Assembly (NCBI GenBank): GCA_903824755.1
Contig: CAIJXW010000094.1
Coordinates: 1 to 64,000, forward strand
Length of the DNA: 64,000 nt
Source: an uncultured Bacteroidota bacterium
GTDB lineage: Bacteria; Bacteroidota; Bacteroidia; Flavobacteriales; Flavobacteriaceae
Direction: 5' to 3'
The notes below the pieces were generated by a model. That model searched no databases. It worked only from the letters and a program-made list of their open reading frames with translations, and was not told the DNA's origin. A program made the translations under genes and the position numbers. Below, in pieces: positions 1 to 64,000 of this stretch; position 1 is the first letter of the stretch, and every line of letters begins with the position of its first letter.

Positions 1-203
1 AAAGCATAAAAAAAGAAACCTTACTATTTTAATATAAAATTTGTAAAGAAAAGTTTTATAATTGTTGAATCGATAATATTACTGTCTGTTTTTAGAAAAA
101 ATCATAAAAAATTGAAAAATTGAAATATTATCAATCAAAAATTTATTGAAATGCTATCAGAGTCGTAATTTTATGGTTTAAAATTTTAATAAAAAACCAA
201 TAC

Positions 204-1565
204 ATGAAGATAGGAATTGATGCTATTGCTTTTGATGTAGCGAAGTTGTTTTTGCCCATAAAAACTTTGGCGGAAGCCAGAAATATAGAACCCGAAAAAC
301 TAGAGAAAGGGCTCGGATTATTGAAAATGACGTTGCCAGATGTTCATCAAGATACTGTTGTTTTTGGGGCAAATGCGCTAACAAAATTGATTCATGACAA
401 CACTATTAATCTTTCAGAAATTGCTCGGATATATGTAGGAACCGAGAGTGCTATTGACAGTTCAAAACCAATAGCTTCGTTTTTAGCAAATTTGATGGAA
501 CAGAAATTCGGAGAAAATTTATTGTCCGAATGTGATGTTGTCGATTTTACTTTTGCCTGTATTGGCGGGGTAGATGCTATGCAGAATTGTATCGATTTTG
601 TGCGATTAAACCCAACAAAAAAAGCAATTGTTGTCACTACGGATATTGCAAAATATGACCTGAATTCTTCTGGAGAATATACGCAAGGTGCTGGAGCGTT
701 AGCAATATTGATTGCTTCAAATCCACGAATTATAGCTTTTGAAAATCAATGGGCTACGAGTACAAAAGGGGTTTTTGATTTTTTCAAACCCTACCGAACA
801 CTTTCAAAAGAAGCCATAACTGGGAATTCAAATAATGAAAATTGGTTTGATAATTTAGAAGCTGAAATTGAAATTCACAAAGACCAACCCGTTTTTGAAG
901 GACAATATTCCAACCAATGCTATATGGACAGAACTCGCAATGCTTATTTTTCTTTTAAAAAAATAAAAAACACATCTGAAACCATCTATAATTCTTGGGA
1001 AAGCATCGTCATGCACTTGCCTTATGCTTTTCAGGGGAGACGAATGTTGTCCGAAATTTATGCATTAGACGCTAAAAACGCGATGGTTTCCGAGAATGAC
1101 AATACCACAGATTATCAAAATAAGTTAAAAGAAATTAGCAAAACAGACGACTATAAATCTTTTGTAACTCAAAAGTTGCAACCAGCAGAATTGGCTTCGT
1201 CAATAATTGGAAATTTATATACGGGTTCGATATTTATGGGTTTGCTTTCTACTTTAGGTCATTTTTATGACACAAAAAAAGAAGTTTCTGGAAAGAAATT
1301 TGGCTTTCTTGCTTATGGAAGTGGCTCAAAATCAAAGGTATTTGAAGGTACAATTCAGGACGAATGGAAATTGGCAATAGCCAAAGTAAATTTATTTGAA
1401 ACCCTTGAAAATAGTAATGAAATTGGTTTTGATGTCTATGAAAAACTACATAAAAAAGCGTTGAAAGTTTCTGTTTTAAAACCAAAAAAAGAATGGATAT
1501 TAGAAAGAATAGAAAATCAAAATCCAAATTTAATTGGTGCTCGATATTACAAATGGATTGATTAG
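204..1565 (+). CDS. mvaS: hydroxymethylglutaryl-CoA synthase
   Basis: 453-aa ORF; thiolase-fold HMGCS pattern (MKIGIDAIAF.., DFTFACIGGVDA with active Cys, GSGSKSKVFEG). Confidence 0.9.
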   Translation: MKIGIDAIAFDVAKLFLPIKTLAEARNIEPEKLEKGLGLLKMTLPDVHQDTVVFGANALTKLIHDNTINLSEIARIYVGTESAIDSSKPIASFLANLMEQKFGENLLSECDVVDFTFACIGGVDAMQNCIDFVRLNPTKKAIVVTTDIAKYDLNSSGEYTQGAGALAILIASNPRIIAFENQWATSTKGVFDFFKPYRTLSKEAITGNSNNENWFDNLEAEIEIHKDQPVFEGQYSNQCYMDRTRNAYFSFKKIKNTSETIYNSWESIVMHLPYAFQGRRMLSEIYALDAKNAMVSENDNTTDYQNKLKEISKTDDYKSFVTQKLQPAELASSIIGNLYTGSIFMGLLSTLGHFYDTKKEVSGKKFGFLAYGSGSKSKVFEGTIQDEWKLAIAKVNLFETLENSNEIGFDVYEKLHKKALKVSVLKPKKEWILERIENQNPNLIGARYYKWID

Positions 1566-1580
1566 ATTTGTATTCTAATT

Positions 1581-2882
1581 TTGAAGATTATGAAATACCA
1601 TCAAATTGACCGTAATTTATTTATAAAAAACCGCACAAAATTCATGGCTCAAATGAAGCCAAAGAGTGTTGCTGTTTTTAATTCTAATGATATATATCCA
1701 GTTTCTGCCGATAGCACATTGCCGTTTGCACAGCATCGCGACATTTTTTACTTGTCTGGCGTGGATCAAGAAGAGAGTATATTATTGCTTTTTCCTGACG
1801 CTCCTTATGAGCACCAACGGGAGATTTTGTTCTTAAAAGAAACCAATGAACACATTGCTATTTGGGAAGGCGAAAAACTTTCTAAAGACAGAGCGTTTGA
1901 AGTTTCAGGAATAAAAACCGTTTATTGGCTGCAAGATTTCGAGAAGATTTTATTCGAAATGATGACGCATTCTGAAACAATTTATATCAATACAAACGAG
2001 CATTATCGTGCCACGGTTGAAACCGAAACTCGGGAAGCCCGTTTTGTAAAATGGTGGAAAGAGAAATATCCTGCCCACGGAGTTGCAAAAAGCAATCCGA
2101 TATTGCAACGCATTCGTTCTGTAAAAGAAAGTGAAGAATTGGATTTAATCCAAAACGCGTGTACTATCACAGAAAAAGGCTTCCGAAGAGTTTTGTCGTT
2201 TGTAAAACCGAACGTAACAGAATATGAAATTGAAGCCGAATTTATCCACGAATTTATTCGAAATCGCTCGAAAGGTTTTGCCTATACTCCAATAATTGCC
2301 TCTGGAAATAATGCCAATGTGTTGCATTATATCGAAAATAACCAGCCTTGTAAAGCAGGAGATTTGATTTTGCTTGACGTTGCGGCCGAATATGCCAATT
2401 ATTCTAGTGATATGACGCGTATGATTCCTGTTTCAGGGCGTTTTTCAGACCGACAAAAGGCAGTTTATAATGCAGTTTTGAGAGTGAAAAATGAAGCTAC
2501 AAAAATGCTAACTCCAGGAACACTTTGGAAACAGTATCATGTAGAAGTTGGAAAAATAATGACTTCCGAATTGCTTGGTTTGGGATTGATTGACAAAGCC
2601 GATGTGCAAAATGAAAACCCAGAATGGCCAGCCTATAAAAAATATTTCATGCACGGAACTTCCCATCATTTAGGTCTGGATACGCACGATTATGGGATTT
2701 TGACTGAGCCTATGAAAGCCAATATGGTTTTTACCGTTGAGCCAGGAATCTATATCCCAGCGGAAGGTTTCGGAATTCGATTGGAAGATAATTTGGTCAT
2801 TCAAGAAAAAGGGGAGCCTTTAAATTTAATGAAAAATATTCCTATTGAAATTGAAGAAATTGAAACAATTATGAATTCATAA
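1581..2882 (+). CDS. pepP: Xaa-Pro aminopeptidase (M24 family)
   Basis: AMP_N-like N-terminus; M24 metal-binding motifs LLDVAAEYANYSSDMTR, HGTSHHLGLDTHD, VEPGIYIP. Confidence 0.92.
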   Translation: MKIMKYHQIDRNLFIKNRTKFMAQMKPKSVAVFNSNDIYPVSADSTLPFAQHRDIFYLSGVDQEESILLLFPDAPYEHQREILFLKETNEHIAIWEGEKLSKDRAFEVSGIKTVYWLQDFEKILFEMMTHSETIYINTNEHYRATVETETREARFVKWWKEKYPAHGVAKSNPILQRIRSVKESEELDLIQNACTITEKGFRRVLSFVKPNVTEYEIEAEFIHEFIRNRSKGFAYTPIIASGNNANVLHYIENNQPCKAGDLILLDVAAEYANYSSDMTRMIPVSGRFSDRQKAVYNAVLRVKNEATKMLTPGTLWKQYHVEVGKIMTSELLGLGLIDKADVQNENPEWPAYKKYFMHGTSHHLGLDTHDYGILTEPMKANMVFTVEPGIYIPAEGFGIRLEDNLVIQEKGEPLNLMKNIPIEIEEIETIMNS

Positions 2883-2916
2883 TTTGGATAAAAGAATATA
2901 GACAAATAGATAATAG

Positions 2917-2946
2917 ACGGTTTGCAGAAATGTAAACCGTTTTTGA
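2917..2946 (+). terminator. Rho-independent terminator after pepP
   Basis: ACGGTTT-n-AAACCGT stem followed by a T run. Confidence 0.6.
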
Positions 2947-2980
2947 TTATAAAATAATTATTAGGTAAAAAATTTAACCT

Positions 2981-2988
2981 TATTTTTG
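2981..2988 (+). promoter_or_regulatory. Bacteroidetes-type -7 box (TATTTTTG) for alpha/beta hydrolase gene
   Basis: TAnnTTTG consensus 17 bp before ATG at 3005. Confidence 0.4.
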
Positions 2989-3004
2989 CTCGAAGTTTAT
3001 AAAA

Positions 3005-3787
3005 ATGAAATCGATTCTCTACAAAAATACTACAATTTCCTTCACGGATTCTGGCAAAGGAACCGCCGTGGTTTTGCTACATGGCTTTTTGGAAAACAAA
3101 ACGATGTGGAACGATTTGGCTCAAATTTTATCATCAAAAAACCGAATAATTACGATTGATTTATTAGGTCATGGCGAAACTGAGTGTCTTGGCTATGTTC
3201 ATTCGATGGAAGAAAATGCCGAAATAGTAAAAACTGTATTATCAAAATTACGGATTCGGAACGCAATTTTGATTGGGCATTCGATGGGTGGATATGTGGC
3301 TTTGGCTTTCGCCGAATTATATTCAGAAAACGTCAAAGGAATCGTGCTAATGAACTCAACCGCAAAGGAAGACAGTTCGGAGCGGAAACAAAATCGGGAT
3401 CGAGCTATAACTGCAGTGAAGCAAAATTATGTGAATTTTATTCGGATTTCGATTGCTAATTTGTTCAGTGAAAACAATCGTGAACGCCTCAAAAAAGAAA
3501 TAGAAACCGTAAAATTAGAAGCCTTGAAAACGCCTTTGCAAGGAATTATTGCCTCATTAGAAGGAATGAAAATTAGAAAGGATAGACAATTTATGTTGCG
3601 AGAAATCACTTGTCCAGCACTTATTATTTTGGGAGAAAAAGATCCTGTTTTGGCCTATGAAGAAACCAAATTGCAAATAAAAAATACAAAAGTAAAACTA
3701 ATAACTTTTGCCGATGGACACATGAGTCCTATTGAAAATCGGGAAGAACTTGCCTTAGTATTATTAGATTTTTTAAAAAATATATAA
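3005..3787 (+). CDS. alpha/beta hydrolase
   Basis: GHSMGG nucleophile elbow, VVLLHGF oxyanion motif, C-terminal DGHMSPIE. Confidence 0.88.
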   Translation: MKSILYKNTTISFTDSGKGTAVVLLHGFLENKTMWNDLAQILSSKNRIITIDLLGHGETECLGYVHSMEENAEIVKTVLSKLRIRNAILIGHSMGGYVALAFAELYSENVKGIVLMNSTAKEDSSERKQNRDRAITAVKQNYVNFIRISIANLFSENNRERLKKEIETVKLEALKTPLQGIIASLEGMKIRKDRQFMLREITCPALIILGEKDPVLAYEETKLQIKNTKVKLITFADGHMSPIENREELALVLLDFLKNI

Positions 3788-3789
3788 TT

Positions 3790-6552
3790 TTATACCTTCT
3801 CTATAAATGGGGTTTCAATATCTAGAATTTCATTAATCAAAATCGCCAATTGATCTGTATAATTATCCAAAACCTCTTTATCAATATTTGAATTTGAAGC
3901 TTTTCCTTCTTTAATAATAAAAGGAAGAAATCCAGATTTTAAATTTTTAAAGGATATAATTCCTGCTTCCATTGGTTTTCCTTGTGCTTGACTTTCAAAC
4001 ATAAAAGCGTAGGCTAGAACTTGGATAATTTTTTCGTTAGAAATTTCTTCTGTCAGTTTATCCCATGATTTTAGGGTGACATCTGATTTTTCTACCTTTC
4101 CTGTTTTGTAATCAATTATTCGGATAATTCCATTTCTTTCTTCGATTCTATCAACAGAACCTCCTATTTTCACTGGAAACGGTAAATCTTGATGGTTTAA
4201 AATGCGTTCAAATTTCTTCTCCAAGGCAATAATTTTGATAGCATCTCCATTATTAATTGCTTCGAGTTCCATTATAAGAAAATTCTGAATATTTCGTTTG
4301 GCAACTTCAAAGGCGAGTAAATTTTTTCCTTTTTTTATTTCACCTTCTTTATAAACAACTTTAAACTGTTTTAGAACCTCATCATCAATTTTATCAAAAC
4401 TATTTTGAATATCAGAAACCGATAGAAATTTGTCAATAAACGGTTCGTATATTGCCTTCAACGCCTCGTGAACTATAGTTCCAAGAGTGTTCACTGCAAT
4501 ATTTTCTTCTACCTCATCTACATCTTTTATTCCGATGATTTTTTGGAAGTAGAAACGTATTGGATTTCGAGTATAACTCGTTAATGCTGAAGGTGAAAAT
4601 CCTTGTTCGGCAATTTCAGCCAAACGTTTTTTGATGGTTTCTGTTTTTTGGATAACCATAGGTTGATAGGCATTGTCGGGAATAATTGCATTATAAATTT
4701 CGTGAGAAAATGTATGTTTATCTTGCCTTTCTACTTCAAGTTGGGTAATGAATCTACTTTTTTCACCTGCATCTAATCCGTCAGAATCCGTATTATATAA
4801 TAAATAAATATTTTTTGCCCGCTGCAGCAAATGATAAAAATGGTAAGTATATATGGCATCTTTCTCTTTGAAAGTTGGCAGTCCTTTTTCGCGTTTTACA
4901 TCATAAGGAATAAACGAGTTGTTTGATTTTCCTGCGGGAAATTTTCCTTCATTCAAGGAGGTAATAATTACAGTTTCAAAATCCAAAACACGACTTTCAA
5001 GGACACCCATTATTTGCAAACCATTCAAGGGTTCTCCTTCAAAAGAAACTTCGGCAAGGTCAACTACTTGTTTATAAATGGCATAAAGCGTCTCGATTTT
5101 ATTGATTTGAGTGTGTTTTGAGTAGTAATTTATGAGTTTGTTAATGACCTTATATAGAGAAAAAACAAACGCCTTGGCAATTTTGTCTTCCTGATTATCG
5201 TTGCTTAAATTTGTTTTTATTATTTGCAAAACCATTGCAACCGATTCCAATACCTTTGTAGGCTCATTGTCCCATTTATCAAAAAGTAATTGAAATAAAG
5301 TTGATGGCGTTGCATTTAATTGAAGGATTTTTTTGTGAGGTAGAAACGTATAATTATTTTTATTAATAATCGAAACTAAATCGGTGGCATTCACAAAAGA
5401 CTCAATCAGCGGGTGAGTCAGTACATCTAAAACATCTTTATAATAAAAAACGTAGTTGGTGCTATTTCTAGAAAGTGCATTTGTATGCATTTTGAAAAGC
5501 TTAGAAATCAAAATCTGGGCGGGATTGTTTTTGCTAGAGTATCCCATTGTAATATTCAAGGCATCGATAGTGTCTGGCAATGAATATAATAGTGGCACGA
5601 GCATGTTTTCGTCTCCAAGCACAAGGGCAACTTTGTCTAACGATTTGCCTGGATTATTTTTGATGCTGTTTTCGATAATTCCTCCTACAATTTTAGCTTG
5701 TCCAATAGTTTTTGGTGTGCCAATAATTTGAATGCTTTTTTCTTGAGAAAATTCATCTACAATCCACTCAAAAGGGTTTGTTTTATAGGTAGTCCAGCTT
5801 TCTTTGAATCTTCGTATAAACAACCCTGCATCATGAAATTGATCGTTCAAAAATGTGCGATCAATGTCCCAATATATTTTTGCTTGGTTTGATGAAATCA
5901 AATGATTTATTATTTTTTCTTCGGCTAGATTTAGGGCGTTAAACCCTGCAAAAACAAATTGTTCTTTTTTTAAAGAATTTGAAAAATGGACTAAATTATT
6001 TACTGCTTCTCGATAAATCATTCCTTGATATCCAATTCCTTTATTGAGCAAATTGGCATAGAGTGAGTGGTAATATTCAGGGAGTAATTTCCAAAAATCA
6101 ATATAATTTTCAAGGATTTTTGTTTTATTTTCAACTTCAACTCCCCATTTTTTAATGTCTTCTATGTCTTTTAGGTACGAAAGAATATTGTCTGGAACTA
6201 ATAGATATCTATCTATTTCGTTAAAATCTTGTAATAATGTTTTAGCCCAATTAGCAAAAAGCTCAAACGATTGTTGGTGTTTTTTTTCGGTAATAGACAA
6301 ATATACTTCGTAGAATTCAAAAAGCAATTCGATAGAATCAATACTTCTTATCCCTGAAATTTCTTGAATAAAATCTTCAACACTTATTATTTTTGGAGAG
6401 AAAATATTGTTTTCGATTTGTTTTTTTAAGGCATCGACTAAAAATATTTTGGCTCTTTTGTTTGGTAAAACAATAGTTACATCGGCTAGATTATCAGAAT
6501 AATTATCGATAATTGTTTTAGCAATTTTGTCTAAAAAAGGAGTGTTTGTCAT
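3790..6552 (-). CDS. PD-(D/E)XK nuclease family protein (AddB-like)
   Basis: 920 aa; C-terminal nuclease motifs GGSVDRIEERNGIIRIIDYKTGK; central TSLNEGKFP. Confidence 0.85.
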   Translation of the reverse strand: MTNTPFLDKIAKTIIDNYSDNLADVTIVLPNKRAKIFLVDALKKQIENNIFSPKIISVEDFIQEISGIRSIDSIELLFEFYEVYLSITEKKHQQSFELFANWAKTLLQDFNEIDRYLLVPDNILSYLKDIEDIKKWGVEVENKTKILENYIDFWKLLPEYYHSLYANLLNKGIGYQGMIYREAVNNLVHFSNSLKKEQFVFAGFNALNLAEEKIINHLISSNQAKIYWDIDRTFLNDQFHDAGLFIRRFKESWTTYKTNPFEWIVDEFSQEKSIQIIGTPKTIGQAKIVGGIIENSIKNNPGKSLDKVALVLGDENMLVPLLYSLPDTIDALNITMGYSSKNNPAQILISKLFKMHTNALSRNSTNYVFYYKDVLDVLTHPLIESFVNATDLVSIINKNNYTFLPHKKILQLNATPSTLFQLLFDKWDNEPTKVLESVAMVLQIIKTNLSNDNQEDKIAKAFVFSLYKVINKLINYYSKHTQINKIETLYAIYKQVVDLAEVSFEGEPLNGLQIMGVLESRVLDFETVIITSLNEGKFPAGKSNNSFIPYDVKREKGLPTFKEKDAIYTYHFYHLLQRAKNIYLLYNTDSDGLDAGEKSRFITQLEVERQDKHTFSHEIYNAIIPDNAYQPMVIQKTETIKKRLAEIAEQGFSPSALTSYTRNPIRFYFQKIIGIKDVDEVEENIAVNTLGTIVHEALKAIYEPFIDKFLSVSDIQNSFDKIDDEVLKQFKVVYKEGEIKKGKNLLAFEVAKRNIQNFLIMELEAINNGDAIKIIALEKKFERILNHQDLPFPVKIGGSVDRIEERNGIIRIIDYKTGKVEKSDVTLKSWDKLTEEISNEKIIQVLAYAFMFESQAQGKPMEAGIISFKNLKSGFLPFIIKEGKASNSNIDKEVLDNYTDQLAILINEILDIETPFIEKV

Positions 6553-6564
6553 ATTATAAAAATA

Positions 6565-6595
6565 AAAAAAAGCCTCGATAAATCGAGGCTTTTTT
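6565..6595 (-). terminator. Bidirectional terminator between ompA-like and addB-like genes
   Basis: AAGCCTCGAT-aa-ATCGAGGCTT stem flanked by A/T runs. Confidence 0.75.
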
Positions 6596-6615
6596 AGAAA
6601 ATATTTTTAGAGAAA

Positions 6616-8016
6616 TTATTTCATTAATTTCACTTCAACTCTTCTGTTGTTTGCTCTTCCTGATTCTTTATCATTTGAGTCAATTGGTTTAGATTTTCCA
6701 AAACCTGATGCAGATAATCTATCCGCTGCAATTCCATTTTCTACTAAGAAATTTTTTACTGCATTAGCTCTATCTTCAGATAATTTTTGGTTTAGCATAT
6801 CTGTTCCAGTACTATCAGTATGTCCTTCAATGCTAAATTTAGCTGTTGGATATTCTTTCAAAATACTTGCAATTGATTTTAAAACAGGTAATGTTTGTTG
6901 TTTGAAAGTAGATTTTCCTGAATTAAACAATATTGTTTTAGCATAATCGCCTAATTGTTTCATAGCATTGTCTGAAACTTCTGGACAACCATTGTTTCCA
7001 ACTGTTCCTTTAACTTCTGGACATTTGTCGTCTTTATCAAGAACGGTATCCCCATCAGTATCTGGCCATGGACAACCACCATTTTCTCTTGATCCTTTTA
7101 CTTTAGGACATTTATCATCTTTGTCTGCAACTCCATCACCATCAGTATCAGGACAACCTTTCATTGCTTTTGTTCCTGCTGCTTCTGGACATGCATCTTC
7201 TTTATCAGTAATTCCGTCTCCGTCTGTGTCAGGACATCCGTTTAATTCTGCCAATCCAAATACATCTGGACAAGCATCTGCTGAATCAACAATTCCGTCT
7301 GCGTCAGTATCAGGACAACCGTTAAATTGAGGTAAACCTGGAGTCTCAGGACAAGTATCTTCTCTGTCATATATTCCATCTCCATCAGTATCAACTCCAC
7401 CAAATTTAAAAATAAGTCCTAAAAAGTGTTGAGAGTGTGATGCAACATCAACATTAGGCGTTCTTGTCTCGTCAAATGAATGTTTGTAAGCAGTTTGGTA
7501 AGTTAAACCTACTTGTTTTCCCATCCAATACGTCAACCCTAAACCTCCGTTTAAAGTTCCTGCACTAGCTGTACCCATAAAGGTATAACCCCCACCAATT
7601 GTAGCGTTTGGGTCAAGTCTTTTTAGTCCTAATATTTTTGCAAAGCTGTAAGAAATTGTAGCGTCTGCGCTGTAATAAGCTAAGTTCCCTGGATTTGTAA
7701 CTGGATATTTTCCACTAACATCTTTCGTGTTAACGAATCTTTTGATAGTGTTTATTGATCCTGTAACTCCAAATGAGAAATTATTTCCTACATATTTTGA
7801 TACATTAATATAAGAAACTGAAGAAAGTGTATTCCAATTGCTCTTAAGGTTAAAATATTCAGAAAACTGATTTTTCATACTAGAAGATGAGCTAACTTTT
7901 GTGTCAACTGCACTTGCCCCGAAAGATATTGCCCATGGGTGATTACTGTCCTGTGCTTGAAGGCCTAGTGCAACAAATAAACACACAATTGCAATTAATT
8001 TGTTAAAATGTTTCAT
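6616..8016 (-). CDS. OmpA family outer membrane protein with thrombospondin type 3 repeats
   Basis: Signal peptide, beta-barrel region, DTDGDG.D..D.CP repeats, C-terminal OmpA domain ([25 protein letters not shown]). Confidence 0.93.
6995..7395 (-). repeat. Tandem TSP3-type calcium-binding repeats inside the OmpA protein
   Basis: Five imperfect copies of DTDGDGxxDxxDxCPxxxGxxxxxGCP. Confidence 0.85.
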
Positions 8017-8122
8017 ACTAATTTATTTTATTTTCAATTATTAATCTTACAAAAGTAGTCTTAATTATGAAACTACAAAACGAAATGCCAAGAAATTATC
8101 AGTTTTCAGGGTTATTAATGTG

Positions 8123-9319
8123 CTAATTTATAATATTTAATGCTTTTCCTACTTCCGTAAAAGCCTGGATTGCCTTGTCTAGATGGGCTTTTGTGTGTGC
8201 TGCTGATAGCTGAACTCGGATTCTCGCTTTTTCCTTCGGAACTACTGGAAAAAAGAAGCCAATGACATAAATTCCTTTCTTAAGTAGCTCGTTTGCCATA
8301 AGTTGTGCCAATTTTGCGTCATATAACATCACTGGAACTATCGCAGAATCACCATCGATGATGTCAAAACCAGCTTTCTTGATTCCGTTTTTAAAATAGG
8401 CGGTATTTTCCTCTAATTGATCTCTCAATGACGTGTTTTTTTCTAAAATTTCAAATACCTTTATTGATGCTCCAACTATTGCTGGGGCAAGAGAGTTTGA
8501 AAACAAATAAGGCCGTGACCGCTGTCTTAATATTTCAATTATTTCTTTTTTGGCGGTAGTATAACCTCCCATTGCTCCTCCTAATGCTTTTCCGAGTGTT
8601 CCCGTTATTATATCAACACGACCCATAACACCTTTCGCCTCAAGGGTTCCTTTGCCTGTTGCTCCTATAAATCCTGCAGCATGACACTCATCAACCATAA
8701 CCATAGCATCATATTTATCGGCCAAATCACAAATTTTATCCAATGGGGCAACTAGTCCGTCCATCGAGAAAACGCCATCGGTGACAATTAATTTAAATCG
8801 CGTTCCTGCGGCGGTAGCTTTTATTAATTGTTGTTCTAAATCTTCCATATTAGAATTTTCATAACGATATCGAGCCGCTTTGCACAAACGAACACCATCA
8901 ATAATTGAAGCATGATTTAAACTATCTGAAATTATGCAATCTTGTTCTCCTAACAATGGCTCAAAAACACCCCCGTTTGCATCAAATGCAGCTGCATAAA
9001 GAATGGTGTCTTCTGTGCCATAAAAATCGGCTATTTTTTGTTCCAATTCTTTATGTATGTCTTGTGTGCCACAGATAAATCGAACAGATGACATACCGAA
9101 TCCATGTGAATCCAAAGCGTCTTTTGCGGCTTGAATTACTTCTGGGTGTGATGAAAGTCCGAGGTAATTATTAGAACAAAAATTTAAAACTTTTTCGCCA
9201 GTGGAGATTGTGATTTCTGCTCCTTGTGGTGACGTGATAATGCGTTCTTTCTTGAAAATGCCATTTTCTTCTATCGTTTTTAATTCGTTTTGAAGAAATT
9301 CTCTAATTTTTCCGTACAT
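8123..9319 (-). CDS. kbl: glycine C-acetyltransferase (2-amino-3-ketobutyrate CoA ligase)
   Basis: 398 aa alpha-oxoamine synthase; [34 protein letters not shown]. Confidence 0.93.
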
Positions 9320-9334
9320 GATTTTACTATTTAT

Positions 9335-12300
9335 TTATAAATTTACTATTTCTATATTTTCTCCTATATATACTAATGCTTTTTTTGTGACTTTAAAGCC
9401 CATTTTTTCGATAGCATTTTGATAGTTTTCTAGTTGCAATTGATGCTTGCTTTGATGTATCCCTGTTTTATAATCCAAAAGAAAAACTTCGTTGTTTGAA
9501 TTAAAAACCATTCGGTCTGGTTTGCTTGTATTGCCTACTTTCTGAATAATTGTTTGTTCGTTTAAGACTTTGTTTTCTGGTGAAAAATAATGTGTTAACT
9601 CATCATGATTTACAATTTCTTGTATCGTTTTATATACAATTTGGCTTTGTTTGATTGTTATTGTTCCGCTTTCTAACGCTTTTGTAAGTGCTAAATCAAT
9701 ATCGTTTTTTGTAGAAATAAAAGACAGAATTTCATGAATTGTATTTCCAAATTCGATTGCCTCTTGTTGATGTGTTCCCCACATCAAAGCTTCTCTTTGA
9801 GCAATTTTTATTCGGTTAGGATTGATGATTTCTCCCGATGCAGGAAGGGTTTTTATTGCATTTTCCGCTTCGACTTTCATTGATTTTTTTGCGGGATTTC
9901 CAAATTCATATTCTAGTTTATTGGCTTCAAAAACGCTCTCGTTTTCTAAATATTTTATAAAAAAAGCAGCCATATTATTAGGATAAATTCCTTTATCATT
10001 TTGTTCTACAACTTGCGAAATAATATATAATTGTTCTTCGGCACGTGTGAGAGCAACATACAAAACATTGATATTGTCCAATAATTCTTCTTGCTTTTTT
10101 TGTCCAAAAACCATTGCGGCATTGGCTCCAAATCCCTCTACCGATTTTGTGTTATCTATCAAAACTTTTGGCAATCCTAAATCTTCATTTTCAGCGTCTA
10201 ACCAAATTTTATCTTTTGGTTTTTTTGTATAATCTTCTTCGGCAAAAGGCATGATTACCACTGGAAATTCTAGTCCTTTTGCTTTGTGAATGGTCATTAT
10301 TCGGACAGCATTTTTTCCTTCGGGGGAAGGAATACTGAATTTTTCGAAATTTTTGTCCCAATGGTTTAAAAAATCTGAAATTCCAGATTGATTTCGCACG
10401 TCACGTTCTAAAACAAGGTCTAAAAAATAATGAACATAGGCATTGTTTGTTTTTAAATTTATAAATTTCGAAACAATAATTTCCACTGCTTCATAAAGCG
10501 ATTTCTTTCTTATGTTTTGAAAATTTAATGTGATTCCAAATTGTGACAACCATTTCTCGAAAGCCAATTCCTGTTTAATTTCCATGCCTGTTTTGATAAA
10601 TTCATGCACAGGTAATTGGTCTTGGTTGTTTTCTGAAAAATAATGTAGAAAAAGTGCTTTTGATTCAGCATCAGATGGATTTCGAAGGTATTTCAGCAAA
10701 TTGATGATGAATTTTACTTCTGTTGCGTTTTGAATTAAAAGTGTTTCGGAAGACAAAAGTGGAATTCCTTGTTCGGTCAAATAATTTGCCACTGCAATTC
10801 CTTGTTTTCGTTTTCGTGTCAAAACCACAATTTCTTGATATTCAAATCCTTGACTGATTACTTTTTGAATTGTTGCTAATGTTGCTATCAAGAAATGTTC
10901 GCTTTTTTCTATCGTTTCTTCATCGTCTTTTTTGGATTCTTGTTTTGGAACAAAAGAAATATTGACATATCCACCTGTTTTATTATTGCACTTTTGAAAG
11001 CTATGATTTTGATATAAATCTTTGTAATCTAAATGAATAAATTCGTTGGATAAAAATTTAAAAAAATCATTATTGAAACCTATTATTTCCGAATAACTTC
11101 TATAATTTGTTCCTAGTGTAAATAACTTTTTGTCGGGATTGACAAATGGATTTTTGCCCTTGCTCAAATCTATGAATTGCTCTGCTTTTCCGCCCCGCCA
11201 TCGATAAATGGATTGTTTTGGGTCGCCTACAATCATCAAAGTCCCTTTTTCGCCATCAATTTCGCCAGAGAGTGCATTATCGATTAGCGGAATTAGGTTT
11301 TGCCATTGCATCTCGGAGGTATCTTGAAATTCGTCTATAAAAAAATGTCGGTAGCGTTCGCCCAAACGTTCATATATGAATGGTGCGGGTTGATTTTGAA
11401 TTTCGTTGTGAATGATTGCGTTAAATTCGGAAATAGAAAGTGTATTTTGTTCTTTTTGAATTTTTGCAAATTCATTACTAATTGTGTTTAGTAATGATAG
11501 CGGTGTTATGTTTTTTAGAAATGCATTATAGAAATCATATTTTTCATAATTTTTATAAATTATATCTAGAATTTTTAGAAAATCGGGTATTGTGGCTTCA
11601 ATTATATCTCGGTCTGTTGCCGCTTTTAGGATTTTGAAGTCTTCAAATTCGTAATATTTTTTATTGGCATTATTAAATTTTTTGAGTTGGATACTTGCCA
11701 AATGATTAGGGAAGTGTCCTGCCGAGAATGATTTTTGATTGATATTTTTTTGATCAATAATCGAAAAAATGCTTTTGGCAAGGTTGCTGTTTTCGTTTTC
11801 TAATGAAGCACAGGCGGTTTTTAGTTTTGATTTTATAATGCCAAAATCCTCGATGGTTTTATCCTGAAAAAGTCCGATTTCTTCTCGGTTATTTTCGTTT
11901 AATACTAATTTTCCGGTTGAGAAAATTTCTTGCGAAATATCCCAGCTTTTGTCATCATCGGCTTTTTCGAGAGTAAAATCTATTAATAATTTTGTAAGGA
12001 CGGCATCTTCTCCTGCTTGAGCAATTAGTGCATCTACGGCTTCGTTGAGCAAGTTTTCGGAGTCTAATGTGACTTCAAATGTCATCGGCAAATTCAAATC
12101 GTGGGCAAAAGCACGAATGACTTTGTGGGTAAATTTATCGATTGTTGAAATATCAAATGCGGCATAATTATGAATTATATGTTTGATGATGCTTTGTGCT
12201 TTTGTTTTTATTTGCGGAACTGTAAGGGCGATTTCTTCGGACAAAACCTGCATTAGATCCTTTGCTTTTTGGTTTGGTTTTTCGGGTAATTCTTTTGCAA

Positions 12301-12493
12301 ATTCGGACAAACTGCCTACGATTCGGCTTTTCATTTCGTGAACTGCTTTGTTGGTAAACGTGATGGCGAGAATGTTTCGATAGGCGTCATTTTTTTGGGC
12401 CGAAAGAATTATTTTTAGGTATTCTTTGACCAGTGTATAGGTTTTTCCTGAGCCTGCCGATGCGTCATATATGGAGAATGATGGTCTTTGCAT
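9335..12493 (-). CDS. UvrD/AddA-like helicase-nuclease
   Basis: Walker A DASAGSGKTYTL, IDEFQDTSEMQW, VGDPKQSIYRWRGG, C-terminal VFLLDYKTG nuclease motif. Confidence 0.92.
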   Translation of the reverse strand: MQRPSFSIYDASAGSGKTYTLVKEYLKIILSAQKNDAYRNILAITFTNKAVHEMKSRIVGSLSEFAKELPEKPNQKAKDLMQVLSEEIALTVPQIKTKAQSIIKHIIHNYAAFDISTIDKFTHKVIRAFAHDLNLPMTFEVTLDSENLLNEAVDALIAQAGEDAVLTKLLIDFTLEKADDDKSWDISQEIFSTGKLVLNENNREEIGLFQDKTIEDFGIIKSKLKTACASLENENSNLAKSIFSIIDQKNINQKSFSAGHFPNHLASIQLKKFNNANKKYYEFEDFKILKAATDRDIIEATIPDFLKILDIIYKNYEKYDFYNAFLKNITPLSLLNTISNEFAKIQKEQNTLSISEFNAIIHNEIQNQPAPFIYERLGERYRHFFIDEFQDTSEMQWQNLIPLIDNALSGEIDGEKGTLMIVGDPKQSIYRWRGGKAEQFIDLSKGKNPFVNPDKKLFTLGTNYRSYSEIIGFNNDFFKFLSNEFIHLDYKDLYQNHSFQKCNNKTGGYVNISFVPKQESKKDDEETIEKSEHFLIATLATIQKVISQGFEYQEIVVLTRKRKQGIAVANYLTEQGIPLLSSETLLIQNATEVKFIINLLKYLRNPSDAESKALFLHYFSENNQDQLPVHEFIKTGMEIKQELAFEKWLSQFGITLNFQNIRKKSLYEAVEIIVSKFINLKTNNAYVHYFLDLVLERDVRNQSGISDFLNHWDKNFEKFSIPSPEGKNAVRIMTIHKAKGLEFPVVIMPFAEEDYTKKPKDKIWLDAENEDLGLPKVLIDNTKSVEGFGANAAMVFGQKKQEELLDNINVLYVALTRAEEQLYIISQVVEQNDKGIYPNNMAAFFIKYLENESVFEANKLEYEFGNPAKKSMKVEAENAIKTLPASGEIINPNRIKIAQREALMWGTHQQEAIEFGNTIHEILSFISTKNDIDLALTKALESGTITIKQSQIVYKTIQEIVNHDELTHYFSPENKVLNEQTIIQKVGNTSKPDRMVFNSNNEVFLLDYKTGIHQSKHQLQLENYQNAIEKMGFKVTKKALVYIGENIEIVNL

Positions 12494-13015
12494 TTAGTTT
12501 TTATTAATTTGATAAATGTAATTCATTTTTGGCGTTTCTCCATAATATTCGACTTGTTGTTCTGCTATTTTTTTGGCTCCAATTTTTTCTATTGCTTTTT
12601 GGGAGCGATAATTTTGATTTCCGATATGGAAATAGACACTTGACACATATTGAAAAATATAGTCTAACATGAGTTTTTTTAGTGATTGATTATATCCTTT
12701 TCCCCAATATTTTCTTCCTATAAAGGTATATCCTATCAAAATCGTTTTGTTGGTTGGGTCATGGTCATAGAATCTGGTGCAGCCCATTGTTTGATTTGTT
12801 GTGGTGTCTATAATAATAAATGCTCCTTGGGAGAGGATTGCTCCTTCAAAATAATTTTGAAATTCTTCTTTTTTGTATCTATATTTATTTGGGTGTTGTT
12901 CCCACAGCATGGGGTCGGAGGCAATATTGTAGAGTGTTTCAAAATCGGTTTGTGTTAGCGGTCTTAGAAGTAGGTTTTCTGTTTTTAGATGTATGGGTTG
13001 AAGGTTTGGTGTCAT
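12494..13015 (-). CDS. GNAT family N-acetyltransferase
   Basis: ENLLLRPLTQTDFE.., GYTFIGRKYWGKGYNQ acetyl-CoA site, NYRSQKAIEKIGAKK. Confidence 0.9.
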   Translation of the reverse strand: MTPNLQPIHLKTENLLLRPLTQTDFETLYNIASDPMLWEQHPNKYRYKKEEFQNYFEGAILSQGAFIIIDTTTNQTMGCTRFYDHDPTNKTILIGYTFIGRKYWGKGYNQSLKKLMLDYIFQYVSSVYFHIGNQNYRSQKAIEKIGAKKIAEQQVEYYGETPKMNYIYQINKN

Positions 13016-13092
13016 TTGTGTATTGTTCTGGAAGTTTGGGTGTGTGTTTTTGAATTATTATTTATAAAATCGAAATGGCTATATAACGAGAT

Positions 13093-13167
13093 GCCCTAGC
13101 CCTGATGGAAGGGAAAATCCTCGCCATTTTTTTGGCGAGATTTGGAATGACAGCAGGAAATAGCTCC
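13093..13167 (+). repeat. Dispersed structured repeat, copy 1
   Basis: gccctagccctgatggaa...CTCGCCA-T-rich loop-TGGCGAG...cagcaggaaatagctcc; shares both ends with copies at 25486, 35921, 60112. Confidence 0.75.
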
Positions 13168-13239
13168 AAAAAACGTGACTATCAATTTATTTAATGCAAT
13201 TATAATTAAGTAGAATTTCCAATTCCAAAGTTAATTGTT

Positions 13240-13247
13240 TATTTTTG
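13240..13247 (+). promoter_or_regulatory. -7 box TATTTTTG upstream of sod
   Basis: TAnnTTTG match about 40 bp before the likely ATG at 13284. Confidence 0.4.
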
Positions 13248-13283
13248 AATAAAATATTTATAAATCATTTAATCTATATAATT

Positions 13284-13892
13284 ATGGCTTTTGAATTACC
13301 ACAATTACCTTATGCGTATGACGCTTTGGAACCTTATATTGATGCTCGAACTATGGAAATTCACCATACGAAACACCACAATGCGTATATCACAAATTTG
13401 AATGCTGCTGTTGCTGGGACTGATATGGAGGGAAAAACTATTGAAAACATTTTGATTAATCTTGATATGAAAAACGCTGCGGTTCGCAATAATGGCGGTG
13501 GTTTTTTTAATCATAATTTGTATTGGGCGGTGATGTCTCCTGATGGTGGCGGACTTCCGAGTGGTGATTTGCTGGAGGCTATTGAGGCTGCATTTGGTAC
13601 TTTTGATGAGTTTAAAGCAAAGTTTAGCAAGGCTGGATTGACACAATTTGGTTCTGGTTGGGCTTGGCTTTGTGTTCAAAAAGGAGGGAAATTAGATGTT
13701 TGCGGCACTCCAAATCAGGACAATACTTTGATGCCAGGTGTGGGTTGTGGCGGGATTCCAATTTTAGGAATGGACGTTTGGGAGCATGCTTATTATTTGC
13801 ATTATCAAAATAGAAGACCAGACTATATTGAGGCTTTTTTCAATTTGATTAATTGGACTGAGGTTTCTAGAAGGTTTGCTTTGGAAAAATAA
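13284..13892 (+). CDS. sodA: superoxide dismutase (Fe/Mn)
   Basis: [54 protein letters not shown]; start revised from the track's 13245 to the ATG at 13284. Confidence 0.95.
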
Positions 13893-13914
13893 TTCTTCAG
13901 AATTAAAAATAAGA

Positions 13915-13950
13915 AAAGGAGTAATAACTTAGGTTTTTACTCCTTTTTTT
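13915..13950 (+). terminator. sod terminator
   Basis: AAAGGAGTAA...TTACTCCTTT stem plus T run; a second stem follows at about 13966-13995. Confidence 0.65.
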
Positions 13951-14123
13951 TGTTATAAAAAATAAAAAGGACGGAGTGTTACTTCCGCCCTTTTTGCCCC
14001 AAATCTACCATAAACTAAACCTACTAATACTATGGTGTTACAAATCTATTGTTTTTGTATTGTCCATGAAAATATTTTAGATGAATGGTAAATAAACTCG
14101 TTTATATGATGATTATTGTTTTT

Positions 14124-16022
14124 TTAATAGGCTCTTGCATCTTTTCCTTCATAGAAATTCATAAAAGCTCGGTTGACTACTCGGTTTCCTCCTGGTGTTG
14201 GATAATTGCCAGTGAAATACCAATCTCCAAGATTTTTTGGACAGGCAAGATGCAGGTTTTCTACGGTTTGGAAAATTATTTTTACTTCCGCATGTACTGA
14301 TTTGTCTTTCAATAGTACGGCTATTTTGTCGGATATTGTTTGTTGTTGAAATGGGGCATAAATTTCTGTTACAAAATTTCTTACCTCACTGTCATTGAGG
14401 TTTTCTTGTGCCTTACATTTTTTATATACTTCTTCTACTATATGATATTGATTGGTTTCTTTTAATAGTGCTAATGCGGCTTGAAAGGCAATTAGTCCTT
14501 CTAGCTTGGCCATATCTATGCCATAACAATCTGGATATCGAATTTGTGGTGCTGAGGATACTACTACTATTTTTTTTGGTTTTAATCGATCCATCATTTT
14601 GATGATGCTCATTTTTAGGGTCGTCCCTCGAACGATACTATCGTCTATAATTACTAGATTGTCTGTGGGTTTTATTACTCCATAAGTCACGTCATATATA
14701 TGGGCTACAAGATCATTTCGGCTGCTATCTTCGGTAATAAAGGTTCGCAATTTTGCGTCTTTTATGGCTACTTTTTCGGTTCTTATTTTGACTTTCAGCA
14801 ATTCTTGAAGTGTTTGTGCTGTTAGTGTGTTTTTGTTTTTTAGAATATAATCGTTTTTTCTTTGGTTTAAAAAGTCTTGTGCGGCTTCAACCATTCCATA
14901 AAAGGAGGTTTCGGCCGTGTTTGGAATATAAGAAAAAACGGTGTTGTCTGTATCGCTATCTATTGCATCTAGAACGGCTGGCAATATTAATTTTCCAAGA
15001 TTTTTTCGCTCTTGATAAATCTCGGCATCACTCCCGCGAGAAAAATAGATCCGTTCGAACGAACAGGCTTTCTTTTCTGTTGGAGGGATAATTTCTTCTT
15101 CGGTAATTGTTCCATTTTTTTTGATAATGAGTGCGTTTCCAGGTTGTAGTTCTTTTATGTTTTCAAAATCTACATTAAATACCGTTTGAATTACTGGGCG
15201 CTCTGATGCAACCACTACAATTTCGTCATCTTGATAAAAATAGGCGGGGCGAATTCCGGCTGGGTCTCTAAAAACAAAGGCGTCTCCATGCCCAAGAAGT
15301 CCTGCCATTGCATAGCCTCCGTCCCAACCTTTTGAGGCACGCCGAAGAATTTTTGCAATTTCAAGTTTCTCAGCAATAACGGGTGATGCGTCTCTTTTTG
15401 ACAACCCGTTATTTTTACATTCTTGATATAAATCGGTTACCTCATCATCTAGAAAATGTCCAATTTTTTCCATAATAGTTACGGTATCGGCCATTTCTTT
15501 TGGGTGCTGCCCGAGTTCTACCAAACTATCAAAAAGTTCTTTTACGTTGGTCATATTGAAATTTCCAGCAACTATCAAATTTCGGTGCATCCAGTTGTTT
15601 TGACGCAAGAAAGGGTGAACGCTTTCGATGCTATTTTTTCCAAATGTTCCGTAGCGTACGTGTCCTAAAAAGACTTCTCCAATATAGGGAATGTGTTTTT
15701 TTTGTAGGGCAACATTATCGGTATATTCTGGGTGCGAAGCTATTTCGTCATTAATCCTATCATTGATTTGTGAAAACACATCTTGAATTGCCTGAGGATC
15801 ATTTGATCGGACGCGGCTGATATATCTTTCGCCAGGTTCCATGTCGAGTTTGATGCTTGCAAAACCGGCTCCATCTTGCCCGCGGTTGTGCTGTTTTTCC
15901 ATTAGGAGATACATTTTTTGGATACCATAAAATGCGGTTCCATATTTCTCTTTATAGAATTCAAGAGGTTTTAGAAGCCTTAAAAAAGCTATTCCACATT
16001 CGTGTTGTAATGCGTCGCTCAT
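14124..16022 (-). CDS. amidophosphoribosyltransferase-like (long PurF-type)
   Basis: N-terminal HECGIA Ntn-glutaminase, KQHNRGQDGAGFAS, PRPP motif VIIDDSIVRGTT; 632 aa. Confidence 0.85.
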   Translation of the reverse strand: MSDALQHECGIAFLRLLKPLEFYKEKYGTAFYGIQKMYLLMEKQHNRGQDGAGFASIKLDMEPGERYISRVRSNDPQAIQDVFSQINDRINDEIASHPEYTDNVALQKKHIPYIGEVFLGHVRYGTFGKNSIESVHPFLRQNNWMHRNLIVAGNFNMTNVKELFDSLVELGQHPKEMADTVTIMEKIGHFLDDEVTDLYQECKNNGLSKRDASPVIAEKLEIAKILRRASKGWDGGYAMAGLLGHGDAFVFRDPAGIRPAYFYQDDEIVVVASERPVIQTVFNVDFENIKELQPGNALIIKKNGTITEEEIIPPTEKKACSFERIYFSRGSDAEIYQERKNLGKLILPAVLDAIDSDTDNTVFSYIPNTAETSFYGMVEAAQDFLNQRKNDYILKNKNTLTAQTLQELLKVKIRTEKVAIKDAKLRTFITEDSSRNDLVAHIYDVTYGVIKPTDNLVIIDDSIVRGTTLKMSIIKMMDRLKPKKIVVVSSAPQIRYPDCYGIDMAKLEGLIAFQAALALLKETNQYHIVEEVYKKCKAQENLNDSEVRNFVTEIYAPFQQQTISDKIAVLLKDKSVHAEVKIIFQTVENLHLACPKNLGDWYFTGNYPTPGGNRVVNRAFMNFYEGKDARAY

Positions 16023-16084
16023 TGTTGTAGTTATTTTGTTATTAGGGACAAGAAACGACTTGTCGGTATTGTTTTATAAATAAA

Positions 16085-16110
16085 AATGCCCCGAAATTTC
16101 GAGGCATAAA
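16085..16110 (-). terminator. Terminator between sugar kinase and purF-like genes
   Basis: ATGCCcCGAAA/TTTCGaGGCAT stem. Confidence 0.5.
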
Positions 16111-16114
16111 TTTA

Positions 16115-17038
16115 TTATAATTTTATATCAAATTGTGTTAAAGATTTGAATTGTTTCAATCTGTCAATTACTTCATCGCTTTTAAGCCCTACCATTCGCT
16201 CTGTTCCAAATTTTTCTACACAAAAAGAAGCAAGATTAGAACCATATATAATGGCGTTTTTCATGTTCTCAAATGTTATATTTTCGCTTTGCGTAATAAA
16301 CCCTGCAAATCCTCCTGCAAAAGTATCTCCTGCTCCTGTTGGGTCAAAAACTTCTTCTAATGGGAGTGCTGGTGCAAAGAAAACTTCTTTATTATGAAAC
16401 AAAAGTGCTCCGTGCTCGCCTTTTTTGATGACCACATATTTTGGCCCCATTGTATGTATTTTTGCGGCGGCTTTCACCAAAGAGTATTCGCCAGACAATT
16501 GGCGGGCTTCTTCATCATTAATAGTAATTACATCTACTCGTTTAATCACGTTTAATAAATCTTCCAAAGCACAATCCATCCAAAAATTCATAGTGTCCAA
16601 AACAACTAATTTTGGTTTTACTTCCATTTGATCCAAAACACTGCTTTGAACTATTGGATGCAGGTTTCCGAGCATGACAACATCGGCGTTTTTGAAATTT
16701 TGTGGTACTTTTGGTTGAAAATCGGCAAGCACATTTAGTTGTGTGTCTAGTGTGTCACGCGAATTCAAATCGTTATGATAGCGTCCACTCCAGAAGAATG
16801 TTTTTCCGCCTTTTACTATTTCAAGACCTGAAATATCTATGTTTCTATCGGATAGTAAGTCTAAATATTCTTGTGGAAAATCATCTCCAACCACAGAAAC
16901 AATTGCCGATTGAAGGTTGAAATGAGAAGCTGAAAGTCCGATATAGGTTCCTGCTCCACCTAGAATTTTATCTGTTTTTCCGAAAGGAGTCTCAATTGCA
17001 TCAAAAGCTACGGTTCCTACTATCAATAATTTATTCAT
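16115..17038 (-). CDS. PfkB family carbohydrate/nucleoside kinase
   Basis: GGAGTYIGLSASHF; DPTGAGDTFAGGFAGF PfkB signature. Confidence 0.9.
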   Translation of the reverse strand: MNKLLIVGTVAFDAIETPFGKTDKILGGAGTYIGLSASHFNLQSAIVSVVGDDFPQEYLDLLSDRNIDISGLEIVKGGKTFFWSGRYHNDLNSRDTLDTQLNVLADFQPKVPQNFKNADVVMLGNLHPIVQSSVLDQMEVKPKLVVLDTMNFWMDCALEDLLNVIKRVDVITINDEEARQLSGEYSLVKAAAKIHTMGPKYVVIKKGEHGALLFHNKEVFFAPALPLEEVFDPTGAGDTFAGGFAGFITQSENITFENMKNAIIYGSNLASFCVEKFGTERMVGLKSDEVIDRLKQFKSLTQFDIKL

Positions 17039-17175
17039 AATTTATTGTTGTGAGATTGGAAGCAATCTCAAATTAAGTGGCAAAGATAGTTTATAAGTTT
17101 GAAGTTTGAAAATGTATGCGATTAGAAGTTTGGAACTAATAAGAATTTTAAATTAACTTCTAATTTAGAATTGAT

Positions 17176-18333
17176 TTACAATATAATATCCTTCCAACTC
17201 GTTACTTTGCCTAAGGTTCGTTCTTGATTGAACAGTCCTGAATGAACTACCGATTTGCTTTCTATTAATTCTGGTTTTAATTTTTCAAAATAACTTAATC
17301 CTTTAAACATTTCAGATTTTATGGTTTCTGATGCTTTGATTTCAACCAAGTTTAGCAATTCTGATTTTTGCCAAATTAAATCCACTTCATGACCTGCGGC
17401 ATCTCGCCAAAACCATAAATCCCGAAGTAAATTGTTGTGGTAATTTTTCTTTACATATTCATTAATAACATAATTTTCAAACAAACTTCCTCTTAAAGAA
17501 CTTAGCCGTACGCTGTCGGAATCGTTTAATTTCAGTAAATAACAAAGCAAACCTGTATCATAAAAATAAAGCTTTGAACTTTTAGTAATGCGTTTATTAA
17601 AATTTGAAAAATAGGGCTGTAATTGATATAAAATATAACTGTTTTCGAGAACTGAAACCCATGATTTTGCCGTAGGTTGTGAAATTCCACACTCATTTGC
17701 CAACGAATTTAGATTTACTAATTGTCCTACTCTAGCGGCACATAATGAAATAAAATTTCGAAATTGTTTTAAATCTTTTACTTGTATTAAATCCGACAAA
17801 TCGCGTTCTACGTAGGTTTGAATATAATTAGAATAAAAAACTTTAGACGGAATTTCTCTGTCATAAATAGCGGGATAAAATCCTTTTTGAAGATTTACAG
17901 CATAATCATCGTTTAACCAATTGGCGTCTTGCATTTCGGAAATATCAAAAGGCAATAGTTTAAATAAAGCCACTCTTCCTGCTAAACTCTGAGCAATGTT
18001 TTGCATCAAGTGAAAGTTTTGGGAGCCCGACAAAATATATTGCCCCATAATTTTGTCTTGGTCAACTTTGGTTTGTAAATACGAGAATAATTGGGGCGCC
18101 CTTTGCACCTCATCAAAAATAACATATTGATTAAATTGCTTCAAAAAAGCATTTGGATCCTCTATTGCAAAATTTCTGACATCTAAATTTTCTAAATTTA
18201 CATATTCATAATCAGGAAATTGCTTTTTTAAAAAAGTGGTTTTGCCCGATTGTCTTGGACCAGTTATGGCAAGAATAGGATATTTTTTTTTATAAATATC
18301 CATTGCTACTTTTATAACTCTATTTGCATTCAT
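17176..18333 (-). CDS. AAA ATPase with DUF4143 domain
   Basis: Walker A TGPRQSGKTTFLKK, YVNLENLDVR, VIFDEVQRAPQLF, C-terminal WFWRDAAGHEVDLIWQ...LVEIKASETI. Confidence 0.9.
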   Translation of the reverse strand: MNANRVIKVAMDIYKKKYPILAITGPRQSGKTTFLKKQFPDYEYVNLENLDVRNFAIEDPNAFLKQFNQYVIFDEVQRAPQLFSYLQTKVDQDKIMGQYILSGSQNFHLMQNIAQSLAGRVALFKLLPFDISEMQDANWLNDDYAVNLQKGFYPAIYDREIPSKVFYSNYIQTYVERDLSDLIQVKDLKQFRNFISLCAARVGQLVNLNSLANECGISQPTAKSWVSVLENSYILYQLQPYFSNFNKRITKSSKLYFYDTGLLCYLLKLNDSDSVRLSSLRGSLFENYVINEYVKKNYHNNLLRDLWFWRDAAGHEVDLIWQKSELLNLVEIKASETIKSEMFKGLSYFEKLKPELIESKSVVHSGLFNQERTLGKVTSWKDIIL

Positions 18334-18350
18334 TTGCTACGTTTTAGAAG

Positions 18351-18360
18351 TGCAAATATA
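18351..18360 (-). promoter_or_regulatory. -7 box (TATATTTGCA) for the DUF4143 ATPase
   Basis: TAnnTTTG match on - strand, 18 bp before ATG. Confidence 0.5.
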
Positions 18361-18364
18361 TAAC

Positions 18365-18427
18365 TAATTTTGAAAATACACTATACCTAACTTTGAAAAT
18401 GCACTATGCCTAACTTTGAAAATGCAC
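18365..18427 (-). repeat. 23-bp tandem repeat (2.7 units) upstream of DUF4143 ATPase
   Basis: taattttgaaaatacactatacc / taactttgaaaatgcactatgcc / taactttgaaaatgcac. Confidence 0.85.
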
Positions 18428-18428
18428 A

Positions 18429-18574
18429 AGTATTTCAAGAGAATATAAAAACCCTGCCGAAGCCCATTTATTGGTGTTGGCGAAAACTTTTGGAATAAAA
18501 AAGCCAAAACTACATCTTGACGAAGTAAAACAAGCCGTTTCCAATTGGGGACAAACTGCGAAATTATTGTGTCA
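18429..18574 (+). pseudogene. HipA-like toxin C-terminal remnant
   Basis: No start codon; frame reads SISREYKNPAEAHLLVLAKTFGIKKPKLHLDEVKQAVSNWGQTAKLLCQF, resembling HipA C-termini. Confidence 0.55.
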
Positions 18575-18576
18575 GT

Positions 18577-19056
18577 TTACAAAAGTTTTGCCTCTTCATT
18601 TTCATAAAAAGCATCTACCGAAAGCTCCTTTTGCATCGATGCCATAACAGCCAATTCATCGCAACGTTCATTTTGTGGGTGATTATTATGTCCCTTTATC
18701 CATTTGAAATCAACTTTGTGTTTTCTATAAATCATCAAAAACCGTTTCCATAAATCAGAATTTTTTCTGTCGGCGAATCCTTTTTTTTCCCAACCTAAAA
18801 CCCATTTTTTTTCAACAGAATCTACTACATATTTAGAATCAGAAATAACGAGAACTTTCGTGTTTGGGGTTTTTAGCTTTTCAAGACCTACAATTACGGC
18901 CAGCAACTCCATTCGATTATTAGTTGTCAATCGAAATCCTTCATAAAATTCTTTCCGATAGGGCTTTCCAACCCATTCCATGACCACGCCATATCCGCCA
19001 GGCCCAGGATTTCCTTTGGCAGCACCGTCTGTATAAATATGTACTTGATGTTCCAA
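18577..19056 (-). CDS. rnhA: ribonuclease HI
   Basis: IYTDGAAKGNPGPGGYG, TTNNRMELLA, SDSKYVVD, KGHNNHPQNERCDELA. Confidence 0.95.
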   Translation of the reverse strand: MEHQVHIYTDGAAKGNPGPGGYGVVMEWVGKPYRKEFYEGFRLTTNNRMELLAVIVGLEKLKTPNTKVLVISDSKYVVDSVEKKWVLGWEKKGFADRKNSDLWKRFLMIYRKHKVDFKWIKGHNNHPQNERCDELAVMASMQKELSVDAFYENEEAKLL

Positions 19057-19063
19057 TTTTGGT

Positions 19064-19627
19064 TTACTGATTTAAGAGGTTTTCAATAATTTCTGGAAAG
19101 TGAGCCTGTTCTAATTCATGAATTTTTTCGGACACTTCTTCGGGGGTTTCTTTTCCAGATAAAGGGACGCTTTTTTGAAAAATAATGTTGCCTTGGTCAT
19201 AATACTCGTTTACAAAATGAATAGTTATTCCTGTTTGGGGATCTTTATTTTCTACTACTGCCCTATGAACATTCATTCCATACATTCCTTTTCCGCCATA
19301 TTTCGGCAAAAGTGCAGGGTGAATATTGATGATTTTATCAGGGTAGGAAGCAATAATATTTGCTGGAAAATGCAATAAAAACCCAGCAAGAACGATTAAA
19401 TCTGGGTTAAAAGTATTTATTTTTTTTAGCAATTCATCAGAATTTAGTGTTTCTTTAGAAAACAAAACAGAAGGGATATTGTGATTATGGGCTCTTTCTA
19501 GCACTTTTGCGTTTGGATTATTCGTGAAAATAGCAGCTACTTTTAGTGAAGGACTATTTTCAAAATAGCGAATGCAATTTTCGACATTTGTTCCCGAACC
19601 AGAAGCAAAAAACACAATATTTTTCAT
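19064..19627 (-). CDS. purN: phosphoribosylglycinamide formyltransferase
   Basis: FASGSGTNVENCIRYF, IINIHPALLPKYGGKGMYG. Confidence 0.93.
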   Translation of the reverse strand: MKNIVFFASGSGTNVENCIRYFENSPSLKVAAIFTNNPNAKVLERAHNHNIPSVLFSKETLNSDELLKKINTFNPDLIVLAGFLLHFPANIIASYPDKIINIHPALLPKYGGKGMYGMNVHRAVVENKDPQTGITIHFVNEYYDQGNIIFQKSVPLSGKETPEEVSEKIHELEQAHFPEIIENLLNQ

Positions 19628-19800
19628 TTGACTTTACATTTCAGAATACAAAAAAAAGCATAATAAATGATAATAAATAGGATTTTGAAGCCTTTGTTAA
19701 TTATTTTTTTTAAATTCGTTGACAGTTTTATGAACTAAAACGTGAATTTAAAATAAAGTTTTTTATTTTTGCAACCAATTAAATTTTAAAATTAAACATT

Positions 19801-20037
19801 ATGTCAGACATTGCATCAAGAGTTAAAGCGATTATCGTAGACAAATTAGGCGTTGACGAAAACGAAGTTGTAACAGAAGCTAGCTTCACAAATGATTTAG
19901 GAGCAGATTCATTAGACACTGTTGAGCTTATCATGGAGTTTGAAAAAGAATTTGATATCCAGATTCCAGATGACCAAGCTGAAAACATTGCTACTGTGGG
20001 ACAAGCAATTTCTTACATTGAAGAAGCAAAAAAATAA
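19801..20037 (+). CDS. acpP: acyl carrier protein
   Basis: [16 protein letters not shown] phosphopantetheine motif; 78 aa. Confidence 0.97.
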
Positions 20038-20044
20038 TACTAAT

Positions 20045-20082
20045 ACACCCGTTTTCTTTTTGAAATCGGGTGTTATTATTTT
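20045..20082 (+). terminator. acpP terminator
   Basis: ACACCCG...CGGGTGT stem plus T-rich tail. Confidence 0.6.
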
Positions 20083-20216
20083 TTTAAAAAGTTAAAAACG
20101 ATTGATTTTTTCAATCTTTACCATATTTTACTGTAATACCTATGTCTTTTTATGATTTAAAATAGAAGAAAGCATAGGTATTATTTGTATAAAATTAACA
20201 TTAAAACGGACACGTT

Positions 20217-21470
20217 ATGGAATTAAGGCGAGTTGTTGTAACTGGATTAGGTGCGCTTACTCCTATTGGAAATAATATTCAAGAATATTGGAATGGCCTT
20301 ATTACTGGTATTAGTGGTGCTGCACCAATTACTTATTTTGATGCTTCAAAATTCAAAACTCAATTTGCATGCGAATTGAAAAATTTTGATGTAGAAAATT
20401 TTATTGACAGAAAAGAAGCAAGAAAAATGGATCGTTATGCACAATATGCCATGGTTTCCTCTGAGGAAGCGATGAACGATGCCAATTTTGATTTAGATAA
20501 ATTAGATAAAGATCGTGCTGGCGTAATTTGGGGATCTGGAATTGGTGGGTTAGAAACTTTCCAAATCGAGGTGCTAAACTTTGCTGCGGGCGATGGAACT
20601 CCAAGATTCAATCCTTTCTTTATTCCGAAAATGATTGGCGATATAGCCTGTGGCCATATCTCTATAAAATACGGATTTAGAGGGCCAAATTTCGGTACGG
20701 TTTCCGCTTGTGCTTCTTCTACAAATGCAATTATTGATGCCTTTAATTATATTCGTTTGGGCCATGCCGATGTCATGGTAACAGGTGGTTCTGAAGCAGC
20801 GGTAACTATTGCTGGAATGGGAGGGTTTAATGCTATGCACGCTCTATCGACTAGAAATGAAGACCCAAAAACAGCTTCGAGACCTATGGACAAAGACCGA
20901 GATGGATTTGTATTGGGCGAAGGTGCTGGTGCATTAATTCTTGAAGAATATGGACATGCGATGGCTCGTGGTGCAAAAATATATTGCGAAATTGGTGGCG
21001 GCGGAATGTCGGCAGATGCCTATCATATTACTGCCCCGCACCCTGAGGGATTAGGAGCAAAAAATGTAATGATTAACTGTTTGCGTGATGCTGGTTTGAA
21101 ACCAACTGATGTTGATGGTGTGAATATGCACGGGACCTCTACACCTCTTGGTGATATTGCCGAAAGCAAAGCAATTCTTCACGTTTTTGGTGACCACGCC
21201 TATTCTATGAACTTAAATTCGACAAAATCGATGACGGGGCATTTGTTAGGAGCCGCTGGTGCTGTTGAAACTATTTCGTCTATTCTTGCTATAAAACATG
21301 GAATTATTCCTCCAACAATCAATCACTTTACTGATGATGAGGGAATTGACAGCAAATTAAACTTTACGTTCAATGTAGCTCAAAAAAGAGATGTAAAAGT
21401 ATTGATGAGTAATACTTTCGGTTTTGGTGGACACAACGCATGCGTATTGGTAAAAAAATTAGAGTCTTAA
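20217..21470 (+). CDS. fabF: beta-ketoacyl-ACP synthase II
   Basis: RRVVVTGLGALTPIG, VSACASSTNAI, MHGTSTPLGD, KSMTGHLLGAAG, NTFGFGGHNAC. Confidence 0.97.
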   Translation: MELRRVVVTGLGALTPIGNNIQEYWNGLITGISGAAPITYFDASKFKTQFACELKNFDVENFIDRKEARKMDRYAQYAMVSSEEAMNDANFDLDKLDKDRAGVIWGSGIGGLETFQIEVLNFAAGDGTPRFNPFFIPKMIGDIACGHISIKYGFRGPNFGTVSACASSTNAIIDAFNYIRLGHADVMVTGGSEAAVTIAGMGGFNAMHALSTRNEDPKTASRPMDKDRDGFVLGEGAGALILEEYGHAMARGAKIYCEIGGGGMSADAYHITAPHPEGLGAKNVMINCLRDAGLKPTDVDGVNMHGTSTPLGDIAESKAILHVFGDHAYSMNLNSTKSMTGHLLGAAGAVETISSILAIKHGIIPPTINHFTDDEGIDSKLNFTFNVAQKRDVKVLMSNTFGFGGHNACVLVKKLES

Positions 21471-21479
21471 TTTTTTTTT

Positions 21480-22220
21480 ATGAAACTTATCAAAAAAATA
21501 TTTCAGAAATCCCGTTCTCAAGAAGACGGGATTTTTTTTGATAAACTCAAAAATATTCTTGGTTTTGAGCCACTTAATATAACTTTATATAAAAAAGGAT
21601 TTACACACCGATCATCAAGTAAACTCGATAGTATAGGCAATCCTATAAACTATGAACGCCTAGAATTTTTGGGTGACTCTATTATTAGTTCCGTTATTGC
21701 AGCACATCTATTTAACGAAGCACCAGCAGGAGACGAGGGATATCTAACAAAAATGAGGTCAAAAATCGTTAGTCGAGAGCATTTGAACGAATTGGGAAGG
21801 GATTTGGATTTAATCCAATTTATAGAAAGCAAAGTCCCAGTTCAGCATTTTGGAGAAAACATTCACGGCAATCTTTTTGAAGCACTCGTAGGAGCTATAT
21901 ATACAGATAGAGGATATACTTATTGCGAAAAATTTATACAAAAAAGGGTGATTATTCCTTATGTTGACATTGCAAAACTCGAAGGAAAAGTGATTAGCTA
22001 TAAAAGTTTATTGATAGAATGGTGCCAAAAAGAAAAGAAAAAATTTCACTATGACGTTTATGAAGACAATGATATTTCTGGTGAACGATTATTTGGCGTG
22101 AAATTGAGTATCGATGATCGCATAATTGCAAAAGCTAGAGCATCATCAAAAAAGAAAGCAGAAGAAAAAGCATCTCAAAGAGCTTATTTTGCATTTCAAG
22201 AAAAAATGAATAAAAAATAA
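21480..22220 (+). CDS. rnc: ribonuclease III
   Basis: NYERLEFLGDSIISSVIA signature; C-terminal dsRBD with KKKAEEKAS. Confidence 0.95.
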   Translation: MKLIKKIFQKSRSQEDGIFFDKLKNILGFEPLNITLYKKGFTHRSSSKLDSIGNPINYERLEFLGDSIISSVIAAHLFNEAPAGDEGYLTKMRSKIVSREHLNELGRDLDLIQFIESKVPVQHFGENIHGNLFEALVGAIYTDRGYTYCEKFIQKRVIIPYVDIAKLEGKVISYKSLLIEWCQKEKKKFHYDVYEDNDISGERLFGVKLSIDDRIIAKARASSKKKAEEKASQRAYFAFQEKMNKK

Positions 22221-22334
22221 TTCACAAAATTGTATCAGCTACATCGTTTTCGTTGTTAAATTATCGTTTTGAAACTACAATTGGCTCTATTTTCTTAATT
22301 AGAAATACTATATTTACGACTTATTTAATTTAAA

Positions 22335-22817
22335 ATGGCTATTCATAGATTACATTTTGAGGAATTTGACGAGATTGATTATGAGCTAATTGCAATTCAC
22401 ACTTCATTAGAAGATTATCGACTTGCCTATTTTTTAAATCAAAAATTACCCATTTTATTAAGTAAAAACAAGAATGAAATTCAGCTAAACATTAAAGAAG
22501 GCAGCGCTTATTTTTCAAGATTTTGTTATGATAATTTTGAAAAAGATAGTGCGTGGAATTTAATTCAAAACAAACATGAAGTTGCGATGAATAATAACGA
22601 AACAAAGCAAAATCTATTTGAAAACACGATGATGAATGTTGGTGCCAAAGTTTTTTTACTGCCAGAAATGAAAAAAGTTGATTTTTTTCTAAAAATCGAA
22701 AACTCTGAAATTCCTACTGATGAAATCATCAAAAAAATCAATTCAATAAAAAGTTTGTCAACTGCCTATTCAGTTGAAACCAATCAAATAAAATCAAAAA
22801 ATAATTTAATTTTTTAG
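22335..22817 (+). CDS. IPExxxVDY family protein
   Basis: LLPEMKKVDFFLKI motif; rnc-pyk neighbourhood. Confidence 0.85.
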   Translation: MAIHRLHFEEFDEIDYELIAIHTSLEDYRLAYFLNQKLPILLSKNKNEIQLNIKEGSAYFSRFCYDNFEKDSAWNLIQNKHEVAMNNNETKQNLFENTMMNVGAKVFLLPEMKKVDFFLKIENSEIPTDEIIKKINSIKSLSTAYSVETNQIKSKNNLIF

Positions 22818-22823
22818 TAAAAA

Positions 22824-24254
22824 ATGTCAACAAACAAAAAAACAAAAATAGTTGCAACGCTAGGGCCAGCATGTAGTTCGAGAGAAGTTTTGAAAAACAT
22901 GATAGATGCAGGGGTGAATGTTTTCCGAGTAAATTTTTCGCATGCTGATTATGAAGATGTGAAATCAAAGATTAATTTAATTAGAGGATTAAATGACGAA
23001 TTTGGATATACAACTGCTATTTTAGGAGATTTGCAAGGCCCAAAACTTCGTGTTGGAGTTATGAAAGAAGATGTTGTTGTTAATGATGGTGATTTAATTA
23101 CTTTCCAAACCGCCGAGGACGTTATCGGTACGGCTCAAAGAGTATATATGAATTATAAAGAGTTTCCGAAAGATGTAAATCCAGGAGAACGAATCCTTCT
23201 TGACGATGGTAAATTAATTTTTGAAGCGCTTGAAACTAATCGTTCTACCGAAGTAGTTTGTAGAGTGGTTCAGGGCGGGCCTTTGAAATCTAAAAAAGGG
23301 GTTAATCTCCCAAACACAAAAGTGTCTTTACCAGCATTGACCGAGAAAGATATTCGAGATGCATTATTTGCTATCGAGCAAAAAGTAGATTGGATTGCGC
23401 TTTCATTTGTTCGTACATCCGAAGATTTAATGGAATTAAACGATTTGATTGCAAAGCATTCCGATCATAAAATCCCTGTTATTGCCAAAATTGAAAAACC
23501 AGAAGGCGTTGCAAATATTGACACAATTGTGGCTCATTGCGATGGATTGATGGTAGCTCGTGGCGATTTGGGTGTAGAAGTGCCAGCACATGAAGTTCCG
23601 CTAATTCAAAAACAACTTGTTCATAGAGCCAAAACAGCTCGTATTCCAGTTATTATTGCTACCCAAATGATGGAAACCATGATTACGAGTTTAACGCCAA
23701 CACGTGCCGAAGTAAATGATGTGGCCAATTCGGTGATGGACGGAGCTGATGCCGTGATGCTCTCGGGTGAAACATCGGTTGGAAACTATCCTGTGCAAGT
23801 CATCGAACAAATGACACAAATTATTGAAGCCGTTGAGGATTCGGTACTAATTCAAGTACCACAAAACACCCCACAAATAAAAACTAAAAGATACATTACA
23901 AAAACGATTTGCCAACATGCTGCTCAAATGGCAAATGCCATTAATGCAAAAGCAATCAGCACTTTAACAAATAGTGGCTATACGGCTTTTCAAATTTCGG
24001 CATGGCGACCGAAGGCCCATATATTGGTGTTTACTTCAAATAAACGAATTCTAACACAATTGAATTTGCTTTGGGGAGTAAAATCTTTTTTCTATGATAA
24101 ATTTGAAAGCACTGACGATACAATTGTAGATATAAACTTGATGGCAAAAAATGAAGGTTGTGTCCAAAAAGGAGATATGCTTATCAACCTTGCGGCAATG
24201 CCAATTGTTGATAAAGGAATGGTGAACACATTGCGTGTTTCGGAAATTGAATAA
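22824..24254 (+). CDS. pyk: pyruvate kinase
   Basis: KTKIVATLGPACSS, VIAKIEKPEGVANID, MVARGDLGVEVP, ATQMMETMI. Confidence 0.97.
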   Translation: MSTNKKTKIVATLGPACSSREVLKNMIDAGVNVFRVNFSHADYEDVKSKINLIRGLNDEFGYTTAILGDLQGPKLRVGVMKEDVVVNDGDLITFQTAEDVIGTAQRVYMNYKEFPKDVNPGERILLDDGKLIFEALETNRSTEVVCRVVQGGPLKSKKGVNLPNTKVSLPALTEKDIRDALFAIEQKVDWIALSFVRTSEDLMELNDLIAKHSDHKIPVIAKIEKPEGVANIDTIVAHCDGLMVARGDLGVEVPAHEVPLIQKQLVHRAKTARIPVIIATQMMETMITSLTPTRAEVNDVANSVMDGADAVMLSGETSVGNYPVQVIEQMTQIIEAVEDSVLIQVPQNTPQIKTKRYITKTICQHAAQMANAINAKAISTLTNSGYTAFQISAWRPKAHILVFTSNKRILTQLNLLWGVKSFFYDKFESTDDTIVDINLMAKNEGCVQKGDMLINLAAMPIVDKGMVNTLRVSEIE

Positions 24255-24275
24255 TCAATTATATAGTAGATTGTT

Positions 24276-24308
24276 GACCGATAGTGACTTGCTATCGGTT
24301 TTTTTTGA
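24276..24308 (+). terminator. pyk terminator
   Basis: ACCGATAG-n-CTATCGGT stem followed by an 8-T run. Confidence 0.8.
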
Positions 24309-25391
24309 TTAAAAATCAAATTTCAGCTGAACAATTATTGTTTTTTTTATTTCAGTATTTAGATTATTCAAAGATATTCCGAGCAATCGAACGGAATCTT
24401 TTAGGCGTTCTTGAAATAATAATTCTTTGGCGGTTTCAAAAAGCAAGCCTTTGTCGGCAATAAAATAGGGGAGTGTTTTGCTTCTTGTTTGTTGCGAAAA
24501 GTCGCTGTATTTTATTTTTAAAGTAACTGTTTTGCCTGCAATTTTATGTTTTTTTAGTCGTGATGCAAGCTGTTCGGCGATTTGCTCTAATCGAGCGAGC
24601 ATATAAATTTCGGAGGTTAGATTTTCGTCAAAAGTATGCTCGGCGGCAACCGATTTTGCGATACGGTTAGATTTTACTTCGCTATTATGAATGCCACGAA
24701 CGACATTATAATAAAAAGTTCCTGATTTTCCGAAGTGTTTTTCTAGAAATTCTAATGATTTTGATTTTAAATCGAGTCCAGTAAAAATGCCTAATTGATA
24801 CATTTTTTCGGTTGTTACTTTTCCGACACCATAAAATTTGCGTATTGGCAATTCTTCTAGAAAAGGCAAAACTTCTTCTGGAGCTACTGTTTTTTGCCCG
24901 TTTGGTTTGTTATAATCGCTGGCTACTTTGGCAACAAATTTGTTTATCGAAATTCCTGCGGAGGCATACAATCCTACTTCGGTTAATATCCGATGCCTGA
25001 TTTCTTGTGCTAATAAAGTGGCACTTGGATTTCCTTTTTTGTTTTGGGTAACATCAAGATAGGCCTCATCGAGTGATAGTGGTTCAACGAGGTCGGTATA
25101 GTCATAGAAAATTTTTCTGATTTGGAGTGAAATTTCCTTATATCGATCAAAACGGGGTTTTATAAATAGTAGTTCGGGGCAGTATTTTTTTGCCAAAGCT
25201 CCACTAAGTGCACTACGAACGCCAAACTTTCGGGCTTCATAACTTGCGGCCGAAACAACACCGCGGATTTCGCTGCCACCAACAGCAATAGGCTTTCCTG
25301 CCAAATTTGGATTGTCCATCTGCTCGACAGAAGCATAGAATGCATCCATATCGATGTGAATAATTTTTCTATTAGGACGGATTTCAGACAT
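24309..25391 (-). CDS. dinB: DNA polymerase IV
   Basis: HIDMDAFYASVEQ, YEARKFGVRSAL, SLDEAYLDVT, GISINKFVAKVASD. Confidence 0.95.
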   Translation of the reverse strand: MSEIRPNRKIIHIDMDAFYASVEQMDNPNLAGKPIAVGGSEIRGVVSAASYEARKFGVRSALSGALAKKYCPELLFIKPRFDRYKEISLQIRKIFYDYTDLVEPLSLDEAYLDVTQNKKGNPSATLLAQEIRHRILTEVGLYASAGISINKFVAKVASDYNKPNGQKTVAPEEVLPFLEELPIRKFYGVGKVTTEKMYQLGIFTGLDLKSKSLEFLEKHFGKSGTFYYNVVRGIHNSEVKSNRIAKSVAAEHTFDENLTSEIYMLARLEQIAEQLASRLKKHKIAGKTVTLKIKYSDFSQQTRSKTLPYFIADKGLLFETAKELLFQERLKDSVRLLGISLNNLNTEIKKTIIVQLKFDF

Positions 25392-25485
25392 GATACAAAT
25401 TTAATAAAAAGGACTGATGAAGTTTGTTTATTCGTTGAAAAAGGAATTTGAATTTGAAAAAGAATTGGTACATTTGAAAAAACGA

Positions 25486-25573
25486 ACTAGCCCAGATAGG
25501 AGTGAAAATCCTTTTTTGAAAACCTTTTTTGGGTTTTCAAAAAAGATTGTAACGGATAGCTGGAAATAGCTCC
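25486..25573 (+). repeat. Dispersed structured repeat, copy 2
   Basis: actagcccagataggagtgaaaatc + 14-bp perfect stem CTTTTTTGAAAACC-loop-GGTTTTCAAAAAAG + ggatagctggaaatagctcc. Confidence 0.75.
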
Positions 25574-25585
25574 AAAAAAAGAAAA

Positions 25586-26062
25586 ATGATAGAAATTGAA
25601 AGAAAATTTTTGGTGGTTTCAGATGCTTATAAAGCATTGGCTTTCGCCAAAAACGAGATGGTTCAGGGCTATTTAAACTCAAATTCTGAGCGAACAGTGA
25701 GGGTTCGAGTAAAGGGCGAAAAGGGGTTTTTGACAATAAAAGGCAGGGGAAATAGTTCGGGGATGTCGCGTTTTGAATGGGAGAAAGAAATTCCTGTTGT
25801 TGAGGCACGATTGCTTTTGGAATTATGTGAGGACGGAATAATTTCGAAAACTCGATTTGAGGTAAAAGTGGGAAGCCATGTTTTTGAAATCGATGAATTC
25901 AAGGGTGAAAATGCGGGTTTAGTTATGGCTGAAATTGAGTTAAATTCGGAAGAAGAAACGTTTGAAAAACCTTTTTGGATTGGGGAAGAAGTGACAAATG
26001 ACGAACGTTTTTATAACGCTTTTCTATCTCGTTTGCCTTTTTCTAAATGGGAAAAAGAGTAG
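25586..26062 (+). CDS. CYTH domain protein (triphosphate tunnel metalloenzyme)
   Basis: N-terminal MIEIERKFLV signature; TVRVRVKGEKGFLTIKG. Confidence 0.92.
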   Translation: MIEIERKFLVVSDAYKALAFAKNEMVQGYLNSNSERTVRVRVKGEKGFLTIKGRGNSSGMSRFEWEKEIPVVEARLLLELCEDGIISKTRFEVKVGSHVFEIDEFKGENAGLVMAEIELNSEEETFEKPFWIGEEVTNDERFYNAFLSRLPFSKWEKE

Positions 26063-26072
26063 TTGGTTTTTG

Positions 26073-26549
26073 TTATTTTTCGATTATTTCTATTGTTACA
26101 TTTAAGGAGCCGCTGTTTTTATTGACTGCAATTTCCATAAATGCTCTTTTTGTGAGGTCGATTTCTCTACCTCTTGAAAACGGCCCTCGGTCGGTTATTT
26201 CTACTATTACTGATTTGCCATTTTGTTCGTTTGTTACTCTGACTAGTGTTCCGAAAGGCAGTTTTCTGTGTGCGGCAGTATATTTATTATTGTCGAATCT
26301 TGAGCCGCTTGCGGTTCGTTTTCCATTGAATTTGCTGGCATAGTAGGACGCATGGACTTTCTTTTTGAAGTCTTTATATTTATATTTTGGAGCTATTATT
26401 GTGCTATCTTTTGCTGCTGTGTTTTTTTTGGTCGTGTCTTGTATTGTTTTTTGTTGTTGTCCTTTTACTTTTGCTTGACAAAAAACGGAAGAACTTGACA
26501 ATAAAAACATTACAATACTAAATATTGGTAAAATTATTTTATTTTTCAT
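26073..26549 (-). CDS. septal ring lytic transglycosylase RlpA family protein
   Basis: HASYYASKFNGKRTASGSRFDNNKYTAAHRKLPFGTLVRVTNEQNGKSVIVEITDRGPF; start trimmed to the signal-peptide Met. Confidence 0.9.
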   Translation of the reverse strand: MKNKIILPIFSIVMFLLSSSSVFCQAKVKGQQQKTIQDTTKKNTAAKDSTIIAPKYKYKDFKKKVHASYYASKFNGKRTASGSRFDNNKYTAAHRKLPFGTLVRVTNEQNGKSVIVEITDRGPFSRGREIDLTKRAFMEIAVNKNSGSLNVTIEIIEK

Positions 26550-26593
26550 GCTTTTTGATTTTGGGAAATAATCCAAAAAAATAAGTGTTTTTA

Positions 26594-27040
26594 TTATTTA
26601 GATAGCCATAAACTCCATGGAATTCTGGAGAGAATTAATAGCAATCCTATTCCGTAAAATACTGCAAATGTTTTGAATTTTGCTTCGCTGGTGGTTGCTT
26701 TTTTATGTTTTGACCAACCCATTGTGATCAAAACAATGGCAATAATATTTACTAATGGGTGTTCTAGTGCGAGTAGTCTAGAGGCCGATGTTAATGCTCC
26801 CATTCCTACTGATTTTATCATGTCTAATCCGTTTGGCGACGAGAAATATAAAAACATTCCGATTAGTAATTGAACATGGGTTGCTATTAGTCCAAAAAGG
26901 GCTATTTTTCGATCTTTTGGGGTGAATTCTTTTTTTGAAACAAATCCAAGAAGCGAGTTTATTGTCACTATAACGAGTATTAAAAGTGCTAAATAGGCCC
27001 AACCAGAATGTGCTTTTTGAAGAATATTATATAATTCCAT
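26594..27040 (-). CDS. predicted four-TM integral membrane protein
   Basis: 148 aa, multiple hydrophobic helices; no function assigned from sequence. Confidence 0.7.
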   Translation of the reverse strand: MELYNILQKAHSGWAYLALLILVIVTINSLLGFVSKKEFTPKDRKIALFGLIATHVQLLIGMFLYFSSPNGLDMIKSVGMGALTSASRLLALEHPLVNIIAIVLITMGWSKHKKATTSEAKFKTFAVFYGIGLLLILSRIPWSLWLSK

Positions 27041-27090
27041 AGTTTTTGTTTTTTATTGAATAGAAACAAATATAATAAAAAAAGCCATAA

Positions 27091-27124
27091 AAAAACGGCA
27101 TTCTAAAGAAGAATGCCGTTTTTA
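27091..27124 (-). terminator. Terminator after the TonB-dependent receptor gene
   Basis: AAAAACGGCATTCT...AGAATGCCGTTTTT perfect stem. Confidence 0.8.
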
Positions 27125-27148
27125 AATTTTAAATAAATTTCTAGTTTT

Positions 27149-29662
27149 TTAGAAATTATACCGAATAGCTACATTCCATGTTCTTCCAAATCCGAAGAAT
27201 CCTTGGTTTGCATCTGCAATTCCATTATAGACTTTACCATTTGATTGATACGTTCCTAAAGCTGCATTTGATGAGCTAATATTGTCAGTAACTTTAATAT
27301 TGCTAGTTAATTCAGATAAATAAACTTCGTCAAAAACGTTATTGATGTTTACTCTGAAAACCACACTGTCCTTATTTTTTGACCCTACTAACATTTTGTA
27401 TGAAATTCCAGCATCAACTAAGTCGTAACTCGGCAACTCTAAATTTTCTTTTACAGCACCTACATTAGAATATAAATTGTCATAGTTTCTCCAATCTGCA
27501 TCAATTGAAAATTGTTTGAAGATTTCATATTTTGCACCTAAACCCCATGTGGTTTGAGCAGCATCTCCTACTTTCCCTCCATCAACGTCAACTAAAGTTT
27601 CTAATAATAAATTTTGGTTTTCATCTGTTTGTCTCGTAGTAGAGTTTCCATTATATTCCCAACTTCCAACAGATGCAAATCCCTTAACGTCCAAAGTGCT
27701 GAGTGGTTTGAAAACGAAATCTAATTCCAAACCTGTGTGAACTTGCTGAACGCCAAGATTTGATTTGTATACTAAATCTCCTTGAGTCAATGTAGAAGTG
27801 CCAATCGTTTCTGTTGCTAATGTAACTACTCTAGAAGAAGAAACTACTCTGTCTTTCCATGAGGTTCTGTATGCATTAAAGCTTGCCGTAAACATTTTAG
27901 ATTTAAAGTTATATCCAGCTTCTAAGCCTAATATTTTTTCATTTGAAGTTAATGGATTTACTTCATTTGTAAAGTTTAAATAAATATTATCATGATAAGG
28001 TTGGCGACTATAGAATCCAACATTAGCAAAAACAGAGTGGTTAGTTCCGATAGTATAACTGCTTCCTGCTTTTACATTATATCCAATATTGCTTACTTTT
28101 TCAGAATTTTCAAATTCTGTTAAATAATCATATCTGTCAAATCTTTGGTGCATTTGATTAGAAACTGATCCTTGAAAGAATGCTGATAAATTATCTTTAC
28201 TATATTCTAATTGACCAAATAATCCTCCATAAGAGATCCTTTCACTATTATCGTAATCAATTTTTTGATTTTGATCGACTTGAGAACTAAACATTGCATC
28301 CCATGGATTAGTAGATAACGATTGGGTCACCATTTGACTTACGTTACTTCCTTGAGTTAAATGATCAGCTCCTCTTAATTTTCTAACATCTGTAAAAGAA
28401 GATAGTCCTACAAAGTTATTTACTTGTCTATAGTGTGTTCCGTAATAGGTTCTTAAATCAAGACCTACATTTAAGTTTAAATTTTCAGACAATTTGTGTT
28501 TTAAGTTAGAAACCGCTCCAAACCAAGTGTGATTGTTCATTGAAGAACGAATTAAATAACTGTTAGAAAATGTTCCTGCTCCATTAGCTAAAGCAGTATT
28601 GTTTGTGTTAATTAAATCAAAATCTATATAAGTGTTTTGGTTTGTACCTGTGTATGGATTATATTGGCTAATGCTTTTTTTAGCCCCACCATAGTTTCCT
28701 GTTCCTCCACCTCTACCCCAAGAAGCATAAACTACAGTAGATAAATCTGTTTTTTCATTAATTTTGAAATCCCAGTTAAAGTTAGCTACTGGTTTATGAT
28801 AAAAGTTTGTTCTTTCAGATACAAATTTGCCATTTAGGTAACCATAATTGTTATTATATTTTCTGCCAAAACCTAAATAATCAGATATTTTTTTAGTAAA
28901 ATTTTGATCATGCCATTGAGGTGCGCCTGTCAACAAGAAGTTGAAATTGTGTTTTTCATTTAATTTATAGCCAACAGAAATAAAGTAGTTTTGTCCTGCA
29001 CCACTTGTTCCGTCATTATAACCATCTCCTTGCCAGTGTGTCAACATGAAACTCATTCCCCAGCCGTTTTTACTCATTCCCGTGTTGTATCCAACTGTGG
29101 TTTTCAAATAATTGTCATTTGCTGTTCCAACTGAAGAAAAACCACCTTCTTTTTTATCAGTAGCTTTAGTAATAAAATTTACTGTACCTCCAACCGAAGA
29201 TATTGCTAATTTTGAAGAGCCTAAACCTCTTTGTATTTGAATTCCGTTTGCAATATCAGACATGCCTGACCAGTTTGACCAGTACATTTTACCGTCTTCC
29301 ATACCGTTAATTGGTTGGCCATTAAGTAAAAATGCAGTGTTGTCTTGTTGAAATCCTCTAACACTGATTCTAGAATCTCCAAAACCCCCCGCTTGACCAG
29401 CAACATAAACAGATGGGGTATTTACCATCGTTTGTGTAATATCAGAAAAACCTACTTTTGCTTGAATTTCAGCTGCTTTTATAGAAGAAACCGCAATAGG
29501 CGTTTTTCTGTCTTTCGCTAAATCCATTACACCTTTTCCAATGATAACTACTTCTTCAAGTTGTGCATTTTCAGTGGAATCTTTTACTGTTTCTTGACCA
29601 AATGCAATTGATGCAGTTGCAAGAAACAAAACCAAGAATAAATTAATTTTTAAATTTTTCAT
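27149..29662 (-). CDS. TonB-dependent receptor
   Basis: Signal peptide, plug domain (KTPIAVSSIKAAEIQAKVGFSDITQTMVNTPSVYVAGQAGGFGDSRISVRGFQ), C-terminal aromatic barrel strand. Confidence 0.93.
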   Translation of the reverse strand: MKNLKINLFLVLFLATASIAFGQETVKDSTENAQLEEVVIIGKGVMDLAKDRKTPIAVSSIKAAEIQAKVGFSDITQTMVNTPSVYVAGQAGGFGDSRISVRGFQQDNTAFLLNGQPINGMEDGKMYWSNWSGMSDIANGIQIQRGLGSSKLAISSVGGTVNFITKATDKKEGGFSSVGTANDNYLKTTVGYNTGMSKNGWGMSFMLTHWQGDGYNDGTSGAGQNYFISVGYKLNEKHNFNFLLTGAPQWHDQNFTKKISDYLGFGRKYNNNYGYLNGKFVSERTNFYHKPVANFNWDFKINEKTDLSTVVYASWGRGGGTGNYGGAKKSISQYNPYTGTNQNTYIDFDLINTNNTALANGAGTFSNSYLIRSSMNNHTWFGAVSNLKHKLSENLNLNVGLDLRTYYGTHYRQVNNFVGLSSFTDVRKLRGADHLTQGSNVSQMVTQSLSTNPWDAMFSSQVDQNQKIDYDNSERISYGGLFGQLEYSKDNLSAFFQGSVSNQMHQRFDRYDYLTEFENSEKVSNIGYNVKAGSSYTIGTNHSVFANVGFYSRQPYHDNIYLNFTNEVNPLTSNEKILGLEAGYNFKSKMFTASFNAYRTSWKDRVVSSSRVVTLATETIGTSTLTQGDLVYKSNLGVQQVHTGLELDFVFKPLSTLDVKGFASVGSWEYNGNSTTRQTDENQNLLLETLVDVDGGKVGDAAQTTWGLGAKYEIFKQFSIDADWRNYDNLYSNVGAVKENLELPSYDLVDAGISYKMLVGSKNKDSVVFRVNINNVFDEVYLSELTSNIKVTDNISSSNAALGTYQSNGKVYNGIADANQGFFGFGRTWNVAIRYNF

Positions 29663-29765
29663 CTTTTAGTTATTTTGCTATTATTATTAATGCAAAAATA
29701 CTACTATTTAACACAGGATAGTTAACAAATTATTAACAAAATATAAACAAATTAAAAGCAAGATG

Positions 29766-31418
29766 CTATTTGGTTGCTTTTTTTTGAAAATATTTCAAGA
29801 TTAGCATCGAACTAGAGCTGTCATGTGTGTTCAATGTGTTTGAATTTATTTCTTCTAAGATAGAATTTGCCAACTGTTTGCCAAGCTCGACTCCCCATTG
29901 ATCATAGCTGAAAATGTTCCAAATAATGCCTTGAACAAATATCTTATGTTCATATAGGGCGACCAATGAACCTAGTGTTTCTGGGGTTAGTTTATCTATT
30001 AGTAGTGTATTTGTAGGCTTGTTTCCTGAGAATACTTTGAATGGGGTTAAAAATTCTGCAACGTCTTTTGAAGTTCCTAACTTTTTAAATTCTTCTTGAA
30101 CTTGAGCTTTTGTTTTTCCAAATAATAAGGCTTCTGTTTGTGCAAAGAAGTTTGACATTAATTTATCGTGATGGTCTATATTTCCATATAATGGGTTTAT
30201 AAATCCAATGAAATCGGTTGGTATTAATTTTGTCCCTTGATGAAGCAATTGAAAAAAAGCGTGCTGAGAATTCGTCCCTGGCTCACCCCAAATTATGGTT
30301 CCCGTTTGATAATCTACTGGCAATCCGTCTCTTCCGATGCTTTTTCCGTTGCTCTCCATAATTCCCTGTTGCAAATAGGGAGCTAATTTTTGCAAATATT
30401 GGGTATATGGAATTATGGCTTCGCTTTCTGAGCCAAAAAAATTATTGTACCAAATGCTTAACAAAGCAAGAATAACAGGTATGTTTTGGTCAAACTGCTT
30501 GGTTTCAAAATGACTGTCCATTTTGTTAGCTCCTTTCAAAAGTAGGTCAAAATTATCAAATCCAATGGCCAAACTAATAGACAATCCTACTGAACTCCAT
30601 AACGAAAAACGACCCCCAACCCAATCCCACATCGGAAAAATATTGTTGGGATCGATGCCGAAATCGGTTACTTTTTGAATATTTGTTGAAACGGCTACAA
30701 AGTGTTTGGACACATCGCTTTGTGCTGCCGATTTTAAAAACCAAGTTCGAATTGTCTCCGAATTTGTAAGCGTTTCTTGTGTCGTAAATGTTTTAGAAAC
30801 AATTAGGAAAAGTGTCGTTTCTGGATTTAGTTTTTTGATAATTTCATGAACATGGTCTCCGTCAACATTAGATACAAAGTGAACATTCAAATGGTTTTTA
30901 TAAAACTGCAAAGCCTCAACTATCATAGCAGGGCCCAAATCCGAACCTCCAATTCCAATGTTTACAACATCTGTAAATGCTTTTCCTGTATATCCTTTTC
31001 TTTCGCCTTTCAATATTTGATTTGTAAAGCTTTCGATTTTACTTTTTACCTGATAAATTTCGGGTATTACATTTTTTCCATCAACAAAATAGGTCGCCGA
31101 TTGTGGTGCTCTCAACGCCATGTGAAGCACTGCTCGATTTTCGGTTTGGTTGATTGCATCACCACCAAAATAGCTAGAAATAGCCTCTTTCAAACCGACT
31201 TCTTCGGCTAGTTTCAAAAGCAATGTTATGGTTTCTTGATTGATTATATTTTTTGAATAATCAACGAAAAATTGTTCCCATTCCAAATGAAATTTTTCAG
31301 CTCTTGCTGCGTCATTTTTAAATAATTCCGGCATAGAAACAGATTTCATTTCCATGAAATGTTTTTCTAACTGTTGCCAAGCAGCGGTTTTTGTTGGATT
31401 TATTTTTGGTAATGCCAT
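29766..31418 (-). CDS. pgi: glucose-6-phosphate isomerase
   Basis: [28 protein letters not shown]-type motif, [27 protein letters not shown]. Confidence 0.97.
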
Positions 31419-31420
31419 GC

Positions 31421-32656
31421 TTATTTTCTTTGAATTGTTTTTTTATATTTTATTGCTGCAACACTGTCTAACTCTCTCTTTAACGGCAACATTTGTGCCA
31501 TAAATCTAGATTTATAAGCCGGATTCATCGGACTTGAATTAGGTAGTTTTAGCTTCAAAGCATCTACTTGCAATCCGTTTTTCCAAAATCGGTAGCACAC
31601 GTGTGGCCCTGTTGCTAATCCTGTGCTTCCAACTTTTCCTATGGTTTGCCCTTGCGTTACTCGCTGTCCTCGTTTTACTAAAATTTTGGACATGTGTAAA
31701 TATTGGGTCGAATAAGTTCGGTCATGTTTTACTTTTACAAAATTACCATTTCCTGCCGAATATCCTGTTTGTTCTACAACTCCATTTGCTGTGGTCATAA
31801 TTGGCGAGCCGTGCGGTGCTGCATAGTCGGTGCCTTTGTGGGCTTTCCAAATCATTTGAACGGGGTGAAATCTATTTTTGGCATATCGAGACGTAATATT
31901 CACAAATTTTAATGGGGCTTTCAAAAAGAAATTCTTAAGGGCTTTTCCCTCTTCGTCAAAATATTCGATTTTGTTAGATTGCTGGTTTTGAACAAATGGA
32001 AAGGCATAAATCATTTTTCCTTTATATTCAAAAAACGCAGCTTCGAGACTGTCAACTCCATCATAAATGCTGTCATTTATAAATCTTTCGGTAAACGTAA
32101 TTACAAATTTATCCCCTTTTTGTAGCTTGAAAAAATCGATTGACCAGGCATAGATTTTGGATACTTTTGTAGCCAAAGCACCTTCTACTTTTTCTTTTTC
32201 TAAAGTTTCGGATAGCGATCCATTCAATTGTCCCGCAATGGTTCTTCGTCTGATTGTTACTGGTTTTATCTTTTTTCGAGCAACAATAGAATCTTTAAAA
32301 TCTATTATATAATAACTTAATCGATCGGGCTGATAGATAAACGCCTTTAATTTTTTTGATTTATCTTTAGATAAAAGCATCATATAAGGCTTTTCAATCC
32401 GAACAATTCGAACATCAAAGGTATCTTTTACCTTTTCTACAATATCAAAAATTTGCTTATCGCCAATGTTTTGTTTGGACAAAATACTCCCAAAAGTGTC
32501 TCCATCTTGAATTGTATCTCGAACAACAATATAGTCATTGAGTCTATAACCAAATTCAAAAACAATAGGTTCGGGCTTGACATTATTATCTTTTTTAGAA
32601 TTATTGCAAGATATCAATGTCAAAATTGCGATAAGAAATAGGGCTATTCTTTTCAA
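31421..32656 (-). CDS. M23 family metallopeptidase (lipoprotein signal)
   Basis: [10 protein letters not shown] lipobox-like; [32 protein letters not shown]. Confidence 0.9.
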
Positions 32657-32675
32657 ATTTTCTTTTTTTTGGGGA

Positions 32676-33611
32676 TTATACTTCTCCTTCCCCCCAATTT
32701 ATTAATTCTTCTTCACTCCACAATTCAGGAAAAAATATTCTTCGCTGATATTTTGGGTGCATGTATTTTTTCCAATCACTTCCTCCTGTTGCTTCTCCCG
32801 AGCCTTGTCCGCTTTCTATATATTTTTTTGCTGCGTTCAAATGTCCCATAACCCACTTAATGTTTACGGTGTGATCATAGTGACGCATCGCACTTATTAA
32901 TTGTTGGTTTTGCTGGTCTTTTTCGGGCAATTGTTTGAATTTTTGCCAAATATTAATGGTGTTATATTTCTCCATATAATCAAGAAAAGTAGCCTTATAT
33001 TTTCGCTCAAATTCTGCTAGTAGGAATGATTTTTTTCCTGTTTTATAATCTTTTCCTGCGGCCTGCCAATACAAATGTTCTAGGGCATGCTCATAGGGTG
33101 TATTTCTATCTATTGTTTCCCGAAAACGGAAATCGATTAGGTTAATCAAATCGGTTGATGCAAATTCAATCATTCTATATTGGGCACTTTGAAAACCACT
33201 TGCAGGCGTCAAGGTGTTCCTGAATTTCATGTATTGCTCTACTTCCATGCCGTCTCCCATAATATCAAAAGAAGTGGTAAGCATATCAAAATAGCGACTA
33301 ATTCGGGTTAATCGTTCTGCAAAAAATGCCGTTTCTAAATTTGTGTTTTCAGAAATTTGTGTAATTTCCCAAAGTATCATCTTGAATAGTAGTTCGTTGA
33401 CTTGATGATACATAATAAAAACCATTTCGTCAGGCAAAACAGTTCTTTGTGTTTGAAGGTTTAATAGTGCATCTGTTTGAATATAGTCCCAATAGGTAAT
33501 GGGTTTTGCCCACAGTAATCCTTCCAGATGGGTTTCTGTATTTTGATTGATACTTTGAAATTTATGTTCTAGTTTTTCTAGAATTTCTTTTGAAATTTTG
33601 CTTTCGTTCAT
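32676..33611 (-). CDS. tryptophan 2,3-dioxygenase family protein
   Basis: DEMVFIMYHQVNELLFKMILWE, GFQSAQYRMIEF, GTGG-like GEATGGSDWKKYMHP. Confidence 0.9.
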   Translation of the reverse strand: MNESKISKEILEKLEHKFQSINQNTETHLEGLLWAKPITYWDYIQTDALLNLQTQRTVLPDEMVFIMYHQVNELLFKMILWEITQISENTNLETAFFAERLTRISRYFDMLTTSFDIMGDGMEVEQYMKFRNTLTPASGFQSAQYRMIEFASTDLINLIDFRFRETIDRNTPYEHALEHLYWQAAGKDYKTGKKSFLLAEFERKYKATFLDYMEKYNTINIWQKFKQLPEKDQQNQQLISAMRHYDHTVNIKWVMGHLNAAKKYIESGQGSGEATGGSDWKKYMHPKYQRRIFFPELWSEEELINWGEGEV

Positions 33612-34387
33612 TAGGGTTTTGCTTTTACTAAAAAGGGGTGTTTTAGCCCCTTAAAGCCGTCTAAGTCGGCCTTGATGGACCCAACAACTAGACTAGCTTT
33701 GATTCGTATTGGTATTTTATTGGCGTCATCGGAAATCCAAACAGTAAGGCTTTCTTCTTCTTTGAAAATCCTTCCAGATTGCACCAAAGGTCGAAATATC
33801 ATTGTTGATACGGTTCCAAATTTAGTGTTTATATTCTCTCGCCCTAGAAATTTTAACTTAAATTTCGTTGTGTCATCGTCAAAAAACATGTCGATAGCTA
33901 TTGATTCTCCCACTTTCATGGTTTCTACATTAGGGTAATTTCTGAGATAATAAAACGTGGAAACAATATCTTGGGTATTGTTTGGAATTGAAATGGTTTT
34001 TTCGGTTTTTCCTTTATAATCTTTAACGAGAATTTTGTTTGATTCTTGATTAAAAAATCCTTCTTGATTTTTTGTATAGCCGCCTTCGTCAATTTTTCGG
34101 ACAAATTGATATGGGTTTCCCGTAATTTTGTCAAAATAACTTTCATAAACATCTTCTACTCTAAAGAAAAAACGTGACATTCCGGTGGTGTGTCCCTTCC
34201 CGATAACGTGAAAAACTTTTTTGTTGTTTCGGATTGCTTCTTGGGTCTCTAGTGTAGCATATCCCGCATTGATAACTCCATAATGTATTCGAAATTTTAA
34301 CCATTCTCCAACATCAAAAGCATCTCCTTTTTGGGTTCCAGAACCCAACAGGATAAAAAACAAGAAAAATAAAAGGATTTTTTTCAT
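33611..34387 (-). CDS. DUF3108 domain-containing protein
   Basis: GEWLKFRIHYGVINAGYATLE ... FKEEESLTVWISDDANKIPIRIKASLVVGSIKADL. Confidence 0.88.
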   Translation of the reverse strand: MKKILLFFLFFILLGSGTQKGDAFDVGEWLKFRIHYGVINAGYATLETQEAIRNNKKVFHVIGKGHTTGMSRFFFRVEDVYESYFDKITGNPYQFVRKIDEGGYTKNQEGFFNQESNKILVKDYKGKTEKTISIPNNTQDIVSTFYYLRNYPNVETMKVGESIAIDMFFDDDTTKFKLKFLGRENINTKFGTVSTMIFRPLVQSGRIFKEEESLTVWISDDANKIPIRIKASLVVGSIKADLDGFKGLKHPFLVKAKP

Positions 34388-34442
34388 AGTTGTTGAATTG
34401 CAATTATTGACAATACAATATTTGTTCCAAAAGTATTAAAAC

Positions 34443-34476
34443 AAAAAAACCCAGTCAAATATTGACCGAGTTTTTA
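34443..34476 (-). terminator. Stem-loop terminator upstream of the DUF3108 gene
   Basis: AAAAAC..GTCAA-tat-TTGAC..GTTTTT. Confidence 0.45.
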
Positions 34477-34672
34477 TGCTATTAACCAACCAAAAAATTA
34501 TAAATTATGAAATTTATATAAAAATCAGGAAACCACCCCTTCATTTTGTTTTGCAAATGTAAAACATATTGTTGAATTAAACGCAACGATTTGTTAATTT
34601 TAACATTTATTTTACAATTATTGTATTCGATTGGTTTGAAATTTTATGAATTATTCGGGTAAAATGAATTTG

Positions 34673-35833
34673 TTAGAGTGTTCCTCGAAGTTGTTGTTCT
34701 CTTTCGATTGACTCAAAAAGGGCTTTGAAATTTCCAGCTCCAAATCCTTTTGCCCCCATTCTTTGAATGATTTCGAAGAATAATGTTGGTCTATCTTCTA
34801 CTGGTTTTGTAAAAATTTGTAGTAAATAGCCATCTTCATCGGCATCAACCATAATTGATAATTTTTCTATTTCATCAATATCTTCTTTCATCATTTCCAT
34901 GTGAACTCCTAGTCGTTCTGGAATTGCTTGATAGTAGGCGTGTGGTGGTGCTGAGAGAAATTCGACTCCTCTTGCTTTCAATTGGGATACTGTCTTGATG
35001 ATGTCATCTGTGGCAATGGCAATGTGTTGCACGCCTGGGCCTCCATAAAAATCAAGATATTCTTCTATTTGAGAGCGTTTTTTTCCTTCGGCTGGTTCGT
35101 TGATTGGAAATTTGATTCGGCCGTTTCCGTTTGACATTACTTTGCTCATTAGGGCAGAATATTCTGTGTGAATTTGTTTGTCATCAAAGGACAGAAAATT
35201 AACAAATCCCATGACGTCTTCATAGAATTTTACCCATTTGTTCATTTCGTTCCACCCAACGTTTCCTACCATGTGATCTATATATTTTAGTCCTACGGAG
35301 GTTGGGTTATAATCGGATTTCCATGGTTTATATCCTGGAAGAAAGATTCCGTTATAGTTTTTTCTTTCTACAAAAATATGAACGGTTTCGCCGTAGGTAT
35401 ATATTCCTGAGCGAACTACTTCTCCGTCTTCGTCTTTTTCGGTGGTTGGTTCCATGAAGGATCTGGCACCGCGTTTCATTGTTTCGTTATAGGCGCTTGT
35501 TGCGTCTTCGACCCAAAGGGCTACTACTTTGACTCCATCGCCATGTTTTTTTAGATGCTCGTTTATTGGGGAGTTCTCGTTTAGTGGTGTTGTCAATACT
35601 AGACGAATTTTGTCTTGTTTTAGCACATAGGAGGCTCGGTCTTTTATGCCTGTTTCGAGTCCTGCATAGGCTAGGGATTGGTATCCGAAAGCCGTTTTAT
35701 AATAATGTGCTGCTTGTTTTGCGTTTCCTACATAGAATTCTACGTAGTCGGTTCCTAATAATGGGAGAAAATCTTGTGCTCCTTCAAATATTTTTTCTAG
35801 TCCGTATTCAACAGATTTTACTTCTTTTGCCAT
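34673..35833 (-). CDS. hppD: 4-hydroxyphenylpyruvate dioxygenase
   Basis: Two vicinal-oxygen-chelate domains; DHMVGNV, GGPGVQHIAIATDDI, LQIFTKP, FFEIIQRMGAKGFGAGNFKALFESIE. Confidence 0.96.
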   Translation of the reverse strand: MAKEVKSVEYGLEKIFEGAQDFLPLLGTDYVEFYVGNAKQAAHYYKTAFGYQSLAYAGLETGIKDRASYVLKQDKIRLVLTTPLNENSPINEHLKKHGDGVKVVALWVEDATSAYNETMKRGARSFMEPTTEKDEDGEVVRSGIYTYGETVHIFVERKNYNGIFLPGYKPWKSDYNPTSVGLKYIDHMVGNVGWNEMNKWVKFYEDVMGFVNFLSFDDKQIHTEYSALMSKVMSNGNGRIKFPINEPAEGKKRSQIEEYLDFYGGPGVQHIAIATDDIIKTVSQLKARGVEFLSAPPHAYYQAIPERLGVHMEMMKEDIDEIEKLSIMVDADEDGYLLQIFTKPVEDRPTLFFEIIQRMGAKGFGAGNFKALFESIEREQQLRGTL

Positions 35834-35920
35834 TTTTATGTGGTTTATGGTTTGCTTCGAAAATTAGTCTTGTGGAAGCAAATTTTGTTGTTTTGAAAAT
35901 TGTTTGTTATTATTCTGAAT

Positions 35921-35991
35921 GCCCTAGCCCTGATGGCAGCGGTATCCCACGCTTTTTTGCGTGGATATAGCGAACAGCAGGAAATAGCTCC
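35921..35991 (+). repeat. Dispersed structured repeat, copy 3
   Basis: gccctagccctgatggcagcggtatc + CCACGC-tttttt-GCGTGG + gaacagcaggaaatagctcc. Confidence 0.75.
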
Positions 35992-35994
35992 AAA

Positions 35995-37152
35995 TTATTC
36001 TAACCAAGATTTATAATATTTTCCGTCGTCAATTCCCATTGCTTCTTCGGTGACCATTAGTGGGCGAAATGTGTCCACCATTACGGCTAATTCTTCGGTT
36101 ACTGTTTGCCCGATGCTTCGCTCCATTGCTCCTGGTGCTGGTCCGTGGGGAATTCCTTTTGGGTGCAACGTGATGTGTCCTTGTTCTATGTTGTTTCGGC
36201 TCATGAAATCACCTGCTACATAATAGAGTACCTCATCACTATCTATATTGCTGTGATTATAGGGTGCTGGAATTGATTTTGGGTGATAATCGTATAGTCT
36301 TGGCACAAAGGAGCACACGACAAAAGTGGCGGTTTCAAATGTTTGATGTACTGGTGGCGGTTGGTGTACGCGTCCTGTTATGGGTTCAAAGTTGTGTATG
36401 CTAAATCCATACGGGAAATTGTATCCGTCCCAACCGATGACGTCAAATGGGTGTGTGGCATAGATGACTTCGTGCATCATTCCTTCTTTTTTGATTTTGA
36501 TTAGGAATTCGCCTTTTTCGTCATGTGTTTCGATTGAGGTGGGCAAAATAAAATCTCGTTCGCAAAACGGGGAATGTTCTAGGTGTTGCCCTGATTCATT
36601 TTTATAGCGTTTTGGGGTATAAAACGGGGCGTATGATTCTACATAAAATAATCTGTTTTCGGCTGAATCAAAATCTATTTGATAGATCATTCCACGCGGA
36701 ATAATAAGATAGTCGCCATATTTGAATGGGATATTTCCCATCATTGTTCGCAATGTTCCTGATCCTTTGTGAACGAATATCATTTCGTCTGCATCGGCGT
36801 TTTTATAGAAATAGTCTCGCAATGATTTTTGTGGTGCTGCTAGTCCTATAACACAGTCTTTGTTGACTAGCATTGGTTTTCTGCTGTCTAGAAAATCGGT
36901 TTCGGGTTGGAGTTCAAATCCTTTTAGCAATAATGATTTTATGTTTTTTCCGATTGCTATTTTTGGTTCTACCGAATAGGATTTTAGAATTTCTTTTATT
37001 TGTGTTGGACGGTGCGTGTGATATAATAATGACGAATGTCCGCTGAATCCCTCTGTTCCGAATAGTTGTTCATAGAACAACCCTCCTTTTGGGTTTTCGA
37101 ATATGGTGTGTCTTTTTTGAGGAATTTGTCCAAGTTTGTGATATATTGGCAT
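35995..37152 (-). CDS. hmgA: homogentisate 1,2-dioxygenase
   Basis: 385 aa cupin; FVHKGSGTLRTMMGNIPFKYGDYLIIPRGMIYQI, next to hppD. Confidence 0.9.
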   Translation of the reverse strand: MPIYHKLGQIPQKRHTIFENPKGGLFYEQLFGTEGFSGHSSLLYHTHRPTQIKEILKSYSVEPKIAIGKNIKSLLLKGFELQPETDFLDSRKPMLVNKDCVIGLAAPQKSLRDYFYKNADADEMIFVHKGSGTLRTMMGNIPFKYGDYLIIPRGMIYQIDFDSAENRLFYVESYAPFYTPKRYKNESGQHLEHSPFCERDFILPTSIETHDEKGEFLIKIKKEGMMHEVIYATHPFDVIGWDGYNFPYGFSIHNFEPITGRVHQPPPVHQTFETATFVVCSFVPRLYDYHPKSIPAPYNHSNIDSDEVLYYVAGDFMSRNNIEQGHITLHPKGIPHGPAPGAMERSIGQTVTEELAVMVDTFRPLMVTEEAMGIDDGKYYKSWLE

Positions 37153-37353
37153 GTTTTTTTTGTTTAAAATTAATAGTTTGATGGGTACTGTATTTTTACC
37201 GCTATGATTTTATCAAAAAAAGGAATTCATTCAGGGTTTCTTTTTATTAGAAACTGAAGGTGTAATAATAACCCATTCCATGTTGTTTTCATATATACAA
37301 ATATCGTAAAAATTTAAAAACAAGGAGCTTTTATTGGGAATTATTTAAAAATC

Positions 37354-37396
37354 AAAAAGGCACTAAATAAATACTTCTATTTTTAGTGCCTTTTTT
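37354..37396 (-). terminator. Terminator after the amino acid permease gene
   Basis: AAAAAGGCACTAAA...TTTAGTGCCTTTTTT. Confidence 0.75.
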
Positions 37397-37428
37397 GATA
37401 TGATTAACTTTGAAAGTAGTTTTTAGAT

Positions 37429-38892
37429 TTACTTTTCTAGGTTGTTCATTTTGCTGTTTTTCTTTCCGTATAAAGCATAAACTATCACTCCAATTGCCAA
37501 CCATGAAATTGAGAATATTTGTGCTTTCTCACTCAAATTAATCATTAGATAAGTATTAATGAATATCCCGCAAACTGCTATTACTGGCAATGCTGGAACT
37601 TTGAACGTGCGTTCTAATCCTGGTTGTTTTACTCTTAGAATCCAAACTGCGATGCAAACCATCGTAAAGGCAAACAAAGTTCCAAAACTTGTCATATCTG
37701 CCAATTCGTTAATAGGGGTTAGCGAGGCAACGGTAGCTATAAAAGCTCCCAAAATCATTAAATTCGTTTTTGGAGTTCCTGATGTTGGGTTAATTTTTGA
37801 GAAAACAGCTGGAATTAATCCGTCTTTTGACATTCCGAGAAAGATTCTAGATTGTCCCATAATCATTACCATTAATACTGAAATTAGTCCAACTGTTGCG
37901 GCAATTGTTATAATGTTTCCTGCCCAAGTTTGTCCTGCTATGTCGAAGGCATAAGCTACCGGAGCTTTTATTGCGTCTGGATATTTTCCTAGTGGGTTGA
38001 AATCTTGATAATTCATCATTCCAGTCAACACTAGTGAGACTAAAATATAAAGTAACGTACATACTAATAAAGACACGATAATTGCAAATGGCACATCTTT
38101 TTTGGGATTTATTGCTTCTCCTGCTTGGGTAGAAACGGCGTCAAAACCAACATAAGCAAAGAAGATTGCTGCTGCACCTGAAACTACTCCTGCGATTCCG
38201 TAGGCTTCGTGTGTTCCTGTTTTTTCAATTATTTGAGTGGCTTCTGGAATAAATGGTGTCCAGTTTTCGACATTTATAAAAAATGCTCCTGCAATAATTA
38301 CAAAAATAACTGCGGATACTTTCAAAATAACGATTACATTATTTGCGGTAGCAGCACTTTTTGTTCCTTTTATAAGTATTGAAATTACTACTAATACAAT
38401 AATAAATGCAGGTAAATTCATTGAAAATCCTTCTCCTGTATAACTTGCTGGGTCTGCGGTTAGAAATTCGGGGAGTTTTATGCCAAACATTTTTAGTAAT
38501 TTATTGAAATATCCAGACCACGAAACGGCGACTGTCATAGCTCCCATAGCATATTCTAGAATTAATCCCCACCCAATTACCCAGGCAAAAACTTCGCCTA
38601 TTGTTCCGTAGGCATACGCATAGGCAGAGCCTTCAACGGGTAAAATTGAGGCAAATTCCGAATAACATAATGCTGCAAAAACACAAGCAACTCCTGCTAT
38701 CACAAAAGAAATTGCCAAAGCTGGCCCTGCATGATAATAGGCTCCTGTTCCTGTTAGCACAAAAATACCTCCACCAATAATGGCTCCAATTCCAATTGCT
38801 GTTAAACTCCATTTTCCTAAAACTCGTTTTAGTTCACTTTTTTTCATATCGGCTTCAAAAGCTGATACTGGTTTTACTCTCCAAATAGACAT
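37429..38892 (-). CDS. APC family amino acid permease
   Basis: IGIGAIIGGGIFVLTGTGA, 12 TM helices, ALCYSEFASILPVEGSAYAY. Confidence 0.93.
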   Translation of the reverse strand: MSIWRVKPVSAFEADMKKSELKRVLGKWSLTAIGIGAIIGGGIFVLTGTGAYYHAGPALAISFVIAGVACVFAALCYSEFASILPVEGSAYAYAYGTIGEVFAWVIGWGLILEYAMGAMTVAVSWSGYFNKLLKMFGIKLPEFLTADPASYTGEGFSMNLPAFIIVLVVISILIKGTKSAATANNVIVILKVSAVIFVIIAGAFFINVENWTPFIPEATQIIEKTGTHEAYGIAGVVSGAAAIFFAYVGFDAVSTQAGEAINPKKDVPFAIIVSLLVCTLLYILVSLVLTGMMNYQDFNPLGKYPDAIKAPVAYAFDIAGQTWAGNIITIAATVGLISVLMVMIMGQSRIFLGMSKDGLIPAVFSKINPTSGTPKTNLMILGAFIATVASLTPINELADMTSFGTLFAFTMVCIAVWILRVKQPGLERTFKVPALPVIAVCGIFINTYLMINLSEKAQIFSISWLAIGVIVYALYGKKNSKMNNLEK

Positions 38893-38977
38893 AATATTTT
38901 CAGTATTTTAGTTAACGGTTTCAAATATATAGTTTTTTGGACAACTTCAAACAAAAAAATTATATATGATTTGTTTT

Positions 38978-41242
38978 TTAGAAATAAAAACCTACGCTTA
39001 TCCAAGTGAAGCTTCTATTTGTGTCGGGTGACCAAGTATATTTTACCTCAACTGGGCCGATTTTTGTTTCTAGTCCGTAGCCCAGAGCATAGCCATTGTA
39101 TTTTGGTTTTGAAATCCAATCTGAATTGTCGAATAAATTATCGCCAAGTTGTGCATAATTGGCAGCAAAATTGAAATGGTTTTTTCGATAGAATTCATAA
39201 TCTAATGTGAAGGTTGTTTTTATAATACTATTGGCTGAATTGCTTAAAAAATCATAGCCATAAAAATATTTTAGATTATTAACTTTTTCAAAACCATAGC
39301 CCCCAAGAATAAAATCGAAAAACGGAACGCTTTTATCCCCAAATGAAAAGCCTAATTCCGATTGCATTTTTAGCGTGGCTTTTTTATAAAAAGTTTGGGC
39401 AATTCCTGCTTCTAATTTTGCAATAGAAAACTTTTTAAATTGATTTGTATAATCAGTTGAAAATAAATAGGTTTGGACATCTCCAATAAAATTCCACCCT
39501 TTTTTAGGAAAGTATTTATTATCGAATGAGTCATATTTCAAGTTGGCAAAAGCACTTATATAGTTGCTTTTTTCAATTATTGGTGAGGTATTTTGAATGG
39601 TTTCAGATGTTATTTTCAATAACTTGTGTTCTAATCCTGCTCCAAGAAGGAACTTTTGGAAAGAAACAGTTTGGAGATATATTTGATTTGTAAAATCAGA
39701 AAAAGTAATGTTTAGGTTGTTTATTCCTAATTGGTCTAGCAATAATCCGTTGCTGAAATCCATCTTTAGGTTCCGATTAAATCTATTGTACCGAGATTTA
39801 ATGCCAAAACTCCAATGAAAACCATTGTCTATATAATAGTCAAAATTGTATCTAAAATTATCGCCTAGAATAATATCAAGTATTGCAACATCGTTTTTGA
39901 ACAGGTTGTTTTTGTGAGTAAAACTTACTAATACGCCACTTTTATATAATCCGTCATAATGCAATCCAAACTTTAAATACGTTTTTGTTTTGTTTTCGAT
40001 TAGGCTGAAATTCAGGTCGTCTTGGTCGTTATTTTTTTCTAGTGTATATTTTATAGTGCTGAAATTTTGAGTCGCACTTAATTTGTCCACGCCTATTTCG
40101 ATGTCTTTATAGCTGATTTTTGTTTTTGATTTAAACCCTAATTTTCCCAACACATAGGAGCGTGTATAATTGTCGAGTTTATTAATATTAATGTTGCTAA
40201 TACTCAAGCTATCGGTGTTCGACAAATCTAATTTTGGTTTAAAATTAGCGGGTTGTGTTGCAAGTGATTTTAGTTTTTCATAGACAGAAAAAGCAGCTTC
40301 TTCCCCTTTTTTTACAATTTCAAATCGGTCATCAAAAGAGATTATTCCAAAATCTGTAACATCTGGTCTGATATAAATATCGGTAGTGGCAATTTTTTGT
40401 TTCATGCTTTGAATCATTTGAAGATTCGTGATTTGCACCAATATTTTTGTAGCGTCTTTCAATCCATTTCGATCTTTCAGGTCATTTTGAACATCGACAC
40501 CTATAATAATATCGGCGCCCATTTTCCTGATTTCATCAATTGGATAATTATTAGTTACGCCTCCATCAACAAGGATATTCCCATCAATTTCAACTGGCGA
40601 AAACAACGTAGGAAAAGCGGAACTAGCCATCATTGCTTCTGGCAAATACCCTTTGTCGAGAATCACTTGTTTCCCAGTTTCTATATTGGTTGCCATACAC
40701 AAAAACGGAGTTGATAATTGTTTAAAATCCCTAACGTGACGAACTTTGTTAGTGAGTCGCATCAATAAATTATAATTATAAATTCCTTTTGATAGTGAGG
40801 TTGGAATGCCAATTTTTAAATTGTCAAAAGGGAGCGAGAGGGCATAAAGCTCATCATTTCTTTTTTCATAAAAATTCTTTGAATCCCTTGGAATCATATC
40901 TTGAATGAGGTTTTCAAAATTTATTGCCATAAAAATTGAGTCAATTTGAGTAGCATTATATCCCGTAGCATAAAGTCCGCCAACGACTGCCCCCATGCTT
41001 GTCCCGCCAATATAGTCTATTTTTATTCCTGCCGATTCCAATACTTTCAACACCCCAATGTGGGCAAATCCTTTGGCGCCGCCTCCACTCAAGACCAAAC
41101 CGATTTTTGGTTTTCTAATGGTGTCTTGTGCTTTTATAGAAACTGAAAAAAAACATCCAAACAAAAAAACACACAACACAATTTGGTTGAAACTGCTTAT
41201 AAATTTTGTTTGCTCTCTTTCTTTTGCTGTTTTATAAAACAT
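38978..41242 (-). CDS. patatin-like phospholipase with C-terminal surface-antigen-like barrel
   Basis: GLVLSGGGAKGFAHIGVL, GTSMGA, DGGVTNNYP; C-terminal beta-barrel. Confidence 0.92.
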   Translation of the reverse strand: MFYKTAKEREQTKFISSFNQIVLCVFLFGCFFSVSIKAQDTIRKPKIGLVLSGGGAKGFAHIGVLKVLESAGIKIDYIGGTSMGAVVGGLYATGYNATQIDSIFMAINFENLIQDMIPRDSKNFYEKRNDELYALSLPFDNLKIGIPTSLSKGIYNYNLLMRLTNKVRHVRDFKQLSTPFLCMATNIETGKQVILDKGYLPEAMMASSAFPTLFSPVEIDGNILVDGGVTNNYPIDEIRKMGADIIIGVDVQNDLKDRNGLKDATKILVQITNLQMIQSMKQKIATTDIYIRPDVTDFGIISFDDRFEIVKKGEEAAFSVYEKLKSLATQPANFKPKLDLSNTDSLSISNININKLDNYTRSYVLGKLGFKSKTKISYKDIEIGVDKLSATQNFSTIKYTLEKNNDQDDLNFSLIENKTKTYLKFGLHYDGLYKSGVLVSFTHKNNLFKNDVAILDIILGDNFRYNFDYYIDNGFHWSFGIKSRYNRFNRNLKMDFSNGLLLDQLGINNLNITFSDFTNQIYLQTVSFQKFLLGAGLEHKLLKITSETIQNTSPIIEKSNYISAFANLKYDSFDNKYFPKKGWNFIGDVQTYLFSTDYTNQFKKFSIAKLEAGIAQTFYKKATLKMQSELGFSFGDKSVPFFDFILGGYGFEKVNNLKYFYGYDFLSNSANSIIKTTFTLDYEFYRKNHFNFAANYAQLGDNLFDNSDWISKPKYNGYALGYGLETKIGPVEVKYTWSPDTNRSFTWISVGFYF

Positions 41243-41245
41243 TGC

Positions 41246-43042
41246 TTATTCTTTTCTGTAAAAGTCGTTAATTTTTTTGGCTTTTGAAACCCCTACCACT
41301 TCCGAAATTTCACTTTCTGTCGCTATTTTTAATCTTTTAACGGATTTGAAATGTTTTATGAGTGCAATCATCGTTTTTTCTCCAATTCCAGGAATGGTTT
41401 CTACCGAGGTTTGAATGGCTGCTTTGCTTCGTTTATCTCTATGAAATGTAATTCCAAAACGGTGTGCTTCATTTCGCAATTGCTGAATGATTTTTAAGGT
41501 TTCCGATTTTTTATCTAAGTATAATGGCACTGAATCTCCTGGATAAAAAAGTTCTTCAAGGCGTTTTGCAATCCCAATGATTGCAATTTTTCCTCTCAAT
41601 CCGAGGGCATCAATGCTTTTTAATGCCGATGACAATTGCCCTTTTCCTCCATCGATAATGATTAATTGTGGCAACGGTTGGTCTTCTTCCAGAAGTCGTT
41701 TGTATCTTCTATACACCACCTCTTCCATTGATGCAAAATCGTTTGGCCCTTCGACTGTTTTTATATTAAAATGGCGATAGTCTTTTTTGCTTGGTTTTCC
41801 ATCTTTAAAAACCACGCATGCCGCTACAGGATTTGTTCCTTGAATATTCGAATTATCAAAACACTCAATATGTCGTGGCTCGAAAGTCAATCTTAAATCA
41901 GATTGCATTTGTGCCATTATTCTTTTTGTATGGCGATCTGGATCAACGATTTGCAACTGTTTTAATTGTTCTATTCTATAAAATTTAGCATTTCGAATTG
42001 ATAAATCTAAAATGTGTTTTTTATCGCCAGTTTGCGGAACGGTAACTTTTATTTTATCTCCAAAATCTACCTGAAATGGCACAATTATTTCTCTTGAAAG
42101 CAGGTTGAAACGTTCTCGCAATTCGACAATTGCAAGCTCTAGAAGCTCCAAATCAGATTCGGCTAATTTTTTCTTTAATTCTAATGTATGCGAACGAATT
42201 ATTGCACCGTGAGCAATTTGCAAAAAATTTATGTAGGCGGCTGATTCGTCGGAAACAATAGAAAAAACATCAATATTGTTAATTTTTGGACTAATAATAG
42301 TCGATCGAGACTGATAATTTTCGAGGACTTCTAGTTTTTCTTTTATTTTTTGAGCGGCTTCAAATTGCATTTCTGAAGCCAATTGGTGCATTAAAATTTT
42401 AAATTCCTTTTGGCTTTCTTTAAAGTTTCCTTTCAATATTTCACGAATGGCGTCAACCTGAATTTGATAATTTTCTAGTGTTTCTAGTCCTTCACATGCC
42501 CCTTTGCAATTGCCGATATGATATTCTAAACACACTTTATACTTATGGTTTTCAATATTTGAAGCGTTCAAATCATGGTGGCACGTTCTCAATGGATAGA
42601 GTTCTTTGATTAATTCCAAAATTGTATTCACGGTTTTGAAACTCGTATAGGGGCCAAAATATTCCGAGCCGTCTTTTATCATTCTTCTTGTTGAAAAAAT
42701 TCGCGAAAAAGGTTCTTTTTTTATACAAATCCAAGGATAACTTTTGTCGTCTCTCAACAAAACATTATAGCGAGGCTGCAGGGTTTTTATTAAATTGTTT
42801 TCCAATAAAAGGGCGTCCGATTCGGTAGGGACAACAATGTGTTTAATACTGACTATTTTTTTTACCAAAACATTGGTTTTGGCCGTATCATGCACTTTGT
42901 TAAAGTAGGAAGAAACACGTTTTTTTAGGTTTTTTGCTTTTCCAACATATAGAATCTTGCCCGCTGCATCATAATATTGATACACGCCTGGCCCATCAGG
43001 AAGCGTCTGAATTTGAAGTTCTAATGGTGAATTTTGCATCAA
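41246..43042 (-). CDS. uvrC: excinuclease ABC subunit C
   Basis: GIY-YIG (PGVYQYYDAAGKILYVGKAKNLKKRVSSYF), ECFDNSNIQGTNPVAACV, IDGGKGQL, HhH C-terminus. Confidence 0.97.
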   Translation of the reverse strand: MMQNSPLELQIQTLPDGPGVYQYYDAAGKILYVGKAKNLKKRVSSYFNKVHDTAKTNVLVKKIVSIKHIVVPTESDALLLENNLIKTLQPRYNVLLRDDKSYPWICIKKEPFSRIFSTRRMIKDGSEYFGPYTSFKTVNTILELIKELYPLRTCHHDLNASNIENHKYKVCLEYHIGNCKGACEGLETLENYQIQVDAIREILKGNFKESQKEFKILMHQLASEMQFEAAQKIKEKLEVLENYQSRSTIISPKINNIDVFSIVSDESAAYINFLQIAHGAIIRSHTLELKKKLAESDLELLELAIVELRERFNLLSREIIVPFQVDFGDKIKVTVPQTGDKKHILDLSIRNAKFYRIEQLKQLQIVDPDRHTKRIMAQMQSDLRLTFEPRHIECFDNSNIQGTNPVAACVVFKDGKPSKKDYRHFNIKTVEGPNDFASMEEVVYRRYKRLLEEDQPLPQLIIIDGGKGQLSSALKSIDALGLRGKIAIIGIAKRLEELFYPGDSVPLYLDKKSETLKIIQQLRNEAHRFGITFHRDKRSKAAIQTSVETIPGIGEKTMIALIKHFKSVKRLKIATESEISEVVGVSKAKKINDFYRKE

Positions 43043-43227
43043 ACAAAGTTAGACGTTAAAACACGAAATTCCAAATTCAAATACTTCAAACGCGCTATGA
43101 TTCTTAAATTAGAATTATTTAAAATTTAGAAATAATCCCTATGAATAAAAAAAGCAAACAAAAAATTAGCTAGAATTATAGATACGCAATTGAAATGATT
43201 ACTTTTATAAACCAAAATAAATTGTTT

Positions 43228-43791
43228 ATGCAAAAAGCCGAATTGCGAAAAAAATATAAATCCATGCGTGCTGTTCTTTCCGAATTGGATATAGAGGAGC
43301 AAAGTTTGGCTATTGCCAATAAATTAATTGTATTGCCTATTTGGGACAATACCTATTTTCATGTTTTTTTACCAATTGTCGAGCAAAAAGAGGTCAATAC
43401 AGAGTTTATTTTGCATATTCTTGCTGGAAAAGACAAAGAGATATTGGTTTCTAAGTCTGATTTTGATACCAAAAAAATGTCGCATTATTTATTGACCGAT
43501 GCTACAAAAATTCAAAAAAACGACTACAATATTCCCGAACCTATTGATGGAATTGAAGTCCCTACTTCCAGGATTGAAGTTGTTTTTGTGCCGCTTTTGT
43601 CCTTCGACAAATATGGAAATAGAGTGGGTTATGGAAAAGGATTTTATGACCGCTTTTTGTCCGAATGCAAACCAGAAACCATCAAAATTGGAGTTTCTTT
43701 TTTCGAAGCAGAAGAGTTTATTTCTGATGTGTTTGAAGGAGATATAAAACTGAATTATTGTGTTTCTCCAAATACAATTTACTCGTTTTAA
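43228..43791 (+). CDS. 5-formyltetrahydrofolate cyclo-ligase
   Basis: FVPLLSFDKYGNRVGYGKGFYDRFL signature; likely start MQKAELRKKYK inside the track ORF. Confidence 0.92.
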   Translation: MQKAELRKKYKSMRAVLSELDIEEQSLAIANKLIVLPIWDNTYFHVFLPIVEQKEVNTEFILHILAGKDKEILVSKSDFDTKKMSHYLLTDATKIQKNDYNIPEPIDGIEVPTSRIEVVFVPLLSFDKYGNRVGYGKGFYDRFLSECKPETIKIGVSFFEAEEFISDVFEGDIKLNYCVSPNTIYSF

Positions 43792-43792
43792 T

Positions 43793-44389
43793 TTATTTTC
43801 CGAATGCTTTTTTATTAAAAACAATCAATATTCCAACCCCTGTTGAAATGGCTATATCGGCAACATTAAAAATTGCATTGAAGAAAGTAAAGGATTTTCC
43901 GCCCCATATCGGAAGCCAATTTGGGAGTATATAATTTTCTATAAAAGGGAAATAAAACATATCCACGACTTTTCCGTGAAAATAGGTTCCATAAGGTTGA
44001 TCGGCAAATAAAGTTGCTACCGAATGATAGCTATCATTAAAAATTGTGCCATAAAAAACCGAGTCGATTATATTACCGAAAGCCCCAGCAAGAATTAATG
44101 AAATGGCTACTACCAAATGGTTTGAGCCTTTCTTTTTTACAGAATCCCAAAGCCAATATCCAATTCCGACTACGGCAAACAATCGAAAAGTAGTAAGAAT
44201 TGTTTTTCCGTATGCTCCCGGGATTTGAGTTCCCCACGCCATGCCTTCGTTTTCAATAAACAAAATTTTAAACCATTTGAAAACGGTCACTTCCTCCCCT
44301 AAAACAAAATGGGTTTTGATATATATTTTTGATACTTGGTCGATGAGCAATAGCACAAAAATGAGAAAGTAGGCTTTTTTTAGATTCAT
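43793..44389 (-). CDS. lspA: lipoprotein signal peptidase II
   Basis: LLIDQVSKIYI, ENEGMAWG, AGAFGNIIDSVF, VVDMF, FNVADIAIS. Confidence 0.94.
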   Translation of the reverse strand: MNLKKAYFLIFVLLLIDQVSKIYIKTHFVLGEEVTVFKWFKILFIENEGMAWGTQIPGAYGKTILTTFRLFAVVGIGYWLWDSVKKKGSNHLVVAISLILAGAFGNIIDSVFYGTIFNDSYHSVATLFADQPYGTYFHGKVVDMFYFPFIENYILPNWLPIWGGKSFTFFNAIFNVADIAISTGVGILIVFNKKAFGK

Positions 44390-44430
44390 TTTTTAATAAA
44401 TTAATACCGCAAAAATAGTGTTATTTTAAC

Positions 44431-44460
44431 AAAAAACGCCCCATTTGGAGCGTTTTTACT
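44431..44460 (-). terminator. Terminator between dksA-like and lspA genes
   Basis: AAAAACGCcCC-attt-GGaGCGTTTTT. Confidence 0.7.
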
Positions 44461-44474
44461 ATTTATTAAATCGA

Positions 44475-44855
44475 TTAGCGTTGTTGATTTTTTGCTTCGA
44501 TACTCATCGTTGCATGCGGAACAATTTTTAATCTTTCTTTGTTGATTAATTTTCCTGTCACTTTGCAAACGCCGTAGGTTTTATTTTCAACACGGAAAAG
44601 TGCATTTTTCAAATCGCGAATAAATTTTTCTTGACGAATCGCTAATTGAGAGTTTGCTTCTTTTGACATCGTTTCGCTTCCTTCTTCAAAGGCCTTAAAC
44701 GTAGGCGAAGTGTCGTCTGTCCCATTGTTTAAATCATTCATATAGGCACTTTTGATTAATTCTAAATCTGATTTTGCCTTCTCCATTTTTCTAATGATAA
44801 TCTCTTTGAATTCTGCCAAATCGGCATCAGAATATCTGCTTATTTCGTCTTGCAT
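44475..44855 (-). CDS. TraR/DksA-like family protein with reduced zinc finger
   Basis: Coiled-coil N-terminus; YGVCKVTGKLINKERLKIVPHAT, only one Cys in the finger region. Confidence 0.85.
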   Translation of the reverse strand: MQDEISRYSDADLAEFKEIIIRKMEKAKSDLELIKSAYMNDLNNGTDDTSPTFKAFEEGSETMSKEANSQLAIRQEKFIRDLKNALFRVENKTYGVCKVTGKLINKERLKIVPHATMSIEAKNQQR

Positions 44856-44861
44856 TTTCTT

Positions 44862-47800
44862 TTACTTTGAAATTAATATCTTTGTTTTTACTTCGTCGAA
44901 CACAATTTCTGTGCCGTTTTCAATAGTATCTTGAAGCACTAACTCTTTTGTTAATGTTTCTTCTTTTATATATTGTTCGTTGCTTTTTATAGCCTCTTCA
45001 ATGATTCCGTCTTTTTGCAAATAAACGATAATTTTATCGGTTACTTCAAATCCCGAATCTTTCCTTAAATTTTGAATTCGGTTGACCAATTCTCTTGCAA
45101 TTCCTTCTTTTTTGAGCGTTTCAGAAATTGTAATATCCAAAGCTACGGTAATATTTCCAGCATTTGCTACTAGCCAGCCTTCAATATCTTGAGACGTAAT
45201 TTCTACATCTTCCAATGATAAAGTTATGCTTTTTCCATCAATAGTAGTTTCTATTGTTTGATCTCTTTCTAAGGCAGCGATTTGCTCTTGCGAAAAATTT
45301 TGTATTTGCTTGGATATCAACCCCATAGATGTTCCAAAACGAGGCCCTAAAGTTTTGAAATTTGGCTTTATTTGTTTCACTAAAATCCCTGAAGCATCGT
45401 CTAATAATTCGATTTCTTTAACGTTTACTTCGGCTTTTATTAGTTCGGAAACCGCCTCTATTTCTTTCCTTTGATTGTCGTCAAGTACTGGAATCATTAT
45501 CTTTTGTAACGGTTGACGCACCTTGATCATTTCTTTTTTTCTAAGCGACAATACGAGTGATGAGATGGTTTGTGCTTTCTGCATTTTGCTCTCTAACGAT
45601 TTATCAACAAAGTTTTCAACGTATTCCGGAAATGTAGCCAAATGTACGCTTTCAAAATTTTCTGATTGTGTTGCCAAAGTTAAATCTCTGTATAGTTTTT
45701 CCATAAAAAACGGAGCTATCGGAGCACTCAATTTGCTAACGGTTAGCAAACAAGTGTATAGTGTTTGATAGGCGGCAATTTTGTCTTGGCCATATTCTCC
45801 TTTCCAAAATCGTCTTCTGCACAAACGAACATACCAGTTGCTGAGGTTTTCTTGTACGAATTCAGAAATAGCTCTTGCCGCTTTTGTAGGTTCATAGTCT
45901 GCATAATACCCATCAACACTTTTTATTAATGTGTTTAATTCGGAGATAATCCATTGATCTATTTCGGGTCTTTCGCTTACGGGAATTTCTGCTTCCGCAT
46001 ATACAAACCCATCAATATTAGCATATAAACTAAAAAAAGAATAGGTATTATATAGTGTGCCAAAGAATTTTCGGCGCACTTCTGCTATTCCTTCCAAATC
46101 AAATTTTAGGTTATCCCATGGGTTTGCATTAGCAATCATATACCAGCGTGTTGCATCGGGGCCATATTCTGATAAGGTCGTGAATGGATCTACTGCATTT
46201 CCTAATCGTTTAGACATTTTTTGACCATTTTTGTCCAATACTAATCCGTTTGAAACTACGTTTTTGTAGGCCACTTTATCAAAAACTAACGTCCCAATTG
46301 CATGAAGTGTATAGAACCACCCTCTTGTTTGATCTACTCCTTCGGCAATAAAATCGGCGGGAAAATCTTTGTTTTCGTCAATATTTTCTTTGTTTTCAAA
46401 AGGATAATGCCATTGTGCATAAGGCATTGCTCCCGAATCGAACCACACATCAATCAAATCTGCTTCTCGTTTCATTGGTTTTCCAGAGGCGGAAACCAAG
46501 GTGATTTCGTCCACAACATTTTTATGCAAATCGACCAAATCATAATTTGCTTCGCTCATGTTTCCTATTTCAAAACCTTTGAAAGGATTTTCTTTTTGAA
46601 ACCCTGACGCAATTGATTTTTCGATTTCATTATATAATTCTTCGACTGATCCAATTAGGATTTCTTCGGTTCCGTCTTCGGTTCTCCAAATTGGTAACGG
46701 GATTCCCCAATATCTGGAACGAGATAAATTCCAGTCGTTAGCATTTTTTAGCCAATTGCCAAAACGCCCTTCCCCAGTTGCTTTTGGTTTCCAGTTGATG
46801 GTTTCGTTTAGGTCAAACATTCTATCGCGAACTTTCGTAATTTCTATAAACCAAGAGTCTAAAGGATAATACAAAATCGGTTTGTCCGTTCTCCAACAAT
46901 GTGGGTAGCTATGGACATATTTTTCTACTTTGAATGCTTTATTTTCTTCTTTTAGCTGAATGGCAATTTCCACATCTACGGAACGATCTGGTGTTTGGCC
47001 ATCATTATAATATTCGTTTTTTACATATTTTCCAGAATAATTTCCTAGTCCTTCAATAAATTTTCCTTGCAAATTTACTAATGGAACTGGGTTATCGTTT
47101 TCGTCCAAAACAAGCATTGGCGGTACTTCTGGAACTGCTTCTTTGGCAACTCTAGCATCATCTGCTCCAAATGTTGGTGCGGTATGCACGATTCCTGTTC
47201 CGTCTTCGGTGGTGACAAAATCGCCTGCAATTATTCGGAATGCATTTTCTGGATTTTGATAGGGCAAAGCAAATTGCATCAATTGCTCGTATTGAATTCC
47301 TACTAAATCAGCTCCTTTACATTCGGCAATAACTTGAAAGGGAATTTGCTTATCGTTTGGTTTATAATTCTCAAAATCACTGGCTTCATTGGTTTCAAAA
47401 AATCCTTTTGTGAATTGTTTTGCAACTAAATTTTTTGCCAAAATCACATTTGCTGGTTCAAAAGTATATTGATTAAAAGTTTGCACTAAAACATAATCAA
47501 TTTTTGGCCCAACGGTCAATGCTGTGTTAGATGGCAATGTCCAAGGCGTTGTGGTCCAAGCTAAAATGTGTATGTCTCCCAATTCCTGAAGAAAACTTGG
47601 TAATGTTTCAGGTTTTGCTTTGAACTGAGCCACCACGGTAGTGTCCGTAATATCTCTATAACTCCCTGGCTGGTTCACTTCGTGCGAACTTAGACCTGTT
47701 CCTGCTTTTGGAGAATAGGGCTGAATGGTATAGCCTTTATACATCAAATCCTTGTTGTAGATTTGTTTCAATATCCACCACACCGATTCCATATATTTGG

Positions 47801-48263
47801 ATTTATAGGTCACATACGGATTTTCCATATCTACCCAATATCCCATTTTTTCGGTCAAATCATTCCACACATCGGTATAGCGCATGACGGTTTTCTTGCA
47901 CGCCTCGTTATATTGTTCGATAGAAATTGTTTTTCCTATGTCTTCTTTGGTGATGCCTAATTCTTTTTCGGTGCCAAGTTCTATGGGCAATCCGTGTGTG
48001 TCCCACCCTGCTTTTCGCTTCACTTGGAAGCCTTTTTGGGTTTTATATCTACAAAAAATATCTTTTATAGCACGTGCCATCACATGGTGAATTCCGGGCA
48101 ATCCATTTGCCGAAGGTGGTCCTTCAAAAAAAACGAATGGCTTGTTGCCTTCACGAGTGGTGATGCTCTTGTCGAATATATTTTTTTCTTTCCAAAAAGC
48201 CAACACTTCTGACGCCACAGTTGGCAAGTCAAGTCCCTTGTATTCAGTAAATTTAGTACTCAT
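44862..48263 (-). CDS. ileS: isoleucyl-tRNA synthetase
   Basis: 1133 aa; GLPGIHHVMAR (HIGH), KMSKRLGN (KMSKS), class I editing domain. Confidence 0.97.
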   Translation of the reverse strand: MSTKFTEYKGLDLPTVASEVLAFWKEKNIFDKSITTREGNKPFVFFEGPPSANGLPGIHHVMARAIKDIFCRYKTQKGFQVKRKAGWDTHGLPIELGTEKELGITKEDIGKTISIEQYNEACKKTVMRYTDVWNDLTEKMGYWVDMENPYVTYKSKYMESVWWILKQIYNKDLMYKGYTIQPYSPKAGTGLSSHEVNQPGSYRDITDTTVVAQFKAKPETLPSFLQELGDIHILAWTTTPWTLPSNTALTVGPKIDYVLVQTFNQYTFEPANVILAKNLVAKQFTKGFFETNEASDFENYKPNDKQIPFQVIAECKGADLVGIQYEQLMQFALPYQNPENAFRIIAGDFVTTEDGTGIVHTAPTFGADDARVAKEAVPEVPPMLVLDENDNPVPLVNLQGKFIEGLGNYSGKYVKNEYYNDGQTPDRSVDVEIAIQLKEENKAFKVEKYVHSYPHCWRTDKPILYYPLDSWFIEITKVRDRMFDLNETINWKPKATGEGRFGNWLKNANDWNLSRSRYWGIPLPIWRTEDGTEEILIGSVEELYNEIEKSIASGFQKENPFKGFEIGNMSEANYDLVDLHKNVVDEITLVSASGKPMKREADLIDVWFDSGAMPYAQWHYPFENKENIDENKDFPADFIAEGVDQTRGWFYTLHAIGTLVFDKVAYKNVVSNGLVLDKNGQKMSKRLGNAVDPFTTLSEYGPDATRWYMIANANPWDNLKFDLEGIAEVRRKFFGTLYNTYSFFSLYANIDGFVYAEAEIPVSERPEIDQWIISELNTLIKSVDGYYADYEPTKAARAISEFVQENLSNWYVRLCRRRFWKGEYGQDKIAAYQTLYTCLLTVSKLSAPIAPFFMEKLYRDLTLATQSENFESVHLATFPEYVENFVDKSLESKMQKAQTISSLVLSLRKKEMIKVRQPLQKIMIPVLDDNQRKEIEAVSELIKAEVNVKEIELLDDASGILVKQIKPNFKTLGPRFGTSMGLISKQIQNFSQEQIAALERDQTIETTIDGKSITLSLEDVEITSQDIEGWLVANAGNITVALDITISETLKKEGIARELVNRIQNLRKDSGFEVTDKIIVYLQKDGIIEEAIKSNEQYIKEETLTKELVLQDTIENGTEIVFDEVKTKILISK

Positions 48264-48382
48264 TTTATCCTTTGCTTAAATCGATTTGCGAAAGTAATAA
48301 ATTTATGTCGAAAGTCGAAAGTCAAAGCTCGAAAGTTATGATTGTGAGGGTTATTTTGTTGGTTTTTGGGATATTCTTGTTT

Positions 48383-48406
48383 GGGGTTTTGTGAATCCGA
48401 AAAAAA
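48383..48406 (+). repeat. 24-bp direct repeat, left copy, flanking the R-M cassette
   Basis: GGGGTTTTGTGAATCCGAAAAAAA identical to 51133-51156. Confidence 0.9.
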
Positions 48407-48477
48407 TGAGTTGAAAAATTGTTGTTTTAAATTTTTTTGTGATTATTTTAGTAAGGTCAGGGTAAGTTTTAAATTTT

Positions 48478-48520
48478 GCCTAGAACACGCAATTTTTGCA
48501 AACTGCTGTTACTTTATGTC
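48478..48520 (-). repeat. attC-like/REP-like hairpin immediately 3' of the putative restriction endonuclease gene
   Basis: - strand AACaGCAgTTTgcAAAaatTGCgtGTT symmetry; same architecture as 52520-52564. Confidence 0.5.
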
Positions 48521-48524
48521 CTTA

Positions 48525-49664
48525 TTACTCGGTTTCGTTATTAAATTCCGTAAATGTGTTCGTTTTCATAATGTCTATTTTATAATCTCCAACTTCATTT
48601 TTAATAATAATTACACTGTCAAAACCTAATTTATCTAACTTTTCCATTGTTGCAAATTCGCCTTCTTTGAGTTGTAAAACTTTTCTCAACAACCAATCAG
48701 ACAATGCTTTATTTGGATTTGTCATTAATGCCTTTCTTCCTTGTTGACAAAGACTTGCACTAAACATTTCTCCTGTTGGAATTTGCAAATTAAAATCTTG
48801 GTCTTTTTCGGGAAAGAAATTTGGATATTTTTTGTGCAATTCCGCAGGAATTGGAATATAAATTTCTCCAAAATCTCTTTTCCTTCCGTTTGCATTCCAT
48901 TGATTTAAACCGCTACGCTCAAAAATAAATTTCTCTTTTTTCTGAATTCCATAAAGTGGTAAAATAATATAATTTTCACCTTTAACAAGTTTATCAGTTG
49001 CAGATTTTAGGGTTTTATTTTCCTCGAATAATTCAAGTAATAACGAATACGGGTCTTCAATTATATCAATTGGTAATCTATAAGCATTTTGCGGAATTAT
49101 AAACTTTCTAAAAAGCGTACTTTTAGAATAGTTAAATAAGTAAAAATTGTTTCCGTCTTCAAATTGTAAACTTGATTTATTGTCTTTAACTGAATGAATA
49201 TTAGCAACATCGATAATGTTGTAATCAGTTTCATATAATAATAATTCTTTTTCTTTTCGGGCAACAATATGATAAAGTGAATTTTCAATGTCGTAAACAC
49301 GATTAGCTAAATTTATTCTATCGTTCCTAAATTCTCCAAGTTTCAAAGCTAATTTTTTACCTTTAAAATTACTCAAAGTTTTAGCTAAAGAGTTAAATTC
49401 TGCAACTTTCTCCGTGCTTGAATTCCCATTACAAATAAATGTTTTCAAACCAACACCAACAGAATTATAGTTTGCATCAAAAGCCGTGTCAGAACGTGAT
49501 AAATTTCCGGCATCAAAACTTCTGCAAAAAATATTTTCGGCAACACGATAATTTATGAAAGGGACAGAACTTTCACTAAATAACCCCGAAAGCTTTGAAA
49601 CTGCTGAAAGCAGTTTCAAATAATTTCCGTTTTTTTCTATGTCAATTTCAGCAAACGATTTCAT
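48525..49664 (-). CDS. putative type II restriction endonuclease (PD-(D/E)XK-like N-terminus, B3-like C-terminus)
   Basis: SRSDTAFDANYNSVGVGLKTF N-terminal signature; C-terminal IPIPAELHKKYPNFFPEKDQDFNLQIPTGEMFSASLCQQGRKALMTNPNKALSDWLL resembles NgoFVII-type DNA-binding domains; ATGA overlap with the methyltransferase. Confidence 0.7.
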   Translation of the reverse strand: MKSFAEIDIEKNGNYLKLLSAVSKLSGLFSESSVPFINYRVAENIFCRSFDAGNLSRSDTAFDANYNSVGVGLKTFICNGNSSTEKVAEFNSLAKTLSNFKGKKLALKLGEFRNDRINLANRVYDIENSLYHIVARKEKELLLYETDYNIIDVANIHSVKDNKSSLQFEDGNNFYLFNYSKSTLFRKFIIPQNAYRLPIDIIEDPYSLLLELFEENKTLKSATDKLVKGENYIILPLYGIQKKEKFIFERSGLNQWNANGRKRDFGEIYIPIPAELHKKYPNFFPEKDQDFNLQIPTGEMFSASLCQQGRKALMTNPNKALSDWLLRKVLQLKEGEFATMEKLDKLGFDSVIIIKNEVGDYKIDIMKTNTFTEFNNETE

Positions 49665-50884
49665 AAAACATTTATAATTTCGTTGCAAATTCTCTCAATT
49701 AATGTTGTTGTTACAGAATTTCCTGCTTGCATATATAATTTGCTATTCGCCAGGTTTGGCAAAATATAATTTTCTGGAAAACCTTGAAATAAAAAGCATT
49801 CTTTCGGAGTAAGTTTTCTAATCCCGTAATCGTCTTTTATTAATGGAACATTATGTCCACCTGTTCCCATATTTGCTGTTAAAGTTGGGCAAACATTGCT
49901 TTTGTTTTCTCTTGCGTAAACTCTACGCCATTGATAAACAGTGTCTTTTGAAACCATTGCTTTTTCCAATTCAGGATAATATTGATGGTCTTTTTGATAG
50001 TATAAATTGTCCGCTTGTTTTCCTTTTTCTAAAATATCATGAATAGTTTTTGTCAATTTAATTTCCGAAGGAAATTTAAAATCAGCATAATTATCTACTT
50101 GATTTGGGTCAAATGCAATAATAAAAATTCTTTCACGATTTTGCGGAATATTTGCGTGTGTCATTGAGTTCAAAATTTTTGTAAAAACTTTGTAACCTAA
50201 TTTATCTTCTAAAACTGAAATAATAGTTTTAAATGTATTTCCGTTGTCATGAGAAACTAAATTTTTTACATTTTCTAAAAACACAACTTTCGGTTTGTGT
50301 TTTACAACGATTTGCTCAATATCAAAAAACAATGTCCCTCTTGTATCAGCGAAACCTTTTTGGTTTCCTGCAATTGAAAACGCTTGACAAGGAAAACCTG
50401 CACACAAAACGTCAAATTCTTGCGGAATATAATTTTTTACACGTTTTTTTGTAATGTCGCCAAAAGGAATTTCACCAAAGTTTTCTCTGTAAGTTTTTTG
50501 AGCTGCTGTTTCCCATTCGCTAGTAAAAACACACTTTCCGCCAACATTTTGCATAGCTAATCTAAATCCTCCAATTCCTGCAAAAAGGTCAATAAACTTA
50601 AAAGTATAATTATTTGGCGTTGGAAACGGCACGTTTTCAACTTCAAAAAGAAGTTGCTGTAAAGCATCTTTTGCTACAATATTTACTTGTTCTTCAACTT
50701 GTTTATATTGAACAAAGTTGTTTAAAACTTTTACAGCATCTTTTTTATAATGCTTTGAAACTCCGTTACGATAGTTGTGTAAATAGTGAGTAATTAATGC
50801 TTTGTCGTATGGCTCAACAAGTTTTATTTGATAGTTTTTCCCATCAAATTCTTCAATACTTATTTTCTCTTTAACTGCTATCAA
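49661..50884 (-). CDS. DNA (cytosine-5-)-methyltransferase
   Basis: FIDLFAGIGGFRLAM, AGFPCQAFSIAGNQKGFADTRGTLFFDI, ENVKNL, QNRERIFIIA, RKLTPKECFLFQGFP, QAGNSV. Confidence 0.96.
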   Translation of the reverse strand: MIAVKEKISIEEFDGKNYQIKLVEPYDKALITHYLHNYRNGVSKHYKKDAVKVLNNFVQYKQVEEQVNIVAKDALQQLLFEVENVPFPTPNNYTFKFIDLFAGIGGFRLAMQNVGGKCVFTSEWETAAQKTYRENFGEIPFGDITKKRVKNYIPQEFDVLCAGFPCQAFSIAGNQKGFADTRGTLFFDIEQIVVKHKPKVVFLENVKNLVSHDNGNTFKTIISVLEDKLGYKVFTKILNSMTHANIPQNRERIFIIAFDPNQVDNYADFKFPSEIKLTKTIHDILEKGKQADNLYYQKDHQYYPELEKAMVSKDTVYQWRRVYARENKSNVCPTLTANMGTGGHNVPLIKDDYGIRKLTPKECFLFQGFPENYILPNLANSKLYMQAGNSVTTTLIERICNEIINVL

Positions 50885-50906
50885 TTTACTTTTATTTATC
50901 TTTTTA

Positions 50907-50915
50907 GCAAAATTA
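50907..50915 (-). promoter_or_regulatory. -7 box (TAATTTTGC) for the R-M operon
   Basis: TAnnTTTG match on - strand, 23 bp before MTase ATG. Confidence 0.4.
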
Positions 50916-50954
50916 CAATTTAATTATTAAAATTCGTAAATAAAATATTTCCCC

Positions 50955-51100
50955 GCTGCGCAAAGTCTCCCGACTTTGAGCTTCAACTAACTAGTTTGCT
51001 TTTCAAATATAATCAATCTCATTTCTTTTTAATAAAATCTACACTATTTTTAATATGTTTTTTGTATTTCATAGCTCAAAGTCGGGAGACTTTGTGCGGC
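50955..51100. repeat. 28-bp inverted repeat pair (50955-50982 / 51073-51100), each arm itself a hairpin
   Basis: gctgcgcaaagtctcccgactttgagct vs agctcaaagtcgggagactttgtgcggc: 26/28 inverted match; each contains AAAGTC-n4-GACTTT. Confidence 0.85.
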
Positions 51101-51132
51101 ACATTGGTCTTAATTAGAACACTTTGCGGAGC

Positions 51133-51156
51133 GGGGTTTTGTGAATCCGAAAAAAA
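51133..51156 (+). repeat. 24-bp direct repeat, right copy, flanking the R-M cassette
   Basis: Identical to 48383-48406. Confidence 0.9.
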
Positions 51157-51168
51157 CCCAACCGAAAA

Positions 51169-52419
51169 TTATTTTAATGTTTTCAATAATTCTTTTTGAG
51201 AATATACATTTCCTTGCAAAATAATGGTTTCTATTGATGACAAATTGCTCATGTTTTCTAGTGGATTTTTGTTCAAAATGATTAAATCCGCATCTTTGTT
51301 TACCTCAACACTTCCCCATTTATTTTGTTCGTTAAAAAATTGTGCTGGTGTTAATGTTGCCGATTTTAATATCGTATAATTATCAATTCCTAACTTTGCC
51401 CAAAACAGCATTTCATCATACATCGAAAATCCACTCAACTGAAAAATCCCCGAGGCATCACTTCCTACAAGTAGCTTTCCTTCATTTTCATAGAGTTTCT
51501 TGAACGCCGCCTTTTGGTTTTCAAATGTTGTTTTATAGTTTTCTCCCGATTCTAAAAATTTCTTCTCTCCGTCTTTATCGATTTTTGCACGTAATTCTTT
51601 CTCCCATTTTTCTAGGTATGATTTTGGGGCTTTTTGATACGTTAGTCTATTTCTATATTCGTTCGGATATTGATAACTAAAAGCGGTAACAAAATAATCA
51701 AACGTGGGGCAGTTATAGACGTTATTTTCTTTTGTTAGTTGGATATTTTGGTCTAATTTATCTTTGTTTTGTTCTTTTGAATACGCCGAGAAATGTTCTA
51801 TGCTTTTAAGCCCAGATTGCAATACTTTTTCCATCGAAATCCCTGACGGATAATGTCCGCAAACGATTATTTTTTCTTGATTGGCTCGTTTCATTAATTC
51901 GTCAAATGTATTTTCGTCTTTTACAGAAAACAGCTTTATGAAACCTAATTTATTTTTCTTGACATCGGCAAATATACTGTCCAATTGATTGATGGTGTTT
52001 TTTCTACTGAAAATATAACTAAAATGTATTGATGGTTTTATTTTTTGGTTCAAACTATTTTTCAATTCTCCTTGATTTTCATCAGAATTCATAATTCTAA
52101 TTTGGGTTACCCCTGCCGAAACATTCAATAAAAACTGGGTGTCTAGATTTTGTTTCTCGTGAAGATGAACGTGCATATCGGCAAGTCCTGGCATTAGATA
52201 TTTGTTTTTTGCATTTATTATTCGCTCTGTTTTGTCTAGAGTCAATTTGTCAAAATCATCAATTTGTATGATTTTGCCATTTTCAATCAAAACGCTTTTT
52301 TTGTTAAGCACTTTGTTTTCATTTATTGGAATAATATTTACGTTTTTCACCACTATTCGTTGCCCAAAACTTGCCGTAAACACTAACAGGCTCAATAATA
52401 GTATTATCTTGTTTTTCAT
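51169..52419 (-). CDS. secreted amidohydrolase family protein
   Basis: Signal peptide MKNKIILLLSLLVFTASFGQ; KYLMPGLADMHVHLHE; LVGSDASG; DADLIILNKNPLENM. Confidence 0.9.
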   Translation of the reverse strand: MKNKIILLLSLLVFTASFGQRIVVKNVNIIPINENKVLNKKSVLIENGKIIQIDDFDKLTLDKTERIINAKNKYLMPGLADMHVHLHEKQNLDTQFLLNVSAGVTQIRIMNSDENQGELKNSLNQKIKPSIHFSYIFSRKNTINQLDSIFADVKKNKLGFIKLFSVKDENTFDELMKRANQEKIIVCGHYPSGISMEKVLQSGLKSIEHFSAYSKEQNKDKLDQNIQLTKENNVYNCPTFDYFVTAFSYQYPNEYRNRLTYQKAPKSYLEKWEKELRAKIDKDGEKKFLESGENYKTTFENQKAAFKKLYENEGKLLVGSDASGIFQLSGFSMYDEMLFWAKLGIDNYTILKSATLTPAQFFNEQNKWGSVEVNKDADLIILNKNPLENMSNLSSIETIILQGNVYSQKELLKTLK

Positions 52420-52519
52420 TTTTAGGTATTTGTTGATTGTTTTTAGTTGCTTTTTTTTGGAAGCTAAATGCTTATTCAGGAACACTGACTTTGCAAGTGC
52501 GAAACAAGGTTTTCATTAA

Positions 52520-52564
52520 GTCTAATGCCCGCAATTTCTTGAAACGGCTGTTAGTGGCAGTTAT
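52520..52564 (-). repeat. attC-like/REP-like hairpin immediately 3' of the HEPN gene
   Basis: - strand CTAACaGCCgTTTCaaGAAAttgCGGGCaTTAG nested symmetry. Confidence 0.5.
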
Positions 52565-53149
52565 TTATAGTCCTATAACTCTATTCCAATCTGCTATATA
52601 CATATAAACTCTTTGATATTCCGACGGCAGTAATGTTCTGTTGTGAGCAATAAAATTTCTTACCTTCTCTAATTCTTCCATTCTTTGTTTTAACCAATGC
52701 TGGGATGGGATTAGATTACTAAAATATGACCATTTCTCTATAATTATTGAAGTCAACATTCCAAAGTCAATAAAGCCTAAAAGGTCACTTTTTTCCCCTT
52801 CAAGCCAAGAATCTTTAAGAGCGGTTTCTTGCCTTCCTTCTGCATGAGTTTTCATTTTCGGCGGTAGTTTGGACCACCAATCAGCACCATCATTTTCGGT
52901 CAATGTTTCCCTAATATATTCTCTTATTTCATTTTCAAAACAATGAAGTACCGCATACAACCTAGCCATTTCTAATGCATTATTTCTTCTCACGATGCTA
53001 AAAGGAGCAATTGATTCGGATAGCAACTGTTCTTCTGCTTGTGTTGAACTTGCACCAATTTGAATTCCAGCTTTTTGAAATTTTGTGGCTTCAGATTCAA
53101 ACATAAGTCCTCTAAAAAAGAAGTCTCGGATATCTTTTTTCTTATTCAA
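52565..53149 (-). CDS. Swt1-type HEPN domain protein (predicted RNase-like)
   Basis: DFFFRGL N-terminus, FENEIREYI, DWW, FGMLTSIIIEKWSYFSNLIPSQHW, RNFIAH (R-x4-H), IADWNRVIG; TTG start overlapping the upstream frame. Confidence 0.75.
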   Translation of the reverse strand: MNKKKDIRDFFFRGLMFESEATKFQKAGIQIGASSTQAEEQLLSESIAPFSIVRRNNALEMARLYAVLHCFENEIREYIRETLTENDGADWWSKLPPKMKTHAEGRQETALKDSWLEGEKSDLLGFIDFGMLTSIIIEKWSYFSNLIPSQHWLKQRMEELEKVRNFIAHNRTLLPSEYQRVYMYIADWNRVIGL

Positions 53150-53765
53150 TTAGATGGTCTTTTAAAGATTTAAAAATAGCATTATAAACTTCAACATCTT
53201 TAGTTGCCGGTAAGTGAATTTGGATGTTGTAATGAAGACCGACAGAAGCATTCGATTTATTTCTAACAGATGATACTACAGTTTCTATTTCTTATTTTGC
53301 ATCATTTGTTTCTATTGGGGCTTTAGGTGTTTTCGTTTTAGTTCCTCCATCCAAGTCAGCTAAATCAAGTAATGCATAAAACGTTTTGCTCATTAAACTA
53401 GCGACTGTATCACTTACGTTATGATAACTTTTAAACTTACCTTCAACAAGAGCTTTGTCTGATGTAGTAGGTTTTGATTTAATCAAAAATATATCTGAAT
53501 ATGCTTCTTTTATAGCTTCTCCCATTATTGTTTTAGATGCTGAATGACTCCTATAATCGTGATATCTTGGAGTTGGACTTCCATCTGCGGTTAAGAATCC
53601 AAGTGCTTTTAAAATTGGTAAAAAAGCTCTATGATTATTTGATTTATAACCAAAATCTTTAATCATTTGTAATGAGAATTTATCTGGAGCTTGAGCGTCT
53701 CTTAACTTTCCAAAAAAATCTGGTAGAAGTTTAAATTCTTGCGTGTATGTTGTTGGTAATGCCAT
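53142..53765 (-). pseudogene. DUF5343 domain protein interrupted by an in-frame TAA (codon at 53292-53294)
   Basis: N-terminal MALPTTYTQEFKLLPDFFGKLRDAQAPDKFS..; after ..ETNDAK* the same frame continues EIETVVSSVRNKSNASVGLHYNIQIHLPATKDVEVYNAIFKSLKDHLIE*. Confidence 0.75.
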
Positions 53766-53787
53766 ATTTTCTTTTTTATGTTTATTT

Positions 53788-53802
53788 ATAATTGCCACTA
53801 AC
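53788..53802 (-). repeat. 15-bp inverted partner (GTTAGTGGCAATTAT) of 52550-52564
   Basis: 14/15 inverted match bracketing the DUF5343-HEPN pair. Confidence 0.55.
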
Positions 53803-54087
53803 TATTCGCTAACCTCTACAAAGTAGAGCCTATCTCCCCAAATTTGGGTAGATTGACGAAGGTTTGTTTCGCGTTTTTTCTTCTAATAAATAATTGGGGA
53901 TATTGGATATGGTGTCGGCATATACTTTATTCTAATTGTTTACTACTGCAACAAATGTAACTACAAATAGTACCAATAGATTTTTTTAAAGTGTTAAATT
54001 TTCAAAATAGCCTCTATCGCAACATTTCTCTTATCAGGAGTGGTTTCAGGAGGTTTTTTTGGGATATTTTAGAGCTAAAAACACTTG

Positions 54088-54124
54088 CCATTGTGAGAAG
54101 GAACGACAAAGCAATCGCATCTCG
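54088..54124 (-). repeat. REP-like dispersed repeat (CGAGATGCGATTGCTTTGTCGTTCCTTCTCACAATGG)
   Basis: Similar to 62021-62047 (TGAGATTGCTTCTTGCCTCGCAATGAC). Confidence 0.5.
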
Positions 54125-54211
54125 TTTGTAGATGTTTTCAAAAGTTTGCTTCGCTCCACTGCGTTCCGCTTGCAATAATAAACTAAAAGAGGACTGGACT
54201 CTCCTAAAAAT

Positions 54212-54925
54212 TTATGAAAATACTTCTTTCAAGACCTCTAGTGATTTTGGTTTTCGAAAACCGTCTAGGTGGCTGCTATAATAGTCTATAAGGATTTTGA
54301 GCAACAATTGTCTTTCGATGATGTGGAAACTTTTTTGGTCGGTTTCGTAGGTGAGTTCGAGGAGCTTTTTGAACAAATTTGTTTCGTGTGCCGAAAGTGA
54401 ACCAAGGGCTTGATGGGGAATGAAATTGCCTTCTTTGATTTCAAAATAGGGAAAATCAATCTCGGAAATGTCGGGATAGAATCCTAGATATTTTGTGACT
54501 TCGATTAGAAAAATTAGATGGAAATTGGCAATTTCGTCATGGTTGTCGAGCCATTGTAGTGCGGTTTCGATATAGTCAAATAGACCCTCATTTTTTTCTT
54601 CTTCGTGAATGCTGTGGTGGATTATTTCGGAAAGAAACAAGACGATTGTGGTTTTAAAAACATCGCTATGAATGGTTTGAAACGGGGAGGCCAGTTTTAT
54701 TTCTTTAAAATTTTCTAACGTGCCTTTGTTTTTGTGTACGGCTTCGATTTCGAGTAGTGTGAGCGGCTGGAAATAGGCTATTTTTTGATTTGATTTTCGG
54801 TTTGAAAATGCGTCTCGAACAAAATAGGATTTCATTCCGTCTGACTGGGTAAAACACTTGACTATCAAGCTTTTTTCTTGATATTTTATGGCCGATACTA
54901 CAATTGCTTTGGTTTTTATGAGCAT
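54212..54925 (-). CDS. recO: DNA repair protein RecO
   Basis: MLIKTKAIVVSAIKYQEKSLIVKCFTQSDGMKSYFVR; ETVH..LE-type OB fold and family length. Confidence 0.88.
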   Translation of the reverse strand: MLIKTKAIVVSAIKYQEKSLIVKCFTQSDGMKSYFVRDAFSNRKSNQKIAYFQPLTLLEIEAVHKNKGTLENFKEIKLASPFQTIHSDVFKTTIVLFLSEIIHHSIHEEEKNEGLFDYIETALQWLDNHDEIANFHLIFLIEVTKYLGFYPDISEIDFPYFEIKEGNFIPHQALGSLSAHETNLFKKLLELTYETDQKSFHIIERQLLLKILIDYYSSHLDGFRKPKSLEVLKEVFS

Positions 54926-54929
54926 TAAA

Positions 54930-57218
54930 TTAGCGAATTATCATTACTTTTTTCACTTTTGTTTCTAGTCCGTCTTGTCCCGAAATAAAAATCATATAAA
55001 CTCCAGAGGCTACTTTATATTTTCCAAAAGCGGTGGTGTCCCACTCGATTGTGCCGCCTTCTGCAATAGCTTCGTGAACAAGATTGCCTTCGATATCGGT
55101 GATTTTGACGTTGCAATTGTCTATTAATCCACTAATTTTCAGTGTCCCCGAATATTCTGGACGCACTGGATTTGGATAGACAATCACGTTGCTCAAATCA
55201 TCGGTGGCATCGGTGGCGTTTCCTTTGAAGGAGACCATTCCCCTGTCGGTGGCAATAAAAACTTCGCCAGTTGTCCCGTTAATGTCTATATCGGATATCG
55301 AATTGCTTGGCAGCGGAGAGTTGCTGGTGTTAAATCTATAGATGGTTTTCTGCCCGTTTGAAGAAACCATGAAAACTCCAGAATCGGCGGTGGCTATCCA
55401 TTTATTATTGGCTCCATCAACAACAATATCGGTAATAAATTGTTCGTAAAGTAGCTCTTGTGCCAATCCATCTTCTAGGATTATGATTGGATAGGTAGTC
55501 ATTTGTCCGCCGCTAGAAAAACGATCAACACTAGACAAAACGCGTAATCCTTTTACGGTTCCAATCCAAAGCTGGTTGTTTTTGTCTATGGCTACGACTC
55601 TTGCGTCAAAATAAGGGAGGTTTCCAAAATCGGCTCCTACGTTGATTTTTTTTATGCTGTTGCTGTTTTCGTTAAATGCAATCACTCCGTCACGATTTGT
55701 GGCAATCCATTTTGTACCGTTTTTGTCAATTTCGATATTGCCGTAACTGTCTTGATTGTATTGGTCTAAAATGGCGTCCATAGGGTAAGAACCCCATTGA
55801 TTATTGGATTTTAGAACTTTTAGGCTGTTTTTTATTAAACTGTTGGACATCCATAAATTTCCTGATTTATCAAATGTGGTTCCGTTAATTCGGATATCGT
55901 TGAAGGTTGTTGATAACGATTCTAAACCGCTGTTGGTGTTGTTATAGAGTGTCACAGGAACATCGTTTTCTAGTTTTAGCAACCCCGAAAAAAAGGAGCT
56001 AAAATAAACTTGTTTGCTATTGTTTGGATTAATGGTTATCCAGGTTAATGCTTTTGCTCCAAGAAGAGATTCATAGGGAATATTGGTCCAGTTTGATCCC
56101 GAAAATTTGCTGATGCCATAGGTGTTTACATTAAATGAATTGTAAGTATATGGATTATAGCCTGATGAATAGCCCCCAAAAACTGCCCATATTGCATCGG
56201 GTGATGATTTGACTCTAAAAATTGCATTTCGCAATGGGCCGTCTGGCGCCATGGATTCAAAACTTGATGGGTTAGAAAGCGGGGTCGTAATGATGCCGTT
56301 TTCTAAAGTTCCCATATATATTTTGTCATTTAAAACGGTGGCACAACTAAACTTTAATGTGCTTACAGGAAGTTGATTGCTGTTGATTTGTGCAATACTA
56401 TTTTGATTTTGATTAAACACAATTACTTTGTTTGGTGTGGTGACGACCAAATAGTCCCCTGCTGCTCTCAAATCTTTGGCTACCTCAGAAAGGGAATAAA
56501 AAGGGTTGAAAGTAGTTCCTGATAGTTTATATAATTCGCCCCAATTTGCGAGTGCAAAAAGGTTGTTTCCAAATTTTTCAACGCCGTCCCAACCTCCTGT
56601 GCTAATGGTTGTCCATTGATTATAATCGTTTAGAAACGGATTTGTAATTGATGCTTTTCTGATTCCAGAGAGTGTAGAGGCATATAATATTCCGTCAAAA
56701 ACCGCTGTTTGCGTTACTTTTAATTCTGTTCCTCCGTCTCCTACTCTGTATGTATCGCCAAATCCAAGGGTGGCCAAATTATATTGAACGATTCCAAAAT
56801 CGGCCGAAACATAAATAATTCCGTCATGTTCCATAAAATGGTTGATCCCTTTTATGTTTTGATTGACCGAATTTGTGATGATATCTACTACATTCAATAG
56901 ACTTCCATCATTTTGGTTTACTATTATTATTAGTCCGTTTTTATATCCAATAAATGTTTTGTTATAGGTTGGGCTGTGGTAAAGTGCCGAGATTGTTTGT
57001 CCCGAAAGTCCATCGATTGTATTTTTTGTAGAAAGTAAATTTGTAGTTAGGTCTTTGGAGAAAATAGCATTTTCGGAAGCGGCAATAAAAAGTGTTGGCG
57101 ATTGCGAGATGTCTTTAATTTCGTTATAAGAAAAATAGCCTTTCCAAGTAGAATTGCTTTGGGCAAAACCAATTGAAATGGTCATTAACAAAAGGAAAAT
57201 ATGCTGTTTTTTTTTCAT
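54930..57218 (-). CDS. beta-propeller protein with T9SS-type C-terminal sorting domain (PorZ-like)
   Basis: Two-component-regulator-like propeller repeats (DKNNQLWIGTVKGLRVL); C-terminal VIVYPNPVRPEYSGTLKISGL..GVYMIFISGQ. Confidence 0.8.
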   Translation of the reverse strand: MKKKQHIFLLLMTISIGFAQSNSTWKGYFSYNEIKDISQSPTLFIAASENAIFSKDLTTNLLSTKNTIDGLSGQTISALYHSPTYNKTFIGYKNGLIIIVNQNDGSLLNVVDIITNSVNQNIKGINHFMEHDGIIYVSADFGIVQYNLATLGFGDTYRVGDGGTELKVTQTAVFDGILYASTLSGIRKASITNPFLNDYNQWTTISTGGWDGVEKFGNNLFALANWGELYKLSGTTFNPFYSLSEVAKDLRAAGDYLVVTTPNKVIVFNQNQNSIAQINSNQLPVSTLKFSCATVLNDKIYMGTLENGIITTPLSNPSSFESMAPDGPLRNAIFRVKSSPDAIWAVFGGYSSGYNPYTYNSFNVNTYGISKFSGSNWTNIPYESLLGAKALTWITINPNNSKQVYFSSFFSGLLKLENDVPVTLYNNTNSGLESLSTTFNDIRINGTTFDKSGNLWMSNSLIKNSLKVLKSNNQWGSYPMDAILDQYNQDSYGNIEIDKNGTKWIATNRDGVIAFNENSNSIKKINVGADFGNLPYFDARVVAIDKNNQLWIGTVKGLRVLSSVDRFSSGGQMTTYPIIILEDGLAQELLYEQFITDIVVDGANNKWIATADSGVFMVSSNGQKTIYRFNTSNSPLPSNSISDIDINGTTGEVFIATDRGMVSFKGNATDATDDLSNVIVYPNPVRPEYSGTLKISGLIDNCNVKITDIEGNLVHEAIAEGGTIEWDTTAFGKYKVASGVYMIFISGQDGLETKVKKVMIIR

Positions 57219-57290
57219 TACTATAAAACCTGATTAAGTCACAAAGATACTATAAAACGTATTTATTATTGTTTTCATATACAAACAAAA

Positions 57291-57325
57291 AAAATGTCTT
57301 CTTTGTTAGGAAGACATTTTAAATT
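57291..57325 (-). terminator. gdhA terminator
   Basis: AAAATGTCTTC-n-GAAGACATTTT stem. Confidence 0.7.
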
Positions 57326-57345
57326 ATAGCTGTATTTGTGTTTGA

Positions 57346-58689
57346 CTATACAATTCCTTGTGCTAACATAGCATCGGCTACTTTTACAAACCCAGCAATG
57401 TTTGCTCCTTTAACGTAGTCAACATATCCTGAAGCATCAGAACCATATTTTACGCAAGAGGCGTGAATGTCTAGCATGATGTTTCTCAATCGTTCATCTA
57501 CTTCTTCCGAAGTCCAGCTCAAACGCAATGAATTTTGAGACATTTCGAGACCTGATGTTGCTACTCCTCCTGCGTTTGATGCTTTTCCTGGTGCAAATAA
57601 TATTTTTGCATTTTGAAAAACAGTAACTGCTTCTGGTGTAGAAGGCATATTTGCTCCTTCGGCAACACAAATGCAACCATTTGAAACTAGCATTTTTGCT
57701 TCGTCTTCATTTAGTTCATTTTGGGTAGCACATGGAAGTGCAATGTCGCATTTTATCTCCCAAGGTCTTTTTCCTGCAACATATTTTGCGTTTGGATATT
57801 TTGTTAGATAGTCACTTATTCTACCGTAATTAACATTTTTAATTTCCATTATGAACGCTAATTTGGAAGCATCAATTCCGTCAACATCATAGATATATCC
57901 TGCAGAGTCAGACATAGTGACTACTTTTCCACCTAGCTGTGTGGCTTTTTCTGTAGCATATTGAGCTACATTTCCTGATCCAGAAACTACAACTGTTTTT
58001 CCTGCAAAACTTTCGCCTTTTGTAGCTAGCATGCTTTGTGCAAAATACACATCGCCATATCCTGTTGCTTCTGGACGAATTAAAGAGCCTCCAAAAGAGA
58101 TTCCTTTTCCTGTAAGCACGCCTGTGAATTCGTTTCTTAATCTTTTATACTGACCGAACATATATCCAACTTCTCTTCCGCCTACTCCGATATCTCCTGC
58201 TGGTACATCGGTATTTGCTCCAATATGTTTTGATAATTCTGTCATGAATGCTTGACAAAAACGCATTACTTCGTTGTCTGATTTTCCTTTTGGATCAAAG
58301 TCAGCCCCTCCTTTTCCTCCGCCCATTGGCAAAGTGGTTAGGCTGTTTTTGAAGGTTTGTTCGAAGGCTAAAAATTTCAATATACTCAAGTTCACTGATG
58401 GGTGAAAACGAATACCGCCTTTATAGGGTCCGATGGCCGAATTCATTTGAATTCTATATCCTCTATTTACTTGTGTTTCTCCTATGTCGTTTGTCCAAAC
58501 TACTCGAAACATGATGATTCTTTCCGATTCTACCATGCGTTCCAAAAGCATTTTGTTTTGGTATTTTTTATTTTCTTCAATAAAAGGAATTACAGTTTCT
58601 GCAACTTCTTGAACTGCTTGCATAAATTCTGGCTCGTTTGGGTTTCTTTTTGCTACTGCTTCTACAAAAGAATGGATATTTTGTGACAT
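57346..58689 (-). CDS. gdhA: NADP-specific glutamate dehydrogenase
   Basis: PMGGGKGGADFDPKGKSDNEVMRFCQAFM, GVGGREVGYMFGQYKR, VAEGANMPSTPEA. Confidence 0.97.
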   Translation of the reverse strand: MSQNIHSFVEAVAKRNPNEPEFMQAVQEVAETVIPFIEENKKYQNKMLLERMVESERIIMFRVVWTNDIGETQVNRGYRIQMNSAIGPYKGGIRFHPSVNLSILKFLAFEQTFKNSLTTLPMGGGKGGADFDPKGKSDNEVMRFCQAFMTELSKHIGANTDVPAGDIGVGGREVGYMFGQYKRLRNEFTGVLTGKGISFGGSLIRPEATGYGDVYFAQSMLATKGESFAGKTVVVSGSGNVAQYATEKATQLGGKVVTMSDSAGYIYDVDGIDASKLAFIMEIKNVNYGRISDYLTKYPNAKYVAGKRPWEIKCDIALPCATQNELNEDEAKMLVSNGCICVAEGANMPSTPEAVTVFQNAKILFAPGKASNAGGVATSGLEMSQNSLRLSWTSEEVDERLRNIMLDIHASCVKYGSDASGYVDYVKGANIAGFVKVADAMLAQGIV

Positions 58690-58884
58690 ATTTTTTATTG
58701 TTTATTGTTTAAGAAAACGATTTCGTAATACTACACAAAGATACATTTTTATCAAATATTGACATAAAAAAATCTTATTTGACAATAGAATTATCTATTT
58801 GTTAAGAAAAATTAATAAACCTTGTGTTTAATTTAGTATTTCTGCCTAATCTCTTTGCTTTTTCTTATCTATTTATTTAAGAAT

Positions 58885-60030
58885 TTATTGTAAGGCTTGT
58901 TTTAAATCATCTAATAAGTCATCAATATCTTCAATACCAACGCTTAATCGAACCAAATCATCTGAGATTCCAACTTCTTTTCGTTTTTCTTCTGGAATGG
59001 AAGCGTGGGTCATTAAGGCTGGGTGATTTGCCAAAGATTCTACTCCTCCAAGTGATTCTGCTAGCGTAAAGACTTTTAGTTTTTCTAGGAATTGTATTGA
59101 CTCTTGTTTTTGACCAGAAACAAATGTAAATGAGACCATTCCGCCAAAACCACTCATTTGTTTTTTGGCCAGTTCGTGGTGCAAATGACTTGGTAATCCT
59201 GGGTAATAAACGGTTTTTATTTTTGGGTGATTGTCAAGAAAACGAGCTACTTTTTCGCCGTTTTCGCAATGTCTTTGCACTCTTAAATGTAATGTTTTTA
59301 TTCCTCTCAAAACTAGAAAACTGTCCATCGGCCCTAGCGTTGCTCCTGTTGCAAATTGTTGAAAATGCAATTGTTCTCCGAGGGCTTGGTCTTTTACTAT
59401 TAATGCTCCCGCTATAACGTCAGAGTGGCCACCGAGGTATTTTGTGGCCGAGTGCATGACAATATCTGCTCCTAGATCTAATGGTTTTTGCAAATAGGGC
59501 GTTGCAAATGTATTGTCAACGGCAAATAGGATATTGTTTGCTTTGGTTATTTTTGCTATTTCTTGAATATCTGCCAATTTCATTAATGGATTTGTGGGTG
59601 TTTCTACCCATACCAATTTTGTGTTTTCTGTGATTAACGATTTGAATTTTTCAATATCGTTCATATCCACAAAGTGAAATTTAATTCCTGAATCTTTATA
59701 TATTCTGGTAAACATTCTATATGTTCCGCCATATAAATCGTCCATTGCTATGATTTCATCTCCTGCTTTAAAAGAGCGAAGCAAACAATCTGTTGCGGCC
59801 AATCCTGACGAAAAAGCGAGTCCGCGAGTTCCGTTTTCGATACTTGCCAAAGCGTTTTCTAGGGCGGTTCGGGTTGGATTTGCGGCTCTACTATATTCAT
59901 AATCTGGGTTCAAGGGTTGTCCTGGACTTGTTTGAACAAAGGTTGATGTTTGATAAACTGGTGGCATTACGGCTCCTGTTGCGGGGTCGTGATGTTGTCC
60001 TCCGTGTATTGTTTTGGTATTGAATTTCAT
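58885..60030 (-). CDS. trans-sulfuration PLP enzyme (cystathionine gamma-synthase family)
   Basis: YEYSRAANPTRTALENALASIE, SATKYLGGHSDVIAGA, ESLGGVESLANHPALMTHAS. Confidence 0.93.
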   Translation of the reverse strand: MKFNTKTIHGGQHHDPATGAVMPPVYQTSTFVQTSPGQPLNPDYEYSRAANPTRTALENALASIENGTRGLAFSSGLAATDCLLRSFKAGDEIIAMDDLYGGTYRMFTRIYKDSGIKFHFVDMNDIEKFKSLITENTKLVWVETPTNPLMKLADIQEIAKITKANNILFAVDNTFATPYLQKPLDLGADIVMHSATKYLGGHSDVIAGALIVKDQALGEQLHFQQFATGATLGPMDSFLVLRGIKTLHLRVQRHCENGEKVARFLDNHPKIKTVYYPGLPSHLHHELAKKQMSGFGGMVSFTFVSGQKQESIQFLEKLKVFTLAESLGGVESLANHPALMTHASIPEEKRKEVGISDDLVRLSVGIEDIDDLLDDLKQALQ

Positions 60031-60111
60031 GGTTTCTGTGTTTTTGGCAAAGGTAATTTAAAATTATATATCCTTTTTTGAATAGGTTTAATATTGTCCT
60101 CTAATTTTTTT

Positions 60112-60188
60112 TAGCCCCGATAGAAGTGGAACTCCTTTTTGAGGTTTTTTCCGAAAAAAGAGTGTAGCGAATAGCGGGAAATAGCTCC
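60112..60188 (+). repeat. Dispersed structured repeat, copy 4
   Basis: tagccccgatagaagtggaactcc + CTC-TTTTT-GG/CC-AAAAA-GAG hairpin + gcgaatagcgggaaatagctcc. Confidence 0.7.
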
Positions 60189-60196
60189 AAAAAAGA

Positions 60197-60652
60197 TTAT
60201 ATAAATTTTTTGAGGCTTACTATTATGCCGAGATGAAGCCCTTCGTGATAATAATTGAAGGATAATGCGTCTTCTACGTTTTTTATTATAAACCCTACTG
60301 ATGTTGGATATTCTTGATAATTTTTGAATAATTTTGAGTTAAAATCGGCTTTCGTGGTGTTGATGGTTTCAAAGAGTAGGGATTGAATTTCGGCTACTTC
60401 TTCTTGTGTGACTTGGTGTTCTGGCTTGGTGCCTTTTTTGTATTTTTCTACTAATTCGTTGGAAATCAGCATGGGCAATCCTGATAATTTATAAACTAGC
60501 ATTTGTTGAACGACTATAATATGGCCGATATTCCAAATTATATTGTTGTTGAATCCTTCTGGAATGGCATTTAGTTGTTCTAATGTCAAATCTTGTAGAA
60601 GTTGAGAAACTATTTTTCTGTTTGTTCGTGTGATGTCGAAGGTTTGGTGCAT
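60197..60652 (-). CDS. DinB family (four-helix metal-binding) protein
   Basis: MHQTFDITRTNRKIVSQLLQDLTLEQLNAIPEGFNNNIIWNIGHIIVVQQML; C-terminal YHEGLHLGIIVSLKKFI. Confidence 0.85.
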   Translation of the reverse strand: MHQTFDITRTNRKIVSQLLQDLTLEQLNAIPEGFNNNIIWNIGHIIVVQQMLVYKLSGLPMLISNELVEKYKKGTKPEHQVTQEEVAEIQSLLFETINTTKADFNSKLFKNYQEYPTSVGFIIKNVEDALSFNYYHEGLHLGIIVSLKKFI

Positions 60653-60722
60653 TTTTTTTTTTGATAAATATAGCCTTTTTCCACAACAAATGGATTTTCT
60701 TTGCAATTAGAAATTTAGAATT

Positions 60723-61076
60723 ATGAAAAATAAAATTTATTATCTCGCTTCCTGTGATACGTGTAGGAAAATAATAAAATCGTTGCCGAAAAATGTAGAT
60801 TTAGAGTTTCGAGATATCAAGCAAGAGCCAATTTCTGTTGAAGAATTAGAGGCAATGGCAGCACTTTCTGGAAGTTATGAGTCGCTATTTAGCAAAAAAG
60901 CGATTCTGTATAAATCGATGGATTTAAAAAACAAAACGTTGACCGAGGCCGATTATAAAGGTTATATTTTAGACCATTATACGTTTCTTAGTCGTCCTGT
61001 TTTTATTATTGACAAAAAAATATTTGTGGGCAATAGTCAACCTGTCACTTTGCAGGTCATGAAGGCGTTGACATAA
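60723..61076 (+). CDS. ArsC/Spx-like thioredoxin-fold protein
   Basis: YYLASCDTCRKIIKSLP CxxC, DIKQEPIS, FLSRPVFIIDKKIFVGN. Confidence 0.88.
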   Translation: MKNKIYYLASCDTCRKIIKSLPKNVDLEFRDIKQEPISVEELEAMAALSGSYESLFSKKAILYKSMDLKNKTLTEADYKGYILDHYTFLSRPVFIIDKKIFVGNSQPVTLQVMKALT

Positions 61077-61130
61077 ATCAGAAACAACAACTATCAATTT
61101 TTCATTATCTTTGGCTACTTATTCGACAAT

Positions 61131-61991
61131 ATGATACAATCAATGACTGGTTTTGGCAAAGCAACTGTGCAATTGCCTACTAAAAAAATTACGGTAGAGG
61201 TAAAATCCTTGAACAGCAAAGGGCTCGATTTGAATGTGAGAATGCCTTCTGTTTATAGAGAAATGGAATTGGGTTTGAGAACACAAATTGCGGCAGCTTT
61301 AGAGCGTGGAAAAATAGATTTTTCGATTTTTATAGAAAGCACTTCGGAGCAAACGGCAACAAAGGTGAATGTGCCTATTGTTCAGGAATATATGAATCAG
61401 CTAAAAGCGGTTTATGCAAATGCTGACGAGACAGAATTGATGAAAATGGCCATTAGAATGCCCGATGCGTTGAAGGTTGAGCGAGATGAAATTGACGAAA
61501 ATGATTGGTCACAAATTCAGTTGGTTATTGATGAGGCACTTGCAAATATTTTGAATTTTCGTCAAGCGGAAGGGTTATCTTTGGAGAAAGAATTTCGGTT
61601 GAGAATTGGCAATATTAGTCAATATATGAATGATGCATTGGCTTTAGATTCGGAACGAGTTCAGGCAATCAAAGATCGTTTGCAAACCGCTATTTCGGAG
61701 CTTAAAGTTAACGTTGATGAAAATCGTTTTGAGCAAGAATTGATTTATTATCTTGAAAAATTAGATATTACTGAAGAAAAAGTTCGGTTGACAAATCACT
61801 TGGTTTATTTTTTGGAAACCATAAAAGGAAACGAAGCCAACGGAAGAAAATTGGGTTTTATTACCCAAGAAATGGGTAGAGAAATTAACACTATGGGGTC
61901 AAAAGCAAATCATGCACAAATGCAAAAACTAGTTGTGATGATGAAAGACGAATTAGAGAAAATTAAGGAGCAGGTTTTGAATGTGCTTTAA
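61131..61991 (+). CDS. YicC family endoribonuclease-like protein
   Basis: MIQSMTGFGKATV N-terminus; GREINTMGSKANHAQMQKLVVMMKDELEKIKEQVLNVL C-terminus. Confidence 0.94.
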   Translation: MIQSMTGFGKATVQLPTKKITVEVKSLNSKGLDLNVRMPSVYREMELGLRTQIAAALERGKIDFSIFIESTSEQTATKVNVPIVQEYMNQLKAVYANADETELMKMAIRMPDALKVERDEIDENDWSQIQLVIDEALANILNFRQAEGLSLEKEFRLRIGNISQYMNDALALDSERVQAIKDRLQTAISELKVNVDENRFEQELIYYLEKLDITEEKVRLTNHLVYFLETIKGNEANGRKLGFITQEMGREINTMGSKANHAQMQKLVVMMKDELEKIKEQVLNVL

Positions 61992-62020
61992 AATAGTCAA
62001 AAAATTATAGAATGAGAGGT

Positions 62021-62047
62021 TGAGATTGCTTCTTGCCTCGCAATGAC
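62021..62047 (+). repeat. REP-like dispersed repeat upstream of gmk
   Basis: TGAGATTGCTTCTTGCCTCGCAATGAC, related to 54088-54124. Confidence 0.5.
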
Positions 62048-62054
62048 TTTTAAG

Positions 62055-62639
62055 ATGAAAAAAGGAAAATTACTGGTTTTTTCGGCTCCTTCAGGTTCAG
62101 GAAAAACAACAATTGTAAGATATTTATTAGGGAAGGAAGATTTGAATTTAGAATTTTCCGTTTCGTGTACAACTCGTGAAAAACGTGGGGAAGAAATTGA
62201 CGGAAAGGATTATTATTTTATTACGCTTGAAGAATTTAAAAAACACATCAAATCGGGAGATTTTGTCGAATGGGAGGAAGTCTATCGAGATAATTTTTAT
62301 GGAACGCTAAATAGTGAAGTGGAACGCATTTGGGAAAAGGGCAAAAACGTAATTTTTGATATTGATGTGGCGGGTGGATTACGAATAAAAAAGAAATTTT
62401 CCCAAGAAACATTAGCCGTTTTCGTAAAACCACCGAGTATTGATGAGCTAAAAATCAGGTTGAAAAAACGTTCTACGGAAAGCGATGATAAAATTAATAT
62501 GCGAATTGCAAAGGCATCGGTAGAGTTAGCAACTGCCCCGCAATTTGACACTATTATAAAAAATAACGATTTGGATACGGCCAAAGAAGACGCGTATCAA
62601 TTGGTAAAAGCGTTTGTGAACGACAAACCCATTCCTTAA
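62055..62639 (+). CDS. gmk: guanylate kinase
   Basis: MKKGKLLVFSAPSGSGKTTIVRYLL; SCTTREKRGEEIDGKDYYFI; start moved from 62043 to 62055. Confidence 0.96.
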   Translation: MKKGKLLVFSAPSGSGKTTIVRYLLGKEDLNLEFSVSCTTREKRGEEIDGKDYYFITLEEFKKHIKSGDFVEWEEVYRDNFYGTLNSEVERIWEKGKNVIFDIDVAGGLRIKKKFSQETLAVFVKPPSIDELKIRLKKRSTESDDKINMRIAKASVELATAPQFDTIIKNNDLDTAKEDAYQLVKAFVNDKPIP

Positions 62640-62684
62640 TTTTCTATTATTTTAGGAATTTTGTTGTATTAAAATTATGGATTT

Positions 62685-63275
62685 ATGAAAATTGGTCTTT
62701 ATTTCGGAACCTTCAATCCCATTCATGTGGGGCATTTGATAATTGCCAACCATTTTGCCGAGTTTACCGATTTAGAGCAGATTTGGATGGTCGTTACGCC
62801 ACACAATCCATTAAAGAAAAAAGACACATTACTGGCTGATCATAAACGATATGAAATGGTTTTTTTGGCCACCGAAGAATATCCAAAAATCAAACCTTCT
62901 AAAATAGAATTTGATTTGCCGCAGCCAAATTATACGGTGACGACATTGGCACATTTGCAAGAAAAATATCCACAACATGCGTTTTCGTTAATCATGGGAG
63001 AAGATAATTTAAACTCTTTTCACAAGTGGAAAAATTATGAATTTATTTTAGAAAATCACTCCATTTATGTCTATCCAAGAGTCATAGAAACCAAAGAAAA
63101 TGATTCTCAACTCAATATAAAAAATCATTCAAACATTCGTTTTGTTGCTGCTCCGATAATTGAAATCTCCTCTACTTTTATTAGAGAAAGCATCAAAAAC
63201 AAAAAGAACATCAGACCATTACTGCCAGAAAAAGTTTGGGAATTTATTGATTATAATAATCTTTATAAGAAATAA
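62685..63275 (+). CDS. nadD: nicotinate-nucleotide adenylyltransferase
   Basis: GLYFGTFNPIHVGHLIIA, MVVTPHNPLKKK, ISSTFIRESI. Confidence 0.96.
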   Translation: MKIGLYFGTFNPIHVGHLIIANHFAEFTDLEQIWMVVTPHNPLKKKDTLLADHKRYEMVFLATEEYPKIKPSKIEFDLPQPNYTVTTLAHLQEKYPQHAFSLIMGEDNLNSFHKWKNYEFILENHSIYVYPRVIETKENDSQLNIKNHSNIRFVAAPIIEISSTFIRESIKNKKNIRPLLPEKVWEFIDYNNLYKK

Positions 63276-63323
63276 TTAATTTCTTTTTATTTACAATTTT
63301 AACATTATTAAAAAACAAAAAAT

Positions 63324-64000
63324 ATGCTCAATTTTGAATTATACAACCCGACCAATTATGTTTTCGGGAAAGGTCAAATAGAAAAACTCCCAACTTTTAT
63401 TGCTAGTGGGACAAAAATATTATTGGCCTATGGCGGAGGAAGCATCTTTGAAAACGGAATTTATAGTCAAGTTAAAACGGCTTTAAATGGTTTTGAAATT
63501 ATCGAATTTGGCGGGATAGAAGCAAACCCACATTATGAAACATTGATGAAAGCCGTTGCAATTATTAAGGAGCAAAATATTGATTTTATACTCGCTGTTG
63601 GCGGAGGAAGTGTTATTGATGGCGTTAAATTTATATCGGCAGCCGTAAAATTTGATGGAAATCCGATGGAAATGCTTCAAAAAAGAATCTTAATTAAAGA
63701 TTTGACGCAGGTGATTCCTTTTGGAACCGTTTTGACATTGCCAGCAACAGGAAGTGAGATGAATTCTGGGGCAGTAATTACGATTGAAGCCACTCAAGAA
63801 AAACTCGCTTTTGGCGGAAGTGCTTTGTTTCCAAAATTTTCAATTTGCGATCCAACGGTGATTGTTTCGCTGCCAAAAAGGCAAATCGAAAACGGTGTTG
63901 TTGATGCTTATACTCACGTTTTAGAACAATATTTAACCTATGCCCATGATGGTTTTTTGCAGGATAGAATCGCCGAATCAATATTAACAACATTAATAGA
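63324..64000 (+). CDS. iron-containing alcohol dehydrogenase (3' truncated by window)
   Basis: Open frame from ATG at 63324 to window end: MLNFELYNPTNYVFGKGQIEKLP..ILAVGGGSVIDGVKFI..LPATGSEMNSGAVIT; not in the supplied ORF track. Confidence 0.92.
   Translation, partial: MLNFELYNPTNYVFGKGQIEKLPTFIASGTKILLAYGGGSIFENGIYSQVKTALNGFEIIEFGGIEANPHYETLMKAVAIIKEQNIDFILAVGGGSVIDGVKFISAAVKFDGNPMEMLQKRILIKDLTQVIPFGTVLTLPATGSEMNSGAVITIEATQEKLAFGGSALFPKFSICDPTVIVSLPKRQIENGVVDAYTHVLEQYLTYAHDGFLQDRIAESILTTLI

Follow-up and report, generated by a model that had tools for sequence, protein, structure and literature searches.

Two adjacent genes on the minus strand of a Flavobacteriaceae draft genome (G000; 190 contigs, 89% complete) raise the question of what the pair does and how it came to be there. 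We analyzed them within a 64,000-nucleotide stretch of contig CAIJXW010000094.1, called the window here. The preliminary description had recognized a DUF5343-like frame followed by a Swt1-type HEPN protein, and Pfam profile searches bore out both identities. The DUF5343 gene as it stands (53292..53765, minus strand) encodes 157 aa from an ATG at 53765 and matches PF17278 with 134.3 bits against a curated cut-off of 27 (E 4.6e-39). The HEPN gene (52565..53149, minus strand) encodes 194 aa from a TTG start, matches PF18731 (HEPN_Swt1) with 55.1 bits against a curated cut-off of 27.5 (E 1.1e-14), and contains the motif RNFIAH, that is, R164-x4-H169.

The pair is already a catalogued candidate, PDC-M34. 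When searched against PADLOC-DB, the HEPN protein matches PDC-M34B (E 3.7e-68) and the DUF5343 frame, read through a stop codon described below, matches PDC-M34A (E 1.1e-74); both matches are nearly full-length, and the two components are present and adjacent in the same order. PDC systems are unpublished candidates (PMC11811056), and since two others from PADLOC were inactive when tested (PMC12409345), the listing proves nothing by itself. A literature search found no paper on DUF5343 or PDC-M34. Our analysis adds the carriage of the pair as a cassette, the overlap between its genes and a possible switch of partner.

The window carries a disrupted member of PDC-M34, with its first component no longer intact. 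An in-frame TAA at 53294-53292 stops DUF5343 after 157 codons and 142 nt ahead of the HEPN start. Past this stop the frame stays open as far as another TAA (53144-53142). This remainder (53142..53291, minus strand), intact in two relatives (L003/L022), codes for a linker that varies and for the conserved C-terminal tail GLHYNIQIHLPATKDVEVYNAIFKSLKDHLIE (GLHYNIQIHLP..IFKSLKDHLIE). The interruption had been merely hinted at in the preliminary description, which spoke of a 'repaired DUF5343'. The 8-nt overlap with the HEPN gene that it reported (53142..53149, minus strand) is present in the read-through frame and kept in most relatives, but the actual ORF stops well before it. Homopolymer tracts in the DUF5343 linker might have allowed phase variation, but this was rejected, as 6 tracts were observed and 6.7 expected under synonymous shuffling.

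Because the tail past the stop is still conserved relative to other loci (non-synonymous difference 0.06-0.08, synonymous 0.49-0.75), the stop is recent, or else an error or variant of the assembly. A stop that arose in assembly, or that is a minor variant in the population, would leave a functional copy; this seems to us on the unlikely side: the genome is an incomplete draft and the conservation past the stop would fit, but there is a single assembly of the source to judge by, and the attC-like site next to the pair is damaged too, which suggests decay. We consider the window copy probably inactive, since the tail is lost with the stop and HEPN translation should become uncoupled.

Whether the two genes belong together was examined across a much wider set of genomes. 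An alignment of DUF5343 scanned against 84,980 prokaryote genomes yielded 314 relatives, and in each of the best 80, drawn from many phyla and one archaeal metagenome-assembled genome (MAG), a HEPN gene lies downstream, nearly always directly (80/80). Because the 80 had been selected by similarity to the query, and the counts outside Bacteroidota rest on this similarity-ranked list, we used unranked samples as well. A close DUF5343 occurs in 5 of 251 genomes of the family, adjoined by HEPN in all five; among 396 Bacteroidota genomes, a full-length HEPN match and a two-gene DUF5343 each occur in six, and the two sets of six are identical; and in a sample from another order the pairing held in 3/3. 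The tight association of the families asserted earlier is thus upheld, and DUF5343 and HEPN are an obligate adjacent pair.

The pair ranges from Flavobacteria to Proteobacteria, Actinobacteria and the one archaeal MAG, and some of these loci are MAG contigs that may be misassigned. Examples with both genes intact are those of Flagellimonas marinaquae (L024), Flavobacterium anhuiense (L027) and Pseudomonas citri (L054). In a tree of the HEPN proteins, counting well-supported branches alone, Pseudomonadota require at least 6 changes and Bacteroidota at least 3; the closest relative of the window protein, 91% identical, comes from another Bacteroidota MAG. The phage, plasmid and E. coli records searched held no full-length match, and one viral contig held a 54-residue fragment. 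Most of the other DUF5343 proteins among the sampled Bacteroidota are longer, and most adjoin a response-regulator-like gene. Eight of the related loci (L012, L014-L019, L021) encode DUF5343 proteins of ~500-600 aa, with TPR repeats in the two that were scanned (L012, L014); these long proteins form a separate, apparently regulatory branch of the family. At another locus (L020, 1462-2650), a shorter DUF5343 adjoins a HEPN protein of a different family, Ymh (PF09509), which is listed among HEPN families (PMC3710099). This could be another type of DUF5343-HEPN pair; as one case it is a lead and not a pattern, and it fits DUF5343 as a general partner of HEPN proteins.

The conservation of the proteins and of their gene overlap bears on catalysis and translational coupling. 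Both R164 and H169 are invariant in 82 HEPN proteins, as are E72, R76, D187 and W188, in line with the full R-x4-H motif noted at the outset, and the protein is a predicted ribonuclease that would cut RNA. In both Bacteroidota and Proteobacteria, the DUF5343 stop and the HEPN start usually overlap by 8 nt and HEPN begins with TTG, and some overlaps measure 4 or 11 nt; since most relatives with an intact DUF5343 share the 8-nt overlap, usually with TTG, it is no accident. Compared with five relatives, the non-synonymous difference is 0.20-0.26 in the N-terminal domain of DUF5343 and 0.06-0.08 in its tail, and HEPN gives 0.06-0.14; synonymous sites are close to saturation. As the tail and HEPN change little and the N-terminal domain more, the pattern suggests that the tail and HEPN may form a constrained unit while the N-terminal domain adapts. 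AlphaFold2 models have a mean pLDDT of 87 for HEPN and an overall pLDDT of 82 for DUF5343, whose N-terminal domain is well modeled and whose linker has low confidence. A Foldseek search found no significant relative for either model, and neither protein has a convincing relative of solved structure by sequence or fold; HepT was among the top weak PDB matches of HEPN (probability 0.3, not significant).

How the pair moves is indicated by its ends, which the preliminary description had missed. The module is bracketed by a 29-nt inverted repeat, I2. One arm (53774..53802, minus strand) is the cassette start GTTAGTGGCAATTAT, 37 nt ahead of the DUF5343 ATG. The other (52550..52578, minus strand; ATAACTGCCACTAAC) reaches from the last part of HEPN into the beginning of an attC-like site, of which a remnant is left at 52483..52564 (minus strand), with its left half and loop kept and its right half gone. 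The outer 15 nt of the 52550-52578 arm pair with the cassette start except for one A/G difference, and the array cassettes described below have the same difference. The pairing of cassette start and R box, GTTAGTGGCA / TGCCACTAAC, scores 12.5.

A simple test for attC L boxes was weakly positive (16/76 modules, compared with 7% of control genes), and we therefore relied on a GTT-anchored test in which the start of each module is paired with its own end, with ends swapped between loci as the control. Scores of at least 8 were reached in 18 of 84 modules, the window included, whereas swapped ends gave a mean of 0.3 and a maximum of 2.0. At these loci both ends pair, yet their sequence is specific to the locus, mostly beginning with GTT. 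The paired ends lie 25-60 nt ahead of DUF5343 and 7-17 nt past HEPN, with one outlier; this spacing is the geometry of an integron cassette, because the start and end of a cassette derive from one circular attC site. Outside Bacteroidota, attC-like sites were seen by eye past HEPN at seven loci (L033, L035, L036, L037, L075, L078, L093). The module neighborhoods in four genomes (G301, G385, G324, G448) contained no cassette-type gene ends; in two of these genomes (G301, G385), an integron integrase is encoded on a contig other than that of the module.

We weighed whether these inverted repeats could instead be the ends of a transposon-like element. The pairing in Bacteroidota extends over 14-15 nt and so exceeds the R box, which has 7 bases, and the window genome, 89% complete, has no integron integrase above the TIGR02249 cut-off, both as a transposon might predict. 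Fixed terminal repeats, however, would not differ from locus to locus and still pair at each one, as these sites do; the module has no transposase; attC-like sites follow the pair at the seven loci just listed; and in Flavobacterium the same ends recur in tandem arrays whose cassettes differ. Transposon ends are thus quite improbable, and the pair most likely disperses as an integron-type gene cassette. In the window itself, the attC-like site aligns with those of the Flavobacterium arrays to ~52483 and then continues without the right half; no complete attC site is present at the module, which is therefore at most a degraded cassette. Nor can an attC-like site be seen upstream of the module, and together with the loss of the right half this leaves a single cassette that is apparently no longer excisable. 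The window cassette is probably no longer mobile.

The arrays in question came to light through the 91-nt region past the window HEPN, to which similar sequence occurs in 26 of 61 Flavobacterium genomes. One of these 26 genomes (G667) has tandem arrays of cassettes with attC-like sites on two contigs (L154 on C29 and L173 on C28). Cassette-type gene ends number 6 and 10 among the 12 and 16 genes of these arrays, a few being counted twice, compared with 2 among 145 control genes. The array ends, GTTAGTGGCAATTT / AAACTGCCACTAACAGCGG, are nearly identical to those of the window, and cassettes of the L154 array start as the window cassette does. Integron integrases above the TIGR02249 cut-off were found in 13 of 63 genomes searched (duplicates counted twice) and in 0/14 controls. 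The array-bearing genome encodes a 356-aa IntI-like tyrosine recombinase (L173, 11249-12319, minus strand) that matches TIGR02249 except for most of positions 176-240 and lies ~190 nt upstream of the first cassette gene of its array, with which it shares its orientation. Relatives of this recombinase occur in 29 of 61 Flavobacterium genomes, and a comparison of coordinates in five of them (G679, G658, G669, G676, G646) placed the recombinase at most ~10 kb upstream of an attC-like match in the same direction.

Complete integrons in Bacteroidetes proper have been reported by IntegronFinder 2.0 solely for Salinibacter (PMC9024848). We tentatively suggest, at a little short of even odds, that Flavobacterium, and perhaps Bacteroidota, hold a little-recognized integron, in which an IntI-like recombinase without most of positions 176-240 would sit just upstream of same-direction arrays with attC-like sites of their own, and that through such cassettes and classical ones the DUF5343-HEPN RNase defense module may have reached ~15 phyla. 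The Flavobacterium arrays would then extend integrons into a phylum thought to be almost without them (PMC9024848).

The surroundings of the module were a poor guide to its function. The preliminary description had drawn on the proximity of a restriction-modification (R-M) operon, and a type II R-M operon does lie at 48525-50884 in the window, with an amidohydrolase gene between it and the pair. The neighbors of related modules, however, are mostly unrelated housekeeping genes. Matches to PADLOC families, estimated from family counts among the matches listed (first 25 families), amount to ~7 proteins among the 148 nearest neighbors compared with ~4 among 123 control genes. Defense matches being few and not clearly above controls, proximity to R-M is not general; enrichment in defense islands was rejected, and the neighborhood argument falls away with it. 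A non-coding RNA partner, as in AbiF, was likewise rejected, with no Rfam match at gathering thresholds between 44 and 60 kb.

The R-M operon has repeats of its own around it. Exact 24-nt direct repeats (48383-48406 and 51133-51156), the sole two copies in the genome, flank it as if the operon had been inserted between them as a unit. A 28-nt inverted repeat (50955-50982 / 51073-51100), 93% complementary with its arms 90 nt apart, lies between the operon and the amidohydrolase gene. At four related loci (L053, L057, L083, L088), the module has the same large upstream neighbor (66-81% mutual identity), apparently a class II ribonucleotide reductase, which suggests one inherited or preferred place of insertion.

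Taking these lines together, we propose, with a probability of about 0.58, that the pair is a translationally coupled module of a partner or sensor and a HEPN RNase, probably anti-phage and spread as an integron-type cassette. The proposal is supported by the obligate pairing, the kept overlap, the invariant HEPN residues, the mixing of phyla and the cassette ends. The reading of the genes as a sensor or partner with an RNase had been put forward in the preliminary description; it gains from the pairing, the invariant R-x4-H and the PDC-M34 listing, and loses its R-M argument. From these sequence patterns we infer sensing by DUF5343, docking of its tail, RNA cutting and protection against phage. 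DUF5343 would be partner and sensor in one, holding HEPN through its conserved C-terminal tail, while its faster-evolving N-terminal domain would respond to a cue of infection and thereby free or activate the HEPN ribonuclease, which would cut host or phage RNA and halt the infected cell. Through the overlap and the weak TTG start, the HEPN level would stay low and depend on the translation of DUF5343. A slowly changing tail and HEPN beside a faster N-terminal domain is what docking of the tail on HEPN, combined with an adapting N-terminal domain, would lead us to expect. HEPN proteins have been linked to abortive infection (PMC3710099). Counting against a role in defense are the lack of clear defense enrichment among the neighbors and the absence of the pair from the phage and plasmid records searched.

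The main rival is a type II toxin-antitoxin system, in which DUF5343 would be the antitoxin and HEPN the toxin, stabilizing cassette arrays rather than defending against phage. An antitoxin-first order, an overlap and a weak toxin start are usual in type II toxin-antitoxin pairs and match the DUF5343-first order, the overlap and the TTG start here, and large integron arrays are known to carry such pairs. HEPN toxins are also common (PMC3710099). The broken copies among relatives, however, weigh the other way, as loss should strike a freed toxin first. Frameshifts interrupt DUF5343 in L079, L007 and L086, where HEPN shows no visible damage (that of L086 being cut by the contig end), and HEPN is damaged beside an intact DUF5343 in L055, L058 and L084. 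Loci with a broken DUF5343, the window included, are thus about as many as those with a damaged HEPN; this lack of an excess of broken HEPN weakens the idea of a free toxin, and could itself result from translational coupling or sequencing errors. The damage in L084 is an IS element, probably IS3-like (5720-7010), that splits HEPN in its N-terminal part. We regard a toxin-antitoxin role as unlikely.

A regulated RNA-processing or stress-response enzyme with no role in conflict is very improbable in our judgment. Some HEPN families do process RNA (PMC3710099), and the neighbors are mostly housekeeping genes, but the pair is patchy (6/396 Bacteroidota genomes), and the phylum mixing and cassette ends point to accessory cargo.

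If the preferred reading as a defense module is right, the pair would be a compact two-gene RNase system with members in Flavobacteria, Proteobacteria, Actinobacteria and one archaeal MAG, and DUF5343 would join the likely controllers of HEPN proteins. A search for defense islands would miss such a pair because, traveling as a cassette, it lands at unrelated sites.

Among known systems, PDC-M34 has the same two components in the same order, and the window differs from it by the interrupted DUF5343. With Abi2/AbiD/AbiF and Swt1-like HEPN proteins (PMC3710099) the pair shares a Swt1-type HEPN with R-x4-H, a domain that Pfam places in the Abi2/Swt1 group; here, however, HEPN stands alone beside a separate DUF5343, without a PIN, AAA+ or helicase domain. 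The MntA-HepT (HEPN-MNT) toxin-antitoxin likewise consists of two small genes for a HEPN RNase and a controlling partner, but the partner here is DUF5343 and not a nucleotidyltransferase, which places the pair outside that system. DS-11 (CBS-HEPN) is a sensor-HEPN defense protein shown at work, whose catalytic residues are needed for defense (PMC13092281); its sensor domain is thought to control the HEPN nuclease, as we propose for DUF5343, although DS-11 is a single protein with a CBS sensor unrelated to DUF5343. Finally, the phage-defense cassettes of integrons (Darracq 2025; Kieffer 2025), as far as they are described where cited in PMC12690207 and PMC13092281, carry defense genes as cassettes with attC sites, as proposed here for a member of Bacteroidota, a phylum barely known for integrons (PMC9024848).
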